Below are positions 1 through 63,882 of a stretch of DNA of 63,882 bases, piece by piece. The notes under the pieces were generated by a model. It saw nothing but the letters and a program-made list of their open reading frames with translations. It ran no database searches and was not told where the DNA came from. Location: NCBI RefSeq assembly GCF_017656495.1, contig NZ_JACDNS010000011.1:1-63882 (forward strand), read 5' to 3'. Source of the stretch: Thermococcus sp. Its GTDB lineage: Archaea > Methanobacteriota_B > Thermococci > Thermococcales > Thermococcaceae. Both the position numbers and the translations under genes were made by a program. Every line of letters starts with the position of its first letter. Within the stretch, counting starts at the first letter, position 1.

Positions 1-44
1 CGGGATCCAAAGTCCCGCATGCTTGGCCGCTACACCACGGGGCT
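1..44 (-). tRNA. tRNA-Gln (anticodon TTG), 5' part only
   Basis: The reverse complement begins AGCCCCG (acceptor 5' strand) at position 44, followed by a D-arm and the anticodon arm CGGGA-CTTTGGA-TCCCG. The seven-base loop puts TTG at the anticodon position, so this is tRNA-Gln reading CAA. The gene runs off the left edge inside the anticodon arm; the variable loop, T-arm and acceptor 3' strand lie outside the window. A TATA box sits upstream on the same strand. Confidence 0.9.
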
Positions 45-70
45 GCCCGATAGATTGAACTGAGAGTGAA

Positions 71-78
71 TTTATAAA
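71..78 (-). promoter_or_regulatory. TATA box of the tRNA-Gln gene
   Basis: TTTATAAA on the minus strand, about 27 bases before the tRNA 5' end, preceded by AAG/GTAAAG-type BRE bases. Spacing is that expected of an archaeal TATA/TFB promoter. Confidence 0.6.
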
Positions 79-134
79 CTTTACCTTTATTCTAAGAATA
101 TTCAAAACTCAGCCATTAATAATCAGACTCAAGC

Positions 135-818
135 TCAAAAGATAATCTCTTCCTCCCCAACCCCCAAAGAGAACTCCGAAAGCACCTTATCAAAGTCACT
201 CTCCGCTGTAAATATGAATCCGCAAGTGTCGCACTTCAATGCAAGACCCTCTACTCTGAGCGGAGAAAAGCATATAGGGCATCTATATTCTTTCTCTTCC
301 AATTCTTCAAAGATTTCATCAAGCATGACTAAAATTCTCAACTCATTTTCCCAATCTTCATGGACCATTCCCCAATACGGGAGTGAAATTGGAACCTTAT
401 CTTCCAAAATCAATGCATTTATTCCAATGCTCCTAATTTTTGGAGGCAGTTTTTGTGCAGGCTCAATTGAAACAACATCTTGGTCATAAAACTCAATGTG
501 CTGAGCTCGAATTGTTATACCCGAAGAAAGCCTTTTGTTTAAAGGATAAAGCTGAATAAATAGAGCATTCTCTGGCTCAAAATACGCAGTTAAGCCAAGG
601 TTTTTCTTCGTGAAGAAATAGACATAGGTTTCATCGTCAATGCTTTCTCCAGCTAATGAGAATCCAAGCTTAGCCAAAGCCCTTTTCAAGAAGAGGGGCT
701 TGGGAAAAGAACCTTTAATCAAGAGATGTTCCCCTATCCAGCCGGCTAAAGGCATTGAATATCCTATAAAATACTGCCTCTGTACGCGAAGATAAGCAAT
801 ACTAGGGATTAGCTTCAT
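135..818 (-). CDS. conserved hypothetical protein with C-terminal zinc ribbon
   Basis: A 227-residue protein of unknown function. The first ~160 residues show no motif I recognise and have no signal peptide or membrane segment. Near the C-terminus a CPIC pair (about residues 180-183) and a CDTCG pair (about 196-200) form a typical zinc ribbon, followed by an acidic tail. It lies 39 bases downstream of polC in the same direction, so it may be the last gene of the cdc6-polB-polC operon, although TATA-like sequence in the gap could also start its own transcript. The zinc ribbon suggests nucleic-acid or protein contact; that is inference only. Confidence 0.7.
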   Translation of the reverse strand: MKLIPSIAYLRVQRQYFIGYSMPLAGWIGEHLLIKGSFPKPLFLKRALAKLGFSLAGESIDDETYVYFFTKKNLGLTAYFEPENALFIQLYPLNKRLSSGITIRAQHIEFYDQDVVSIEPAQKLPPKIRSIGINALILEDKVPISLPYWGMVHEDWENELRILVMLDEIFEELEEKEYRCPICFSPLRVEGLALKCDTCGFIFTAESDFDKVLSEFSLGVGEEEIIF

Positions 819-857
819 AACAAAAATAAAAAGGTGTTAAACTTTATAGCACTTTCG

Positions 858-3800
858 CTAAGCTCCAAAAAACTCATCCAAACTGACGACTTTCTTTTTC
901 TTCTTGGGCTTATGCTTCTCAGACTTTTCGGATTTATGGGTCTGTGTTTTAGTGGGTTCTGCCTTCTTCTCAACTTTTCTAGGAGTTTCTACTTTCTTTT
1001 GGGCTTTCTTTCCGTTTCCATTGAATTCATCAAGATAACCGTTCTTAGCAACAACTTTTCCTGTCCTCTCAGCAATCATTCTGTCGCAGATGTCATTTGT
1101 GTTTACCGCTAACAGAGTTCTCTGAGTTTCAGGGAAGACATTTGTAAATAGAGTTTTAATGTCCTTCTCCGTTAAGCATATACGCTGTCTCGTGTATGTA
1201 AGGACATCGTAATTCGTAACCAGCAGTTTTGCTGTCGGAAGATACTTTTCAATTGCCCCCTTGCTAACTGTTAGGACTATCTTTCCACCACATTTTGGAC
1301 ATTTTCCGCTCAGTGGAGGCCTCCTGTACTTGGTGTTACACTTTACACATCTAAACTCCTGCCTTGTGAAGCTCCTTAAGTTACCCCTCAGATCTGGAAT
1401 TAAATGAGAGTTAATTATCGTCTCAGCAACGTGATGCTCGTTAACTGCTCTAATTTTTTCAGCTAAAGCTAATTGCTGTCTAACTTTTTCCTCCATATCT
1501 CCTAACTGCTTGTATTTGCTCAGCTTTGGTCCAAGAGCTATGTCATCGGTGTCATGGGTGAACTTTAATCCCTCATACATCTCTGGCTTTCCTAATCTGT
1601 CCTCAACCCTTTCAATAACTCCGATAAGTTCCTTCGGAGATTTAAGTTCATACGTTGCTTCATAGAATTCAAGCGGATAATAACGGGCAACATCCATATT
1701 ATGGACCTCGCTGTCAACTTCTCTTGGATCAAGCCTTGTAGTTACGACGAGAGGAGCATCCATTTTTCCTCCACGTTTTTCTGGCAAATAAAAGCGGGAG
1801 AAGTTCAATAATGCATCAAGGAGGAGCATGACAGCATCCTCGTCGCCATCACATTGAGATGTTACAATATTTTCATTTATTATGACATTATGATATATTT
1901 TAGCATTTAGAGAAAACACAAAGTCATTAATTGATTTGACATACTCGACACGCTTAACCTTTAGGAGCCATCCATTTTCAGTGAAGTGCTTATCCTTAAC
2001 GCGATTTCTAGTCTTGTGTAAGTCATAAACAGAGTTCTTACGCTCACTAATGAAGCCAATCTCCTCAAAGAACCTGTCATAGTGTTCACCAGCTATGTTG
2101 AGAGCATATACCTTAGATACTGGCGGCTCGTTTCCGCGCTCAATATGATAGAGCCTTCCGCGAGCGTTGCCTCTGTTGGCATTCTTGTCCATGGTGTAAT
2201 ATCCCCTTATACCAAACTTGGACAGAAGCAAAGTTTCAATATCCTCAAGAAGAAGCTTGTTAACGCTATAAACAACTACACGAGCAGCTGTTTTCAAGGC
2301 ACTTCCATCTCCCTCGAAATACGCTTGAAGCAAATGCCTAACCTTCTCCTTTGGAAGCTTGAAGACAAATGTCGGGACCCTTTTATCCTTAGCTCCTTTT
2401 CCAATCTTTAGAACTCTGGTGAAAAGCAGATAGATAACCCTTGAGCCAACAGTTATTTTCTCTCCACGCTCGTAGATTCCAAAGTCATTTCCGAAGGCTT
2501 CCCTAAGGGCACGTTTAATGTCCTCTCTAACCTCCTCATCTCCGTTTGAGAAGCTTATCTGATAGACACTGTCGCTCTCTCTTGCGTAACCTTCTGCTAA
2601 ATAGTAGCCTATAAGCCTAAGGAGAGGCTCTATTGGAATGAAGCGCTTGATTTTTACGTGGTCGCGCTTAAAGCCAATGTAACAGTCAGGCACATCCTTA
2701 ATCGAGAGACCCTTTTCTTTCAAAACCTCAAGGAGAACTGCCAAGGGTATGGAATTTCTCCTTATGTAGTCAGGGTTAACTTCAGCACCAATTTCAATTA
2801 GCCATTCATTTATTCCGCGAACCATTATCCTCTCATGAAGCTCCTTAAACTCGTTTTTTGAGAATTCCTCGAGCAAATCTATGCTGTCAATATCATCTTC
2901 TGGAAACTCAATCTTAGGTACAAGAATCAAGTCACCTTCCTTTACTTCAAAAGCTCTCTTCTTAATAAACCTCCCATTTTCGTAGACGAGCACTGGATGG
3001 TCAACCGTTGTTTCAAAACTCCTGCCCAGCTCAAGTTCAAATCTTATAAGGTGATCAGTTGAAAGCAGTTTAATCACGTCTTCAATGTCAGTTAGAACTA
3101 CTTTTCCGCTCTCTTCGTCAAAGGAATAAACTTTGATATCTACTTTTGGCTTCTTTCTTACATATGCCATGTTTTCATAGCTTTCTTCTTCAAATAGCCC
3201 ATACAGCTCTCTGAGCGTTATCCTCTGAGGCATTCCGTTGATCTGAACAAGTATTCTGGTATCACCAGGGAAGCAGTTTCTCCTCTTTGCAGCATGATAA
3301 TACGGATGAGCATAGCCCACAAGAGCATCAACAAATCCTATAATCCTTCCAATGATTCCAGCAGATGTGTGCGGAGCTAAGCCTATGACAAGATGACCAA
3401 TCAAATCTTCCATCTTCTCGACGTTGTAGAACCTTGGCAATCCATAAAATCTCTCAAGCAGATCATCTATGAACTTCGCAACCCTTACAAGATACTTTCC
3501 AGCCTCTTTAGAAAGGATAACATCTTGAACTTTGAGCTCAACTATTTGGTCTTCACTAACCAAAGGCTTTCCTTCAAAGTCATGAGTATAACCGAGCTCT
3601 CTTAACTTTTCAACGCTGACTCCAATCTCTCTCGGCTTGAAGTGAGTTATTGGAGCATCTGTTGCATCAAAACGAATCGTACCATCCTTGAACACGTAAA
3701 CATCATTCTTAGCTCTCAGTATTCCCTTCTCTAGTGGCTCTGGCACTTTGTGGGCTGAAGTCATACCCATGACGCCCTTGAGCTTATCAAGAGTATTCAC

Positions 3801-6128
3801 TCTCACATTTTGCATTGCTTGTTTTACAAGCTGAGACGGATTTATGGTCTTTTTGACATAAGCCCTCATCTCAATGCCACACTTTGGACAGATCGTTTCT
3901 TCGGTTGACTGATAGCCACACTTTGGACATCTGTACAGCAGTTTAGCCTCAGCTCCACACACTGGACAGGTTGGGAAAATATCAATGTGATCACAGTTAG
4001 TGCACTTGAATTGGGCAATCTCAACCTCAGCGAGTTTCCCTTCCTGTGCCGCCTTGTAGATGTCTCTTGAGCTACCGCCAGCCAAACCAATCGGGAAGAG
4101 GACGTGAACCGGTGGCTTCATCTTTCTCTCTTTAGCCTTTTCAGGTCTTCCCATTCTCGCACCAATCCAGCTTATCCCTCTGTCCCTAAGCTTTACTTCG
4201 CTGATTTCGTTGATTATGTCAATAGAGGTGTAGAACTCCTTTGGCTCAAATCTCTTCTCCAAGTTAGCTAATGGAGTAAGCAGAGCAGCGCTCCAAGGAT
4301 ACTCAATGACAACGCTCCCATCCTCAACTCTGTGAGGTAAGCCGAGTAGTTCAAGGTAGCGCTTGCCTTTTCTTCTAAGCACTTCAAAGCTTATTACAAT
4401 CTTCTTGGCATATTTTGTTCCAAGATACTTATCCCACTCAATCTCAGCATTAATGAGGAGATTCTGCAGTTTAGCAACTTCCTCTGGCTTAAGAGTATTC
4501 CAGTAAAGGGTGTAGTATGGATGGAGAGGAATTTCAAGGACTTTTGAGATGTGTATCGCCTCTTCAACTTTGGGTCTAACCCTCATCGGATCTCTCAAAA
4601 GCTCTGCCAAGAATTCTGGTTTCAAGTCGAGGTAATCCGCTGCTTCTTCAACTGCCTCTTTATCATTTTCAGCAAAGGGCTTGAGGGAGACTTCATATAT
4701 GTCTTCGACAGCTTTCACAAACTCCTGAACCCACCATTCTTCAACATAATTAGCTGGAAGTAAAGTTTGATTGTTCTCTACAAAGTCTCCAAATGCTATA
4801 ATTGCATCACCCAAGTAAAGAATTTCTTCAACTTGGTCTCTAATTTGTAAAGCAAGATAGTAATCATCAACTCTAATGACAGAGCCATCTTTGAGCTTAA
4901 CAATTGGACCTTCTGCTGTTGTAGCAGGGGTAACTATACAGCCCTTTCCGGGCCTCTCAGTCTTCATCTGTGTCCCCACAGCTAAGAATTCATCAACGAG
5001 AATCATGACTGCTGGGTTTATGCTCCAAGTTGCAAATCCACTCACTCTCGAACGACCGTACCTCAATCTAAATCCACCATTTTCTGATGGTTCTGCAAAT
5101 AATGGTCTTCCCCCAATAATTTCCTTTGTGTATTTGTTGTTTGGAGCAATATTAGCTCTAAATTTTTCATAAAGTTCATAATAAAAGCCCTTTTTGACCT
5201 TTACAGAAGTTTTCATCTCAGTCTCTTCTGCTTTTGATTTCTCTGATTCCTCCTTCGCCTCAACTTTTTCCTCACCTTTCTCCTTTGCCTCAACGAACTC
5301 CTTGAGCCAGTCCCAACCTTCAATGCCCATTTTATCAATGTATTTAACCAGCTTCTTCGCTTTTTGGAGTACACCTTCCGCTAAAACGAGAATTGCTCCA
5401 CCTCTGAGCTGGTTCGTCTCAACTCCTGGAACATCTCTGTGGGAAACTTCAACATCATCAGTCGCTTCACCGGTTATCTCAACTGGAATATTCTGCATAG
5501 CTAATCTTACTTCATCTGCTGAAGGGTGATACTGCAAACGAGTAACGGCTCTGTGATACAAATCAACTTCTTCAACCATTCTCTCTATGTGCTTCTCTGT
5601 GGGCTTAAAGCGGTCCAAGCCAAGTTTTTTCCTAACATAATCACCAACGAGAACACTTAACGCCTGAGCAGTTCCACCAGAACTTCTGATTGGGCCAGCG
5701 TAATAGAGAGCTAAATACTCCGTCCCATCGGGATTCTTCTTGATTTTAACCTGAGCTATACCTTCAATTGGAGCAGAAACTATACCCTCTGTCAGAATAG
5801 CCAATGCAGTCCTAACAGCTTGTTCTGCCAGCTTTTCTTTACTATCAAACTCCCCAAATTTACCTTCAATAATTTCATCAACAATTTTAAGGGCGGCAAG
5901 CTCTTTACCATACTCTCTTGCAAGCTCTCTAATCCTCTCCGCAACACCTTTTGGACCAACTAAACTTTCAACACGACCCGCCATATCCGTTGCTTGAGGA
6001 ATTTCAACATCTCTAACAGGGTCTTTTCCCTGGGCTCTCGCTTTCTTGGCTATCTCATAAGCCTTATCAATTTCTCTTTGAAGCCATTCAAAATAAGCTT
6101 TCATTTCATCGCTGTAAAGCTCGCTCAT
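858..6128 (-). CDS. polC: DNA polymerase II (family D) large subunit DP2, intein-containing
   Basis: Catalytic subunit of the archaeal replicative polymerase PolD. The 1756-residue precursor minus a 474-residue intein gives a 1282-residue extein, close to the ~1260 usual in Thermococcales. Visible: a cluster of four CxxC zinc pairs (CTNC, CPVC, CPKC, CPKC at nucleotides about 3870-4020), the catalytic NCDGDED loop, a second zinc ribbon near the C-terminus (CVKC...CPKC), and a lysine-rich tail ending in VVSLDEFFGA, a PCNA-binding (PIP-like) motif. The intein splits N and CDGDED directly at the catalytic Asp pair, so the enzyme should be inactive until spliced. The start ATG overlaps the polB stop by four bases (ATGA), which implies translational coupling. 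Confidence 0.97.
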   Translation of the reverse strand: MSELYSDEMKAYFEWLQREIDKAYEIAKKARAQGKDPVRDVEIPQATDMAGRVESLVGPKGVAERIRELAREYGKELAALKIVDEIIEGKFGEFDSKEKLAEQAVRTALAILTEGIVSAPIEGIAQVKIKKNPDGTEYLALYYAGPIRSSGGTAQALSVLVGDYVRKKLGLDRFKPTEKHIERMVEEVDLYHRAVTRLQYHPSADEVRLAMQNIPVEITGEATDDVEVSHRDVPGVETNQLRGGAILVLAEGVLQKAKKLVKYIDKMGIEGWDWLKEFVEAKEKGEEKVEAKEESEKSKAEETEMKTSVKVKKGFYYELYEKFRANIAPNNKYTKEIIGGRPLFAEPSENGGFRLRYGRSRVSGFATWSINPAVMILVDEFLAVGTQMKTERPGKGCIVTPATTAEGPIVKLKDGSVIRVDDYYLALQIRDQVEEILYLGDAIIAFGDFVENNQTLLPANYVEEWWVQEFVKAVEDIYEVSLKPFAENDKEAVEEAADYLDLKPEFLAELLRDPMRVRPKVEEAIHISKVLEIPLHPYYTLYWNTLKPEEVAKLQNLLINAEIEWDKYLGTKYAKKIVISFEVLRRKGKRYLELLGLPHRVEDGSVVIEYPWSAALLTPLANLEKRFEPKEFYTSIDIINEISEVKLRDRGISWIGARMGRPEKAKERKMKPPVHVLFPIGLAGGSSRDIYKAAQEGKLAEVEIAQFKCTNCDHIDIFPTCPVCGAEAKLLYRCPKCGYQSTEETICPKCGIEMRAYVKKTINPSQLVKQAMQNVRVNTLDKLKGVMGMTSAHKVPEPLEKGILRAKNDVYVFKDGTIRFDATDAPITHFKPREIGVSVEKLRELGYTHDFEGKPLVSEDQIVELKVQDVILSKEAGKYLVRVAKFIDDLLERFYGLPRFYNVEKMEDLIGHLVIGLAPHTSAGIIGRIIGFVDALVGYAHPYYHAAKRRNCFPGDTRILVQINGMPQRITLRELYGLFEEESYENMAYVRKKPKVDIKVYSFDEESGKVVLTDIEDVIKLLSTDHLIRFELELGRSFETTVDHPVLVYENGRFIKKRAFEVKEGDLILVPKIEFPEDDIDSIDLLEEFSKNEFKELHERIMVRGINEWLIEIGAEVNPDYIRRNSIPLAVLLEVLKEKGLSIKDVPDCYIGFKRDHVKIKRFIPIEPLLRLIGYYLAEGYARESDSVYQISFSNGDEEVREDIKRALREAFGNDFGIYERGEKITVGSRVIYLLFTRVLKIGKGAKDKRVPTFVFKLPKEKVRHLLQAYFEGDGSALKTAARVVVYSVNKLLLEDIETLLLSKFGIRGYYTMDKNANRGNARGRLYHIERGNEPPVSKVYALNIAGEHYDRFFEEIGFISERKNSVYDLHKTRNRVKDKHFTENGWLLKVKRVEYVKSINDFVFSLNAKIYHNVIINENIVTSQCDGDEDAVMLLLDALLNFSRFYLPEKRGGKMDAPLVVTTRLDPREVDSEVHNMDVARYYPLEFYEATYELKSPKELIGVIERVEDRLGKPEMYEGLKFTHDTDDIALGPKLSKYKQLGDMEEKVRQQLALAEKIRAVNEHHVAETIINSHLIPDLRGNLRSFTRQEFRCVKCNTKYRRPPLSGKCPKCGGKIVLTVSKGAIEKYLPTAKLLVTNYDVLTYTRQRICLTEKDIKTLFTNVFPETQRTLLAVNTNDICDRMIAERTGKVVAKNGYLDEFNGNGKKAQKKVETPRKVEKKAEPTKTQTHKSEKSEKHKPKKKKKVVSLDEFFGA
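1854..3275 (-). other. intein in PolD large subunit (residues 952-1425), with LAGLIDADG endonuclease
   Basis: The in-frame 474-residue insertion starts with Cys (CFPGDTRI) after ...KRRN and ends ...NIVTSQ before +1 Cys of CDGDED. Block B (TTVDHPV, with the conserved Thr and His) is present. Two dodecapeptide endonuclease motifs are visible, LIGYYLAEG and YFEGDGSA, both with the acidic catalytic residue, so the homing endonuclease looks intact. The C-terminal residue is Gln rather than Asn, and the residue before it is Ser rather than the usual His. An intein with C-terminal Gln at this PolII site is known from Pyrococcus abyssi. Confidence 0.95.
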
Positions 6129-8158
6129 TCACACCACCTGCTGAAGTCAACAACTGTCTTTAACCTTGCAGTTTCAATATCAATTATCGGAACTCTCGCC
6201 GGAGTTGGAACAATATTAACCATCTTCTGAAACTCAGTCTGAGCTTGCCAAGTGGCCGAGTTAATCAAAAACACACCGCGATAAATCTGATAATCCAGAA
6301 CATGAACGTGGCCCATCTGTACCAAATCTGGAACTTCCTCGATGACAAGCAAATCTTCTGGATCTGGTGCAATGGGAACTTTTCCACCAAATGTGGGTGC
6401 GACGTGTCTAAGTTTTAGCAGTTCAATCATCGGCTCAACGGGATGAAGATGGCTTTTACCTGGAATATAACTCACAACATCCTCAATACCCCTTCCATGG
6501 ACAATTAAAAAGTCCCTGCCGTGAAGGTTAATGACAGCTGGATTGCTTATGATTATTGCATTCTTTAAGTCATAAATCGGTTTTGCATATTCTCTGTAAA
6601 ACTCAGGCTGAGGTAAAGCAGTTCTTGCAGCATCGTGATTGCCTGGGCCAATAAACATAGTTATATGATCTGGAACGTTTGCCAAGAGGTTTGCTAAGGC
6701 TTCATATTGGTCAAATATATCTGGAATTGCAAGCTCATTGTATTGACCTGGGTAGATACCAATGCCATCAACAACATCTCCAGCAATTATCATGTACTTT
6801 ATTCTGCTCACAATTTCCTCCTCTTCTTTGCTCTCAACGTTGCCATTGAGCCATTCAAGGAATTTCATGAATGCTTTTTCACAGAATTTTGTACTCCCAA
6901 CGTGGATGTCGCTGATCAAAACGGCATAGACTTTTTCCTCAAGAGGGGGCTTTTCTCGCTTGTAGAGTGGAACATCAGGCAAATAAAGCTTGTTTGCAAA
7001 TAAAATCCCGCGCTTTGAGTAATATCCCCTAAAAGCGACGACGCTGTCTGGAAGGACTTCAAATGCCTTTTTGTAATCTTCACTGTCCCTCCCCAAGAAA
7101 ACCTTGACAATACCTGTCATGTCTTCTACTTCAAAAATAAATCCCTTTTTAGTCTCTCTCTTTGAGTTAACAAGACCAATGATTGTGACTTCTCCATCTG
7201 GATTTATATAGCTAAGCTTTCCTATGTCCACAACCCCGCTAACCTCAGGATTCTCTCTCAAAATCCTTCTTAATTTCTTCAATCTGCTCTTAAAGTAGCT
7301 CTCATAAACTTTTACTATAATTTCCCCCTCTTTACCGCTGGCATTCTTAGCTTTGGGAGGCTTTAGCTTAACCCTCCTTACGTCGAATTTGAGTTCATAC
7401 TCTGATTTTATTCTTTTCGCTATAAATTCAAAACCCTCCCTTGGCTCAACCTTAAAGTCCTCATAAATTGAATACGTTCTCTTTTCTTCAATGGGAATTT
7501 CTTCCTCTTCCAGTGGAACTAAGACCCCATAGTCACCATAAACTGCCCTCACCTTAACCCCGTTTTCTTCATCGCCGTTACCATTGTACTCTTCAATAGC
7601 ACCGGTTCCAGTGGAAATGAAACTCTCCCCCCCTTCAATTGTGGGTTCTTCTTCCGCTATTTCTTCAGAAATGGTTTCAGAAACCACATTTTCAATAGGT
7701 TCTCCAGTGGAAATAAAGGTTCCTTCTCCAGAGGACATTTCTTGAGCCTCAGTAGTTATTTTAGCCTGAACAGCTGTTTGAGGTTGAATTCCAGTCGTTT
7801 CTGCAAGCTCTAATGTTGTTTCACCACTTGTGGTTCTCTGAATTGAGATTTCTTCTGAGCCTTCAGGAGTGCTGATTTCCATTGGAACTTCAGTTGCAGC
7901 TGTTATGGGCTTTGCCTTAGTTTCCACTGGAGCCTTTTGAACATATTTTGTGAAATTTTCCAATGGGGGTAATAACCCCTTAGATTCAAGAAACTCTTTA
8001 GCAAGCTTTTCATCAATTACAAAAGTATTCTTTGCTCGTGCAAATTTTACAAGCTCTGCTAAAGTGAAGTTCTTTTTATAATGTTCTGAAAGAATGAAGT
8101 AGGCAGGTGGTGTGATGAGATAGCGATTAGAAAGCAAATCTCTTACCAGTTCTCTCAT
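6125..8158 (-). CDS. polB: DNA polymerase II (family D) small subunit DP1
   Basis: The proofreading 3'-5' exonuclease subunit of PolD, 677 residues. An N-terminal helical domain (about 1-70) is followed by a long low-complexity acidic Ser/Thr/Glu-rich linker (about 75-235), an OB-fold region, and a calcineurin-like phosphoesterase of the Mre11 type with metal-ligand motifs DIHVGS, GDVVDG, GPGNHD, VHGRG and GHVHV. Its ATG overlaps the cdc6 stop by one base (TAATG) and its own stop overlaps polC by four, so the three genes are translated as a coupled unit. Unusually, the DNA of the linker carries several copies of the origin-recognition core TCCAnTGGA (see separate entries). Confidence 0.96.
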   Translation of the reverse strand: MRELVRDLLSNRYLITPPAYFILSEHYKKNFTLAELVKFARAKNTFVIDEKLAKEFLESKGLLPPLENFTKYVQKAPVETKAKPITAATEVPMEISTPEGSEEISIQRTTSGETTLELAETTGIQPQTAVQAKITTEAQEMSSGEGTFISTGEPIENVVSETISEEIAEEEPTIEGGESFISTGTGAIEEYNGNGDEENGVKVRAVYGDYGVLVPLEEEEIPIEEKRTYSIYEDFKVEPREGFEFIAKRIKSEYELKFDVRRVKLKPPKAKNASGKEGEIIVKVYESYFKSRLKKLRRILRENPEVSGVVDIGKLSYINPDGEVTIIGLVNSKRETKKGFIFEVEDMTGIVKVFLGRDSEDYKKAFEVLPDSVVAFRGYYSKRGILFANKLYLPDVPLYKREKPPLEEKVYAVLISDIHVGSTKFCEKAFMKFLEWLNGNVESKEEEEIVSRIKYMIIAGDVVDGIGIYPGQYNELAIPDIFDQYEALANLLANVPDHITMFIGPGNHDAARTALPQPEFYREYAKPIYDLKNAIIISNPAVINLHGRDFLIVHGRGIEDVVSYIPGKSHLHPVEPMIELLKLRHVAPTFGGKVPIAPDPEDLLVIEEVPDLVQMGHVHVLDYQIYRGVFLINSATWQAQTEFQKMVNIVPTPARVPIIDIETARLKTVVDFSRWCE
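7508..7931. repeat. ORB-like motifs inside the polB linker
   Basis: Matches to the TTCCA(G/C)TGGAA core of archaeal origin recognition boxes lie at 7508-7520, 7606-7618, 7703-7714 and 7921-7931, with a one-mismatch copy (TTCCATTGGAACT) at 7877-7889. They fall in a non-conserved, low-complexity part of polB and are read there as peptides such as STG and VPLE. The same core occurs in the origin about 2 kb away. Whether Orc1/Cdc6 binds here is not known. Confidence 0.6.
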
Positions 8159-9423
8159 TAAAACAACCTCCTCTGCTTGGCAATGTTTACAGTAAGGAGA
8201 GGCTGAAGGGAGTAGTCAAAGCGGTAAATATTCTTAATCTTATATGGGGTAACATTCAGCCTTATTTCTTTTGTCCTTCCATATCTCCCCTTGCTAACAA
8301 CTTTAGCATTGATGATGCCCAGCATGTCGAGTTCGTTTATCAGGTCACTAACCCTTCTCTGAGTTAGGGGCTCAATATCCATGTAATCACAGAGCTCTTT
8401 ATACACAGCATAGACATCACCAGTGTTGGCTGGCAATTCACCATTTTCATCGAGGAGAACTATAGCATAAAGGAGAATCTTTGAGTGTAGAGGGAGAGTC
8501 TTGATAACCTCCTCCATAGTGTCTTGCTCAATCTTTTCCTGAGCCTTCCAAACGTGTCTTTCAGTCACCTTGCTTGCCCCTTCCCTTTCAGCAATTTCAC
8601 CACTTACTCTGAGTAAATCTAACGCTCTTCTTGCATCTCCATGTTCCCTCGCTGCCAAAGCAGCACAGAGGGGAACAACGGCTTCATCAAGAACATCCGG
8701 ATAAAATGCCTCCTGAGCTCTTTGCATTAAAATGTCTCTCAACTGATTTGCATCATAAGGTGGAAAAACCACTTCTTCTTCACTGAGGCTTGAAAGAACT
8801 CTTGGGTCAAGATACTCTTTGAATTTTAAATCGTTCGAAATCCCTACGATACTTACCTTTGCATTTATCAACTCAGTGTTTATACGGGTCAAGCTGTAAA
8901 GGATGTCATCTCCGCTTTTCTTAATTAGTTTGTCAATTTCATCAAGAACTATTATGACAAACCTTTCTTTTGCATCAATAATTTGCTTGAGCTTTGCATA
9001 AACTTCGTCCGTGGGCCATCCAACTAATGGAACTTCAAAACCACTTTCATGCTTGAAATGATTTACAATATTTGCTAAAACACGGTATTGCGTGTCAACA
9101 ATTTCACAGTTGAGATAAATAACATCTACTGGAATATTATACTTGCGAGAAATTCTCTTCAATTCTTCAGTCACGAATTTTACAGTAACTGTTTTACCAG
9201 TACCAGTTTTTCCATAAACAAAGACGTTGGAAGGAGTTTCTCCCCTCAATACTGGAACCAAAATGTGTGCTAATGCCTCTATTTGTTCCCTTCTGTGAGG
9301 TAATTCCTTTGGAGTGTAACTGTGCCGGAGAACTTCTTTATTCTTGAAAATCTTGCGTGCCCGCAAGTATTTTTCAAAAATCGAATCGAGATAAGTTTGC
9401 TCATCATCCTTTCTCTTTTCCAT
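8158..9423 (-). CDS. cdc6: Orc1/Cdc6 origin-binding replication initiator
   Basis: An AAA+ initiator, 421 residues, that binds ORB elements and helps load MCM. Walker A is VYGKTGTGKT, Walker B IIVLDEIDKL, with a sensor-2-type arginine region (HGDARRALDLL) and a C-terminal winged helix (about residues 320-421) for DNA contact. Length matches the family. ATG at 9423 is preceded by GGAGGG at the right distance. It heads the cdc6-polB-polC operon. An ORB core lies directly over its ribosome binding site and predicted transcription start, which suggests autoregulation by its own product. Confidence 0.97.
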   Translation of the reverse strand: MEKRKDDEQTYLDSIFEKYLRARKIFKNKEVLRHSYTPKELPHRREQIEALAHILVPVLRGETPSNVFVYGKTGTGKTVTVKFVTEELKRISRKYNIPVDVIYLNCEIVDTQYRVLANIVNHFKHESGFEVPLVGWPTDEVYAKLKQIIDAKERFVIIVLDEIDKLIKKSGDDILYSLTRINTELINAKVSIVGISNDLKFKEYLDPRVLSSLSEEEVVFPPYDANQLRDILMQRAQEAFYPDVLDEAVVPLCAALAAREHGDARRALDLLRVSGEIAEREGASKVTERHVWKAQEKIEQDTMEEVIKTLPLHSKILLYAIVLLDENGELPANTGDVYAVYKELCDYMDIEPLTQRRVSDLINELDMLGIINAKVVSKGRYGRTKEIRLNVTPYKIKNIYRFDYSLQPLLTVNIAKQRRLF

Positions 9424-9712
9424 CCTTGACCCTCCACTGGAAATATAGCCCTTGTTTATAAAGGCACCCTTTATTTAATGACTACATATGTTACACTTCG
9501 TCAGTATTTCATTGGCATCTTATTCCATTTTATGACATTTAATTTTTAAATATGTGAACATCAATATAAGTTCCATAGGAAACATAGGATGCAGAGGAAG
9601 CAATAGGATAATATCTATTGGGGGTATATATGCTTTATTGGGCAAGTTCATGTAAAAGTCCCAGAGAATTCTCGAGAAAATTCAAATCTATAATTAGTAG
9701 GAAAAAGTAAAC
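9424..9712. other. non-coding arm of the origin region next to cdc6
   Basis: There are 289 bases without a gene between the cdc6 start and the end of the embedded 204-residue gene. It holds the cdc6 promoter, a degenerate ORB-like TTCCATAGGAAAC (9571-9583), a G-run (ATTGGGGGTATATA, about 9618-9631), and a perfect GAGAATTCTC palindrome near 9664-9673. The ORB-like copy and G-run suggest it belongs to the origin, but no fully canonical long ORB is seen here. Confidence 0.5.
9430..9462 (-). promoter_or_regulatory. cdc6 promoter with overlapping ORB core
   Basis: On the minus strand a TTTATAAA TATA box (9462-9455) is followed about 20 bases later by TTTCCAGTGGA (9443-9433), whose last bases merge into the GGAGGG ribosome binding site (9435-9430). 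Initiator bound here would cover the transcription start. The autoregulation is inferred. Confidence 0.6.
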
Positions 9713-10327
9713 TCAGAAATACCCAACGTCAAGAGATTTCTTTTCTGAAACCCCTTGAGACTTTAAAATTTCATCTATGAATTTTTCAGCTTCCTCTTTG
9801 GGCATTCCCACCTTTATAACTAGGAACTTGATTAGTTCTTCTCTCGTAGCACCTTTTTCAAGCCTTTCCAATATCATCAACACAACCCGCTCAAATATGG
9901 CCTCTGCAAAGTCTTCCTCCAACCCCAAGGCTCTTACTAATTCATTTGTTCCAATCAACAGAGCCGTCAGCGCGTCATTAAATTCTGCTTTCCCAAGTGT
10001 TTTCTTATCCAAATCTACCCTTAAGATAATTTCATCATTGATTCCGCTTAAAGTGAACTTTAGTAGATTTATTTTGTCATTTAGGACCAGCATTGTATGG
10101 TAAATTTTCAGCCTTTCTTCCAAAGGCAGAGCCGTTGTTTCTATTCCAAATGGTACTATGAGATAAACAAATTCCTCGCTGAACAAGATATTTAGAACAA
10201 ATGGCATTTTGGGGTACTCAGCAATGTAGAAGTGCTCACCTTGCTTTTTAACTATCCACGGCAGATCCACGATATCTTGAGCATCATCCCTTCCTTCCTT
10301 TAGCCATTGAATGACTTGCTCCTCCAC
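9713..10327 (-). CDS. conserved hypothetical protein embedded in the origin
   Basis: A 204-residue soluble protein with no catalytic motif I recognise. The first ~120 residues look like an alpha/beta fold of the secretion-chaperone/YbjN type (IAEYPKMPFVLNILF, then alternating strands). The second half is helical and acidic (about 120-195). The family assignment is a guess. Start is GTG at 10327, chosen because GGTGAT lies eight bases upstream; an ORB-like TCCACAGGAAAT covers the start codon and a second copy sits 50 bases upstream (10374-10387). Its place between two ORB-bearing segments suggests a link to replication initiation or to initiator-dependent control. Confidence 0.75.
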   Translation of the reverse strand: MEEQVIQWLKEGRDDAQDIVDLPWIVKKQGEHFYIAEYPKMPFVLNILFSEEFVYLIVPFGIETTALPLEERLKIYHTMLVLNDKINLLKFTLSGINDEIILRVDLDKKTLGKAEFNDALTALLIGTNELVRALGLEEDFAEAIFERVVLMILERLEKGATREELIKFLVIKVGMPKEEAEKFIDEILKSQGVSEKKSLDVGYF

Positions 10328-10580
10328 AGGAAATCACCAAAGAAATATTGCATTTGCCCTTTAAAACATAATCGTTCCACAGGAAACACAAGAGGTAATT
10401 GTGCAATTATGAGCATCAAATGTTGATATTTGTAAACGCTAGAATGGTAGTATTTGTACATTTCAAATGGAAGAAAAATGAACATAGATGTCCATAAAAA
10501 TGTGTTCATCAGTGAAAACATACGAACATTATGTTAAACAGAAATTATTAACAATTATCCAAAAATTTAACAGAACATAT

Positions 10581-10610
10581 CCCCCAGAGAGTTGTGTTTC
10601 CAGTGGAGAC
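10581..10610 (-). promoter_or_regulatory. origin recognition box, left, inverted
   Basis: Minus-strand core TCCACTGGAAAC (plus strand TTTCCAGTGGAGAC at 10597-10610) followed by ACTCTCTGGGGG. Its G-string points away from the AT-rich core, and it mirrors the box at 10861-10890. Confidence 0.8.
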
Positions 10611-10860
10611 GAGCACAACACCCATACCACATTTGTTATTTTGGTGATAAACACTCCCACTTTCTATACTCATCATAGTATATAAATTTATCTATGAACA
10701 TTGTTCAAAAATTAAAATAAAAAATAGTACATTAATGTGAACATGTTATTCATGCCTAAAAACAATATGAACAAATGATCAATTTACTATGTAAAAACTT
10801 TTTTCGGAATTTGTTGACATTGTATGTGTCTGTTGTCGTTGCTGAGCTTCCAAAAGTGAG

Positions 10861-10890
10861 TTCCAGTGGAAATAGAACTCTGGGGGATCA
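10861..10890 (+). promoter_or_regulatory. origin recognition box, right
   Basis: Plus-strand TTCCAGTGGAAAT followed by GAACTCTGGGGGATC. It shares the core, the ACTCT step and the G-run with the inverted box at 10581-10610. Confidence 0.8.
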
Positions 10891-10918
10891 TTTCGATAAA
10901 CATCTTAAGAGACTTTTA

Positions 10919-10931
10919 TTTCCAGTGGAAC
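10919..10931 (+). promoter_or_regulatory. mini-ORB
   Basis: TTTCCAGTGGAAC, a near-perfect copy of the ORB core without an adjacent G-string. Confidence 0.7.
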
Positions 10932-11011
10932 TTTTTGGCGTTCAATGTTCACGGGTATTCACTGTTCATCAATGTCTGACTAAAAGCTTATAATGAGATA
11001 TTGACCAAAGG

Positions 11012-12019
11012 ATGAATATGATACCTGTACCTCTAGTCAGACGTCTAATGAAACTTAGAATTAAAGTGAGAAGAAACAAAGTTATTGTCCTTGCCGCTGC
11101 GGTATTTTTACTGGCGCTGATATTTTCTATAATGTTTATGTATTTTGAAAAGGTTGGTTTCTTTACGGCTTTTTATTGGGCAATAATAACGATGGCAACC
11201 ATTGGCTATGGGGACATAACTCCCAGTACATATGGTGGTAGGATTGTTGCAATAATTGCCGCAATTGCGGGTATTTCAACTTTCACTGCCTTGGTTTCAA
11301 TTCTTGCCGAGTATTTTATTGAATCATCAATGAGGAGGATGATGGGTATGCACAAGGTAAAGTACAAAGGTCATTATCTTATTATTGGTCAAGGAGGAAG
11401 CGTTTTAAGCTGTTTGGATGAGCTCAAAAGGGCCATTTCTATGGGACAAGCTGAAGATAACCCAATTGTTGTTGTCTTGCCAAGTGAGGAAGAAAAAAAG
11501 AGATTTCCTTTTGAAGATGTTGAGGTTCTTGTGGGCGATCCAACAAATAAAGATACTCTACAAAGAGCAAGAGCTGCAGAAGCATCTTATGTTCTTTTAA
11601 CACTTGAAGACGACTCAAAATCTGTTTTTGTGACTCTAATGGTTAAGCAGATATCTAACGCCAAAGTGTTTGTAGAGGCTCTTAAGCAGGAAAGCTTCTC
11701 CTTGCTGAAGCAAGCTGGGGCCGATAGAGTAATATTGAGTAGAACTCTGGCTGGTCGCTTACTGGCTAGTTCAATTTTTGAGCCAGAAGTTGTTGATGTA
11801 ATTGATGATTTGACAACTTCCACAGGAAATTATGATGTCACAGTATTAACTTTTCCAGAACTTAGTGAACTTAAATTCGGTGAGGCATGGCAAGTATTGT
11901 ATAAACAGGGATATTTGCCAATAGGTTATGTTGAGAATGGCATCAAGCTCATGCCCCCTCTAGATTCTCAGCTTCCACGGAACCCTAAGGTAGTAGTGAT
12001 TACACGGGTTTCTTCATAG
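11012..12019 (+). CDS. two-helix potassium channel with RCK (TrkA-N) domain
   Basis: A MthK-type K+ channel subunit, 335 residues, in the cytoplasmic membrane. A basic N-terminus precedes TM1 (about 28-48), the pore helix and selectivity filter TIGYGDI (about 66-72), and TM2 (about 80-102). The cytoplasmic RCK domain starts at HYLIIGQGGS, a Rossmann nucleotide/ion-binding motif. Start is taken as ATG 11012; ATG 11018 is an alternative. A TATA box (AAAGCTTATAATG, 10984-10995) would place transcription start close to the ATG, so the message may be nearly leaderless. It faces away from the origin. A TTCCACAGGAAAT ORB-like site lies inside the gene at 11818-11830. Confidence 0.9.
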   Translation: MNMIPVPLVRRLMKLRIKVRRNKVIVLAAAVFLLALIFSIMFMYFEKVGFFTAFYWAIITMATIGYGDITPSTYGGRIVAIIAAIAGISTFTALVSILAEYFIESSMRRMMGMHKVKYKGHYLIIGQGGSVLSCLDELKRAISMGQAEDNPIVVVLPSEEEKKRFPFEDVEVLVGDPTNKDTLQRARAAEASYVLLTLEDDSKSVFVTLMVKQISNAKVFVEALKQESFSLLKQAGADRVILSRTLAGRLLASSIFEPEVVDVIDDLTTSTGNYDVTVLTFPELSELKFGEAWQVLYKQGYLPIGYVENGIKLMPPLDSQLPRNPKVVVITRVSS

Positions 12020-12038
12020 CATTGATAGGTAGAGTTTC

Positions 12039-12053
12039 ATTTCCACTGGAAAT
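12039..12053. promoter_or_regulatory. ORB-like motif upstream of radA
   Basis: ATTTCCACTGGAAAT, a palindromic perfect ORB core in the gap between the K+ channel gene and radA, about 90 bases before the radA TATA box. It is the outermost copy of the motif on the right. Confidence 0.6.
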
Positions 12054-12144
12054 TTTACTGTTTAGGAATTCATTCGCTTAAAATCAACTTTACTTGTTTT
12101 GTATTTTTTATTTTGGAGTATATGCAGCTTTTTTTGGAAAAAGG

Positions 12145-12157
12145 GAAAAGTATATAA
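12145..12157 (+). promoter_or_regulatory. radA promoter (BRE/TATA)
   Basis: GAAAAGTATATAA, a strong BRE plus TATA element about 50 bases before the radA ATG; predicted start near 12180. Confidence 0.6.
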
Positions 12158-12205
12158 CCCCTTACATCTTACACTTACCAGCAATCATGCTTATAGGTGG
12201 TACTG

Positions 12206-13273
12206 ATGGCGAGAAAGAAAAAGGTTGAGACCATTGACGATGAAATAAAAGAACTTGAAGAGTTTGAGGAACTCTCAATTGACGTTGAAGTAGCTGAAAC
12301 ACCAAAGAAAAAGAAAAAGGAAATCAAAACACTCGAAGATTTGCCTGGTGTTGGTCCTGCCACGGCTGAAAAACTTAGGGAAGCAGGATATGATAGCCTA
12401 GAAGCAATTGCTGTTGCATCTCCAATAGAGCTTAAAGAAATTGCAGGAATAAGTGAGGGAGCTGCCTTAAAGATAATTCAAGCCGCTAGAGAAGCAGCTA
12501 ATATTGGAACATTCATAAGGGCTGATGAATACCTCCAGAGGAGACAGACGATAGGTAGGATTTCAACTGGAAGCAAATCCCTAGACAAGCTACTTGGTGG
12601 GGGAATAGAGACCCAAGCAATCACTGAAGTTTTCGGTGAGTTTGGTAGTGGAAAGACTCAAATCGCCCATACTTTAGCTGTCATGGTTCAATTGCCACCT
12701 GAAGAAGGTGGTTTGAATGGAAGCGTAATCTGGATTGATACCGAAAACACTTTTAGACCAGAGAGAATAAGACAGATTGCTGAAAATAGAGGCTTGGATC
12801 CAGATGAAGTTCTCAAGAATATATATGTCGCAAGGGCCTATAATACAAATCACCAAATGCTTCTTGTTGAAAAAGCGGAGGAGATAATCAAGGAAAAGCT
12901 TAACACTGACAGACCAGTTAAGCTTATGGTTGTTGACTCTTTAACAAGTCATTTCCGTTCCGAATACGTGGGTAGAGGGGCACTTGCAGAGAGACAGCAA
13001 AAGTTAGGAAAGCATTTGGCTGATTTACACCGCTTAGCCAACCTATATGACATTGCAATATTTGTTACAAACCAAGTTCAAGCAAGGCCAGATGCATTCT
13101 TTGGCGACCCAACGAGACCAATTGGTGGACACATCTTGGCTCACTCAGCCACACTTAGGATATACCTAAGAAAAGGCAAAGCTGGAAAGAGAATTGCGAG
13201 GCTCATTGATTCACCGCATCTACCAGAAGGAGAAGCAACCTTTAGAATCACAGATAAAGGCATTGAGGATTAA
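12206..13273 (+). CDS. radA: RadA recombinase
   Basis: The archaeal Rad51/RecA homologue for homologous pairing and strand exchange; 355 residues from ATG 12206. That start is preferred over GTG 12197 because GGTGG (12196-12200) then sits five bases upstream. A lysine-rich and acidic N-terminus precedes a helix-hairpin-helix domain ([16 protein letters not shown], about 47-62), a polymerisation linker, and the ATPase core with Walker [10 protein letters not shown] (about 147-155), Walker [12 protein letters not shown], and the L1/L2 loop region (TNQVQARPD). No intein is present, unlike in some relatives. It is located beside the origin with the polymerase operon. Confidence 0.97.
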
Positions 13274-13296
13274 TTTCTTCTTTTCTTAATCCTTTT
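13273..13296 (+). terminator. T-rich terminator after radA
   Basis: A pyrimidine/T-rich run (TTTCTTCTTTTCTTAATCC) directly after the radA stop, typical of archaeal intrinsic termination. It merges into the nucS TATA element TTTTAAAT. Confidence 0.4.
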
Positions 13297-13327
13297 AAAT
13301 GGTACGATTTATTCTTAGTTGATGAGC

Positions 13328-14089
13328 ATGAAAGTGGAAGCTAAAGTTGAGCCCTCTCACGAAGAGATAATTGAAATTTTGGATAAAGCCCTCTCTGTTG
13401 AGGCTATTATAACTCTCTTTGCTTATTGTAGGGTATTTTATGAGGGGAGAGCCAAGAGTGAGCTAGGTCCAGGAGATAGAGTCATTATAATCAAGCCAGA
13501 TGGCTCTTTTTTAATTCACCAGAAGAACAAGAGAGAGCCTGTTAACTGGCAACCGCCAGGGAGTGTTGTTAGCATTGTTCTTGAAGATGGAAAGATAATG
13601 CTGAGAAGTGTTAGGCGGAAGCCAAAAGAAACCCTTGAAGTTGAGCTCATTAAAACGTATCTTATAAGCTATTTCCAAGCAGAGGATTATGAAGAGCTGG
13701 CATTGACTGGAAGTGAAGCAGAGATGGCTGATTTAATCTTTGAAAATCCCTCATTAATCGAAGAAGGATTTAAACCGCTTTTTAAGGAAAAGCCAATTAA
13801 ACATGGGATAGTTGACGTGCTTGGAAGAGACAAACATGGCAATTTGGTTGTCCTTGAGCTTAAGCGTAGAAGAGCAGATTTGCATGCAGTTAGCCAGCTT
13901 AAAAGATACGTGGATGCTCTGAGAGAGGAGCATAAAAATGTTCGTGGGATTTTGGTAGCTCCTTCTCTCACGGCTGGAGCTAAAAAGCTTCTCGAAAAAG
14001 AAGGGCTGGAATTTAAAAAGCTAAATCCACCAAAGCGTGAAAAGAAGAAAAAAGGCAAGCAGAAAACCCTTGATTTTCTCAGCCCATAG
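13328..14089 (+). CDS. nucS: mismatch/branched-DNA endonuclease NucS (EndoMS)
   Basis: A RecB-like nuclease that cuts both strands at mismatches or flaps, working with PCNA; 253 residues. The N-terminal DNA-binding/dimerisation half contains FYEGRAKSELGPGDR and KREPVNWQPPGS. The C-terminal catalytic domain carries GIVDVLGRD and the PD-(D/E)xK motif VLELKRRRA. The C-terminus QKTLDFL is a PCNA-interacting motif. ATG 13328 (MKVEAKVEPSHEE) fits relatives; ATG 13322 and TTG 13319 are in frame. A TATA box at 13294-13300 puts the transcription start within a few bases of the start codon, so translation is probably leaderless. Confidence 0.94.
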   Translation: MKVEAKVEPSHEEIIEILDKALSVEAIITLFAYCRVFYEGRAKSELGPGDRVIIIKPDGSFLIHQKNKREPVNWQPPGSVVSIVLEDGKIMLRSVRRKPKETLEVELIKTYLISYFQAEDYEELALTGSEAEMADLIFENPSLIEEGFKPLFKEKPIKHGIVDVLGRDKHGNLVVLELKRRRADLHAVSQLKRYVDALREEHKNVRGILVAPSLTAGAKKLLEKEGLEFKKLNPPKREKKKKGKQKTLDFLSP

Positions 14090-14459
14090 CCATTTCGTGA
14101 GGAAGCATCTCTCTAACTCTTGCTTTGATTAAATCTCCTTCTCTTCTGATTTCGATAACTTTTCCAAGCCCTACTAGGCGGAGCTGAACTCTGCACACCA
14201 TCTGCTCTCTCTCATCACTTTCCTCCCATAAAATTCTTTGCTCCATCTTTTCCATTCTTAATATCTGGGCTATTATTCCTTCAGTTCCCTTTGTTATGTC
14301 TTGCAAGGTTTCATATGTTAGAAATACTCTATCACCCTCTCTAAGGTGCTCAAGAACAAATACATTGCTTGCACTCCTAATTTCCAATGTGCGGTATGGA
14401 TTTCTTAATAACTGGTCAAGGGTCCGTCTTGTAATTCCTGCCAAAATTAGGACCTCCAT
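14079..14459 (-). CDS. conserved archaeal protein, DUF473-like
   Basis: 126 residues from ATG 14459 (MEVLILAGITRRTLDQLL), chosen because GAGGTGGTG lies just upstream and the longer reading frame only overlaps the preceding gene. Sequence such as NPYRTLEIRSASNVF resembles the archaeal DUF473 family as I remember it. No catalytic motif is visible. It follows the proteasome-chaperone gene by 10 bases, so the two are probably co-transcribed; its 3' end overlaps nucS convergently by 11 bases. Function unknown. Confidence 0.7.
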   Translation of the reverse strand: MEVLILAGITRRTLDQLLRNPYRTLEIRSASNVFVLEHLREGDRVFLTYETLQDITKGTEGIIAQILRMEKMEQRILWEESDEREQMVCRVQLRLVGLGKVIEIRREGDLIKARVREMLPHEMAMG

Positions 14460-14469
14460 AGGCACCACC

Positions 14470-15192
14470 TCACAGATAAATGCTCTCATATTGCTTCTCT
14501 GCTTTCTTTCTTGCCATTTCCATCTGTTCATGCATCTTTCTAAGCTGCTCTTCAATCATCTCTGCTTCTTTTATGAGAGGCTCTGTGGATATTTCAATTG
14601 GTGTGAGCTTCTTTATTACTTCAATCACGTTTGCCGCTGCTCTTGGGTCAGGTCTGTCCCCAAAAGTCTCGCCAAGCAACACATATCCGTTAATCTTTTC
14701 TTTTGATGCCTCCCATAAAAGTTTCCCGCTCATGCCCATTATTGAGCCATACTGAAGTATTTTAACTCCCAAACCTTCAAGCTCTTTATTGAGCTCTTCA
14801 TTTGCTCCAACGCCCCACACTTCCATCTGCTCTTTGAAAAAGCCAATTCCCATTCCACCAATGGAAATGAGCTTTTGGGCATTTGTTTCTTTCAAATAAC
14901 TGATAATTTCTTTGGCTATTTCATTTACAAGAGTTGGTGGGACGTAGATGTCAGCAACGGCTATGATGAGGTTATCTTTTCCATAGAATCTTAAAGGTGG
15001 GTTGGGTTTTCCTTCGAGGATTAAGCTCATTGGCGGTATGAATGGACTCTCGATATAGCCAATCATCTCCATGTTGAGCTCTTTTGCTAAGAAGTTAGCG
15101 GCAATGTGTCCGACAAGCCCAATCCCAGGGTAACCTTCGATGAAAATGGGGTTTTCTATCTTTGGGAGGACTAACCTCACTGGCTTTTCCAT
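14470..15192 (-). CDS. PAC2-family proteasome assembly chaperone (PbaB-like)
   Basis: 240 residues, cytosolic. The PAC2 fold is marked by FIEGYPGIGLVGHIAANFL (about 18-36) and GGMGIG; a C-terminal coiled coil (about 200-235) ends in ...ESIYL, whose last three residues are a hydrophobic-Tyr-X motif. In archaeal PbaB this tail docks on the proteasome alpha ring. The related Pyrococcus gene also lies near the cdc6/polD locus, as I recall. Upstream GAGGTG supports ATG 15192. Whether it acts as an assembly chaperone or proteasome activator cannot be told from sequence. Confidence 0.85.
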   Translation of the reverse strand: MEKPVRLVLPKIENPIFIEGYPGIGLVGHIAANFLAKELNMEMIGYIESPFIPPMSLILEGKPNPPLRFYGKDNLIIAVADIYVPPTLVNEIAKEIISYLKETNAQKLISIGGMGIGFFKEQMEVWGVGANEELNKELEGLGVKILQYGSIMGMSGKLLWEASKEKINGYVLLGETFGDRPDPRAAANVIEVIKKLTPIEISTEPLIKEAEMIEEQLRKMHEQMEMARKKAEKQYESIYL

Positions 15193-15261
15193 TTTCTCAC
15201 CTCAAGACTTAGTTTGGCTTTCGAAGGTAATTAAGTTTTTGCTGCAAGTTTGCAGAGGATA

Positions 15262-15280
15262 AAGTTAAAGCTTAAATAAC
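15262..15280 (+). repeat. 19-bp direct repeat, left copy (also a promoter)
   Basis: AAGTTAAAGCTTAAATAAC, identical to 16179-16197. It contains a BRE/TATA-like element (AAGCTTAAATA). The two copies bracket the membrane-protein gene at 15341-16159. Confidence 0.7.
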
Positions 15281-15340
15281 CCATTAACGAGTATTTGTGC
15301 CAGAGAGGAGCCCAAGCACAGCGTTGGCATGGTGAGATGG

Positions 15341-16159
15341 ATGGAAACGAAGGGATTTTCTCCCGATGTGTTCTTCATTCCGTGCTATGTGATCCTCCTC
15401 GCACTTACCCTTTATGGCAAGATTGAGAATGCCTATATGACCTACGGTCAGCCAGGCATCACGTTTAACATCACAACTTGCGTGCTTTTTAACATTGCCT
15501 TCCTTGGATGTGTTGTCTTTGGCTGGATCTATATCACGGAGAGAGTGACATCATTCGTGGATCCCGAAGCAGGCCAGAGGATAAGGACTTTGAGTGCCAT
15601 ACCCCTTGTTCTTTTCCTGGGTTGCTATGCAGCGGCAATCAGAGTGGTTGATGCTCAGAATGTTGAAGTTCTGCGAATCCCGAACTTCGTTCCGTGGCTT
15701 GTCACTTGGGAGAGATGCAAAGATTACATCTTTCTTGACCCTTACCATCTCATTCTCTTTATTGTGGGCTTCTTGTGTCTACTTGCCACAATGAGTATCC
15801 CTGTCGGAATGGCCTTTGGAAAGAAAGCTTTTATGACGGCTCTCGTATCTAGCTTCGGGGCGTTGCTCGTCGGTCTGGTATATCAAGACTGGTTCTGGTT
15901 CGTCTCACACCCCACGGCATACTTGACATATGGTGGCAGATACGGTGTCTTCTTCAACCAGTGGATGGAAGTCCTCGGCTTTCATCTACCAACAATTTAT
16001 GTTGTTGCCCACATCTTAGGCCTCCCAATGATTATTGTCCCCCCGTTGCTCATCTGTCGCAGACAGAAGGCCGTTCCCTATATCGTCGGCCTTTTTGGCC
16101 TTCTTGCCGTTTTAATCCTCTTTGGGGTAGCATATGTCAAGTTCGTCAAGAACATTTGA
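15341..16159 (+). CDS. seven-helix membrane protein, probably acquired
   Basis: A 272-residue integral membrane protein of unknown function. Seven hydrophobic segments are clear, for example VFFIPCYVILLALTLYG, VLFNIAFLGCVVFGWIYI and IVGLFGLLAVLILFGVAYV, with Trp/Tyr-rich loops (YQDWFWFVSHP). No cofactor or catalytic motif is recognised. ATG 15341 is preferred because GGTGAG (15331-15336) precedes it; ATG 15329 and GTG 15332 are in frame. Codon use is visibly richer in G and C than its neighbours, and a 19-bp direct repeat lies on both sides. Both point to insertion between the divergent PAC2 and MTA phosphorylase genes. Confidence 0.75.
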   Translation: METKGFSPDVFFIPCYVILLALTLYGKIENAYMTYGQPGITFNITTCVLFNIAFLGCVVFGWIYITERVTSFVDPEAGQRIRTLSAIPLVLFLGCYAAAIRVVDAQNVEVLRIPNFVPWLVTWERCKDYIFLDPYHLILFIVGFLCLLATMSIPVGMAFGKKAFMTALVSSFGALLVGLVYQDWFWFVSHPTAYLTYGGRYGVFFNQWMEVLGFHLPTIYVVAHILGLPMIIVPPLLICRRQKAVPYIVGLFGLLAVLILFGVAYVKFVKNI

Positions 16160-16178
16160 CAATATCTTGTAAATGCCG

Positions 16179-16197
16179 AAGTTAAAGCTTAAATAAC
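16179..16197 (+). repeat. 19-bp direct repeat, right copy (MTA phosphorylase promoter)
   Basis: AAGTTAAAGCTTAAATAAC, the same as 15262-15280. Here it lies about 30 bases before the mtnP start and contains its TATA element. Confidence 0.7.
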
Positions 16198-16227
16198 TTT
16201 AAATCGAAGATTAACAAGGTGATGTCC

Positions 16228-17001
16228 ATGCCAAAGATTGGAATTATTGGCGGTTCTGGTGTTTATGGTGTCTTTGAGCCAAAAGAGACGATAAAGGTTC
16301 ACACACCTTATGGAAGACCATCAGCACCCGTAGAGATAGGAGAAGTTGAAGGCGTTGAAGTAGCTTTCATTCCAAGACACGGCAAAAACCATGAGTTCCC
16401 CCCACATGAAGTACCATATAGAGCAAACATCTGGGCTCTTCACGAGCTTGGCGTTGAGAGGGTCATAGGAATCACAGCCGTTGGCTCCCTCAGGGAGGAG
16501 TACAAACCTGGAGACATTGTAATTACCGACCAGTTTATTGACTTCACGAAGAAGAGGGAATACACATTTTACAACGGTCCGAGAGTTGCTCACATAAGCA
16601 TGGCTGATCCCTTCTGTCCAGAAATGAGAAAGATATTCTATGAAACAGCTAAAGAGCTAAACTTTGAAGTTCACGAGAAGGGAACCTATGTCTGTATTGA
16701 AGGGCCAAGATTCTCAACAAGGGCTGAATCCGCGATGTTCAGGCAGTTTGCCCACATAATTGGAATGACTCTCGTTCCCGAGGTAGTTTTAGCAAGGGAG
16801 CTTGGAATGTGCTATGTTAATATCGCAACGATTACGGACTATGATGTCTGGGCTGACAAGCCAGTTGACGCTCAAGAAGTTCTCAAAGTCATGAAGGAGA
16901 ACAACTATAAAGTCCAAGAAATCCTTAAGAAGGGCATTCCAAGGATTCCCGAGGAAAGAAAGTGCGGCTGTGCTGATGTGCTTAAGGCAGCCTTTGTTTG
17001 A
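16228..17001 (+). CDS. mtnP: S-methyl-5'-thioadenosine phosphorylase
   Basis: Cleaves methylthioadenosine with phosphate to adenine and methylthioribose-1-phosphate in methionine/polyamine salvage; 257 residues, cytosolic hexamer in relatives. It starts [14 protein letters not shown]; the phosphate-binding GGSG and RHG motifs, the [11 protein letters not shown] substrate motif and TDYDVWA are present. A CGC motif at the C-terminus (KCGCADVL) matches the cysteines that form disulphides in the Pyrococcus furiosus enzyme. ATG 16228 follows AAGGTGAT; upstream GTG 16219 and ATG 16222 fall inside that ribosome binding site. Together with the MTA/SAH deaminase at 18977 it gives two routes for using MTA. 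Confidence 0.95.
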
Positions 17002-17011
17002 TTTCGCTGTT

Positions 17012-17040
17012 ACTCTTTTGAGTTGTTTTGTCTTCTTTTT
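17012..17040 (+). terminator. T-rich terminator after mtnP
   Basis: Repeated T-runs (CTCTTTTGAGTTGTTTTGTC, then TTCTTTTT) shortly after the mtnP stop, without a hairpin: the archaeal pattern. Confidence 0.4.
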
Positions 17041-17133
17041 ACTTAATCTGCTTTGTAGTTGGTTGAATACTTTTTGGGTGATCTCTTTTATAACGCATTG
17101 AAAGAAAACAATAACACTATAGCAAAGCGTAAA

Positions 17134-17143
17134 AATTAAATAT
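17134..17143 (+). promoter_or_regulatory. putative TATA box of the halocin-like cassette
   Basis: AATTAAATAT about 35 bases upstream of ATG 17176, in the correct spacing for a short leader carrying the GAGGTG ribosome binding site at 17165-17170. Confidence 0.45.
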
Positions 17144-17175
17144 GAGTTTTCGTTCATAATTTTTGAGGTGCTCCT

Positions 17176-18000
17176 ATGAAGAGGCTTTTGAGCCTTATGT
17201 TGTTGGGGTTAATGCTGGGCTTAGTGATTAGCCCGGCTTTAGCAAGTGCAGAAAGTGTTCCTGAGCAAACACTAACTGTTCAGCAAATTTCAACATGCCC
17301 ATGCTGTTCTGGGAACATAACTCTGCCAAAAGACTTTAAAATACAGGAGCTAAAAGGACCAGCTGCCTACTTTGTCACTATGCATTTAATATCATCAGAA
17401 GATATATCAGATATGAAAACAAGATTAGGCATTGTGAGGATTCGCCCAGAGTATAAAAGGGCGTATATTAGGCTTATAAGAATGGACAACAAAATCATCG
17501 AACAGGTATCTGTTCCACTTAGGGTGTACATGAAAAATGGAGAGTCTAAAGGTCTTCTATTAGTATTAAGAAATTCTACCGGGATATATAAGGTACTCGC
17601 TGTCGAAACAGGTACTCAAGAAATACATGGTGTGTATGTGAAGGAGACATTAGATGGCAAAATACGTGTTGTTGGTTCTTTGACGATTCTTTTGGGTCAG
17701 GAAAACATAGAAAAATACGGCCCCATTATAGCTCAGTCAAAAATTGTTGTCCCAATTGATAAATTTATGAAAGTCTGTAAGTGGACCGTTAACAAAATCT
17801 GTCAAAAGGGATTGGGTGGCTTCTGGACATGTGGTTTTTGTGTATTTGCTCCATTGTGGCCAGTAGGTCCTGCAATATGTGCCATTATTTGTTGGTACTT
17901 TGAGGACAAGTATTCAGAAACCATAGACAAAGTTTGTAAGGAGAGTGCAGAAACTATTTGTAGAAGATTAGCAAATCTAGGTTTGGTTATAATTGAATAG
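17176..18000 (+). CDS. secreted Cys-rich precursor, halocin-C8-like (putative archaeocin)
   Basis: 274 residues. A Sec-type signal peptide (about 1-26, ending PALASAES) is followed by a CPCC motif (about 41-44), a ~155-residue middle domain, and a C-terminal domain with eight cysteines at residues 201, 209, 219, 222, 235, 239, 254 and 262. Its core runs CKWTVNKIC ... CGFC, a hydrophobic Gly/Pro stretch, CAIIC ... YSETIDKVCKESAETIC. From memory this matches halocin C8 (CKYAAGQVC, hydrophobic centre, YSGC..AVAKEAC), whose precursor is also ~280 residues, with an immunity part before the mature peptide. The next gene starts 21 bases on. The bacteriocin role is inferred. Confidence 0.65.
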   Translation: MKRLLSLMLLGLMLGLVISPALASAESVPEQTLTVQQISTCPCCSGNITLPKDFKIQELKGPAAYFVTMHLISSEDISDMKTRLGIVRIRPEYKRAYIRLIRMDNKIIEQVSVPLRVYMKNGESKGLLLVLRNSTGIYKVLAVETGTQEIHGVYVKETLDGKIRVVGSLTILLGQENIEKYGPIIAQSKIVVPIDKFMKVCKWTVNKICQKGLGGFWTCGFCVFAPLWPVGPAICAIICWYFEDKYSETIDKVCKESAETICRRLANLGLVIIE

Positions 18001-18021
18001 TATACTGGAGGTTGAGCGGAA

Positions 18022-18354
18022 TTGAAAAGAAATAGGCATGTTGTTCCATCTTTTGTTTTTTTACTTTCTCTCCTAGTGATTAATTTAGTATGGAAGCATT
18101 TTTTGTCTATTGCTGAAATTTTAACACTATTAGTTTTATATGTCGCAGTATCAGGGGTTTTTTCTTATTATTTAAAAAATAACAAAATTAAATCAGTAGC
18201 TGAGTATACTCTATCAATTATTGTAGATGGATATGTGGGTATAAGAATTATCCAATTTATACGTCCTCATGATCGTAGTTCCATTTATCTTTGGGTACTT
18301 TTCATTATTTTTACATATTTAATAGGTATCAAAAGACGCATAATTAGAAGTTGA
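18022..18354 (+). CDS. small multispanning membrane protein of the halocin-like cassette
   Basis: 110 residues with three or four hydrophobic helices (about 9-26, 30-48, 58-78, 88-104) and Lys/Arg-rich termini. No family recognised. It has a TTG start at 18022, supported by GGAGGT at 18007-18012. It lies 21 bases behind the halocin-C8-like precursor and is AT-rich like it. By position it could be an immunity or export partner, but nothing in the sequence proves this. Confidence 0.65.
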   Translation: MKRNRHVVPSFVFLLSLLVINLVWKHFLSIAEILTLLVLYVAVSGVFSYYLKNNKIKSVAEYTLSIIVDGYVGIRIIQFIRPHDRSSIYLWVLFIIFTYLIGIKRRIIRS

Positions 18355-18375
18355 TAGTAAGTTGGGTGAAGGAAA

Positions 18376-18885
18376 ATGAGGTGGATGGTGATAATCTTAT
18401 TGACAATTTTAGTTTTAGGATGCATTTCTCAAAGTTATTCAGTCAAGGACATCACTTCATACTGGTCGTCCATTAAGTCCTTTGAGGCTCAAGAAACCAT
18501 CAAGTTCGGCAATCAATCCTTTGAGAGTCATGTAGTTTTTATGAAGCCTGACAAAATCATTAGGGAGGATTACGTTAATGGTTCTCTGGCTCAGAAAATC
18601 GTCATTGAGAATAACACTCAAAGGGTTATTACTTCAGATACTACTTTTATTCTTAATGCGACAATAACTGATGTTAATGCTTTAGACCCATTTGCGGCAA
18701 TACTAAACAATCTTCAGGACTTTAACGTCACGAAAAACGACGATATTTTAATTCTGAAACCCAAGACTCCAGAAATGCTCACTTATGAAGTTAAACTTAA
18801 CGGAAAACTGCCGGCTAAAATCACAATAAAACAAGCAAACCAAACAATAACAATAGAATACAAAAAACTAAAGGTAACTGGTTAG
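18376..18885 (+). CDS. secreted lipoprotein, possibly LolA-like fold
   Basis: 169 residues. The signal peptide has an LGCIS lipobox (Cys about 16), so it is probably a membrane-anchored lipoprotein outside the cell. The mature part is rich in beta-strand pattern and N-glycosylation sequons (NQS, NGS, NNT, NAT, NVT, NQT). The order of strands (YSVKDITSYW, FEAQETIKFGN, VVFMKPDKIIREDYVNG) resembles archaeal LolA/LppX-type lipid-carrier domains; this is a weak fold guess. A 21-base gap from the previous gene and the ribosome binding site GGGTGAAGG suggest it is the third gene of the cassette. Confidence 0.7.
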   Translation: MRWMVIILLTILVLGCISQSYSVKDITSYWSSIKSFEAQETIKFGNQSFESHVVFMKPDKIIREDYVNGSLAQKIVIENNTQRVITSDTTFILNATITDVNALDPFAAILNNLQDFNVTKNDDILILKPKTPEMLTYEVKLNGKLPAKITIKQANQTITIEYKKLKVTG

Positions 18886-18896
18886 AGCTGTGAGTA

Positions 18897-18922
18897 TTTC
18901 TCGTTGTCTTTTCTTTCTTTTT
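18897..18922 (+). terminator. T-rich terminator after the cassette
   Basis: TTTCTCGTTGTCTTTTCTTTC and further T-runs after the lipoprotein stop, then a new TATA-like element (CTTATAA, about 18929-18936) for the next gene. Confidence 0.4.
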
Positions 18923-18976
18923 GCAAAAACCTTATAATCATTCACTTCTCAGACTTCTTTTAAAAAGGTGATTGAA

Positions 18977-20254
18977 ATGAGCATTCTCATTAAGAACGGC
19001 TATGTTATCTATGCTGAGGAGTTAAAGGTTGTTGAGGCAGATGTTTACATTGAGGGAAATAAAATTGCCAAAGTCGGAAAAAATCTCAGTGTCCCAGCTG
19101 ACTACGTTATCGATGCAAAGGGAAAAGTTGTCTCTCCGGGGTTCATAAATTTGCACACTCATTCCCCAATGGGACTCTTCAGAGGGTTGGCTGATGATTT
19201 GCCTCTTATGGACTGGCTTCGAGAGCACATCTGGCCAATGGAAGCTAAGCTTACAAGAGAATACATCAAAGTTGGGGCTTATCTCGGTGCTCTTGAGATG
19301 ATTAAAACAGGGACTACGGCGTTTTTGGATATGTACTTTTATATGGATGCCGTTGCAGAGGTGGTTCTTGAATCTGGTCTTAGGGGATATCTCAGCTATG
19401 GCATGATTGATCTAGGTGAGCCAGACAAAACGGAAAAAGAAATTAAAGTGGCTTTAGAAACAATGAAATTCATTGAAAAGCTGAACTCTGAGCGGGTTCA
19501 CTTTGTATTCGGCCCTCACGCACCTTACACTTGCTCAATAGCTCTTCTCAAGAAGGTTAGAGAGCTTGCTAATGAACATAAAAAGCTCATAACAATTCAT
19601 GTAGCTGAAACAATGACTGAAATAGGTCAGATAGCTGAACGTTATGGAAAGAGCCCTGTTGTTCTGCTCGATGATATTGGCTTCTTAGCTGATGACGTTA
19701 TAATAGCTCACGGCGTATGGCTTGACAGCAAAGATATACACATCTTGGCGAGGCATCGCGTGAGCATCGCCCACAATCCAGCCTCAAACATGAAGCTTGC
19801 GAGCGGGGTTATGCCCATTGAGAGACTTTTGAATGCTGGAGTAAACATAGGTCTCGGTACTGATGGAAGTGCAAGCAACAACAACTTGGACATGCTTGAG
19901 GAGATGAAAATCGCCGCATTGCTTCACAAAGTTCACAACTTAGATCCAACAGTTGCAGATGCAAAGACAGTCTTTAAAATGGCAACCCAGAACGGTGCAA
20001 AAGCTTTGCACTTGAATGCTGGTGTGATAAAAGAAGGTGCTCTAGCTGATTTGGTGATTATAGACTTTAACCAGCCACACTTAAGACCTATTAACAACGT
20101 TATAAGTCATCTGGTTTATTCTGCAAGCGGCAACGATGTGGAAACAACGATAGTTGATGGAAAGATTTTGATGCTCGATAGAGAAGTTCTCACATTGGAC
20201 GAAGAGAAAATTTTGGAAAAAGCTGAAGAGGTTGTGGAGAAGCTTGCGGGGTGA
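18977..20254 (+). CDS. mtaD: 5-methylthioadenosine/S-adenosylhomocysteine deaminase
   Basis: A metal-dependent amidohydrolase that deaminates MTA and/or SAH to the inosyl form; 425 residues from ATG 18977, which follows AAAGGTGAT. Metal and catalytic motifs are visible: HTHSP (about 60-64), FGPHAPYT, HVAET, IAHGVW and GTDGSASNNN. Length and motifs match the MtaD/TrzN-like group. Substrate preference cannot be read from sequence, but mtnP nearby supports MTA metabolism. Confidence 0.88.
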   Translation: MSILIKNGYVIYAEELKVVEADVYIEGNKIAKVGKNLSVPADYVIDAKGKVVSPGFINLHTHSPMGLFRGLADDLPLMDWLREHIWPMEAKLTREYIKVGAYLGALEMIKTGTTAFLDMYFYMDAVAEVVLESGLRGYLSYGMIDLGEPDKTEKEIKVALETMKFIEKLNSERVHFVFGPHAPYTCSIALLKKVRELANEHKKLITIHVAETMTEIGQIAERYGKSPVVLLDDIGFLADDVIIAHGVWLDSKDIHILARHRVSIAHNPASNMKLASGVMPIERLLNAGVNIGLGTDGSASNNNLDMLEEMKIAALLHKVHNLDPTVADAKTVFKMATQNGAKALHLNAGVIKEGALADLVIIDFNQPHLRPINNVISHLVYSASGNDVETTIVDGKILMLDREVLTLDEEKILEKAEEVVEKLAG

Positions 20255-20258
20255 GGTT

Positions 20259-20840
20259 ATGGAACTCCGCTTTGGAAATTTACTTTTTAAGATTGCTCAA
20301 GGGGACATAACTCGTTTTAGAGCCGAAGCCATTGTAAATGCCGCCAACAAGTATTTAGAGCACGGCGGCGGAGTTGCTTATGCCATAGCAAAAGCCGCCG
20401 CTGGAAACGTTCGGGAGTATATAAGGATAAGCAAGGAAGCTATGAGGGAGCAGATTGGAAGGGACTGGATTGAGCATGGAGAAGTCGTTGTAACTCCAGC
20501 TTTAAGGTTGGAGCAGCATGGGATTAAATATGTCATTCACACAGTTGGTCCTTACTGTGGCGGCAGATGGGATGAGGATAAAAAAGAGAAGCTCAAGAAA
20601 GCCATTCTTGGAGCTTTGAGAAAAGTTGATGAATTAAAAGTTAGAAGCATAGCTTTTCCAGCTATAAGTGCTGGAATTTATGGTTGCCCTTTTGAGGAAG
20701 TTGTGAGAACGTTCCTTGAGACAGTTGAAGAGTTTTCAAGGGAAGCAGAGAACGTGAGGGAAGTCTATTTGGTGCTTTATTCGAGGGAGGATTATGAAAA
20801 TGCTCTAGAAATCATTGATATTCCTCCACCTTCATTATGA
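20259..20840 (+). CDS. macrodomain protein (ADP-ribose binding/hydrolase)
   Basis: 193 residues from ATG 20259, preceded by GGGTGAGG; the stop of mtaD lies just upstream, so the two genes are likely co-transcribed. The core is AEAIVNAANKYLEHGGGVAYAIAKAAG (about 22-48), with the Asn-Ala-Ala-Asn and Gly-Gly-Gly-Val-Ala ligand loops, and FPAISAGIYGCP. These are the ADP-ribose-binding hallmarks of AF1521-like and MacroD-like proteins. Probable roles are removal of ADP-ribose from proteins or processing of O-acetyl-ADP-ribose. Which one is not shown by the sequence. Confidence 0.9.
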   Translation: MELRFGNLLFKIAQGDITRFRAEAIVNAANKYLEHGGGVAYAIAKAAAGNVREYIRISKEAMREQIGRDWIEHGEVVVTPALRLEQHGIKYVIHTVGPYCGGRWDEDKKEKLKKAILGALRKVDELKVRSIAFPAISAGIYGCPFEEVVRTFLETVEEFSREAENVREVYLVLYSREDYENALEIIDIPPPSL

Positions 20841-20914
20841 TAATTAAAGTATTATTATGACAAAAACTAAACTTTATTTGGAGAATTATGAATATATCCT
20901 AATTGGGTGGTTTT

Positions 20915-22300
20915 ATGCTCTCCCACATGTTTGATAGATATCTAAATTATACGATGGCAATTGATACAAGCTCTGAACATGTTAAAAAGGGTATTGCTTG
21001 GTTAGAAGACTATTTAATTACTAATAAAGAGAAAACAATGAATGCTAAATACGCTCTAGAATTTTATGTCTTGTCAAAATTTAATTCTCCAATAGTTAAG
21101 AAGTTCATACAAAAAGCTAATACAGATGAATTCTGGCAGGATGATTTTCTATTTGATGATTATGCAGACTATGTCTTCTATTATCTCGCTCAACTGGGAA
21201 TTAGTGGGAATCATCACTTCAAAACTCACTTGAAAAATTACTTGGATTTTACAATCTCATCTGGAGGACAGCACTTGTTTGGAAATCTGGGGATTAGTTT
21301 GTTAACTTTAGTTTCATTAGGAATGTTTCCGCTGAAACAAGAACTTCTTTTAAAAGATGCTATTGAGCGAGTCAATGAAGATGATTATGAAGAAGAGGAC
21401 TTAGAAAATCTGGCTCTCATTGGGCTAGCATTGTTTGAATTAGATGCTCGGAAATATAATAAGGAAATTGAAAAAATTTTACGATATCTATCAGCTAAAC
21501 AAAAGCAAAAAGGATACTGGGGAGTACTAAAAAGAAGGAAATATAGAAAATATTCAATTAAAACTACTGTTCAAAAAACTTTTTATGTTGTGTATTTTCT
21601 CAGTAGAGTTAAATCTTTGTATCCAATAATTGTCTCAAATTCTGTCTTTGAAAAAGCTAACAAATGGGTAAAATCTTTACAAGACTCTAATGGAAGTTGG
21701 ATTGATGACTCGGAGACTACATCCTATGGATTACTTACTCTAATTTCATTAGGTGAAGGGCCCAAGGTTCCGTATGAGTACGTGGAAATGATGTCCAAAG
21801 AGATTGACCAAAGAGTTAAGCATATTAAGCCAAAATTCTTAGTAACAAATCCATATCGTGCTGAAACATCTATAAAGGATACTTTGGAAAGTTTGTTTCT
21901 CAATGCTGAGAAGCGAGTCTGGATAATATCAAGGTACATAACGGAGTTCTTTCCGGACATTATAAAACTCCATAAAGACAAACCCCAAGTTGATATAAGG
22001 ATTATAACGCTTCCAAAATCAGAAAAAGGTGGATATAAAGGGGAGGGAAAACGCTTTCTGGATCCTGCGTATGATATGCTTCAGAGATTACTGGGAGACT
22101 CATTTAGGGTAACATCTATAATTCATGCCCGCCTATACATCATAGATGACCAAGTCTTGGTAACTTCAGCTGACTTGACGCCAGAGCAGTTAAAAAACGA
22201 GTTTAATGCGGGCATATTAACTATGGATCAAGATGTGTTGTCTGAAGCTGAGAAGTTTTTCTTAGACATTTGGGAAATAACTGGAAAGAATGGAGAATGA
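20915..22300 (+). CDS. alpha-toroid protein with C-terminal phospholipase-D-like domain
   Basis: 461 residues from ATG 20915 (GGTGG upstream). Residues ~1-290 are helical repeats in which WVKSLQDSNGSW, followed by ETTSYGLLTLISLG, reads like a prenyltransferase/terpene-cyclase toroid repeat; earlier repeats (KGIAWLEDYL, QKGYWG) are weaker. Residues ~305-455 look like one PLD half-domain: AEKRVWIISRYI..., then HARLYIIDDQVLVTSADLT and NEFNAGIL. The catalytic HxK is HAR, so nuclease activity is uncertain. No signal peptide. I know no characterised protein with this architecture. Its stop overlaps the upstream ATG of the next gene, so it may be co-transcribed with nnr. Confidence 0.7.
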   Translation: MLSHMFDRYLNYTMAIDTSSEHVKKGIAWLEDYLITNKEKTMNAKYALEFYVLSKFNSPIVKKFIQKANTDEFWQDDFLFDDYADYVFYYLAQLGISGNHHFKTHLKNYLDFTISSGGQHLFGNLGISLLTLVSLGMFPLKQELLLKDAIERVNEDDYEEEDLENLALIGLALFELDARKYNKEIEKILRYLSAKQKQKGYWGVLKRRKYRKYSIKTTVQKTFYVVYFLSRVKSLYPIIVSNSVFEKANKWVKSLQDSNGSWIDDSETTSYGLLTLISLGEGPKVPYEYVEMMSKEIDQRVKHIKPKFLVTNPYRAETSIKDTLESLFLNAEKRVWIISRYITEFFPDIIKLHKDKPQVDIRIITLPKSEKGGYKGEGKRFLDPAYDMLQRLLGDSFRVTSIIHARLYIIDDQVLVTSADLTPEQLKNEFNAGILTMDQDVLSEAEKFFLDIWEITGKNGE

Positions 22301-22310
22301 GGTGATGCTC

Positions 22311-23753
22311 ATGAAAATTGAAGATGTCTACATTTGGGATATCAACGCTAAGTGGCTCGGCATCTCACCATTTCAGCTCATGGAAAACGCTGGTGCCGGA
22401 GTGGCAAGAGCAATAGAAGAAAAGTTTGGAAAAGAGCTTAAAGTGGCAATATTCTGTGGAACTGGAAACAACGGTGGAGATGGCTTTGTTGTTGCTAGGC
22501 ATCTTAGCTTTGAGAATGATGTAACGGTTTTTTTGGTTGGTGATGAAATAAAAATCAGAAGTGAGGAAGCTAAACACAATTGGGAGATTCTCAAGAAGCT
22601 TGACTTTGTAAAAATTAAAATCCTTAAGGACTCAAGCCAGATAAAGGGTCTCAATCTTGAGGATTATGATGTTATTGTTGATGCCCTTCTCGGTGCTGGA
22701 ACTAAAGGAGAGCCGAGGGAACCTATACGCTCAGCGATTGAAAAAATCAATGAATATTCTGGAAAAGCTAAGATTGTGAGCGTTGACCTGCCAAGTGGCT
22801 ATCCTTCAAAAGTTCAAGTCAAATGTGACTTTGCCGTAACTTTCCAGTGGGACAAAGAAGAGTTTGAAGGTTTTGAAAGAATTGTTGCCAAAATTGGTTA
22901 TCCAAAGGAGCTTTACCACTTAGTAGGCCCGGGAGATGCAAAGTTTGCCTTAAGAAAGAAAGGGGAGCACAAAGGACAAAATGGACGGCTTTTAATAATT
23001 GGGGGGAGTGAAGATTATTTTGGTGCTCCCTACTTGGCGGCAAAAGCTGCCTCATACCTTGTAGACTTAGTTTATTTGGTGATGCCAGAATATTCAGCGA
23101 AGCGCATAACTGACCCAGACATGATTTTGAGACCTGTTGAAGGAAAGAACTTCACAAGAGAATATCTTGAAGAAGTTTTGGCCTTGACGGAAAAGGTTGA
23201 TGCCGTCATTATAGGCCCAGGTATTGGACTCAAGGACGAAACCAAGGAGTTTGTTAGAGAATTTGTAAAGCGCTGTGAAAAGCCTTTAGTTATAGATGCT
23301 GACGGATTAAAAGCCATAGCTGAAGATTTAAGTGTCCTCACTGGTAAAACATTCGTCTTAACATCACATGCTGGGGAATTCAAAACGCTCTTTGGAGGGA
23401 AGCCAGAAGGCTCTCTGCAGGAGAAAGCTGAGCTTGTCATAGAGAAAGCAAAAGAAATTAACGGTGTAATTCTCCTTAAGGGAGTTTACGACATTATCAG
23501 TGATGGAAAAGTCTGGAAGTACAATAAAACCGGAAACAGGGGGATGACAACTGGAGGAACCGGTGATGTTTTAGCTGGCATTATTGGGGCCTTGCTAGCT
23601 CTTGAAAATTCACCACTTAGAGCAGCTTCAGTGGGTGCTTTCCTCAATGGGTTAGCTGGAGACATGGTCAAAGAAGAGCTTGGCGAGAACTTCACAGCAC
23701 TGGATGTTGCGAGAAAAGTTCCTCATGCTGTTAAGTGGGTTTTGGAGTTTTAA
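22311..23753 (+). CDS. nnr: bifunctional NAD(P)HX epimerase / ADP-dependent dehydratase
   Basis: Repairs hydrated NADH/NADPH; 480 residues. The N-terminal YjeF_N epimerase domain (about 1-205) includes CGTGNNGGDGFVVARHL and DALLGAGTKGEPREP. The C-terminal ribokinase-like dehydratase domain (about 215-480) includes GRLLIIGGSEDYFGAPYLAA, IGPGIGL, VIDADGLKAI, TSHAGEF and the nucleotide motif TGGTGDVLAGIIGA. ATG 22311 is chosen because GAGGTGAT precedes it by about five bases; ATG 22290 and 22305 are in frame. Both domains have the expected motifs, so both activities are likely. Confidence 0.95.
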   Translation: MKIEDVYIWDINAKWLGISPFQLMENAGAGVARAIEEKFGKELKVAIFCGTGNNGGDGFVVARHLSFENDVTVFLVGDEIKIRSEEAKHNWEILKKLDFVKIKILKDSSQIKGLNLEDYDVIVDALLGAGTKGEPREPIRSAIEKINEYSGKAKIVSVDLPSGYPSKVQVKCDFAVTFQWDKEEFEGFERIVAKIGYPKELYHLVGPGDAKFALRKKGEHKGQNGRLLIIGGSEDYFGAPYLAAKAASYLVDLVYLVMPEYSAKRITDPDMILRPVEGKNFTREYLEEVLALTEKVDAVIIGPGIGLKDETKEFVREFVKRCEKPLVIDADGLKAIAEDLSVLTGKTFVLTSHAGEFKTLFGGKPEGSLQEKAELVIEKAKEINGVILLKGVYDIISDGKVWKYNKTGNRGMTTGGTGDVLAGIIGALLALENSPLRAASVGAFLNGLAGDMVKEELGENFTALDVARKVPHAVKWVLEF

Positions 23754-23805
23754 TCTTTATTTTTACCTTAATTTCGAAAGTTAAAAAGGTAAATAAATGG
23801 GAGAA

Positions 23806-25194
23806 TTATCCAACACCACAATAGCTCCAGACGCTGTAACCATAGTAACCGTTAGCTGGATCATGCGGAGGAGCTGTTAGTTCTACCCATCCATTATACT
23901 GCACCCATCTGTCAACCCATCCTCCCAAGTTGCCTGTGTATTCATGAATGCACTGACCAGCAAATTTGCTTGTCCGAATCCATCTGCTTTGCCAATTTCC
24001 TGAGAGATTTATGTAGGTTATTAATCCTGGCTTGTCCCCGTATCCGTTTCTCTGGAATATGAGTTCATCATTGTCATAGTACAGAATCGTTGTTGTACCC
24101 CCAGCGAGATGATTGTGTATCCAAATGAGATTTATGAGTCTATCTTTATTCAGCCATTCTTCAAAATCTCTATAAAATATCGTTGGTTGTCCTTCGTAAG
24201 TTAGAATGAATGCATATGCTGGATATTTATTCCATATGATGTTTGTGTCATGATTTGCAACAAAAGTAACGGCATCGAAAGGATCTACAGCAACCAATAC
24301 CTGCTTATTTTGAATTGCATAAACCAATGCTGGAATATTTATATTATCAAATGCTTCATCCATCTTATAGTATAGCGGGAAATCAAATGCATTAACTCCG
24401 CTACCGCTTATCCAGTTTAGAATCTTGTTTACGTCAGTGTCCCAGTACTCACCAACAGCGTACCCTCCAACTTCATCTACCCAAGCTCTAACAACCCATG
24501 CTGGATAACCCTTTACATAGTCAAAACGCCACCCATCAAATCCTATGCTTTTCAAGTATTTTGCATAGCTGTCTGGACCGTCCCAAAGCCAATACTGAAC
24601 CTCATAAACATCATGATCCAAATCTGGATACCCTCCAAAAGTTCCTTCATCATAAGCACTTACATTGTTTGGGTGAAAGTCCCAGTAGTGTCGTATGAAT
24701 TTTCCAGAGGCAACATTTGAGAAATCTGTCCAAGTGTAATCATTGACAAAGGGATTCCATTCCAGATCTCCACCAGCACAGTGATTTATGACTATGTCTG
24801 CATAAACTTCCATTCCATATGCGTGTGCTGTTTGTATTAGTGCTATTAGCTCTTCTTTTGAACCAAACCTTGTTTCAACAGTGCCCATTTGATAATATTC
24901 GCCTAGATCAAAGTAATCATAGGGATCATAACCCATTGAATACCCACCGCTCATTCCCTTAGATGGTGGTGGAAGCCATATCGAAGTAATTCCAGCAGCT
25001 GCCCATTCCGGAATCTTTTCTCTTATTGTGTCATACCAAATTCCACCTGCTGGAACGTCCCAGTAGAATGCTTGAATCATTACTCCGCCATCTTCTGGCG
25101 AAATTGCAAGTACTTGTGTACTGGACACTGAAAATACTATCAAGAACACTCCCAAAAATGTCAATAGTTTGAGTAGTCCCTTATTCACTCTCAT
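23806..25194 (-). CDS. secreted alpha-amylase (GH13)
   Basis: Hydrolyses alpha-1,4 bonds of starch outside the cell; 462 residues. Signal peptide about 1-31, cleaved near [10 protein letters not shown]. The four GH13 regions are present: [15 protein letters not shown] (nucleophile Asp), VGEYWD (acid/base Glu) and FVANHDT. The overall sequence matches Pyrococcus/Thermococcus amylases. Where P. furiosus/P. woesei enzymes have a CysCys zinc site before DEGTFGG, this protein reads [12 protein letters not shown] and PDLDHD, so that site is absent. The ATG at 25194 directly follows GGGGGG; an in-frame TTG at 25218 exists. A TGM-like operator lies upstream. Confidence 0.95.
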
Positions 25195-25222
25195 GCCCCC
25201 CAAATGAGAGGTGTTCAAAATA

Positions 25223-25239
25223 TATCACTGACGGTGAAA
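25223..25239 (-). promoter_or_regulatory. TGM-like operator of the amylase gene
   Basis: TATCAC-TGACG-GTGAAA on the plus strand matches the Thermococcales glycolytic motif TATCAC-N5-GTGATA with one mismatch. The amylase TATA (TTTAAAT, 25240-25248) lies on its upstream side, so the motif falls between TATA and transcription start. In Tgr/TrmBL1 regulons that placement means repression without maltodextrins. Confidence 0.65.
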
Positions 25240-25367
25240 TATTTAAATTTTTTCATTTTTAGACATGAATGTAATTAAATGTTCATAATAGAACGAATGA
25301 ATGGACTAAGTGATTATCTTGTTTGATCAAGTAGAATGTATTAAGGAGATTTGTTATGACCGGTAGG

Positions 25368-25925
25368 TTAAAATTCTACCAGTTTTTTCATTTTTTCTGC
25401 TTTTTCACAAAGTTCACATGATTGGAGAAACACAAGCAAATTTAGCAAATGAAAAAGTTCAACTTCTTTTAAATCTAAATCTGCTTGAGAAATTTTTTGA
25501 AGAATTGGCCGAGAATTATCTTCTATTTCCTTCAAGACCTCCTCCACTAATTTGACAAAACGCTCTTCATCCTTTATCTTAACTCCAGATTTTTTGAGAA
25601 TTTCCATTAGTCTGGAGGCTTCTATCCTGAGGTACTGCCTTCTGAATTCTTCTGTGCTTTCATCGGGTTCAACTTTGAGAAGGAACAATCTTGCAGTTCT
25701 GGCATATATCTTTTCATGCCCTTCATGTCCAATTTCTTCGACAAATCCAGCGTTTTCAAGAGCCTTAATATGTCTATAGACGGTAGAACGGTCCTTTTTT
25801 AGGAAAGTGCTTAATTCACCAATGCTCATAGGATGCATTCTGAGTAACTCAAGTATTTTGAACCTTGTGGGCTCTGCAAGAACTTTCATTTTATCTAGTT
25901 CAGTTATTATAATAACTTCTCTCAT
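25368..25925 (-). CDS. ArsR-type winged-helix transcription regulator
   Basis: 185 residues from ATG 25925. The N-terminal winged helix (about 8-70) reads LAEPTRFKILELLRMHPMSIGELSTFLKKDRSTVYRHIKALENAGFVEE, a standard ArsR/HTH_20 domain. The C-terminal half is helical with a CELC pair near residue 170, possibly a metal or redox site. The gene follows the DUF211 gene with an overlap of start and stop regions, so the two form an operon. Target genes are unknown; the divergently placed amylase end lies 150 bases away and is not an obvious target. Confidence 0.85.
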   Translation of the reverse strand: MREVIIITELDKMKVLAEPTRFKILELLRMHPMSIGELSTFLKKDRSTVYRHIKALENAGFVEEIGHEGHEKIYARTARLFLLKVEPDESTEEFRRQYLRIEASRLMEILKKSGVKIKDEERFVKLVEEVLKEIEDNSRPILQKISQADLDLKEVELFHLLNLLVFLQSCELCEKAEKMKKLVEF

Positions 25926-25933
25926 TGTCATCA

Positions 25934-26239
25934 CTAAAACTCATCTAATTTGTCCTGTGGAGTTTCGCTCTCTTCAATTATTCTTTTTCCTGCAGCAACC
26001 ATGTCAATGCTGTGCACAACGCCACCGAATTCTTCGATAGTCCTAACTATCTCATCGTAGTCTAAGTTATCACCCACTATTGTTATTTTTATGTTCTCTG
26101 TTTCTTTGTCGATTTCTACAAGTGTTATGTTGACGCCTTCGACTCCCTGAATTTCGCTCAGTCCTAAAGCTAACTCAGTAACCATCGGCTGATGCGGTTT
26201 AAGGACATCTAGTACAAGCAGTCTGATACCTCTCGCCAT
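25934..26239 (-). CDS. DUF211 family protein
   Basis: 101 residues with a ferredoxin-like alpha/beta pattern: GIRLLVLDVLKPHQP at the N-terminus, VEGVNITLVEIDKETENIKITI in the middle, and GGVVHSIDMVAAG towards the end. This matches the small archaeal DUF211 family. No catalytic residues are known to me; such proteins are thought to bind metals or small ligands. It is tightly linked to the regulator downstream. A GC-rich hairpin lies just before its ribosome binding site. Confidence 0.85.
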   Translation of the reverse strand: MARGIRLLVLDVLKPHQPMVTELALGLSEIQGVEGVNITLVEIDKETENIKITIVGDNLDYDEIVRTIEEFGGVVHSIDMVAAGKRIIEESETPQDKLDEF

Positions 26240-26252
26240 TTCTATTCCCCTT

Positions 26253-26266
26253 TGCCCCTTGGGGCA
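26253..26266. promoter_or_regulatory. GC-rich hairpin between two minus-strand genes
   Basis: TGCCCC-TT-GGGGCA forms a 6-bp perfect stem in a 27-base gap between the regulator stop (26267) and the DUF211 start (26239). It stands out in AT-rich surroundings. It could be an operator or an RNA hairpin that tunes expression of the downstream genes. Confidence 0.4.
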
Positions 26267-26845
26267 TTACTTTTTAAGTATTTCTCCTAACTTTTTCAAA
26301 AGTCTTAAAGCTTCTTCATCTCTTCCTAGCTCAGCCATGCTGAGCCATTCAATTGCATGGATTATATCCTCATTTGAGAAATCCTTCAAAAGCTCTTCCT
26401 TCTCTTCGATTTCTTTTGAAATTTTCATCTTATATTCATGCTCTTTTTCGAGGATTTTATCCATGGTATTCAATAGTTCCTCTTCATCAAACTTATATCC
26501 GAGGGCTTTGAATATGTCTAGCTTCGTCTTGAGTCTTGATCTTGCCAAATACCTCAGCTCCTCATCTCCGAGGTAGAGATTTATGTAAAAAGCATCTGCA
26601 GTCCTTCCATAGTATTTTTCAATAAGATTTCCTTTCATTTCAGTTCTTTTAACTTCAACTAAGCCAGCTTCTTTAAGCTTTTCAATGTGGTGATATACTG
26701 TCTGTGGTGTTTTGCCCAGAATTTCGGAAAGCTGAGAGATTGTCATTTCTCTGTTTCTTAAAAGCTGGAGTATTTTTCTTCTTGTGTCCTCGAGCATTAG
26801 CTTAATTACTTTTGGGTCTGTAATTACTTTAACTTTCTTACTCAT
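26267..26845 (-). CDS. winged-helix transcription regulator
   Basis: 192 residues from ATG 26845 (MSKKVKVITDPKVIKLMLED). The winged helix is DTRRKILQLLRNREMTISQLSEILGKTPQTVYHHIEKLKEAGLVEVKR (about 17-65), followed by a long helical region (about 100-190) likely for dimerisation. It resembles the ArsR-like archaeal regulators with long helical tails. It is divergent from the DASS transporter at 27000, with paired GAACGTT elements in between that flank its own TATA region, so autoregulation and control of the transporter are both plausible. Confidence 0.85.
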   Translation of the reverse strand: MSKKVKVITDPKVIKLMLEDTRRKILQLLRNREMTISQLSEILGKTPQTVYHHIEKLKEAGLVEVKRTEMKGNLIEKYYGRTADAFYINLYLGDEELRYLARSRLKTKLDIFKALGYKFDEEELLNTMDKILEKEHEYKMKISKEIEEKEELLKDFSNEDIIHAIEWLSMAELGRDEEALRLLKKLGEILKK

Positions 26846-26862
26846 TTCGACCACCTAATTTT

Positions 26863-26890
26863 AACGTTCTAATTTTTATTTGAACGTTCT
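26863..26890. promoter_or_regulatory. paired AACGTTCT operator
   Basis: AACGTTCT occurs at 26863-26870 and again at 26883-26890, exactly 20 bp apart (two helical turns), on either side of an AT-rich TATA-like AAATAAAAA of the minus-strand regulator. Each contains the palindrome AACGTT. It lies in the divergent promoter between regulator and transporter. Confidence 0.55.
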
Positions 26891-26999
26891 ATAATATAAC
26901 CTTTTCGGGTTTTTATATCCAATGAGCTTTACAAAAGACAAAAAGGTTTATAAATGTAAAGGTTTACAAAGTTGGATAAATTATCCAGGAGGTGATATT

Positions 27000-28319
27000 A
27001 TGAAGCTCAAAAATGAGAGGCATGGAGGGATTATAGTTCTTGTGATACTCCTTGGATTTTATCTTTTGGGCCTTTATTTAAGTCAATCAACCCTAATAAT
27101 GCTTCTTCTGCTTACAGCATTCATTCTGTTTTTCACTGAGTTGATTCCCATAGCATTTACAGCTTTAATGATTCCAGTTGCACTTTCGATAAGCGGTATT
27201 CTTGATGCGAATATTGCTTTCTCTTACTTCGGCTACAAGTGGGTTATAGTTTTCCTATTCATGTTCATGGTGGGTGAAGGACTCTTCAGAACGGGAGCAG
27301 CTCAGAAGATTGGAAACGGTGTCGTAAAGATTGCGGGAACGAGTGAAATTGGCCTAATGCTTCTAATAATGATAGTCGCGGCAATAATGTCTGGCTTTTT
27401 AAGCAACACGGCAACAACTGTTGCTCTAATGCCGATCGTTGTTGCTGCCGCTTGCTCTGCCAGAATAAGTCCGAAGAGGCTTCTCTTACCTTTAGCTTGG
27501 GCTGCTTCTCTTGGAGGAACTTTAACTGTCATTGGAACTCCTCCAAATGGAATAATAAACAGTGTTCTTGAAGAACTTGGCATGAAACCTTTTGGCTTCT
27601 TTGAATTTGGTAAAATAGGTCTTCCTTTAGTGATGGTTGGAATAACTTTATCGGTTACAGTTGGCAGAAAGTTTCTACCAGATGCAGAGACCGAATTTGA
27701 AGGAAAGAGCTTTGAAGAGGTTGAAGAATTAAGAACTGACAAAATGTGGCTCGCTGTTGTTATCTTTCTTTTAACGATCGCTTCAATGATGCTGAAGCTT
27801 CTGCCTTACCAGACGGCAGCAGCGTTAGGTGCTTTGTTGATGGTAGCTTTTGGAATAATAACCCCTAAAGAGGCTTTTAACTCTGTCAGCTGGACAACAG
27901 TATTCCTCTTCGCAGGAATGCTCCCTTTAAGCAAAGCGATGGAAACCACAAAAGCAGCCGAAATTATTGGAAACAGTGTCGTTTCTCATGTTGACAACCC
28001 TTATTTGATTCTGCTTTCTGTAATGCTCATAGCATTCATTTTGGGAAATTCCATGTCTCACACCGCAACGACTGCAATACTGTCACCCCTTGCCATCAGC
28101 ATAGCTCAGGCGGCAAACATAAGCCCCTACCCGCTTTTAATGGCAATTGCTATGACTTCCTCTATAGGCTTCTGGACACCAATCTCAACGCCGCCAAACA
28201 CTATAGTCTTCGGCCCTGGGGGATATACATTCATGGACTACATAAAAGCTGGGGCTGTCATTGAGATAATCTTATTTGCCATGCTCTTCATTTTGATTCC
28301 AATGTTTTACCCATTTTGA
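27000..28319 (+). CDS. SLC13/DASS-family anion transporter
   Basis: 439 residues from ATG 27000, which follows GGAGGTGAT; a longer in-frame ATG at 26922 has no such site. There are about 11 membrane helices. The two family signature motifs are seen: LSNTATTVALMP followed by GTPPNGI, and MSHTATTAILSP followed by STPPNTI, which form the substrate and sodium sites in DASS transporters. Likely substrates are di- or tricarboxylates or sulfate, driven by Na+ or H+. The divergent winged-helix regulator may control it. Confidence 0.85.
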   Translation: MKLKNERHGGIIVLVILLGFYLLGLYLSQSTLIMLLLLTAFILFFTELIPIAFTALMIPVALSISGILDANIAFSYFGYKWVIVFLFMFMVGEGLFRTGAAQKIGNGVVKIAGTSEIGLMLLIMIVAAIMSGFLSNTATTVALMPIVVAAACSARISPKRLLLPLAWAASLGGTLTVIGTPPNGIINSVLEELGMKPFGFFEFGKIGLPLVMVGITLSVTVGRKFLPDAETEFEGKSFEEVEELRTDKMWLAVVIFLLTIASMMLKLLPYQTAAALGALLMVAFGIITPKEAFNSVSWTTVFLFAGMLPLSKAMETTKAAEIIGNSVVSHVDNPYLILLSVMLIAFILGNSMSHTATTAILSPLAISIAQAANISPYPLLMAIAMTSSIGFWTPISTPPNTIVFGPGGYTFMDYIKAGAVIEIILFAMLFILIPMFYPF

Positions 28320-28382
28320 TTTTATTTTGACCTAAGTAAAGTTTAAATTTGAAAGGAAAGAAAGCAAAATGGAGGTGGAAAA

Positions 28383-29774
28383 ATGAACTTGGACTTTTTA
28401 TTTTATCCGAGGAGTGTTGCGGTTATAGGGGCATCACATGTTCCAGGCAAGATAGGAAATGCGATAATGAAGTCAATAACAAGACAGTTCAATGGGAAGA
28501 TCTATGCTGTCAACGTTAAGGGTGGAGAAATTGAGATTAATGGGAAAAAGTTCAAGGTCTATAAGAGCATTCTTGAAGTCCCGGATGAGGTTGATGTAGC
28601 AGTGATAGCAGTGCCTTCAAAGTTTGTGCCGGATGTTATAGATGAGTGTGGGCAAAAGGGAGTTAAGGGGGCAATAGTTATCTCAGCTGGCTTTAAGGAA
28701 GCTGGAAGGGCTGATTTAGAAGAAGAGCTCGTAAAGAGAGCAAGAAAATGGGGTATTCGTGTAGTGGGCCCCAACTGTCTTGGGGTTACGAACCTTGAGA
28801 ATGGGTTTGATTGTAACTTTAATCCACCAGAGAGACAGACAAGGCCAAAATTCGGTGGTATTGCTTTTATGAGCCAAAGCGGTGCTTTTGGAGCTGCAAT
28901 CCTAGATTGGGCCGCAAGACATGATGTGGGAATGAGTAAGTTCATTAGCTTGGGGAACATGGCCGACTTAGATGAGAGCGACTTTATGAGCTATTTAAAA
29001 GATGATCCCAAGACAAAAGTTATAACTGCCTATCTTGAAGGTGTCAAAGACGGCAGGAAATTCTTCAACATCGCAAAGGAAACAACTAAAGTTAAGCCCG
29101 TAATAGTTTTAAAAGCTGGAAGAACTGAGGCTGGAGCTAAGGCAGCTGCTTCTCATACTGGCTCATTGGCAGGTTCTTATGCAATATATGAGGCGGCATT
29201 TGAACAGACTGGTGTTTTGGGTGCAAAAAGCATGAGACAGCTCTTCAACTATGCAAAAGCCTTAGCCATGCAGAAGCCAGCAAAAGGGGATAGAGTTGCC
29301 ATAGTTACAAACGGCGGCGGTGCTGGAGTTATGATGAGTGATGGATTGCTTGAGAAAGGGCTTAAGCTTGCTCAGCTAAGCGATGAAACTAATGAAAAGT
29401 TTGCAAAAGCCATAGAGGAAGGAAAGCTGCCTCACCACATGAGCTACAAGAATCCAATTGATGTCATTGGAGATGCTCCGTCAAAGAGGTATGAGCTGGC
29501 TATGCGCTATGCTTTGGAGGATCCAAATGTTGATGTCCTCGTTGTAATTGCTTTGTTCCAGAGTCCAGCGCTCGATGAGGGTATCGTTGATGTTATGGAA
29601 AGAGTGCAGGAGTATGGAAAGCCGATAGTCTTCGTTGCTCCTGGTGGAGAATATCCAGAGAAAATGGCACGCAGAATTGAGGAGAAAGGAGTTCCAGTGT
29701 TTGAGACTGTCGAAGATGGCGTTGATGCGGTTTATGCTCTGGTTACATATGGAAAGTATCTGAGCGAGGTTTGA
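28383..29774 (+). CDS. acdA: acetyl/acyl-CoA synthetase (ADP-forming), alpha subunit
   Basis: Converts acyl-CoA, ADP and phosphate to acid, CoA and ATP, the last ATP-yielding step of peptide and sugar fermentation in Thermococcales; 463 residues. The N-terminal CoA-binding Rossmann domain has RSVAVIGASHVPGKIGNAI. The CoA-ligase domains include VGPNCLGV, FMSQSGAFGAAILDW and AASHTGSLAGS, where His is the phosphorylated active-site residue. The beta (ATP-grasp) subunit is not in this window, as is usual for this order. Several alpha paralogues with different acyl preferences exist in relatives; which this is cannot be decided. Confidence 0.92.
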   Translation: MNLDFLFYPRSVAVIGASHVPGKIGNAIMKSITRQFNGKIYAVNVKGGEIEINGKKFKVYKSILEVPDEVDVAVIAVPSKFVPDVIDECGQKGVKGAIVISAGFKEAGRADLEEELVKRARKWGIRVVGPNCLGVTNLENGFDCNFNPPERQTRPKFGGIAFMSQSGAFGAAILDWAARHDVGMSKFISLGNMADLDESDFMSYLKDDPKTKVITAYLEGVKDGRKFFNIAKETTKVKPVIVLKAGRTEAGAKAAASHTGSLAGSYAIYEAAFEQTGVLGAKSMRQLFNYAKALAMQKPAKGDRVAIVTNGGGAGVMMSDGLLEKGLKLAQLSDETNEKFAKAIEEGKLPHHMSYKNPIDVIGDAPSKRYELAMRYALEDPNVDVLVVIALFQSPALDEGIVDVMERVQEYGKPIVFVAPGGEYPEKMARRIEEKGVPVFETVEDGVDAVYALVTYGKYLSEV

Positions 29775-29925
29775 CTTTTTATCTTTTCTTAACAGAAAAC
29801 TTTAAATTCTCCTCTTGCATTTTTTAAACCATGTTCGGTGATTGTTTTTGGCTTTGGTACTGATGAAATCAAAACTCTTTTACTTGGGTTAGTCTATTTT
29901 ATCAAAGCTTTTGGAGGTGCTTTTG

Positions 29926-31080
29926 ATGGCTGAATTCAAGGTTACACCATGGGATGTCGAAGGAATGGTGGATTACGACAAGCTGATAAAGGAATTTGGA
30001 ACACAACCGTTAACAGATGACCTTTTGGAAAAGACAGCTGTGCTGACAAAGAGTGAATTGCCGCTCTACTTCAGGAGAAGATTCTTCTTCTCCCACAGAG
30101 ATTATGACTTAGTCCTTAAAGACTACGAAGAGGGGAGGGGATTTTTCTTGTATACAGGAAGAGGTCCGAGCGGGCCGATGCATATTGGTCACATAATTCC
30201 TTTCTTCGCGACAAAATGGCTTCAGGAGAAGTTTGGAGTCAATTTATATGTTCAAATCACAGATGATGAGAAGTTCCTATTTAAGCCAAATCTAAGCTTT
30301 GAAGACACCAAGAAATGGGCTTATGATAATATTTTGGACATAATTGCAGTTGGCTTTGATCCAGATAAGACTTTCATATTCCAAGATAGCGAATTCACGA
30401 AGATTTATGAAATGGCTATTCCAATAGCGAAAAAAGTGACATACTCAATGGCTAAGGCTGTTTTCGGCTTCACAGAGCAGAGCAAGATTGGAATGATTTT
30501 TTACCCAGCAATTCAAGCAGCTCCAACGTTCTTTGAAAAGAGGAGGTGCCTAATTCCGGCAGCCATAGACCAAGACCCGTACTGGAGAATTCAGCGCGAC
30601 TTTGCTGAGAGCTTGGGGTATTACAAAACTGCCGCACTCCACAGCAAGTTCGTTCCTCCTTTGACCGGATTGGAAGGAAAGATGAGTGCTTCAAAGCCAG
30701 AAACAGCTGTTTATTTAACAGATGATCCAGAAGAGGCAGGCAAAAAGATTTGGAAGTTTGCTTTAACAGGCGGTCAGCCTACACTAAAAGAGCAGAGAGA
30801 AAAAGGTGGAAATCCGGAGAAGTGTGTTGTCTTCAAGTGGCTCGAGATATTCTTTGAGCCAGACGATAAGGCTCTGCTTGAGAGATACCACTCATGTAAG
30901 AGCGGTGCTCTGACATGTGGAGAATGCAAGCGCTATCTCATAAAGAAAGTTCAGGAATTCCTTAAAGAACACCAGAAGAGAAGGGAAAAAGCTAAAGATG
31001 AGATTGAGAAGTTTAAATACACTGGAAAATTAGCTCAGGAGAAGTGGAACGAGGCAATCCCAGAGCCTCTGAGGAGGTGA
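29926..31080 (+). CDS. trpS: tryptophanyl-tRNA synthetase
   Basis: A class I aminoacyl-tRNA synthetase, 384 residues from ATG 29926 (GGAGGTGC upstream). The HIGH-type motif is GPMHIGH; the KMSKS-type motif is GKMSAS. The N-terminal part resembles the eukaryotic/archaeal type (TPWDVEGMVDYDKLIKEFG, then RRFFFSHRDYD). A Cys cluster near the C-terminus (HSCKSGALTCGECKRY) is a possible zinc site typical of archaeal TrpRS. Charges tRNA-Trp. Confidence 0.95.
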   Translation: MAEFKVTPWDVEGMVDYDKLIKEFGTQPLTDDLLEKTAVLTKSELPLYFRRRFFFSHRDYDLVLKDYEEGRGFFLYTGRGPSGPMHIGHIIPFFATKWLQEKFGVNLYVQITDDEKFLFKPNLSFEDTKKWAYDNILDIIAVGFDPDKTFIFQDSEFTKIYEMAIPIAKKVTYSMAKAVFGFTEQSKIGMIFYPAIQAAPTFFEKRRCLIPAAIDQDPYWRIQRDFAESLGYYKTAALHSKFVPPLTGLEGKMSASKPETAVYLTDDPEEAGKKIWKFALTGGQPTLKEQREKGGNPEKCVVFKWLEIFFEPDDKALLERYHSCKSGALTCGECKRYLIKKVQEFLKEHQKRREKAKDEIEKFKYTGKLAQEKWNEAIPEPLRR

Positions 31081-31116
31081 TTTTTCTTCTTCCTTAATTT
31101 TTAGTTTTATTGTTTT
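31080..31116 (+). terminator. T-rich terminator after trpS
   Basis: TTTTTCTTCTTCCTTAATTT followed by further T-runs directly at the trpS stop. Confidence 0.4.
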
Positions 31117-31164
31117 AGGCATAATTATAAACTCCAAATAGATTAACTTAACTTTGGTGGTTCC

Positions 31165-31842
31165 ATGATTCGCTTACCCTTTAGAGATGGCTTTTATGAG
31201 GTCAATCCGAGCAAGATAATATGTCTCGGGAGGAATTATGCCGAACACGCAAAGGAATTAGGTCATGAGGTTCCAAAAGAGCCTGTAATTTTTCTTAAAC
31301 CTCCTTCCGCTTTGATCGGACCAAATCAGACAATAATTCTACCAAAAAAGAGCAGAGAAGTTCACCATGAAGTTGAGCTTGCCGTTATTATAGGGAAGAG
31401 AGGAAAGAACATCCCGAGAGAAAGAGCTATGGATTATGTGCTAGGCTATACGATTCTGCTTGACATCACTGCTAGAGACTTGCAGTGGGAAGCTAAGAGA
31501 AAGGGGCTCCCTTGGACAGTTGCTAAAGGCTTTGACACCTTTGCACCTATTGGACCAAGAATTGTTGATAAGCGCGAGCTTGATCCGAACGACCTTGAGA
31601 TAGGGCTGAAGGTTAACGGAGAAGTTAGGCAGCTCTCAAGGACAAGCAAGATGATTTTTAAGATTCCGGAGATAATCGAGTACATCTCAAGCATAATGAC
31701 GCTTGAAAAGGGTGACATAATTGCAACGGGAACTCCAGAAGGCGTTGGTCCTCTAAGACACGATGACATTGTAGAGGCCTGGATTGAAGGGATTGGAGTT
31801 TTAAAGGAAAATGTGTTGGCGGAGAGATCAATATTGTGTTAG
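31165..31842 (+). CDS. fumarylacetoacetate hydrolase family protein
   Basis: 225 residues. The FAH fold is marked by KIICLGRNYAEHAKELG, the metal-binding HHEVELAVIIGKRGKNI with the two conserved Glu residues, LLDITARDLQ (metal Asp), KGFDTFAPIGP and TGTPEGVGP. Members act as acylpyruvate hydrolases or oxaloacetate decarboxylases/tautomerases. The exact substrate is unknown. The gene ends two bases before the convergent methyltransferase gene. Confidence 0.88.
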   Translation: MIRLPFRDGFYEVNPSKIICLGRNYAEHAKELGHEVPKEPVIFLKPPSALIGPNQTIILPKKSREVHHEVELAVIIGKRGKNIPRERAMDYVLGYTILLDITARDLQWEAKRKGLPWTVAKGFDTFAPIGPRIVDKRELDPNDLEIGLKVNGEVRQLSRTSKMIFKIPEIIEYISSIMTLEKGDIIATGTPEGVGPLRHDDIVEAWIEGIGVLKENVLAERSILC

Positions 31843-31843
31843 G

Positions 31844-34017
<2,174 letters not shown>

Positions 34018-34409
34018 CTCGCACCACCGTTATCTCAAATATCACAGTCCCTCCATCGGTATAAGGCGGTCCGGGATCAAGGCATTGCACATAGGCTTTA
34101 TCTCCTTTTCCTAGACCAATTTCGCTTGGCTTAACTCCTTTTCTAAGTGCTACTATATAGGGTATTAGTGACGCAAATGCATGAGTGCATATTGCGTCTG
34201 TTTCCTCTAACTTTACTTGTGGCCCTTCAATAACTATTTTGTCTCCGACTTTAAATACTGGACATTTTCCCTTAATTTCTATAGCCTTGATAATTAATTT
34301 TTCCATTACTTATCACCGAAATCTAAATAAGGCTTGAGGTTCAAAAGATTAATTCAGATGTGAATAGTTCATTATAATTTTAACGATAACTCTCATGGTG
34401 GTGCTCAAA

Positions 34410-35825
34410 GTGTCAGAAGATATTGAAGCAAAAATTAGAAGGTTGAGAGAATTAGGAAAGGCAACCGCTGAACAGGAAGCTAGACCCTCTAAGCCTCCTG
34501 TGGCAAGACCTCCTCGGAGAGTTTCTAAAATTGGAAGTCTGAGGGAAAGAGAAAGAAAAAGAAGAATTATGATTGGAGCTGCAATTGTAATTATCATTCT
34601 CTTGGCGTTTTCAGTTGCCGTTTATACTTATTACCAGAATAGAACTCTTAGAGAGTTAGAACAAGCAAAGCAGCAAAAAATTGCGGAGGTCAATAAGTAT
34701 TTTACAGGAGAGCTTGCAAATGACACTGCTAAGTTTGAACTGCTCAGGCAGATTCAAGCTGCTAAAAGCATCGAGGAACTCAATAAGATTGATGTGAAAA
34801 AAGTTTATGAGGAACGTTTGGCTGAACTCCAGCGAAAGAAAGAGGAAGAAGCTAGGAAAAAAGCTCTTGAGGAGCTCAATAAAGCCAAAGCTCAACAAAT
34901 ATCGGTAATTGAACAGGCATTTGAACCATTGTTGGCTCAGCCTCTTCCGGAAGATCTAAAAAATGAAGCTATCCAAAAGCTAAATCAGCTCAAAGATGAA
35001 GTTGAAAGTGCTCAAAGCGAGGAACAAGTTCTTGCTGTTGATCCCACCCCGTATTTACTAGACCTATGGAAAAAGTATTATTACTACCTAATCGACTCTA
35101 CACCAACTCAAAAGGTAATTCTAAAGAAAGGGGAGGAAAAGAGAATTTATACGAGAGTTGAAGCTAAATACGTGATTAGCAAAATAACAAATCTCAGTGA
35201 TCTTCTCCAGTACACTGTTGAAAAGGCGGAAATGGTTCAAATCGCTCTTGTACTGACAAGAGACAGCATAAATGGGGCATTTCTCTCACCAGGTGACAAA
35301 ATTAAAATCTATGCTAAAAATGGTACAAAAGGTCAGTACATTAAGATTGCAGATGAGGGATACGTTGATTTAATACTTCTTCCAACAACTGCAGGTCAGA
35401 TATCGCTAAGTGAGTCTCAAAGTGAGGGAAGCACAGTTTCAACTTCATCAACTACGTCCTACTCAGAATCTCACTCAACGAGCTACACCCCGGGAGATAC
35501 TACAATAACAAATGCTCAAAATGCAAATGATCAATACTCAACAACTCAGTCAAGCACTGACAGCTCAAGTGCATATTACAACTATAATGTCAACTTAGCT
35601 GAAGTCCTAAAAGCAATTGCAGCTGGAAAAATTGAAGCTCCTGAGGAAGTAAAAGAGCAACTCTACCAATATGGATGGAAAATTATTGATCTTGAAAAAG
35701 ACTCAGGAATGCTTGTTCTCGATCCAACAGCTAGATTCCTTGTGATAATTGAAGTTCCAGCTGAGTTTGTTACAGATATCCTAAACTACAAGGACATGAT
35801 TTACATTGCAAAAATTACGGGGTGA
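34410..35825 (+). CDS. DUF515-like membrane protein of a type IV pilus-like operon
   Basis: 471 residues from GTG 34410 (GGTGGTG six bases upstream); ATG 34395 would add five. A basic N-terminus precedes one transmembrane helix (about 53-75: GAAIVIIILLAFSVAVYTYY), a long coiled coil rich in Lys/Glu/Gln (about 80-205), a beta-rich domain, and a Ser/Thr-rich stretch (about 340-400). This organisation recalls archaeal DUF515 proteins found beside type IV pilus-like ATPases. It probably acts as an envelope-spanning scaffold. First gene of the operon 34410-40695. Confidence 0.75.
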   Translation: MSEDIEAKIRRLRELGKATAEQEARPSKPPVARPPRRVSKIGSLRERERKRRIMIGAAIVIIILLAFSVAVYTYYQNRTLRELEQAKQQKIAEVNKYFTGELANDTAKFELLRQIQAAKSIEELNKIDVKKVYEERLAELQRKKEEEARKKALEELNKAKAQQISVIEQAFEPLLAQPLPEDLKNEAIQKLNQLKDEVESAQSEEQVLAVDPTPYLLDLWKKYYYYLIDSTPTQKVILKKGEEKRIYTRVEAKYVISKITNLSDLLQYTVEKAEMVQIALVLTRDSINGAFLSPGDKIKIYAKNGTKGQYIKIADEGYVDLILLPTTAGQISLSESQSEGSTVSTSSTTSYSESHSTSYTPGDTTITNAQNANDQYSTTQSSTDSSSAYYNYNVNLAEVLKAIAAGKIEAPEEVKEQLYQYGWKIIDLEKDSGMLVLDPTARFLVIIEVPAEFVTDILNYKDMIYIAKITG

Positions 35826-35831
35826 CGGGCA

Positions 35832-36872
35832 ATGAAAAGGTCTCTCATTTCCTTCTTACTTGTTTTTTGGTTATTTGGAACCTTCTTAAATGTATACGTA
35901 GTTGGTGAGGATTACCCTCTTCCTGGTGGGGGGTACAATAATATTGGAGTTAAAGCTACCCTTTATATTGATTTGAACATTACATTGGTTAATACTGCTC
36001 CATTTCCAAAATTCGTAATTGTTAATCCATATTACAATTACATAATATACAGAGAGAATGGAGAAATTTTAAGCGAGATTGAGAACGTATCATATATAAC
36101 TCCTACTCTAAACACTCTCAACTACTTCCCAGGATTCTGGATTAATCCACATGAGACCTTAAAAATTGAAGTAATGGTTAAAAAGGATAATGTTATTTCT
36201 CTGCCTTTAAAAGAGTACAAATCTGCGTTTCCACATAGCATACTCATTAGCTATCCAAATACAACCTCTGTAGTGTATTATGTTAATACAGTTGAGGATG
36301 TGCAAAACTTCTTTTATGGTACTGTTTATCCCCAATTGCTCTTAACTCCCCGTTATTATTTCAATGTTCAGAGTTCTTTCTTCGGGAGAGATGGTGATGT
36401 TAAAATATTGAAATATGAGGGTGAGGTAACCTTGTTACTCCAAAATGTCCCAGATAAATATGGACTATTCAAGACTTTATTTGCAGTCGGATTACCTGCC
36501 ATCTTTGAGGATGCAAATCATTATGGATTTACCCCTGAATACACTATGAAGTATAGTGAATATGTTCATGAATTCTTACCAAGCTTCTTAAATGTAAAAC
36601 AAGAATTTAAAACACAAAATGTCTCGGAGAAAAAGTTCAATTTATACTCTCTTTCAAGCAAGCTTTTAAGTGGAAAGGAAATTGAAAACACAAAACAGCC
36701 CAAAACTAAACTAGAAAGCTTTGACTATCCAGTGTGGATTGTGTGGCTTGGTAGTACGCCCCTTGAGATAAAATACTATGTGTCTTGGAACAACTCTGAA
36801 AAGGTGAATACAATTGGAAGACAAAAAGAAGAAGCGCTCAGGTTTATCTTGGATAGAAGAAATCCTGAGTAA
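35832..36872 (+). CDS. secreted protein of the pilus-like operon, unknown family
   Basis: 346 residues with an N-terminal signal peptide (about 1-25, ending YVVGED). The mature part is rich in aromatic residues and N-glycosylation sequons (NIT, NVS, NTT, NSS-like) and has no recognised domain. There is no C-terminal anchor. Its end overlaps the ATPase gene by 59 bases in another frame. Position after the DUF515-like gene suggests an exported partner or substrate of the same machine. Confidence 0.7.
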   Translation: MKRSLISFLLVFWLFGTFLNVYVVGEDYPLPGGGYNNIGVKATLYIDLNITLVNTAPFPKFVIVNPYYNYIIYRENGEILSEIENVSYITPTLNTLNYFPGFWINPHETLKIEVMVKKDNVISLPLKEYKSAFPHSILISYPNTTSVVYYVNTVEDVQNFFYGTVYPQLLLTPRYYFNVQSSFFGRDGDVKILKYEGEVTLLLQNVPDKYGLFKTLFAVGLPAIFEDANHYGFTPEYTMKYSEYVHEFLPSFLNVKQEFKTQNVSEKKFNLYSLSSKLLSGKEIENTKQPKTKLESFDYPVWIVWLGSTPLEIKYYVSWNNSEKVNTIGRQKEEALRFILDRRNPE

Positions 36873-38709
36873 AGACGCCGCCCCGTTGGAGAGTATTTTT
36901 GAAAAAGAAGAGAAAAAAGAAGAAGAATATAAACCTCCCGGGGCGGGCTTTCCCTTTGGTGGGAGAGGGTTAGAGGATATTCTCTCTAAAGAACCCTCAA
37001 AAGAGGAAAAGAAAAAAGCACCTCTTCCATTTCTTAAAGAGAGTAAAGGTGGTATTAAGTTAGAATTAGAAGATATATTGGGAGCTCCAAAAGGAGAACC
37101 AAAACAACAAATTCCCTTAAAGGAAGAGAAAAAGGAAATGCCCCTAACTCTTCAGGATATCTTGGGGACTACTCACAGAAAGGCTCCTATTCCAACTTAT
37201 GTTGGAGAGGTTAAAGTCCTTGATGCGTATGGAAATGTGCGTATTCTTAAAGTCAAGGGAGAACCTGTACCAATATACGAGATAAGGCTCCCCGAACTTA
37301 GTAAAGAGGAAGAAAAACTTCTTAAAATGATTAGGGATAGGGCAGTTGTTGAAATTCAGATTGACCCAGAAAGTATACCTGACATAGAAGAGAGACGCAG
37401 AATTTTCCTCAAAGCTGTGAGAAATATGGTTAGGGAGATGGCACCTAATCTGTCTGAAGGAAGAATTGAAATTCTTACTGAACTTGTTGTTCAGAACATG
37501 ATAGGATACGGTAAGCTCGATCCTCTGGTAAGAGATGACAATCTTGAAGAGATAATGGTTATTGGAACTAATAAGCCAGTTTATGTATGGCATAGAAGAT
37601 TCAATATGTGTAAAACAAACATTATTTTTAGGGATGACAGAGAGATTTTAAACATAATTGAACGTATTGCAAGAGAAGTTGGAAGAAGAATTGATCAACA
37701 AAGTCCACTTTTAGATGCTCGTCTGCCTGATGGAAGCAGAGTAAATGCTACCATTCCACCGATCAGCTTAGATGGTCCAACAATTACAATTAGAAAGTTC
37801 AAAAAAGATCCGCTTACTATAATTGACCTTATAAAGTACGGCACACTCAATACCGACGTTGCAGCTTTGCTGTGGATATTCGTTGATGGCCTTGGAGTTA
37901 AGCCAGCAAATATTCTCGTTGCTGGAGGGACTGGTTCGGGTAAGACAACCACACTTAACTCTCTTGCAATGTTTATTCCACCAAGTGAAAGAGTAATTTC
38001 AATCGAGGATACAGCAGAACTGCAGTTACCAATCGAACACTGGGTTAGGTTAGAAACGAGACCTCCAAATGTTGAGGGAAAAGGAGAAATTACAATGGAT
38101 GATCTCGTTAAGAACACATTGCGTATGAGACCTGATAGAATCATCGTCGGTGAGGTCAGAGGGCCTGAAGCAAGAACAATGTTTACTGCTATGAACACGG
38201 GACATGATGGTTGTATGGGTACAATTCACTCTAATTCAGCAAGAGAAACAATTGTCAGACTTGAGAGTCCTCCAATGAATGTGCCTAGAATCATGATACC
38301 TGCTTTGGATATTATCATCATGCAAATCAGGTATCACAGTAGGAAGAAGGGAACAATAAGAAGAATTACGGAAATCGCTGAAGTCTCTGGAATTGAGGGA
38401 GAGAGTATTCAGCTGAATAAGTTGTATAAATATGACCCAGCTAAAGATGAACTTATTGAAACTGGAGTGCCAAGCAGGTTCATGAATATTTTAGCTCAGC
38501 ATACTGGATTAAATCTGACTGAGCTCGAAATTGAAAAAGAAAAAAGAAAGCTTGTGTTAGAGTGGATGATAGAAAAAGGAATAAGAGGTATTGAGGAAGT
38601 TGGACACTACATAAGACAGTTTTACATAGATTCAGAGGAACTGCTCAAGAGAATTGAAAGAGAAAGTACATCTGCTGAGCTTGCCAAGAAGGTTAAGAGC
38701 TTTATCTAG
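36814..38709 (+). CDS. type II/IV secretion system ATPase (TadA/GspE family)
   Basis: 631 residues; TTG start at 36814 supported by AAGGTG (36801-36806). The N-terminal ~130 residues are charged and disordered and hold four short repeats (IEEIL, LEDIL, LEDIL, LQDIL at about 14, 53, 85 and 113). The ATPase follows, with Walker A AGGTGSGKTTT (about 369-379), an Asp box (ISIEDTAELQLP), the Walker B region (PDRIIVGEVRGPEA) and a His box (TGHDGCMGTIHSN). It powers assembly of pilus-like filaments with the two membrane proteins downstream. More like TadA/CpaF than archaellum FlaI in context, because no archaellin genes are present. Confidence 0.92.
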   Translation: MEDKKKKRSGLSWIEEILSKDAAPLESIFEKEEKKEEEYKPPGAGFPFGGRGLEDILSKEPSKEEKKKAPLPFLKESKGGIKLELEDILGAPKGEPKQQIPLKEEKKEMPLTLQDILGTTHRKAPIPTYVGEVKVLDAYGNVRILKVKGEPVPIYEIRLPELSKEEEKLLKMIRDRAVVEIQIDPESIPDIEERRRIFLKAVRNMVREMAPNLSEGRIEILTELVVQNMIGYGKLDPLVRDDNLEEIMVIGTNKPVYVWHRRFNMCKTNIIFRDDREILNIIERIAREVGRRIDQQSPLLDARLPDGSRVNATIPPISLDGPTITIRKFKKDPLTIIDLIKYGTLNTDVAALLWIFVDGLGVKPANILVAGGTGSGKTTTLNSLAMFIPPSERVISIEDTAELQLPIEHWVRLETRPPNVEGKGEITMDDLVKNTLRMRPDRIIVGEVRGPEARTMFTAMNTGHDGCMGTIHSNSARETIVRLESPPMNVPRIMIPALDIIIMQIRYHSRKKGTIRRITEIAEVSGIEGESIQLNKLYKYDPAKDELIETGVPSRFMNILAQHTGLNLTELEIEKEKRKLVLEWMIEKGIRGIEEVGHYIRQFYIDSEELLKRIERESTSAELAKKVKSFI

Positions 38710-38719
38710 GTGATGCCTG

Positions 38720-39781
38720 TTGGGAATTGGTCAAAAAATAACTGAAATCTTTGAGAAAATTGGTGAAAAAACCTTAGAGATTGGTGAGAAGCCTATTAGG
38801 AGAATTCCTCAAAGAAAAACTATTCAGGAAAGGCTTCAGCTACTCAAGAAAATGCAAGAGGAGGTTGAAAAAGAAAGGAAAGAAGAAAAAGAAAGGGAGA
38901 TTGAAGAGCTTGTAGAGTGGAGAGAAAAAGAACTTCAAAAGCCTTTTTCTGAAAGACTCGCAGAAGCAATTTTGAAATATTTCAGCGGTCCAGTTAGATC
39001 GCTGACAAAGTCCTTGAAAGGTTTAGAGTATGATTTATATAGGGCTAATATTAGAATGAGTAAAGATAAATATGTTGCATTGATGATTGGAGTTAGTATT
39101 TTTGCAAGCATTTTTACATTTTTAATAGGAATGCTCTTAATGTTACCGATAGACATTTCTGTGCTATTAGGCCTTCTTGGATTTATTGGGGGCTTTCTCT
39201 ATATGAGGAACTACCCAAAAGTTGTATGGAGGAACAGGGTTATTGAAGTTGAAAGAGCAATGCCATATGTTTTAAGACATTTAGCTTCTCTGTTAAGTGC
39301 TGGTGTTGGTATTGCAGAAGCAATATTATCGGTTGCAAATTCGGATTATGGTGTAATCTCAGAGGAGTTTGAGCTTATAGTTAGAGACATGCGTAGTGGA
39401 GCATCTTTTGAAGAGGCATTGACAAGATTTGAAGAAAGAATGGCCTCAGAAAATGTAAGCAGAGTTGTGAAGCAGATTTTAAGAGCTGTAAAATTCGGAG
39501 GTAACTTGTCAGGAATTCTTTATAAGTTAGCCGAGGACTTTTCATTTGAATATAGAATGAAGCTCGTGGAATATGTTCAGAAGATTAACGGATTAGCATT
39601 CATTTACATGTTTATAAGTGTCGTCATGCCTACAATGCTTGTAGTTGCGATACTTGCAGCATCAATAATGGCAAAAACACTTGTCATACCAGTTCAAGGA
39701 TTGGCAGTAATATTGCTTTTTGGCTTTCCAGCAATGGCATTTCTAATGGTTGTAATGATAAAACGCAGTGAGCCGAGGTGA
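38720..39781 (+). CDS. type II secretion F-domain membrane protein (TadB/TadC-like), first copy
   Basis: 353 residues; TTG start at 38720 with AGGTGATG upstream. A charged coiled-coil N-terminus (about 20-85) precedes helices at about 115-155, and the T2SSF domain contains RAMPYVLRHLASLLSAGVGIAEAI. Two helices close the protein. It forms the membrane platform above the ATPase. It pairs with a second, shorter homologue immediately downstream, which is typical of TadB/TadC pairs. Confidence 0.88.
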   Translation: MGIGQKITEIFEKIGEKTLEIGEKPIRRIPQRKTIQERLQLLKKMQEEVEKERKEEKEREIEELVEWREKELQKPFSERLAEAILKYFSGPVRSLTKSLKGLEYDLYRANIRMSKDKYVALMIGVSIFASIFTFLIGMLLMLPIDISVLLGLLGFIGGFLYMRNYPKVVWRNRVIEVERAMPYVLRHLASLLSAGVGIAEAILSVANSDYGVISEEFELIVRDMRSGASFEEALTRFEERMASENVSRVVKQILRAVKFGGNLSGILYKLAEDFSFEYRMKLVEYVQKINGLAFIYMFISVVMPTMLVVAILAASIMAKTLVIPVQGLAVILLFGFPAMAFLMVVMIKRSEPR

Positions 39782-39786
39782 GTAAA

Positions 39787-40695
39787 ATGGTTAAATTTAA
39801 AATTACTCCACATCTCATCAAAATTACAGAAAAAATTGTTCCAAAGAAGTTATTAAGGAAATATGATTTACTCCTATACTCTGCTGGAATAACTTTTCGA
39901 GCAAGCGAATACTTGTTAATTTCGATTCTTCTCTCCATAATCGCTGGTACTGTCTTGTTTATCTTTAATTCTCTTTATGGGATTGTGGCATTTGCTGTCA
40001 CATTAATTGGCATAGTTTGGGTATATCCTTATTGGAGAATTGTCAAAAGAATTGAAAATATGGAACAGATGCTCCCCGATGCTTTCTTCTACTTGGCAAG
40101 TTCTCTTAGAGCGGGTATATCATTTTCAGAAGCTCTAGAAGAACTTACTACAGCGAAGTTTGGAGCATTAACTGAAGAGTTCAAAAAAACAGTTGCAGAG
40201 ATCAAAAAAGGCAGACCTACAGTGGAGGCTCTAAAGGCATTTGCCTTAAGGAATAAGAAATCTCCAGTAATATACAGATCAATGATGATCATAATTGAAG
40301 CACTTGAAAGAGGTGCCCCAATGGCTGATGTCCTAGTTTCAGTTGGTAATGATGTTCGTGAAATTTTGAGAATTAAAAAAGAGAGAAAAGCCTCAACCGG
40401 AATGCAAACCATGTTCTTCATAATTGCAAGTGGTTTTGTGGGTCCTCTCATCCTTGGAGTTGTGTCTCAGGTAATTGCGGGGCTAAGTGGCGTTGAAGGA
40501 ACGGTAACCCTACCAATTTCAGCAATAAAACATATACTTCTAATCTTTGTTGCTTTGCAGGCAATAGTTTCGGGAATGGGAATTGGGGTAATAAGAGAAG
40601 GAAAGTTTTCTGGAGGCTTAAAATACAGCATAATGCTGGCAATTATGGGAGTTATAGTGTTTAATCTAGCAGGCTCTATAAATCTCGGTATTTGA
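39787..40695 (+). CDS. type II secretion F-domain membrane protein, second copy
   Basis: 302 residues from ATG 39787; GTG 39778 lies inside the ribosome binding site GAGGTGAG and overlaps the previous stop. Helices at about 35-75 flank the T2SSF domain with EQMLPDAFFYLASSLRAGISFSEALEEL; three C-terminal helices follow. It is the last gene of the operon. No prepilin (class III signal peptide) or prepilin peptidase gene lies nearby, so the filament subunits must be encoded elsewhere. Confidence 0.88.
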   Translation: MVKFKITPHLIKITEKIVPKKLLRKYDLLLYSAGITFRASEYLLISILLSIIAGTVLFIFNSLYGIVAFAVTLIGIVWVYPYWRIVKRIENMEQMLPDAFFYLASSLRAGISFSEALEELTTAKFGALTEEFKKTVAEIKKGRPTVEALKAFALRNKKSPVIYRSMMIIIEALERGAPMADVLVSVGNDVREILRIKKERKASTGMQTMFFIIASGFVGPLILGVVSQVIAGLSGVEGTVTLPISAIKHILLIFVALQAIVSGMGIGVIREGKFSGGLKYSIMLAIMGVIVFNLAGSINLGI

Positions 40696-40701
40696 GAGTT
40701 T

Positions 40702-41178
40702 TTAAGCTTCTTGTTTTTCTGCCTTTTGTATGTCAACTATCTCTACTTCAAATATTAGGGTTTTTCCGGCTAATGGGTGATTAAAATCTAGAGTGACTTC
40801 CTCTTCTCCAACTTTTGTGATTTTTGCTATCCCGCTGTCTGTCATAATATACATGTCTTGGACTGGTTCTATTCCTGCATTTTCAAAATCTGAACGAGGG
40901 ACATTAATAATGAGTTCTTCCCTGGGCATTCCATATCCAAGTTCTGGGGGGATGGTTATGGTTTTCTTTTCCCCAACTTCCATCCCGATTAAGGCCTCAT
41001 CCAGTCCGGGAATTAGTTCGCCAACTCCAACATTAGCGCCTATAGGCCCATATTTGCGATCTTCAACGTAAATATCAGCTTCTTTAGCAATGTCCTCATA
41101 ACTTGTATCAAAAACTTCCCCATCTTCAAATTTTCCAATGTAGTTAAAAACTACAAAATCTCCTTTTTCAACTTTCAT
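40702..41178 (-). CDS. FKBP-type peptidyl-prolyl isomerase (SlyD-like)
   Basis: 158 residues from ATG 41178 (MKVEKGDFVVFNYIGKFEDGEVFDTSYE). The FKBP domain is split by an insert-in-flap segment (about 60-125) giving chaperone activity in archaeal short-type FKBPs. GELIPGLDEALIGMEVGEKKTITIPPELGYG carries the conserved proline-isomerase core. Cytosolic, no signal peptide. It converges with the pilus operon, leaving six bases between stops. Confidence 0.92.
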   Translation of the reverse strand: MKVEKGDFVVFNYIGKFEDGEVFDTSYEDIAKEADIYVEDRKYGPIGANVGVGELIPGLDEALIGMEVGEKKTITIPPELGYGMPREELIINVPRSDFENAGIEPVQDMYIMTDSGIAKITKVGEEEVTLDFNHPLAGKTLIFEVEIVDIQKAEKQEA

Positions 41179-41262
41179 TTTCTTCACCAAACTTCCTTGA
41201 TAATCCCCATAGTAATCACTCCTTTATAACGTTTTTGGTCAATATTATACAACTTTGGGAAA

Positions 41263-41276
41263 AGTATATATACAAT
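41263..41276 (+). promoter_or_regulatory. TATA box upstream of 41307 gene
   Basis: AAAGTATATATACA preceded by purines, about 35 bases before ATG 41307; TTGGAGG lies between as ribosome binding site. Confidence 0.5.
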
Positions 41277-41306
41277 GCCGACAACTAACATTGGAGGCTA
41301 TACATT

Positions 41307-41603
41307 ATGGGATATTTTGCTGAAATGCTTAAAGGAGAGTTTGAAGAGCTTGATGTTAAGGATATCTACACTACCAAGCTTGGAAATAGAAATATAGAGA
41401 TTCTTGAAGTTAGTGTTTATGACACTAAGTTTCTTGCCATGTTTCAAAGCGAGGAGAAAAAGCATGGGCTCTATCTCTGGTCATTAATAATAACCAGTGC
41501 AAACAATACCAGAACTATTCGAGGTATTGATCTGCTTGATACTCTAAAAATGAGGATTAAAGAAAACGTAAGAGCAATAATGGAGGGCATGGAAAAGGAT
41601 TAA
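41307..41603 (+). CDS. small conserved hypothetical protein
   Basis: 98 residues, soluble, mixed alpha/beta (MGYFAEMLKGEFEELDVKDIYTTKLGN, then strands IEILEVSVYDTKFLAMF and GLYLWSLIITSANNT, and a closing helix). No domain recognised. It has a strong own promoter and a GGAGG ribosome binding site. The stop overlaps the convergent gene by four bases. Confidence 0.7.
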   Translation: MGYFAEMLKGEFEELDVKDIYTTKLGNRNIEILEVSVYDTKFLAMFQSEEKKHGLYLWSLIITSANNTRTIRGIDLLDTLKMRIKENVRAIMEGMEKD

Positions 41604-42097
41604 TCCTCTGGAAGCAAGTAGTAGAGGTAGTGCGGTCTGTTAGTGAATTCATCTATGAAGACTACGACGCCGTTCTTTGGCGGCTTTAGGTAGTGAACTT
41701 CACCTTTTTTTGTTGTTACAGCAGCGAATGCATCGCTTTTTCTTACTCTATTGCCAACACCGGCGATTAAAGTTGATACATAACCCTCAACAGGTAGAAT
41801 CATTAATTCATCTCCTTTGTACAGTCTAATTTCTGTTCTCCTATCTGGTAAAACAATTATGACATCGCAGAGCATTTTGTGTTCATATTTATCAACATAA
41901 AAGTGAAATCTATCATACACCTCTTTTTTCAAAATTTTTGCTTTTTCTTTGTCTATAAACTCTGGAATTTTTTCTCCCTTTTTGAGTCTCACTTCAATGT
42001 TTTCCTGAATGATTATGCAGTTAACTTTAGCTTTTCCCTCTTTATCAAAGCAATCTTCATACGAAGATTCCACATATAACTGAGGTATTCTTTCCAT
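41600..42097 (-). CDS. conserved archaeal protein, possibly DUF2118
   Basis: 165 residues. An N-terminal region with YVESSYEDCFDKEGKAKVNCII and a charged middle are followed by a beta-rich segment, LPVEGYVSTLIAGVGNRVRKSDAFAAVTTKKGEVHYLKPPKNGVVVFI. That second half reads like a biotinyl/lipoyl-type barrel (VEGYV...G..V..GD..A), as in archaeal DUF2118 proteins. No biotinylation MKM motif is visible. Function unknown. Confidence 0.7.
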   Translation of the reverse strand: MERIPQLYVESSYEDCFDKEGKAKVNCIIIQENIEVRLKKGEKIPEFIDKEKAKILKKEVYDRFHFYVDKYEHKMLCDVIIVLPDRRTEIRLYKGDELMILPVEGYVSTLIAGVGNRVRKSDAFAAVTTKKGEVHYLKPPKNGVVVFIDEFTNRPHYLYYLLPED

Positions 42098-42170
42098 ACA
42101 TTAATCACCTAACTTTTTCAATAATGTAAAACTTTTTAAGTTTATCCATCATAATTATCTCTCGATTAAA

Positions 42171-43010
42171 ATGAAACAAAAAAGTTTGGCGTTATTTTCA
42201 GTACTATTTCTTTTGATGGCACTGATAATGAGCGGCCAAGCCAGGATAGAGGAGACTCCAAAAGGTTCTCAGAATTATTATTGGATTGGCCTGTTTTTTG
42301 GAATTATCGTAATAGCGGCGGGCTTTATTATCATCCAAATACTTCTGAGTTGGCAAGATCTGCCTACAAAAGGAAGAAATGAAAAAATTAATTGGGCCAT
42401 AATAGCTGCAATTTTTGCTGGAACTTTGATTTTAAGTTTGCCCTTGCTTTATATAGTTTCTAAAGCTCAGTTCTCTTCAATAACAGCAAATAACACCACC
42501 ACACAAGGAGTATACGTAGTTAATGGAAGTTATCACGTTTCATACTATGAAAAATACTTTAGAAATCCTGTTTTCCAAGGATCCTCCAATGCAAAAATTA
42601 TACTTTATGGGGTTTTTGGAATAGTTTCTGCTACTTTGGTTTATCTCTCAATGGCATTCTACAAAGACTTAAGTGCCAGGAGAAGGATAAAGAAGCTTAA
42701 GGAAGAAGTTCAAGAGTTTGATAAAAGGCTTAAGGAAGAAGGGATTTCATTCATCGGAGACCCCAAAGATATTGTCGTCAAGCTATACAAAAATGCTGTC
42801 ATATGGCTTGAAATTTTGGGAATTCCTTATAAAGAAAGCTGGACTCACTGGGAACATGCAGAGAGGGTAAAATACAAACATGACGCTTATGTTGAGCTTG
42901 CACGACTTTTTGAAAAAGCCAAGTATGCTCCAGAAAAAGTGACAATGGAAGATGCTAAAAGAGCTTATGATCTTTACCTAACAATTAAGGGTGAGGAGCA
43001 TGAGAATTAG
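42171..43010 (+). CDS. membrane protein with C-terminal DUF4129-like domain
   Basis: 279 residues. Helices at about 7-25, 37-60, 75-95 and 142-162 span the membrane. The cytoplasmic C-terminus (about 195-279) has VVKLYKNAVIWLEILGIPYKESWTHWEHAERV, the DUF4129 pattern found with MoxR/DUF58 genes. First gene of a five-gene operon through 46034. Role unknown; possibly a membrane scaffold of a MoxR-dependent assembly. Confidence 0.75.
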   Translation: MKQKSLALFSVLFLLMALIMSGQARIEETPKGSQNYYWIGLFFGIIVIAAGFIIIQILLSWQDLPTKGRNEKINWAIIAAIFAGTLILSLPLLYIVSKAQFSSITANNTTTQGVYVVNGSYHVSYYEKYFRNPVFQGSSNAKIILYGVFGIVSATLVYLSMAFYKDLSARRRIKKLKEEVQEFDKRLKEEGISFIGDPKDIVVKLYKNAVIWLEILGIPYKESWTHWEHAERVKYKHDAYVELARLFEKAKYAPEKVTMEDAKRAYDLYLTIKGEEHEN

Positions 43011-43440
43011 TAAAGCGTTATTTCTTGCAGTCCCGTTTGCCTTAATGGCATTTTTGTCTGGCTCTTATTTGGTAAGATGGTTAGGTGTTATAATTGCTGG
43101 GGTTATTCTAGTTATCGTTCTTTTTGGCTTGGAAATTCAAAGTGAATACGTCCCGAGGAGAAAACGAAACTTGATTTCTGGAAAGAGCGAGCTTGAGAGA
43201 TTAGTCTCTGTTGTTAAGAGAGCAAAAAAAGGAAAAATGGCAAGAGAAATTATTGCTGAGGAGATTAGGGAAATTTACGCTCTCCTTTCTGATGAATCCA
43301 CTCAAGAGTTTTTTGATCTTAAATCACAGCCTAACGAGGCATTGGAACTCATTTATTCTGAAGGAGACTTTTATGAAAATCTGAAAAAAGCTCTAGAAAT
43401 TGTGGAGGCTGATTTGAATGAAGATAGAAGAAGTGCATGA
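43000..43440 (+). CDS. small membrane protein of the MoxR operon
   Basis: 146 residues from ATG 43000, which overlaps the previous stop by 11 bases; the GTG at 42991 falls inside the ribosome binding site. Two hydrophobic segments (about 5-45) anchor a charged helical cytoplasmic part. No domain recognised. It overlaps the moxR start by 23 bases, so it is tightly coupled to that gene. Confidence 0.7.
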
Positions 43441-44371
43441 AAAGGGGAAACAAATATTAAATGAAGTTGGAAAAGCAATAGTTGGCAAAGAGGAAGTTCT
43501 CAAGCTCATATTGACAACAATCCTTGCAGATGGGCATATTTTGATTGAAGATTTGCCAGGATTGGCAAAAACACTCATGGCAAAGAGCTTTGCAACAGCA
43601 TTGGGGGTTAAGTTCAGAAGAGTTCAGTTTACCCCTGATTTATTGCCCTCAGACATTTTGGGTGTAAGCGTCTTCAACCAGAAAACATTGGAATTTGAAT
43701 TCAGGAAGGGCCCAATTTTCACGAATATACTTCTAGCTGATGAAATTAACAGAGCTCCACCAAAGACTCAATCCGCATTATTGGAGGCAATGCAGGAGAG
43801 ACAAGTGACGATTGAAGGTAAAACATATTATCTGGACAGGCCATTTGTTGTTATTGCGACTCAGAATCCAATAGAGCAGGAGGGAACTTATCCATTGCCA
43901 GAAGCCCAGCTCGACCGTTTTCTTGTCAGACTTAGAGTTGGTTATCCAACAAAGCAAGAAGAAATTGAGATACTTAAGAGGAGAATTGAGAGAAAGAAGG
44001 AGGAAGTTGATATTAATCCAATAGTAACCCCAGAGGAAGTTGTTAAGATGCAGAGAGCAGTTGAAGATATTTATGTTAGTGATGCAATTCTAGAATACAT
44101 AACTGACATCGTCAAGGCTACGAGGGAAAACAAGAGGGAGATTGATATTGGTGCTTCTCCGAGAGGAAGTTTGGCTCTGCTTAAGCTCTCGAGAGCTTAC
44201 GCTGCTTTAGAAGGAAGGGATTATGTGATTCCCGACGACGTTAAGAAAGTTGCAATTCCCGCTTTGAGCCACAGATTAATCCTAAAAAGGGAACTCTGGT
44301 ATACGAGAGTCAGCCAAGAGAGTGTCATGGAGAGGATTTTGGAGAAAGTTCCCGTTCCGAAGTTTGAGTAA
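43418..44371 (+). CDS. MoxR-family AAA+ ATPase
   Basis: 317 residues. Variant Walker [14 protein letters not shown] (about 47-59), Walker [24 protein letters not shown], sensor 1 [25 protein letters not shown] with the arginine finger region. MoxR ATPases act as chaperones that insert cofactors or assemble complexes, usually with DUF58/VWA proteins, as here. GGAGG lies ten bases before ATG 43418. Confidence 0.93.
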
Positions 44372-44382
44372 AGGGGATTCTT

Positions 44383-45621
44383 ATGGAAAAGAAATTCCAG
44401 CCTACAGGAAAGGCAGAGCAACTATTGCTTGCTTTGTGGCTTTCGGTGATGGTAGCTTTCTTCATGCTACGTTGGGACATGATTTATCTTACACTACCCA
44501 TCTTATGGCTCTTTTTTGTTGCAATAACCTTCTTCAAGCCGAGGCTTGATGTAGAAATCAAGAGGATTTTGCCTCACGACAGAATTCTCGAAGGAAGTGA
44601 AATAGAAATAAAGCTGAAAATTAAGGCAAATGAAAGAATACCAAGTTTAAAAATTGTTGACGAGTTGCCAAAAGGTCTTGAGCTCATTGAAAGTAGAAAC
44701 GAGTTTTTGCTCTCCTTTACAAGAGGTGAGGAAAAAGAGGTTTCTTATAAAGTTAGGGTCAAACGTGGCATTCATGAATTCAATTTTGTTAAACTTAGTT
44801 ATCAAGACCCATTTGGCTTTTTCAAGATAGAGAAAACAATGGATTTGTACAATGAAATTATAGGTGTTCCGACAATTGAAGATGTTGTGACACCCTACTC
44901 AACTAAAGGAACAAAGGTTACAGTGGGTCCTTTGCCTTCTCCAAGAATAGGAGAGGGAGTTGAGTTTCACGCCGTTAGGGAATATCAACCCGGTGATCCA
45001 TTAAAGATAATCAACTGGAAAGCAACTGCAAAGACTGGAAAAATAATGAGTAATGAGTACGAAAGTGAAAGAAAAGTTGATGTGATACTAATTGTTGATG
45101 CAACGTATAAGGGAGAAAATGTCTTTGATAATCTAATAAGAGCTGCTGCATCATTTATGCTGGACTGCCTCAACAACGGAACGAGTTTTGGGCTTTTGCT
45201 AGCTGAAGATGTCCCATTATGGATTAGGGTAGATTATGGAAAGAGGCACTTTTTCAAGTGTATTGACTTTTTGAGTATGGCAAAGCCCGATAAGAACAAT
45301 ATGATAGCTTATCAAGTTGAGCATTTAGTTAGGAGCAGATTTCCAGCAAGAGCACAAATCCTTTACTTTTCTCCACTCATAACTGAGGAGGGGAGGGAAG
45401 CTTTAAGGGTGTTATACCGCTACGGCTACAAAGTAGTTGTTATTAGTCCAGATCCATACTCGGCAGTTAAGCCTAAGAGCGAGGAAGAAGCTTTAGCTTT
45501 AAAGATACTCCAGCTCAAGAGAAAAGCCCATTTAAGGAAGCTTGCTGCGTATGGTATAATAATAGATTGGGATATTAATAAACCTCTTAAAACAGCGATA
45601 GCGGAGGTAGTTAAGATATGA
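44383..45621 (+). CDS. DUF58-domain protein
   Basis: 412 residues. Two N-terminal membrane helices (about 14-48), a beta-sandwich region, and the DUF58 hallmark HAVREYQPGDPLKIINWKATAKTG (about 190-212), followed by a VWA-like fold (VDVILIVDATYKGEN). The MIDAS-like DxTxS is degenerate. It sits 11 bases after moxR, the usual pairing. Presumed partner/substrate adaptor of the MoxR ATPase at the membrane. Confidence 0.9.
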   Translation: MEKKFQPTGKAEQLLLALWLSVMVAFFMLRWDMIYLTLPILWLFFVAITFFKPRLDVEIKRILPHDRILEGSEIEIKLKIKANERIPSLKIVDELPKGLELIESRNEFLLSFTRGEEKEVSYKVRVKRGIHEFNFVKLSYQDPFGFFKIEKTMDLYNEIIGVPTIEDVVTPYSTKGTKVTVGPLPSPRIGEGVEFHAVREYQPGDPLKIINWKATAKTGKIMSNEYESERKVDVILIVDATYKGENVFDNLIRAAASFMLDCLNNGTSFGLLLAEDVPLWIRVDYGKRHFFKCIDFLSMAKPDKNNMIAYQVEHLVRSRFPARAQILYFSPLITEEGREALRVLYRYGYKVVVISPDPYSAVKPKSEEEALALKILQLKRKAHLRKLAAYGIIIDWDINKPLKTAIAEVVKI

Positions 45622-46034
45622 AGGTTAGAGTGAGATTTTCTCCGATACCTTTAATCATTTTGGCATTTCTCTTGCTCAGCTACCCCAACCTTCTGCCCGT
45701 TTTAGTCTTGGCTTTACCGGCATTTTTGTCTTACTTCCTTGGAGTGTTCTTTTTGGTGGCTTTCATAATTTTGCTCCTTTACTACAAAATTGGGGGAATG
45801 TTTGGTGTTCTTTTAGTTGCTCTAGCTCTGCTCTTTGTGGAATCTGCATATTTGGATAGAGAAAAAGCGCCGAGAGAGCATTATCTAATTTTAGCAGTTT
45901 CAGTTCTCTTAGCCCTGCCGACCTATTTGTTCATCAGAACTCTGGCAGTTGCAATGCCCCGTTTGGAGGTTACGGCAGTTGCAATGCTTATACTTCTTGT
46001 CTTGTATGCCTTTTCGAAAGTTGTGACTGATTAA
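45618..46034 (+). CDS. membrane protein closing the MoxR operon
   Basis: 138 residues with five hydrophobic helices and short charged loops. The start ATG overlaps the DUF58 stop by four bases (ATGA). No family recognised. The stop overlaps the convergent kinase gene by four bases. Confidence 0.7.
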   Translation: MKVRVRFSPIPLIILAFLLLSYPNLLPVLVLALPAFLSYFLGVFFLVAFIILLLYYKIGGMFGVLLVALALLFVESAYLDREKAPREHYLILAVSVLLALPTYLFIRTLAVAMPRLEVTAVAMLILLVLYAFSKVVTD

Positions 46035-46861
46035 ATGCTCCAGCTCCCCTTTTTCTTTAGCACATCTCTTGCTCTTAAGAGCCCCTGCCTGACACAGTCC
46101 TCTAACGGTATCCCCTTTGCATAATACGCTAAAAACCCACCCGCAAAGGCATCTCCAGCTCCTGTTGGATCAACGATTTTCTCTATGGGCAAAGCTTTGA
46201 ATTCTGTAAACTTCTCTCCATCATAGACTAGGACTCCATTTTCTCCTCTGGTTATTACAACGATTTTGGCTCCCCATTCATGTAGAACTTTCGCTGCTTC
46301 TTTGATGTTGTTTGTTTTTGTTATCACTTTCGCTTCTCTTTCGTTTGGGAAAATTACTTCAACTCCAGCCACTATCTTTTTCAAAAGCTCAGTTTTCGTT
46401 TTATAGTCCTCCATATAAGTTGGGTTGAAGTCGAGGCTTATTCTTTTGCCTTTTAGGCGTTTAACTAATTTTAGCTGCTCTCCTGGGGGAATTGGTGCTA
46501 TGTGGAAAACATCAGTACTCATGTATTCCTCTGGAATTTCAATTTCACCCATCCTTTGAGCAACGCCCATATCAACGGGAGCGTCAACAGTTCCATCCTC
46601 ATGATATATTATGTAAATGTGAATTGTCCTCCCTTCGAGGATGTGAACTCCTCTAATATCTAAAATTTCGCTCAGCTTTTTTAACCACTCTTCTGGAAAA
46701 TCCCTGCCAACTTTTGTGACTAATCCTACTTTTGCACCGCTTAATGCTGCTGAAGTAGCAACGGCGGCGGCAGCTCCTCCCGGCTGCAGAATCTCGGGCT
46801 TCCCTGGAAACCTGATATGATCTATTGAGACGTGACCAATAACAATCAAATCTAACTTCAT
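46031..46861 (-). CDS. PfkB-family sugar/nucleoside kinase
   Basis: 276 residues. N-terminal PfkB pattern GGAAAAVATSAALSGAKVGLVTKVGRD and the C-terminal signature VDPTGAGDAFAGGFLAYYAKG with the catalytic Asp. The substrate could be a ribose phosphate, nucleoside or myo-inositol, all known for Thermococcales paralogues; sequence alone does not decide. Upstream GGAGGGCAAC supports ATG 46861. Confidence 0.88.
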   Translation of the reverse strand: MKLDLIVIGHVSIDHIRFPGKPEILQPGGAAAAVATSAALSGAKVGLVTKVGRDFPEEWLKKLSEILDIRGVHILEGRTIHIYIIYHEDGTVDAPVDMGVAQRMGEIEIPEEYMSTDVFHIAPIPPGEQLKLVKRLKGKRISLDFNPTYMEDYKTKTELLKKIVAGVEVIFPNEREAKVITKTNNIKEAAKVLHEWGAKIVVITRGENGVLVYDGEKFTEFKALPIEKIVDPTGAGDAFAGGFLAYYAKGIPLEDCVRQGLLRARDVLKKKGSWSI

Positions 46862-47011
46862 GTTGCCCTCCTTTAACTTGACAGATTGCTTTATTTATCT
46901 TTTGGGTGTTAAGTAATCCTTTTCTACTTCTCTTATTCCGTTCAGATGATCATCGAAAAGATTTAAAAGGCTGAAAAAGAATCTTAAAACAAAACTTAAT
47001 GGGTGATTGAG

Positions 47012-48511
47012 ATGGGGGAAGTCTTTCAAAACGAGATTATAAAACAGATTCTGCTAAAATATAGAACAATATGGGCAATTGGGCACGCTCAAAGTGTCCT
47101 CGGCTGGGATATGGAGGTAAACATGCCAAAAGAGGGCATAACTGAGAGGAGCGTTGCTCAGGGAGAACTTTCAGTGTTAAATCAGAAGCTCATTTTAGAA
47201 CCAAAATTTGTTGAACTCGTTGAGAAAGCAGAAGGAGAAGACCTTAACGATTATGAAAGAGGTGTTATAAGAGTCCTTAAGCGTTCAATTAGAATAGCAA
47301 AGGCATTTCCCCCAGAGTTCGTCAGAGAGATTAGTGAGGTTAGGAGCAAAGCAACGATTGCATGGACAGAAGCAAAGCAAAAGAATGATTTCAAACTCTT
47401 TGAGCCTTATCTTGACAAAATCATAGAACTTTCAAGGAAAGCTGCTGACTATCTCGGCTATGATGAGTATCCATACGATGCTTTACTCGACCTGTACGAA
47501 GAAGGATTGAGGACCAAGGACTTAGACCCAATATTTGAGAAACTCGAAAAAGAACTCAAGCCTATTCTTGGTAGAATTCTCGAGGAAGGGAAATTCCCAA
47601 AAGAGCATCCACTTGAAAAAGAGAAGTACGATATTGAAGCAATGAAAAAGGTAAATCTCGAGATACTCAAGCTTTTTGGCTATCCTCTAGGAATAAGAGG
47701 CCGCTTAGATGTTTCGCCTCATCCATTCACGACAGAATTTGGAATAAGAGATGTTAGAATAACAACGAGATATGAAGGTTTTGACTTTAAGAGAACTCTA
47801 TTGGCAGTAGTCCATGAATTTGGACATGCTCTCTATGAACTTCAGCAAGATGAAAGGTTCATGTTCTCTCCAATAGCAGGTGGGGTTTCTCTTGGCATTC
47901 ACGAGAGCCAAAGCAGATTCTGGGAAAACATCATCGGTCGCTCGAGACAATTTGCAGAATTAGTTTACCCAGTCCTTAGGGATAATCTTTCGTTTATCTC
48001 AAACTACACTCCAGAAGACATCTATTATTACTTCAACACTGTTAGACCAGATTTCATTAGAGTTGAAGCTGATGAAGTAACTTACAATATGCACATCCTC
48101 TTGAGGTACAAGCTTGAAAAGCTCATGATAAACGAAGGATTAAGGGCAAGTGAAGTTGCAGAGCTTTGGAACGATGAAATGGAGCGCTTGTTAGGAATTA
48201 GGCCAAAAACTTACAGTGAAGGAGTTCTTCAGGATATACACTGGGCTCATGCAACAATCGGCTACTTCCCAACATATACCCTCGGTACACTTTTAGCAAC
48301 CCAGATTAGGGCATGCATCCTCAAGGACATCCCAGACTTCTATGAGAAAGTTCAGAGAGGGGAATTCGAACCAATAAAAGAATGGCTAAGGGAAAAAGTG
48401 CACAAATATGGTTCAGTATATCCACCAAAAGAATTGTTAGAGAGGAGCTTTGGAGAAGGTGTAAATCCAGAATACTTCATTGAGTATCTGAAGGAGAAAT
48501 ATCTTGGATAG
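47012..48511 (+). CDS. thermostable carboxypeptidase, M32 (Taq) family
   Basis: 499 residues from ATG 47012 (GGGTGATTGAG upstream), the same length as the Pyrococcus furiosus enzyme. Zinc motif HEFGHALYE (about 269-277), then HESQSRFWENIIGRS with the third metal ligand, and the helical fold typical of M32. It removes C-terminal residues from peptides in the cytosol, feeding amino acid catabolism. The 3' end overlaps the convergent ASCH gene by 35 bases. Confidence 0.96.
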   Translation: MGEVFQNEIIKQILLKYRTIWAIGHAQSVLGWDMEVNMPKEGITERSVAQGELSVLNQKLILEPKFVELVEKAEGEDLNDYERGVIRVLKRSIRIAKAFPPEFVREISEVRSKATIAWTEAKQKNDFKLFEPYLDKIIELSRKAADYLGYDEYPYDALLDLYEEGLRTKDLDPIFEKLEKELKPILGRILEEGKFPKEHPLEKEKYDIEAMKKVNLEILKLFGYPLGIRGRLDVSPHPFTTEFGIRDVRITTRYEGFDFKRTLLAVVHEFGHALYELQQDERFMFSPIAGGVSLGIHESQSRFWENIIGRSRQFAELVYPVLRDNLSFISNYTPEDIYYYFNTVRPDFIRVEADEVTYNMHILLRYKLEKLMINEGLRASEVAELWNDEMERLLGIRPKTYSEGVLQDIHWAHATIGYFPTYTLGTLLATQIRACILKDIPDFYEKVQRGEFEPIKEWLREKVHKYGSVYPPKELLERSFGEGVNPEYFIEYLKEKYLG

Positions 48512-48830
48512 GCTCTATTTCAATAGCCACAACTCCCCATTTTTTCTCTTCTTCTGGAGAATAAATGTTATATAATTCTCTAAGTGCTTCTTCCAGAGAT
48601 GATGCCATTGGAATGACATTTTTAAAACCTTCCTTTAATAAAAGTTCTCTAAATGAATTATATGTCCGAATATCTTTTACTTTTAGCTTTAGATCCCCAT
48701 TGTTCACTAGGATAATATCTCCCCTTTTTAGTCTTCGTCTTTTCTCATCATATAATCTTACTTCAATCTTTTTTTTCCCATTTTTGATAAACCATATATA
48801 TTTTTGATTAATGTTCATTTTAACTATCAT
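48477..48830 (-). CDS. ASCH-domain protein, first copy
   Basis: 117 residues. ASCH/PUA-like motif: FIKNGKKKIEVRLYDEKRRRLKRGDIILV (G-K-x-x-E-x-R followed by GD), then the NVIPMASSLEEALRELY helix and the VVAIEIEPI strand. The fold binds RNA or nucleotides; some members are RNases, others coactivator modules. It is clearly similar to the ASCH protein at 50174. AT-rich composition and placement in a small islet suggest acquired DNA. Start ATG 48830 follows GAGG. Confidence 0.85.
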   Translation of the reverse strand: MIVKMNINQKYIWFIKNGKKKIEVRLYDEKRRRLKRGDIILVNNGDLKLKVKDIRTYNSFRELLLKEGFKNVIPMASSLEEALRELYNIYSPEEEKKWGVVAIEIEPIQDISPSDTQ

Positions 48831-48983
48831 GGCTCCTCATTTCTTGTTGGAGGTTGTCTATGTTTATAAGCATTCCCATTATTAAAACTAGGAATATAAT
48901 AATTATAATAACTAGCAAAAAACTTATATTATATATAGTTCTAATACTAATTTAATGGAATATCAAATAGGTTATAATTAACT

Positions 48984-50177
48984 TTGGAGGGATGTAATAT
49001 AGGTATACTTGGGATATTGGACATCAATGCTAAGTCCGATAAAATGTCCAGGATATCAAAGAAAGAAAAGATAACATTTAGAATTAAAAGGTTATCTATA
49101 AACATTTGGGAGTTTGATAATTTCTCTTTAGTTGATTTTGGATTTGAGATAGAAAATAAAAGCAGAGAACCTATCAAAATACTTGAATTGGAGTTTTCAT
49201 TTAAGATAGAAAAAATAGTAGATATAACTCAAGAATGTTATTTAGTACCTGATATGACAAGAATAATTTTTGCACGTAATGTAGAGATTATTGACAATGA
49301 ACAGATGATTGCTGATGGGATATTTTCAAAGATAACTCCTATAGATAAAATTGAAAAACCTGACTCAGTTCAAATTCGACTCTCGGGACGTCATAAAACC
49401 CAACGAGTTGTCTTATTATTAAAAAAAGCGATCAATAATGGGGAGGTTGGTGCATTTAGAATTAGGTTAAAGACTAAAGATATTCCTCTAAAATATTATG
49501 TATTCCCATTTATTTTATACAAAAAAATCTTTGATATTCGACTATTTAGTAAGCGAGCTGTACTTAAAGACCAAAATCGTATTGAATATGAAAAGAAAAT
49601 GATTGATAAGCTATATATATTTGTAATGCCAAAAAAGCAGAGTATATCCTTATCTGCTGTGATAGGTCCTACGTATAAGCCTGGAGCTCGACTATTGGAA
49701 GAGGATTGGGTAAATTACTTAAACATTAAGTCAAGTGATTTAGATATCAAAATTAGTAAGGGTAATATCCTTGGGAGAAGTGTTTATAAGGTTAGCAAAA
49801 ATCTTACAGAAGAAAATGACAAGTATCTTAATAAGATACAAAAATACCTCAAAAAATCAAATAAATTAAATGAAAACGGTAAAAAAAGGAAAAAATGTGG
49901 AAGAAAAAAAGATGAATTACCTCGACATCCTATTATTCGTGCATATCTTGAATTTTATGAATTTGATAAAAGGGCTATATATATTCTCTTTGGAGTGGTC
50001 CTTATAATTATATTAAAAATTGTCTATGATATTTACCTATATTTTATTAGTGCCTCCAAGATGTTACAACTTATAATTGCCTTTATAGGGGGTGCAGCAG
50101 GACTTATAACAGTTTTTTCTTTTTTAAAGCCGTATATTGAGAAATTCAGAATAAAACTCGGAGGGGAAAACTTATGA
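48984..50177 (+). CDS. membrane-anchored unknown protein between two ASCH genes
   Basis: Up to 397 residues; no family recognised. Residues ~30-210 alternate strands (FSLVDFGFEIENKSREPIKILELEF), a lysine-rich segment runs about 275-315, and two C-terminal helices (about 330-354 and 360-380) anchor the protein. Start is uncertain: TTG 48984 overlaps the only GGAGG, while TTG 49017 and ATG 49044 are alternatives. Base composition is strongly AT-rich. The stop overlaps the following ASCH gene by four bases, so both are expressed together. Confidence 0.65.
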   Translation: MEGCNIGILGILDINAKSDKMSRISKKEKITFRIKRLSINIWEFDNFSLVDFGFEIENKSREPIKILELEFSFKIEKIVDITQECYLVPDMTRIIFARNVEIIDNEQMIADGIFSKITPIDKIEKPDSVQIRLSGRHKTQRVVLLLKKAINNGEVGAFRIRLKTKDIPLKYYVFPFILYKKIFDIRLFSKRAVLKDQNRIEYEKKMIDKLYIFVMPKKQSISLSAVIGPTYKPGARLLEEDWVNYLNIKSSDLDIKISKGNILGRSVYKVSKNLTEENDKYLNKIQKYLKKSNKLNENGKKRKKCGRKKDELPRHPIIRAYLEFYEFDKRAIYILFGVVLIIILKIVYDIYLYFISASKMLQLIIAFIGGAAGLITVFSFLKPYIEKFRIKLGGENL

Positions 50178-50563
50178 AACAACATGTGAAATGTTTTAGT
50201 GTTCGACATGAATATTTAGAAATGATTAAAAAAGGTACTAAAACAATTGAAGTTAGAGTAGCAAGTAAGTACTTTCAAGATATCAAGGAGGGAGATATTT
50301 TGTTATTATATGATGGTTATACTAATATCATTAAAGCTAGGGTAAAAAAAGTGGACTATTATCTTAATTTTGATGACTTATTTGACGACAAAAATTATGA
50401 GGATGTAATGCCTAATGCTTCTTCCAAAGAAAAAGTAATTGACAAATTGAGGGAAATTTATGGAGAAAGAGAAAATCTTGGAGTTATTGCAATTGAATTG
50501 GAGGTTTTGGACTATATTTGGGAGGAGGAAAAGAAGGTAGAAAAGTGCAAAGAGTCTACGTAA
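50174..50563 (+). CDS. ASCH-domain protein, second copy
   Basis: 129 residues. MIKKGTKTIEVRVASKYFQDIKEGDILLL is the ASCH core, followed by DVMPNASSKEKVIDKLREIY and VIAIELEVL. It shares the order of motifs (GxKxIEVR, GDI, V(I/M)PxASS, VxAIE) with the protein at 48477, so they are paralogues. Its ATG overlaps the membrane-protein stop by four bases, implying coupled translation and possible joint function. Confidence 0.85.
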   Translation: MKQHVKCFSVRHEYLEMIKKGTKTIEVRVASKYFQDIKEGDILLLYDGYTNIIKARVKKVDYYLNFDDLFDDKNYEDVMPNASSKEKVIDKLREIYGERENLGVIAIELEVLDYIWEEEKKVEKCKEST

Positions 50564-50581
50564 GAATATATCCCTCAGAGC

Positions 50582-51697
50582 TCAGAGCAAATACCTGATT
50601 ATCATAGGCGTAACTTTTAATGCTCTGGCTAAAAGCTTTGGATGTTTTATAAGGGCTTTTATTGTCTTTGCATGCTCATCAAAGTCTGCTGTGCTTTCAA
50701 TAACCTCTATCGCCTCCCTGCTTGATAGAAGCTCGAAGAGCTTTTCAATCTGTTCTTGGTTGAGGTTCTTGAAAAGCCTCCTCGCTTTCAATCCGAAGGA
50801 AATCTCACGTTTTACGTTCTTACAAAGCCTTTCATAGTCTTCGGGTTTTCCGTTAATTAGGGAATAGGCGAGAGCATATGCACAGTACATTCCATATGCA
50901 ATTCCTCCAGCGGTTAAAGGCTTAATTTGGAGTGCAGCATCTCCCACCAATGCAACGTTTCCTTTAATCCATGGCTTTCTAATGCCCAATGCAACACTTC
51001 CGGCTTTAAACTCAACAATATTGGTCTCTTTTAGCATTCTAACCTTTATGAAATTAAAGAGAGTATCAAGCCTTCCAAAGGTTCCAACTCGTGCTAGGCT
51101 TTCATTTATTGGAGTAACCCAGAAGAAAAAGTCTCCATTAAGTTCCTTGTTTATCCAAAGCTCAACGAAATCTGGTTTTTCAAACTCTCCAACAATCTCG
51201 ACTTCATAGCCACTTAAGAATTCCGCGTTAGTCCTTGCGCCAATTTCTTGAGCTACTTTGCTGTTTACACCATCAGCTCCAATATAAAAGTCAGCGTTTA
51301 TCTCAAACCTGTCATTAAACCTCTGAAGAACAGCTTTTCCATTTCTAAAGCCCAGAAATCTTGTATTCATGTAATATTCGGCTCCCCTTTTCACTGCTCT
51401 CTCTGCTAAGCTTTTTTCAAGAATCTTTCTGTCAACCATGTACGCTTGAGGCTCTTTTCTCTTAATCTCAAAGCTCTGTATCTTTGAGTAGAAAACTGCC
51501 CCTCTCAGCTTGTTGATTATGGCATCTTTTGGAAGTTTCAACTCCTCATAACTCTTTGCCCCAATAATTCCGGTACATGCTTTTCCACCAAAAGAGCTCT
51601 TTGCCTCAATCACAGCTACTTTGTAATGTCTCCCAAGCAAAGTTGCTAAATAATTACCGACGGGACCTCCACCAATAATTGCAATATCATACTTCAT
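50582..51697 (-). CDS. FAD-dependent reductase, geranylgeranyl reductase family
   Basis: 371 residues. Rossmann FAD motif YDIAIIGGGPVGNYLATLLG (about 3-22), GKACTGIIGA, the middle strand motif DFYIGADGVNSKVAQEIG, and VALVGDAALQIKPLTAGGIAYGM binding the FAD phosphates. This matches the archaeal GGR family that hydrogenates isoprenoid chains of lipids, though some members act on other substrates. Cys in ACTG matches the GGR signature. No membrane segment seen. Confidence 0.85.
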   Translation of the reverse strand: MKYDIAIIGGGPVGNYLATLLGRHYKVAVIEAKSSFGGKACTGIIGAKSYEELKLPKDAIINKLRGAVFYSKIQSFEIKRKEPQAYMVDRKILEKSLAERAVKRGAEYYMNTRFLGFRNGKAVLQRFNDRFEINADFYIGADGVNSKVAQEIGARTNAEFLSGYEVEIVGEFEKPDFVELWINKELNGDFFFWVTPINESLARVGTFGRLDTLFNFIKVRMLKETNIVEFKAGSVALGIRKPWIKGNVALVGDAALQIKPLTAGGIAYGMYCAYALAYSLINGKPEDYERLCKNVKREISFGLKARRLFKNLNQEQIEKLFELLSSREAIEVIESTADFDEHAKTIKALIKHPKLLARALKVTPMIIRYLL

Positions 51698-51760
51698 CTC
51701 TCTCCCTCAACTTAGATGAGCTTTTAAACCCTATAAAGTTTAGCTCTAATGGTGATAGCA

Positions 51761-52360
51761 ATGAAGGTTCTAGTTACTGGCTTTGAGCCATTTGGGGGAG
51801 AGAAGGTTAATCCTTCTTGGGAAGCTGTTAAAATGCTTCCAGATGTGATAGAGAATACTGAAATTGTCAAGTATCAGCTCCCAGTCAGCTTTAAAAAAGT
51901 TAGGGAGCTCTTGCCAGAGATCATTTCAAAGGAGAAGCCAGAGGTGATAATCCTAACAGGTCAAGCTGGAGGGAGAGTAAACATAACAGTTGAGCGGGTT
52001 GCAATAAATGTTATGGATTCAACGAAAGAGGACAACGACGGATATAAACCAGAAGATGAGCCAATCTTTGAAGATGCTCCCGCAGCTTACTTCTCAACTT
52101 TGCCGATAAAACGAATTGTAAAAGCTTTGAGGGAAAATAAAATACCAGCAATGGTTTCGAATACTGCTGGAACTTATGTGTGCAACACTGCAATGTTTAC
52201 AGCTCTCCACTATGTTGCTACAAATGATTTAAATGCCAAAGTGGGATTTATTCATGTTCCCTACATTCCAGAGCAAGTGTTAGAGAAAAATTCTCCATCA
52301 ATGTCGTTAGAAATGATAAAGAGGGCAATAGAAATCGCCATTAGAGAAAGTCTCGACTAA
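51761..52360 (+). CDS. pcp: pyrrolidone-carboxylate (pyroglutamyl) peptidase
   Basis: Removes N-terminal pyroglutamate from peptides; 199 residues from ATG 51761 (GGTGAT upstream). Visible: MKVLVTGFEPFGGEKVNPSW, the catalytic Glu in VERVAINV (about 79-86), the nucleophile Cys in NTAGTYVCNTAMF and the catalytic His in GFIHVPYIPEQ. Length and motifs match Pyrococcus and Thermococcus Pcp. Confidence 0.96.
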   Translation: MKVLVTGFEPFGGEKVNPSWEAVKMLPDVIENTEIVKYQLPVSFKKVRELLPEIISKEKPEVIILTGQAGGRVNITVERVAINVMDSTKEDNDGYKPEDEPIFEDAPAAYFSTLPIKRIVKALRENKIPAMVSNTAGTYVCNTAMFTALHYVATNDLNAKVGFIHVPYIPEQVLEKNSPSMSLEMIKRAIEIAIRESLD

Positions 52361-52449
52361 TCTTTCTTTTTACTTTTTTAAGCAATATTTTTAAGATGTA
52401 TTCCTAACTATTACTCAAGGCGAGAGCATAAAAACCTTGTGAGAAGGTG

Positions 52450-54435
52450 ATGCCTATTCTCATACTTGGGGTTGATATAATCAGCAAAAACCCAAAGAGG
52501 TTTGCTGTGGTTAGTTGGTTCAATGGAAAGCTTGAGAAAAAAGGTGAGTTCACATTTTATAGGTTAGTCCGTTTTATCCGAGCAAAGAGGCCGGATATAG
52601 TGGCCATGGATAATATCCATGAGCTTGGTGATGAGTTAAAGAAGTTTCTAAGAGCTTTACCTCAGGGAACTAAGCTTGTTCAGGTCACTGGAAGGCCTGG
52701 AGAGCAACGATCTCTTTGGAGCCTAGCAAAGGAGAATGGAATTAGAGTTGGTGATAAGTTTGATCCGTATGAGGAAGCTAAGATATGTGCTCTACTGGCA
52801 TCTAAAGGAGTTGGCTATGAGGTTTTGGCCTTTGAAGATGAGGTCATAATAAAAGTTTCCAGAGGCAGAAGTCAAGGGAAAGGTGGTTGGAGTCAAGATA
52901 GGTATAGGAGAAGAATTCACAACTTGATTCAAAATAAAGTCAGAGAAATTGAGGAAACACTAAGGAGAGCAGACATTCCTTTTGATTTGGAAGTTGAAGA
53001 GAAAGATTACGGCTTGGCTAGGGGAGAGTTTAAGGTCTATGCTTCAAGAGAGGAATTGGCGGGACTTATAAAGCCAATGCACGGTGGGGATGTTGAGATA
53101 AGGATAAAGCCTGTGGAAAGAAAGAACTTAGAGTTTGTGCCGTTGAAGAGTGAAAAAGCCATTCAAGTGAGAAAAAGCATTATAGTTGGTCTTGATCCAG
53201 GAATAACCGTTGGAATAGCGGCTCTTGACTTGGATGGGAATATTGTAGCAGTTTACAGCGAAAGAAATATGGCAGTGAGCGATATCGTGAGGTTTATCTT
53301 TGATATTGGTCATCCAATAATCATCGCAACTGATGTTAATCCAGCTCCAGGTTTAGTTGAGAAGATTGCCCGTTCATTTAAGGCTATCCTCTATGTTCCG
53401 AGGGAAAGCCTGCGTGTAGAGGAAAAGAATGAGCTTTTGAGAAATTTAGGCATTAGTGTTGATGATGATCATCAAAGAGACGCTTTGGCAGCTGCTTATA
53501 AGGCCTATCTGAGATTGAAGCCAAAGCTTGAGCATGTTGATGCAAAGCTCAGAGAACTCGGCTTAATGAAGAAGAGCAATGAGATCAAAGCTTTGGTTAT
53601 TCAGGGATATAATCTTGGAGAGGCTATAATGAAAGTTAAACTGAGAGAGAAGCCGAAAGAAGAAATTAAAGTCCTCCCTGAGGAAGAAAGTGTTGATGTA
53701 ACACCTTACATTGAGAAAATCAAGGAACTTGAGAAGACTATTGAAATGCTTGAAAGAGAAAATCAAGAGCTTAGAGCAATAATTGAAGAGCAGAAGAAAA
53801 GGATTGAAAAGCTTGAAGACAAACTCGCTTATTATGATGAAGAGATTAGGGCTAAAGTAATCAAAAGCAAGGAGATTGAGATTAGAGACAAGAGAATTTC
53901 ATACCTCGAGAAAGAACTTAGAGAGGCAAAAGCAATAATTGAAAAGCTCAGTAAAGACCTAGTTTTGGCAAAGAGAATGCACCTTCTTGAGCTTAAAGGA
54001 ACAGCTGTGCCCCTTAAAGTTCTTGAGAGCTTAACATGGAAGGAGATAGAGAGGTTAGAGCGCTCTGCACGGATTAAAAAAGATGATATAATCTATGTTG
54101 TTAATCCTTCAGGGGCTGGAAAAAGTATAGCTGAATATCTTGTTGAAAAGGGAATCAGAGCTTTGATAAGTGCAAAAACTCTGCCAAATAATGTTTATGA
54201 GGTACTTAGAGAGAACAAAGTCCCGGTGTTTTATGAGGACGAAATTGAGGTTAAGAGAGTTGATGATTTTGCAATAGTTGACAGAGAAAAACTCGAAAAT
54301 TCCATAGAGCAGAAGTTAGCACAGTGGGAAGAGGAGGATAAGGAGAGGGAAATTCAAGAGTTCTTAAAATTGGTTGAAGAATACCGTATTGAGAGGATTA
54401 AAGAGCTTAAGAGGAAGGCTGAGGAAGAAAGTTAA
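52450..54435 (+). CDS. DUF460/COG2433 protein with RNase H-like domain
   Basis: 661 residues from ATG 52450; GTG 52447 lies inside GAGAAGGTGAT. The N-terminal domain (LILGVDIISKNPKRFAVVSW) and a second RNase H-like segment (IVGLDPGITVGIAALDLDGNIVAV, about 242-265) recall RuvC-like folds; DDDHQRDALAAAYKAYL is the matching C-terminal acidic motif. A coiled coil (about 415-520) and a C-terminal alpha/beta domain follow. It probably acts on nucleic acid; exact role unknown. The stop overlaps the convergent regulator gene by four bases. Confidence 0.85.
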   Translation: MPILILGVDIISKNPKRFAVVSWFNGKLEKKGEFTFYRLVRFIRAKRPDIVAMDNIHELGDELKKFLRALPQGTKLVQVTGRPGEQRSLWSLAKENGIRVGDKFDPYEEAKICALLASKGVGYEVLAFEDEVIIKVSRGRSQGKGGWSQDRYRRRIHNLIQNKVREIEETLRRADIPFDLEVEEKDYGLARGEFKVYASREELAGLIKPMHGGDVEIRIKPVERKNLEFVPLKSEKAIQVRKSIIVGLDPGITVGIAALDLDGNIVAVYSERNMAVSDIVRFIFDIGHPIIIATDVNPAPGLVEKIARSFKAILYVPRESLRVEEKNELLRNLGISVDDDHQRDALAAAYKAYLRLKPKLEHVDAKLRELGLMKKSNEIKALVIQGYNLGEAIMKVKLREKPKEEIKVLPEEESVDVTPYIEKIKELEKTIEMLERENQELRAIIEEQKKRIEKLEDKLAYYDEEIRAKVIKSKEIEIRDKRISYLEKELREAKAIIEKLSKDLVLAKRMHLLELKGTAVPLKVLESLTWKEIERLERSARIKKDDIIYVVNPSGAGKSIAEYLVEKGIRALISAKTLPNNVYEVLRENKVPVFYEDEIEVKRVDDFAIVDREKLENSIEQKLAQWEEEDKEREIQEFLKLVEEYRIERIKELKRKAEEES

Positions 54436-54725
54436 ACCTGATTCAGCAATTCTTTCAGCATTCTCAAGTATTTTCCAGTTTCTTCAGCTCCTTTCTCTGT
54501 TATTTCAACAGCAGTCCTTGGTCTGTCTGCGAAGACTTTTGTTAGATTTACATAACCTGCTTTCTCCAATGTCTTTAGATGAGAGTCTAAGTTGCCGGGA
54601 GTTACATCCAAAACTTTTTGTAGTTCCTTAAATAGAACCTTCCCCCTTGGCAGGAGATAGAGCATGATACCTAACCTAATGGGATTTCCAAGCACATGGT
54701 TTTTCACCAGTTCCCTTAGTTCCAT
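54432..54725 (-). CDS. small winged-helix transcription regulator
   Basis: 97 residues, one winged helix: NPIRLGIMLYLLPRGKVLFKELQKVLDVTPGNLDSHLKTLEKAGYVNLTK, then a C-terminal helix. This is the archaeal MarR/ArsR-like one-domain type. It lies four bases downstream of a membrane protein in the same direction, so it may control that operon. Confidence 0.88.
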   Translation of the reverse strand: MELRELVKNHVLGNPIRLGIMLYLLPRGKVLFKELQKVLDVTPGNLDSHLKTLEKAGYVNLTKVFADRPRTAVEITEKGAEETGKYLRMLKELLNQV

Positions 54726-54729
54726 GGGA

Positions 54730-55341
54730 TCACCCTAAAGTCTTAAATGCTGAGTAGATGTATGCCAGCACCGTTAACCCGAATGCAAACGCTACAATGA
54801 ATCCCGCGTAGACCATTGCAGCTTTGGCAACTTTTGGAATCAAGGGAATAGCTAGTGCTGGAATCAAGAACGCTGGGATCATCTCCCTCTCTAAGCTTTT
54901 TCCGAAGTGCCAGAACGCTAAGAACATTCCAAAGACTGCCCAGCTTATGAAGATTAAGTATCCAATCCCCAATGCTACTAGAGGTTCAAACGTTCCTGAA
55001 AGATATTTCGGCACAGCAATCCATCCTACTATAAATCCAGATACCCATGAGAGTGCTATTGACAACCCAAAGGTTGAAGAGCTTTCCATTTTTCTGCCTG
55101 CGCTCAAGTGTAGCTTTACCAGTCGTTCCCAAATCATCCTTGTAAAGTATGCGAACACCATGAATGCTAGAGTCCAGTATACGGCCGTTAGCTGCCATGG
55201 AATTGTTTCTAGGGGTCCAATTATTATGTAGTAGAACACCATTATCACAACCCAGACTTGAAACTGCATTGCTGCGTATATCTTCCCTGCGGCAATAAGT
55301 TTTTCCTCAACCCTCTCCAACACAGCTTTCAGCTCTTCCAT
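54730..55341 (-). CDS. multispanning membrane protein
   Basis: 203 residues from ATG 55341; GGTGAG precedes it. About six hydrophobic helices (e.g. VWVVIMVFYYIIIGPL, IALSWVSGFIVGWIAVP, LVALGIGYLIFISWAVFGMFLAFW). No transport signature recognised. Pairs with the small regulator downstream, a common arrangement for regulator/membrane-sensor couples. Function unknown. Confidence 0.75.
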   Translation of the reverse strand: MEELKAVLERVEEKLIAAGKIYAAMQFQVWVVIMVFYYIIIGPLETIPWQLTAVYWTLAFMVFAYFTRMIWERLVKLHLSAGRKMESSSTFGLSIALSWVSGFIVGWIAVPKYLSGTFEPLVALGIGYLIFISWAVFGMFLAFWHFGKSLEREMIPAFLIPALAIPLIPKVAKAAMVYAGFIVAFAFGLTVLAYIYSAFKTLG

Positions 55342-55459
55342 GGTTCTCACCATTTCTGGATATAACTTTAGGGTATTTAACCCAATAAGAGTTTCTGAAA
55401 TTCAGAACAAAACGAAAATCTTATCTAAACCTCTCTCGGAGTTGTAGAATGGTGAGAGC

Positions 55460-55744
55460 ATGGATGTCAAGCTTCTATTAGCAGTAATCTTAGCTTTTGG
55501 TATTGGAACTGGGATTAGAAAGCTCGTAGAGAGGTTTGCCAAAAATGTTGAGGGGTTTGAAGTGGTGATGTTTAGCGTAGGAGTGAGTCTAACTCTATTT
55601 TGGATTGTCTCAAAGATCTTTTTGAAAGAGGAATTTATACCGCTTGGGGTGGCTCTCTTTTCCTTAGTATTGGGAACTGCTATGCTGATTGACAAACTGT
55701 TTTTATCAAAAAACTTAAGCTCTTGGGAGTTTAAATTAGAATGA
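55460..55744 (+). CDS. small membrane protein
   Basis: 94 residues with three hydrophobic helices (about 4-20, 33-52 and 58-78). No family recognised. A GGTGAGAG ribosome binding site precedes ATG 55460. Its stop overlaps the radical SAM start by four bases (ATGA). Confidence 0.7.
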   Translation: MDVKLLLAVILAFGIGTGIRKLVERFAKNVEGFEVVMFSVGVSLTLFWIVSKIFLKEEFIPLGVALFSLVLGTAMLIDKLFLSKNLSSWEFKLE

Positions 55745-56760
55745 TGAAAATTGAAGAACTTTATCAAAAAGAAGACAACAAAATTAGATGCCTTGTTTGT
55801 GAGAGGCAGTGCATAATTGCTGAAGGAAAGAGTGGGGTGTGTAAAAACTATGCCAACTTAGATGGCAAATTGATCCACATTGGTTACGGAAAGCTAAGTG
55901 CAGTCGAGAGCAGACCAATTGAGGTAAAGCCATTCTTCCATTACTATCCGAACAGCACGGCTTTGACTTTTTCTGGATTCGGTTGCAATTTCTACTGTCC
56001 TTGGTGTCAGAACTATCATCTAAGTTTTTCTGAACCTCCTAAGGAAGTAGGAGCAATTCCTCCACGAGAACTTGTGGATTTAGCCTTGAAAGCTGGAGAT
56101 GAGGGATTGTGTGCAAGCTTTAACGAACCTGCAACGCTTTACACTTACCTCCTAGATGTCTTTGAACTTGGAAAAAAGAGAGGCCTTTATGGTTGTCTTG
56201 TCACGAATGGCTATTTCACGATTAAAGCTTTGGAAAGGCTAATCGAAAGCGGTGTCTCTGGCTTTAGCATTGACATCAAGGGCTGTCCAGGGATAAAAGT
56301 TCTTACAACAGTTGATCACAAGAAGGTATTCAGAAATGCCAAAAGAGCCTTGGATTTGAATGCTCACGTTGAGATGGTTTATCTCGTTGTTACGAATGCT
56401 AACGATTTTAAAGAGTGCTACAATTGGATCTTTAAGATGCACTCTGAAATGCTTGGAGAGAATGTTCCTCTTCACATAAACCGCTATTATCCGATGAACT
56501 ACTGGAGAGAGCCTGCAACTTCTGTTAGAACGCTTTTAGTCCTCAAAGAAATTGCTCAGAAAGAGTACAACATCAACTATGTTTACCTTGGCAACATTGG
56601 TTCGATAGAGCATGAGACAACTTACTGTCCAAAATGCGGTAAAAAACTCATCGTTCGATTCGGTTGTAGGGTTGTTGAATGGAATCTGACAAAAGACAAT
56701 AGATGTCCAAGATGTGGAGAGAAGATTCCGATTTATGGAAAGCCTAACATAAGCTTTTGA
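55741..56760 (+). CDS. radical SAM protein of the AmmeMemoRadiSam/PFL-activase type
   Basis: 339 residues. N-terminal CLVCERQC...C cluster (about 17-35), then the radical SAM motif GCNFYCPWC (CxxxCxxC, about 84-92), SFNEPATLY and SIDIKG, and a C-terminal zinc ribbon with two CxxC pairs (CPKC and CPRC). This layout is that of the AmmeMemoRadiSam group, whose substrate is unproven. ATG 55741 or 55744 may be used. Confidence 0.88.
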   Translation: MMKIEELYQKEDNKIRCLVCERQCIIAEGKSGVCKNYANLDGKLIHIGYGKLSAVESRPIEVKPFFHYYPNSTALTFSGFGCNFYCPWCQNYHLSFSEPPKEVGAIPPRELVDLALKAGDEGLCASFNEPATLYTYLLDVFELGKKRGLYGCLVTNGYFTIKALERLIESGVSGFSIDIKGCPGIKVLTTVDHKKVFRNAKRALDLNAHVEMVYLVVTNANDFKECYNWIFKMHSEMLGENVPLHINRYYPMNYWREPATSVRTLLVLKEIAQKEYNINYVYLGNIGSIEHETTYCPKCGKKLIVRFGCRVVEWNLTKDNRCPRCGEKIPIYGKPNISF

Positions 56761-56820
56761 ATGCCTCGGCCAGCCATCCTCTCATCACAGATCAGCTAAC
56801 AGCTCTCTCCTCATCGGCTT
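56761..56820 (-). ncRNA. possible C/D-box sRNA in the gap between convergent genes
   Basis: Minus strand reads GCCGATGA (C-like), 15 nt, CTGA (D'), TCTG, TGATGA (C'), 12 nt, CCGAGGC (D-like). The D'-C' spacing of four is normal for archaeal guide RNAs and GCC/GGC could close the terminal stem. C and D boxes each deviate from RTGATGA and CTGA, so support is moderate. The element fits the 60-base gap between the two stop codons closely. Confidence 0.4.
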
Positions 56821-57786
56821 TCACTTCACCCTAAACGTTAGACCTAGCTCCTTAGCCTTCTTCTGCACCTGCAGTTTGAACTGACATGCTTTGCATATCT
56901 CTCCAGTCGTCGGCTGTCCGCAAATCTTGCAACGATTAAGCTTTCTCTTTGCATAGTGCTTTGCTAAAATTGGGAAGAGCTTATCATAGCTCCTTAGAAT
57001 TTGGTATTTCGTTCCTGGATGTTTTTCTTCCATCTCATTCAACCAGTCCCTTATCTCGGCTCTGAAGGCTTCAACTACATAGGGACATTCGCTGAAATCA
57101 ACCTCAATGTTGTTGAGAACAGCATAGAGAACGATTTCCTTTTCTGGCACCTCTCTCAAAGGCTTAATCCTTGGAACTAAATCCTCGTGAATGATCTCAT
57201 AATATGGCCCTGTCCTCCCCAGCCTCGCAATATCTCCGCGCATTATGTTCATCAAGAATACTTGTGCTTCGTCATCTAAATTTAAGCCAATAGCTAATTT
57301 GTCAGCCCCAACATCTTGAGCGGCATAATTTAACAGCCATCGTCTCCATACGCCACAATAAGAGCAGGCCCCAACCCTCTCGCCTCTCTCAAAGCTCCCC
57401 ATGATTTGGACTGTCTCATCAAGGGTGAAGCCGATATATTCCTTAAAGGAATAGATGTGGTGCTCTATTCCTAAAAGCTCTGCATTCTTTTTTGCTATCT
57501 CAACACTTGCTGGGCGATATCCGGCTATTCCTTCATCTATCGTTATGGCAACAATTTCAAAGGGGAATTTTTTCCTAAGCTTGGCTAAAAGATGAAGCAG
57601 AACAACACTGTCCTTTCCACCGCTTACTCCAACGGCTATCCTCTCGCCGCGCTTAATCATTTTATATTTCCTCACAGTTTGCTTTACTTTTTTCTCGACT
57701 AATTCATTGAAGTGTTTGTGACAGTAATATTTACCTTCATAACGGGCGTGATAAACAGCATCTCTCCCGCATTTTGAGCACTTCAT
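56821..57786 (-). CDS. tRNA 2-thiolation enzyme, TtuA/Ncs6 family
   Basis: 321 residues. N-terminal zinc finger CSKCGR...CHKH (about 3-25), ATP-PPase P-loop VGVSGGKDSVVLLHLL (about 53-68), the catalytic/FeS cysteines in ACSYCGVWRRWLLN and CPY, and C-terminal zinc ribbon CKICG...CKAC. The enzyme transfers sulfur to tRNA uridine (position 54 for TtuA, 34 for Ncs6), with a ubiquitin-like sulfur carrier. The CSYCG motif is compatible with either. Start ATG 57786 at the first zinc finger. Confidence 0.88.
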   Translation of the reverse strand: MKCSKCGRDAVYHARYEGKYYCHKHFNELVEKKVKQTVRKYKMIKRGERIAVGVSGGKDSVVLLHLLAKLRKKFPFEIVAITIDEGIAGYRPASVEIAKKNAELLGIEHHIYSFKEYIGFTLDETVQIMGSFERGERVGACSYCGVWRRWLLNYAAQDVGADKLAIGLNLDDEAQVFLMNIMRGDIARLGRTGPYYEIIHEDLVPRIKPLREVPEKEIVLYAVLNNIEVDFSECPYVVEAFRAEIRDWLNEMEEKHPGTKYQILRSYDKLFPILAKHYAKRKLNRCKICGQPTTGEICKACQFKLQVQKKAKELGLTFRVK

Positions 57787-57922
57787 AATCTCACCTAACT
57801 TTCAGAAGAAACTGGATTTTAAAAGGGTTTAGGTTGAGCATTAGTGAATTATTTTGGTCGTAAACGCTCGTTATCGAAAACTTTTTTATGAATAAAACCT
57901 CTTCTATACACGGGGGATAGCT

Positions 57923-58657
57923 GTGGAGATACTTAAGACAGGTATTGAAAAATTGGATGAAGCTATTGGAGGAGGCTTAGTTGAGGATAGCATTTTATTG
58001 ATAATTTATGACACGTATTCCATGGGATGGTCATTGGGAGTTAAGATTTTGCAGAACAGGGTAAAACAGGGAGATTTTGGAGTCATAGTAAACTCTGTTC
58101 TACCTGTATCTTCTCTCTCAATGGAATTTAAAATTGCAAGTTTTGAATTAGAAAAAATGGCTAGAGAAGGCAATTTGGGTATAATTGATATATTTGCCTC
58201 TTTTAACAGAATACAATATGATGATCCGTTCATTTACTACACTGATATGGATACCTCAACGTTTCTGCCTAAATTCGCAACTATGTACAGGAAGATGCTT
58301 AGTGAAATGATCAGAGACAAGCGACCTATTGGCATCACTGTCACTATGGACGGTCTCGCATTCCTGTTAGGGGAGGAACAGTACATTAAAATACTCCAAA
58401 GGAACTTGGCCATAAAAGAAACTGCTAGAATTAAAGAGAGCAGAAAAAGACCATTAAACATATTTCTGCTGAATAGAGACAGAGTTTCAAAGAAATTCAT
58501 CTCATGGCTAGCTCTATATAGCCAGTATATTGTCGAATTCTACTCCTTGGAAGAGGGAAACGAAGAAAAAATGATTGTGAGGAAATCTCCTCTTCCAGAA
58601 TTCGAGCCTAAAACTTATCGTTTCAAATTGAAGAAAGGCCAAGTAGAGATCTTTTAA
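57923..58657 (+). CDS. KaiC/RecA-like protein lacking a Walker A motif
   Basis: 244 residues; GTG start at 57923 after GGGGGAT. TGIEKLDEAIGGGLVEDSILLIIYDTYSMGW is the KaiC/RadB-like first strand and loop, but the GxxGxGKT segment reads YDTYSMGWSLG, with no Lys-Thr, so ATP hydrolysis is unlikely. The rest keeps the RecA-like pattern (GVIVNSV, NLGIIDIFA, PIGITVTMDGL). Archaea encode several such inactive KaiC paralogues; partner unknown. The stop overlaps the convergent LOG-like gene by four bases. Confidence 0.75.
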   Translation: MEILKTGIEKLDEAIGGGLVEDSILLIIYDTYSMGWSLGVKILQNRVKQGDFGVIVNSVLPVSSLSMEFKIASFELEKMAREGNLGIIDIFASFNRIQYDDPFIYYTDMDTSTFLPKFATMYRKMLSEMIRDKRPIGITVTMDGLAFLLGEEQYIKILQRNLAIKETARIKESRKRPLNIFLLNRDRVSKKFISWLALYSQYIVEFYSLEEGNEEKMIVRKSPLPEFEPKTYRFKLKKGQVEIF

Positions 58658-59169
58658 TCTTTTTTGAAGCTTAAAGCTAATTTCACTGCTTCCTTTGGAT
58701 TGTTTACAAAGTGAACTTTTACAATCTTTTTGTGGTCAAAGTAGCCGTCTTTAGCTAATAATTCAAGCTTATCACTTGCATAACCGGTATCGGTAATGAT
58801 CACTAATGGAATTCCGAGATTGTAAGCCATCAAAGCCTCTATCATAGTCCCTACTCCACCACCAAGAACAACGAGGACATCGGCACTATTAACCAAAATC
58901 CCGCTTCTCTCAACTGGATCAATGCCTGTTTTTATTCTTATTGTATTAAATTCATTGCCTTCTTGTCTCTCTGGAAGAATCCCAACTACAATCCCCCCGA
59001 TTTTTCTGAATTCTTCGCTGACAATTCTCATGATTCCGCCTCTGCCACCAGTTAGTAAAACAACTTCATCTTTATACTTCCCAAGCTCTCTTGCAAATTC
59101 TTTTGCCTTTCTTACAGTCTTTTCTAGTGGTTTTTCGTCACTTGAACCCGCTATTGCTATTTGAATCAT
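58654..59169 (-). CDS. LOG/SLOG-family Rossmann protein (TIGR00725-like)
   Basis: 171 residues. MIQIAIAGSSDE at the N-terminus, LLTGGRGGIMRIVSEEF, and VVLGGGVGTMIEALMAYNLGIP carry the GGxxGxM and GGGxGTxxE motifs of the LOG/YpsA-like (SLOG) fold, related to nucleotide-monophosphate phosphoribohydrolases and molybdopterin carriers. Which function it has is unknown. It lies four bases downstream of the protease gene in the same direction. Confidence 0.85.
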   Translation of the reverse strand: MIQIAIAGSSDEKPLEKTVRKAKEFARELGKYKDEVVLLTGGRGGIMRIVSEEFRKIGGIVVGILPERQEGNEFNTIRIKTGIDPVERSGILVNSADVLVVLGGGVGTMIEALMAYNLGIPLVIITDTGYASDKLELLAKDGYFDHKKIVKVHFVNNPKEAVKLALSFKKD

Positions 59170-59173
59170 GTAA

Positions 59174-60307
59174 TCACCCTATTAGGTTCCTTATGGCGGG
59201 AATTAGATTTATTGCGAGCAGTAAAACTCCAATACCGATAAAAGCAAAGCTTATCGGCTTTGCAACATTCTCAGGGAGATACTCCTTTAGTGTTTCATCA
59301 AGCATTCTGCCACCATCAAGGGGTATTAGTGGGAAGAGGTTCATTAGACCAATTCCAAGGTTTAAGATGTAAATCCAATACAGAGCAAAGGCTAATGGTA
59401 GAACGATTCCTTCATGTCTTATTGTTGATACTATATGCTGGGAGGGATAGACTCCTAAATACCCTCTTCCTGGGTTGTTTGGGTTTTCTCCGAGAGGTAC
59501 TTTAACGGTAATTTTCTCATCATTTCGCAAAACTTCCAGTGTTATGAGTTGTCCAGGCTTTGTTGTGTTCATGAAGTTTAAGAAATCTTCAACAGTCTTT
59601 ATTTGATGTCCGTCTATTCCAATTATTATGTCTCCTTCGTGGAGATAGTTTATGGCTGGGCCTTTTGGATCAAATTGTACTATTTCAACACCCGCAGGCT
59701 GGAGGACTGGGGCTAGAGCATAATTAAGGAGCATGAGAGCAAGCAGAGCGGTAACAATATTAGCCATTGAACCAGCAGCATAGACTCTGAGTCTTTTAAC
59801 AAGGGGCACTTTTTTTAGTTCCTCTTCATCTGGCTCAACAAAAGCTCCGGGAATTACAAAGAACAGCACAAGTCCAACAGATTTTAAAGGCAGATCCTCG
59901 GCTCTCGCAACAACTCCATGACTCAATTCATGGACAACCATTACAACAATTAAACCAATCAAACCATACCACAGTGGTATTGTGACACCGGGAATTACGA
60001 GCTGAACTCCAGCAACTTGAGCTTTGGCTTTTATTGCAATAAGGGCGGATTTTATTAGCATATAGAAGACAAATACCATCCCCCCAAATCCTACAATAAT
60101 CCCAATTGTTCCATAAACTTTCCAGAAACGCTTATATTTTTGAGCAATTTTATCTATAAATCCAAGAAGCTTTTTTGTACGCCACATTATTACAAATATA
60201 TCAACCGCTAGGCCTTCCTCCTCTTCCTCTTCTTCTTTTCTTCCAAAGAGGACATAAAGGATTCCCCAGAATACAAAGATGATAATAAGGACTGTCCAAA
60301 GATTCAT
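59174..60307 (-). CDS. S2P-like intramembrane metalloprotease with PDZ domain (M50)
   Basis: 377 residues from ATG 60307 (GAGGTG upstream). Hydrophobic helices at both ends surround VVHELSHGVVAR (zinc HExxH, about 130-141), a PDZ domain (about 210-290: AINYLHEGDIIIGIDGHQIKTVEDFLNFM) and [14 protein letters not shown] with the third zinc ligand. Such proteases cut membrane-bound regulators or clear signal peptides. The target is not evident here. Confidence 0.93.
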   Translation of the reverse strand: MNLWTVLIIIFVFWGILYVLFGRKEEEEEEEGLAVDIFVIMWRTKKLLGFIDKIAQKYKRFWKVYGTIGIIVGFGGMVFVFYMLIKSALIAIKAKAQVAGVQLVIPGVTIPLWYGLIGLIVVMVVHELSHGVVARAEDLPLKSVGLVLFFVIPGAFVEPDEEELKKVPLVKRLRVYAAGSMANIVTALLALMLLNYALAPVLQPAGVEIVQFDPKGPAINYLHEGDIIIGIDGHQIKTVEDFLNFMNTTKPGQLITLEVLRNDEKITVKVPLGENPNNPGRGYLGVYPSQHIVSTIRHEGIVLPLAFALYWIYILNLGIGLMNLFPLIPLDGGRMLDETLKEYLPENVAKPISFAFIGIGVLLLAINLIPAIRNLIG

Positions 60308-60362
60308 TTTTAACACCTCTTTAACCACACTCTTTTGACCCCTTTATAAAGTTTAGGAATAT

Positions 60363-61304
60363 CTAGTCCTTGACAATTTTTCCTTCTTTTGCACTCTTTA
60401 GTGCCATTATTGCGACTTTTAATGCATGCAACCCGTCGTTTCCGGAAACAATTGGCTGCATACCCTTTTCAATGCACTCAACAAAATGCTCTATCTCATT
60501 CTTTAAGGGTTCTCTCTTCTGGATTTTTGCTTTTCTAATCCATTCATGATTATATAGGGTCAACTCTTGATTAATATAATCAAGCTCTGCAATCCCCTCT
60601 GTTCCTACAACACTGAGCTTTCTAACTTTATGAGGAGTCAGCCAGTTAGTCTCGACCACTCCAGTTGCTGATTCAAAAGTCAATACTATCACAGCATAGT
60701 CTTCTAACTCGAGAGGATTTTTAGCGCTTCCAGCTTTTGCATGAACTTCTCTTACTTGTTCTCCTAACAGAAAACTCATGACATCGATATCGTGAACTGC
60801 CAAATCTATTATTACACCAACATCTTTAATCTGAGGTGGGAAAGGTCCGACCCGCTTCGCTGTCAACGTTACAATCTCCCCAAGAGTTTTAGCTTCCAAA
60901 ATTTCCTTCAGCTTAAGCACTGCAGGGTTAAATCTCTCAATGTGCCCAACCATTAAGGTTACATTCTTTTTTTCTGCTGCTCTAATAATTTCCTCAGCAC
61001 TCTCAATGCTCTCCGCTATAGGTTTTTCAACCAAAACATTAACTCCATTCTCAATAAAGTCTAAGGCAACTTGCTTGTGTAAAGAAGTTGGCACGGCAAT
61101 GCTTACAGCATCAACTATACCAATTAACTTGTTATAATCCTGAAAAGCTTCAACACTATACTGCCTTGCAATTTCTTTCGCCCTTTTAAAGTTTGCATCC
61201 GCAACCCCTATGAACTCAACTCTCCCTTCTTTTGCTAATTCACTGTAAATCCTGGCATGGTGTCTTCCCATGTTACCAACGCCTACAACGCCAACCCTAA
61301 GCAT
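60363..61304 (-). CDS. Gfo/Idh/MocA-family sugar dehydrogenase
   Basis: 313 residues from ATG 61304 (AGGTGATT upstream). NAD motif LRVGVVGVGNMGRHHARIYSEL (about 2-23), the EKP motif LVEKPIAESIESAE with the conserved Lys, and the active-site DLAVHDIDVMSFLLG His/Asp. It matches WbpB-type enzymes that oxidise C3 of a UDP-GlcNAcA-like sugar. It is the promoter-distal gene of a three-gene leftward operon (62441-63046, 61327-62430, 60363-61304). Confidence 0.88.
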   Translation of the reverse strand: MLRVGVVGVGNMGRHHARIYSELAKEGRVEFIGVADANFKRAKEIARQYSVEAFQDYNKLIGIVDAVSIAVPTSLHKQVALDFIENGVNVLVEKPIAESIESAEEIIRAAEKKNVTLMVGHIERFNPAVLKLKEILEAKTLGEIVTLTAKRVGPFPPQIKDVGVIIDLAVHDIDVMSFLLGEQVREVHAKAGSAKNPLELEDYAVIVLTFESATGVVETNWLTPHKVRKLSVVGTEGIAELDYINQELTLYNHEWIRKAKIQKREPLKNEIEHFVECIEKGMQPIVSGNDGLHALKVAIMALKSAKEGKIVKD

Positions 61305-61326
61305 CCCAATCACCTTAAAAGTGGGA

Positions 61327-62430
61327 TTAAGAGGAAAGCTCTTTGAGGGTTTGAATTATATAAGCAATGTCTTCTCTGCTTACTGCTGGATGTACTGGCA
61401 AGCTCAGCACTCTTCTTGAAGCCTCAATTGCATTTGGACAACAGTCCTTTGGATAGCCGAGCTTTTGATACAATGGCTGCCAGTGAATGGGAATTGGATA
61501 ATGAATAGCAGTTCCAATGCCTTTTTCTCTGAGATTTTCCATTAGTTCGTTTCTTGTGAGGGGAAACTCATCTTCAACTCTGATGACATACTGATGGAAG
61601 ACATGCTTAACTCTAGAATCAATGTATGGTGGTGTTAAACCTTCAATTTTACTTATTCCTTCAGTTAAAAGCTTGGCATTCTCAATTCTCTTACCATTCC
61701 ACTCGTCGAGTTTTTTGAGCTGAGCTCTTCCAATAGCAGCAGCAATGTTAGTCATCTTGTAATTATAGCCGAGCTCTTCATGGTAGTATTTCTTTGTTTG
61801 TCCATGGTTTATCAAAAGCTTGGCTCTCCTGGCTAATTCATCGTTGTTTGTGATTATCATCCCTCCTTCTCCTGTGGTCATGTTTTTTGTTGGGTAGAAG
61901 CTGAAGGCTGCAATGTCTCCAAAAGTTCCAACCTTTTGACCCTCAAACTCAGCACCGTGAGCTTGAGCACAATCTTCAATGAGGTAAAGCTTGTAATCCT
62001 CGGCAATTTCTTTAAAAGCTCTCATATCTGCTGGTTGTCCATAGAGATGAACTACAAGAATTGCTTTCGTCTTATTGTTAATTTTCTCCAAAACGTCATT
62101 GGGATCGAGGTTGAAAGTCTTTGGATCAATATCGGCAAAAACAGGCTTTGCTCCCTGGAAGAGTATTGAGTTAGCAGAAGCGATGAAAGTGAAAGGTGTT
62201 GTAATTACTTCATCTCCTCCCTTAATTTTTAAAGCCTTAAGCGCAACATCTAGAGCTGTTGTCCCGTTACAAGTTGCCACTCCGTATTTTGCCCTCAAAT
62301 ATTCGGCAAATTCTTTTTCAAAGGCTTTTACAACGTCTCCATAGGCTAGCATTCCGCTTTTCAAAACTTGAACAACAGCGTTTATCTCCTCGTCTCCAAT
62401 TAAAGGCTTGGCAATTGGGATTTGCCTCAT
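61327..62430 (-). CDS. DegT/DnrJ/EryC1-family sugar aminotransferase
   Basis: 367 residues. PLP enzyme of nucleotide-sugar biosynthesis: IPIAKPLIGDEEINAVVQVLKSG at the start, CNGTTALDVALKAL binding the phosphate, EDCAQAHGAEFEGQKVG, and the Schiff-base Lys in FSFYPTKNMTTGEGGM. It matches WbpE-type 3-amino transferases and is flanked by the WbpB-like and WbpD-like genes, so the operon probably makes a 3-amino or 2,3-diacetamido uronic acid sugar for glycans. Confidence 0.93.
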   Translation of the reverse strand: MRQIPIAKPLIGDEEINAVVQVLKSGMLAYGDVVKAFEKEFAEYLRAKYGVATCNGTTALDVALKALKIKGGDEVITTPFTFIASANSILFQGAKPVFADIDPKTFNLDPNDVLEKINNKTKAILVVHLYGQPADMRAFKEIAEDYKLYLIEDCAQAHGAEFEGQKVGTFGDIAAFSFYPTKNMTTGEGGMIITNNDELARRAKLLINHGQTKKYYHEELGYNYKMTNIAAAIGRAQLKKLDEWNGKRIENAKLLTEGISKIEGLTPPYIDSRVKHVFHQYVIRVEDEFPLTRNELMENLREKGIGTAIHYPIPIHWQPLYQKLGYPKDCCPNAIEASRRVLSLPVHPAVSREDIAYIIQTLKELSS

Positions 62431-62440
62431 TTTAATCGCC

Positions 62441-63046
62441 TCATAAGTCTTTTTCTTTCAAGTATCGTTCATAATCTTCTTTCTTTATTTTAACTTCTTT
62501 TCCACAGTGGGTGCATTTGAAGATTATGTGGTTTTCATCTTCACTAATTTTCTCTTTTAATTTTCTGCCGCAATAGCAGACAAAACCCTTTAAGCGTGCT
62601 GGGTTTCCATAAACTAGTCCGAAGGGTGGCACGTCTTTGGTTACTACTGCGCCAGCGCCGACCATGGCGTATTCACCAATTGTTACGCCACAAACTATTG
62701 TTGCGTGGGCTCCAATGCTTGCGCCTTTTTTAACTAAAGTTGGCACTAGCTCCCAATCCTCGTTGAAGGCTCTTGGGTATAAGTCGTTGGTAAAGGTCAT
62801 GTGTGGGCCGAGGAAGACGTCATCTTCAACTTTTACTCCACGATAAACGCTTACTCCATTCTGGATTTTCACATTATTTCCTATCTCGACTCCAACGTCA
62901 ATGTAAACGTCCTTTCCAATATTGCAGTTTTTTCCGATTTTAGCGCCTTTCCTTACGTGGGCAAAATGCCAAATCCTCGTTCCCTCACCAATCTCGGCTC
63001 CTTCTTCAACAACAGCCGTCGGATGAACGAAATACTTTTGAGACAC
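62441..63046 (-). CDS. left-handed beta-helix N-acetyltransferase (WbpD-like) with zinc ribbon
   Basis: 201 residues from GTG 63046, chosen because SQKYFVHPTAVVEEGAEIG is the family start; the longer ORF to 63142 has no support. Hexapeptide repeats (IGEGTRIWHFAHVRKGAKIG, about 18-37, and following) form the beta helix; MTFTNDLYPRAF carries the catalytic Asn/Asp loop. The C-terminus adds CYCG...CTHC, a zinc ribbon not found in the bacterial WbpD as I know it. It acetylates the 3-amino sugar made by its operon neighbours. Confidence 0.85.
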   Translation of the reverse strand: MSQKYFVHPTAVVEEGAEIGEGTRIWHFAHVRKGAKIGKNCNIGKDVYIDVGVEIGNNVKIQNGVSVYRGVKVEDDVFLGPHMTFTNDLYPRAFNEDWELVPTLVKKGASIGAHATIVCGVTIGEYAMVGAGAVVTKDVPPFGLVYGNPARLKGFVCYCGRKLKEKISEDENHIIFKCTHCGKEVKIKKEDYERYLKEKDL

Positions 63047-63119
63047 TTTGAACACCACAAGGTATTGGTGACCTAAATTATAAAAGCATTGTTCAGCTAA
63101 GTTATGTGAGGTATAATCG

Positions 63120-63882
63120 ATGAATGTAAAAGCGGACCTCATAATATTCTCTCAAGCATTTCCTCCAGAAAAAGGAGGCAACGCATCAAGAATGGGGGAT
63201 TTATACAAATATCTTACCAAATTTGGAGTCAAAGTTATTGTTGTTTCTGCAGTTGAAACTTATCCCTTTGGAGCATTCCCCCGGGAATTCAGACTAATTA
63301 AGAAAGATGGCGACGTTATTCGGCTGTTTACGTATCAGCCTAAAAAAGATGCTTCTAGCATTGAGAGAGTTTTGTATTACACTATTTTTCCAGTTTTGGC
63401 AAGCATATGGCTGGTTTTCAATAGGAAATCTTCAGATGTTATTTTAATCACTTCACCACCACCTCAAATGTATTTGGTCGCTCTCATAGGTAAACTCATG
63501 AAAAAGAAAGTTATTGTTGATGTTAGAGACTTGTTTTTGGATGTCAGCGTTAATTTGGGCTTCATAAAAAAAGGGAGCTTAGTTGAGAGGATTTTTAGAT
63601 TTTTGGAATCGAAAGCTCTCCAAAAAGCAGACGCTGTAACTCTTGTTACTCCAAAGATAAGACGCCAATTAGTTGAGGAATATGGAATAAATCCTGCCAA
63701 ATGTTATGTAGTTCCTAATGGTGTAGATTTAGAAACATTCAAGTGCGACAAATCAAAAAGAAAACTTCAAATGGTTTACACTGGCTACTTTGGACATGCT
63801 CAGGATTTTGACACATTTTTGGAAGGATATGCACTTTTGAAAGAAAATGAGAGAGTGCCTCTAATCTTGGCAGGTAGCGGAG
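63120..63882 (+). CDS. glycosyltransferase, GT4-like, 5' part
   Basis: Open to the right edge; 254 codons visible. ATG 63120 follows GAGGT. The N-terminal domain reads DLIIFSQAFPPEKGGNASRMGDLYKYL, typical of WbuB-like GT4 enzymes. The second domain starts PAKCYVVPNGVDLETF and MVYTGYFGHAQDFDTFLEG..., and LILAGSG is the start of the nucleotide-binding motif, where the window ends. It is divergent from the nucleotide-sugar operon and probably uses its product or another sugar for lipid-linked or surface glycan. Confidence 0.88.
   Translation, partial: MNVKADLIIFSQAFPPEKGGNASRMGDLYKYLTKFGVKVIVVSAVETYPFGAFPREFRLIKKDGDVIRLFTYQPKKDASSIERVLYYTIFPVLASIWLVFNRKSSDVILITSPPPQMYLVALIGKLMKKKVIVDVRDLFLDVSVNLGFIKKGSLVERIFRFLESKALQKADAVTLVTPKIRRQLVEEYGINPAKCYVVPNGVDLETFKCDKSKRKLQMVYTGYFGHAQDFDTFLEGYALLKENERVPLILAGSG

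Follow-up and report, generated by a model that had tools for sequence, protein, structure and literature searches.

The stretch of DNA analysed here (referred to as the window; 63,882 nucleotides of a Thermococcus sp. contig, NCBI RefSeq NZ_JACDNS010000011.1, assembly GCF_017656495.1) contains adjacent genes for a secreted Cys-rich protein, a small membrane protein and a lipoprotein, which raises the question of whether this locus encodes an antimicrobial peptide and, if so, which of its products would protect the producer. A first-pass annotation had proposed a secreted precursor that releases a C-terminal Cys-rich antimicrobial peptide, encoded next to an immunity gene. Comparative evidence, which that annotation did not have, lends strong support to this proposal. 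With a probability of about 0.83, we take the locus to be a polymorphic archaeocin cassette, with an exported precursor, a Cys-rich peptide released from its C-terminal module and a cognate immunity protein of 110 aa, in which module and immunity gene would be swapped as a unit. The best reading of the precursor is that of a diverged archaeocin of the halocin C8 superfamily, for which immunity may be encoded separately by the 110-aa membrane protein.

The features of the cassette and its flanks are all located on the + strand. A putative promoter block with BRE/TATA-like GTAAAAATTAAATATG (17124..17146), which the upstream alignment identifies as common to the related cassettes designated scaffold I (see below), is followed by a Shine-Dalgarno-like GAGGTG (17165..17170) that is seen in the sequence 5′ of the precursor gene and presumably functions as such. 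The open reading frame of the putative archaeocin precursor (274 aa, 17176..18000), for which homologues exist, starts with a Sec-type signal peptide (residues 1-25, 17176..17250) that is kept in the homologues and probably cleaved near ALASA. The propeptide (residues 26-195, 17251..17760) occurs in all scaffold I cassettes, whichever C-terminal module they carry. The Cys-rich C-terminal module (residues 196-274, 17761..17997) represents the putative mature peptide, with ~79 aa, 8 Cys and a computed mass and pI of ~9.0 kDa and ~8.5. The hydrophobic N-terminal signal and the CPCC motif (residues 41-44, 17296-17307) of the first-pass annotation are readily found in this frame, and the eight C-terminal Cys residues are located as described there, at positions 201, 209, 219, 222, 235, 239, 254 and 262. 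Also in agreement with it, a 110-aa membrane protein with a TTG start and ~3 hydrophobic segments, the putative cognate immunity protein (18022..18354), and a 169-aa lipoprotein with lipobox LVLGC, a conserved accessory gene of scaffold I (18376..18885), follow the precursor, each after a gap of 21 bases. The genes on both sides lie outside the cassette and form the conserved flanks of an insertion site. From established family knowledge, we take the left one (16219..17001; present in 89 of 94 family genomes) to be 5′-methylthioadenosine (MTA) phosphorylase-like, and the right one (18968..20254) presumably encodes an MTA/SAH deaminase-like amidohydrolase. Upstream of the left flank gene, a 276-aa multi-spanning membrane ORF (15329-16159) displays no Pfam match above cut-off.

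The three open reading frames of the cassette are confirmed as genuine genes. Precursor homologues with 92 and 89 % identity are present in two other genomes, dN/dS with respect to close homologues amounts to 0.20-0.27 for the propeptide and 0.41-0.51 for the 110-aa ORF, and the full layout of the cassette is kept at the same site in seven more genomes; for these reasons, the cassette is beyond what chance would provide. Searches of Pfam, NCBIfam and PDB gave no usable match for the precursor, the membrane ORF or the lipoprotein. Weak matches of the 110-aa ORF to PgpA, of the precursor to ArgR and of the lipoprotein to a kainate receptor were below cut-off or insignificant, and were judged to be chance. 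AlphaFold modelling reached low confidence for both the full precursor and its C-terminal 82 residues (pLDDT 46 and 55).

Distribution of the cassette is patchy. Matches to the precursor were obtained in 14 of the 115 genomes of the class, the window's own counted, and comprise the two close relatives of the same genus mentioned above, a group at ~29-43 % identity in other Thermococcaceae, and marginal matches. The marginal match in G050 is a broken remnant of a precursor. A weak match in G008 (L016) sits within a permease-like long frame and was dropped, and the match in G030 (L014) was rejected as well, as it has only the signal peptide in common with the window precursor. The G030 gene (L014:825-1584) encodes an otherwise different secreted protein of ~253 aa, the signal peptide of which is 79 % identical to that of the window precursor. 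Four genomes of the same genus (G108, G109, G111, G113) carry no precursor and have both flanking genes back to back. Hence, the patchy occurrence for which a check had been suggested is indeed observed, and the precursor is not a housekeeping gene.

The stretch 3′ of the MTA phosphorylase gene was read in 84 genomes. Within Thermococcaceae the order MTA phosphorylase – cassette – amidohydrolase describes a fixed site, and the phosphorylase gene is the left flank of all cassettes and of empty sites. The site is essentially empty in ~31 genomes, the four of the same genus among them, if empty is defined by an amidohydrolase match that begins no more than ~120 bp after the phosphorylase match ends. 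An intact precursor together with a small membrane ORF occupies it in ten genomes, nine of which also have an intact lipoprotein gene; the precursor of G074 runs off the contig end.

Alignment of the precursors displays a leader with CPCC and a propeptide motif VQELKGPxAYF in all members of scaffold I, with propeptide z-scores between module types of ~27-73. The C-terminal domain falls into five types: W (window, G110, G112), A2 (G061, G066, G073), B (G039, G092), C (G076) and D (G094). A search of the 115 genomes with the window-type module returned convincing matches in six. Leader and propeptide, promoter and lipoprotein are therefore what scaffold I cassettes have in common; the C-terminal module is exchangeable on this constant N-terminal part, and the next small ORF varies with it.

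The first-pass annotation had tentatively assigned the C-terminal domain to the halocin C8 type, based on an alignment that we regard as only a lead. Halocin C8 itself is a 76-aa peptide released from the 283-aa precursor ProC8 (PMC11509114). The respective profile, TIGR04449 (halocin_C8_dom, NCBIfam), has a curated cut-off of 24 bits. The C-terminal domain of the window precursor does not match it at E up to 10, nor does the whole precursor at E up to 1, and the domain has no match among NCBIfam or Pfam families; this outcome speaks in part against the assignment. A sister cassette in G094 (L013, type D), with the same leader and at the same site, scores 41.7 bits (E 1.7e-10). Type B reaches 18.3-18.7 bits when whole proteins are scanned by hmmscan, and G092 reaches 24.1 bits with its neighbours in frame. 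Scanned as isolated domains, 12 of 12 Thermococcus modules other than W and A2 match TIGR04449, and the W and A2 modules do not.

A sequence relation of the window module to these Thermococcus C8 modules is nevertheless detectable. Against a profile built from them, it scores 15.9 bits, a value above all of 2,000 shuffles, both in full shuffling and in schemes that keep or move the Cys positions; A2 modules score 8.7 bits against the same profile, with 10, 75 and 6 of 2,000 shuffles as high. The Cys spacing of the window module (7,9,2,12,3,14,7) fits eight of the twelve Cys of G038 (7,9,3,13,3,15,7), and 5 of 1,500 orderings fit equally well. Comparison with the C8 set by hhalign yields a probability of 15 % and an uncorrected E of 0.0017. 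Of the assignment made at first sight, the family likeness is thus retained, on account of the sister above cut-off and the score beyond shuffles, and formal membership is given up. We place the window module on a diverged branch of the C8 superfamily with 8 Cys, the tie of which to halocin C8 itself is indirect.

The TIGR04449 profile search also led to further precursors of ~315-332 aa in G038, G062, G071, G081, G092 and G094, several of which are above the cut-off and several of which lie near an isoleucyl-tRNA synthetase-like gene. In this scaffold II, the propeptides are unrelated to those of scaffold I (z about 0), whereas the modules are homologous (z up to 18.6). For one module type, the putative immunity family is the same on either scaffold: scaffold II of G092 versus scaffold I type B gives z 18.6 for the module, 11.1 for the downstream ORF and -1.2 for the propeptide. 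A second scaffold II precursor copy in G092 (L075:7765-8259) is truncated, without signal peptide and with a different Cys-rich end; it is possibly a silent module cassette.

Whether the membrane protein belongs to the peptide was addressed by comparing 18 pairs of module and downstream ORF. Only closely related modules are accompanied by related downstream ORFs. Module similarity and downstream-ORF similarity correlate with r=0.86, which 0 of 20,000 permutations within scaffold reach, although the same-type pairs include several from loci that are close relatives of each other, and the permutation test is therefore not a count of independent events. The partial rank correlation, given the propeptide, is likewise not reached in 3,000 permutations. 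The adjacent gene hence co-varies with the module, with one exception: W and A2 modules are related (z 29), but their downstream ORFs are not (z 1.2), so that co-segregation is imperfect. The limits of the exchange are visible in the DNA of G073 (A2) and G039 (B), in which 587 bp comprising flank, promoter and leader share 93.5 % identity, no match is detectable across module and immunity gene, and identity resumes at ~80 % in the lipoprotein region. From these sequences, the exchanged unit is the module plus its immunity gene.

We consider orphan loci the strongest evidence for the 110-aa protein as putative immunity protein. Intact orphan immunity genes in the absence of an intact precursor are found in G036, G050, G045, G082 and G083. 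In G036, the promoter is joined straight to what is left of a window-type module, its last ~20 codons (ETGESICRRLTDSGLVIIE); behind them lie an intact W-type immunity ORF and, further on, a D-type orphan. This fusion stems from a deletion that removed the rest of the precursor and left the immunity gene. In G050 (L026:8680-10061), tails and immunity genes are stacked (a C fragment, D-type and W-type) together with a 42-aa precursor remnant, and the D-type and W-type genes each sit behind the decayed tail of their own module type. G082, G083 and G045 carry intact orphans of C or E type, the one in G045 preceded by a C-x7-C-x5-C tail that resembles the tail of C8 modules. The truncated scaffold II copy of G092 adds a further module remnant. 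Between the window and the orphans of G036 and G050, dN/dS of the W-type immunity ORF is 0.3-0.4, which points to purifying selection on window-type immunity ORFs even as orphans.

These observations bear on who confers immunity, for which the first-pass annotation had named both the middle domain of the precursor and the 110-aa protein. As the halocin C8 gene yields both the peptide and an immunity protein (PMC8628083, PMC11509114), and the window precursor is close to ProC8 in length and layout, a HalI-like propeptide could protect the producer, with the downstream membrane protein doing another job, such as export. We regard this as improbable: the propeptide is shared across module types, whereas the type of the downstream ORF follows the module, and orphan downstream ORFs persist without a propeptide. 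Of the two candidates, the 110-aa membrane protein is hence favoured.

Readings without a toxin directed at relatives appear less probable still. Co-variation by itself is no proof of killing, and Thermococcales possess another hypervariable surface module, VARTIG (PMC8416519), so that the secreted product might instead vary as a surface or recognition protein, in the service of antigenic variation, adhesion or self-nonself marking, and its membrane partner might co-vary through binding to it. The modules, however, belong to the halocin C8 domain family, and a surface marker does not readily account for a locus that has lost its module but still has the partner gene behind the same promoter; we would give this reading very little weight. 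For a secreted Cys-rich peptide aimed at bacteria, viruses or other targets, or used for signalling, the membrane protein would be the receptor; this reading has nothing specific in its favour, and orphan membrane genes and allele swapping within the family fit kin competition better, which makes it, if anything, the least likely of the three.

For the polymorphic archaeocin cassette, gene layout, homology to precursors with a halocin C8 domain, swapping, co-segregation and orphans with module remnants are directly supported. Sec export, proteolytic release and membrane action on relatives are transferred from the halocin C8 family. The precursor would be exported by Sec, and an extracellular protease would cut just before the Cys-rich C-terminal module; for halocin C8, no protease has been assigned to the release so far (PMC12893001). 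The released hydrophobic peptide of ~8-9 kDa, probably rich in disulphides, may kill or inhibit close relatives, probably at the membrane, and the protein encoded 21 bases downstream would protect the producer as its cognate immunity protein. The conserved leader and lipoprotein would delimit recombination events that replace module and immunity gene together, and therefore provide different specificities per species at one chromosomal site; strains that lost the toxin may keep immunity genes alone. For Thermococcaceae in general, we consider it likely, with somewhat less confidence than for the window locus, that C8-superfamily modules each have a dedicated membrane immunity protein, and that these two-gene units, on two unrelated scaffolds, with a fixed hotspot and with orphan immunity in non-producers, reflect an allele-swapping arms race.

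Two constant elements accompany scaffold I. Upstream of all its precursors, and also in the G036 orphan locus, the sequence around TTAAATATGA is kept behind a G/A-rich BRE-like stretch (alignment of 10 cassettes and G036), consistent with a shared BRE/TATA element. The lipoprotein, which may be an accessory factor common to the alleles of scaffold I, is kept with 55-86 % identity; the scaffold II neighbourhoods that were read showed none. G110 has it as a pseudogene, with precursor and 110-aa ORF intact. In G081 (L071:8118-8936), a lipoprotein domain (43 % identity) is fused behind a membrane domain with ~3 hydrophobic segments that takes the place of the immunity gene. The fused gene lies elsewhere in the genome, next to a scaffold I precursor of divergent sequence. 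This fusion suggests that immunity protein and lipoprotein act together; that the lipoprotein binds the peptide is speculation.

Compared to halocin C8 (ProC8/HalI) of haloarchaea, the cassette has in common a secreted precursor that ends in a hydrophobic, Cys-rich domain of ~70-80 aa. It differs by a module with 8 Cys that does not match TIGR04449, by a Sec-like signal instead of the Tat signal of ProC8 (PMC11509114), by a separate co-varying putative immunity gene instead of propeptide self-immunity, and by its hyperthermophilic host. With polymorphic toxin and polyimmunity loci, which are known mainly from bacteria (PMC3482391), it shares a constant leader, a variable C-terminal module, an adjacent variable immunity gene and orphan remnants, but its modules are small Cys-rich peptides instead of enzymatic toxins, and it uses one site with one active module at once and no large delivery protein. 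VARTIG, a hypervariable Ig-domain module (PMC8416519), is likewise a hypervariable conflict-type locus of Thermococcales with membrane-protein genes after the variable gene; genes and architecture differ, and no Ig domains are seen in the cassette. Sulfolobicins are also archaeocins of hyperthermophiles, but consist of two proteins with signal peptides (PMC8628083) and are membrane-associated (PMC10105419). According to a paper from 2023, halocins and sulfolobicins are the only archaeocins described (PMC10105419).

We do not claim novelty for the mere presence of C8 domains in Thermococcales. Makarova et al. (mBio, 2019) reportedly used computational means to extend the halocin C8 family across diverse archaea, and Thermococcales may be among the members listed. 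As far as checked, what is new is the combination, in hyperthermophiles, of C8-superfamily modules that can be swapped and immunity genes dedicated to them. If true, immunity would be exchangeable and separately encoded here, in the family of halocin C8, the founding member, which draws self-immunity from its propeptide. Swapped pairs, or the immunity gene alone, in related species are as expected for weapons among close relatives. The locus offers testable toxin-immunity pairs, with orphan carriers as predicted naturally resistant strains and empty-site strains as predicted sensitive ones, so that peptide warfare and the evolution of specificity in hyperthermophilic archaea would become directly testable. 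It also points to heat-stable disulphide-rich peptides.

The intergenic site accommodates other contents as well, including an SNase-like nuclease, an MFS transporter, metabolic genes and a radical-SAM cassette. The SNase-family nuclease carries a signal peptide and recurs at this site (L020:10900-11361, and other genomes), with the archaeocin cassette present or absent. In G037 (L119:4283-5674), G059 (L104:536-1936) and G085 (L127:4306-5697), an enzyme with PqqD-domain, radical SAM and SPASM parts, followed by an MFS transporter, forms a peptide-maturation (RiPP-like) cassette; in G037, a 47-aa ORF lies directly before it (L119:5735-5878).
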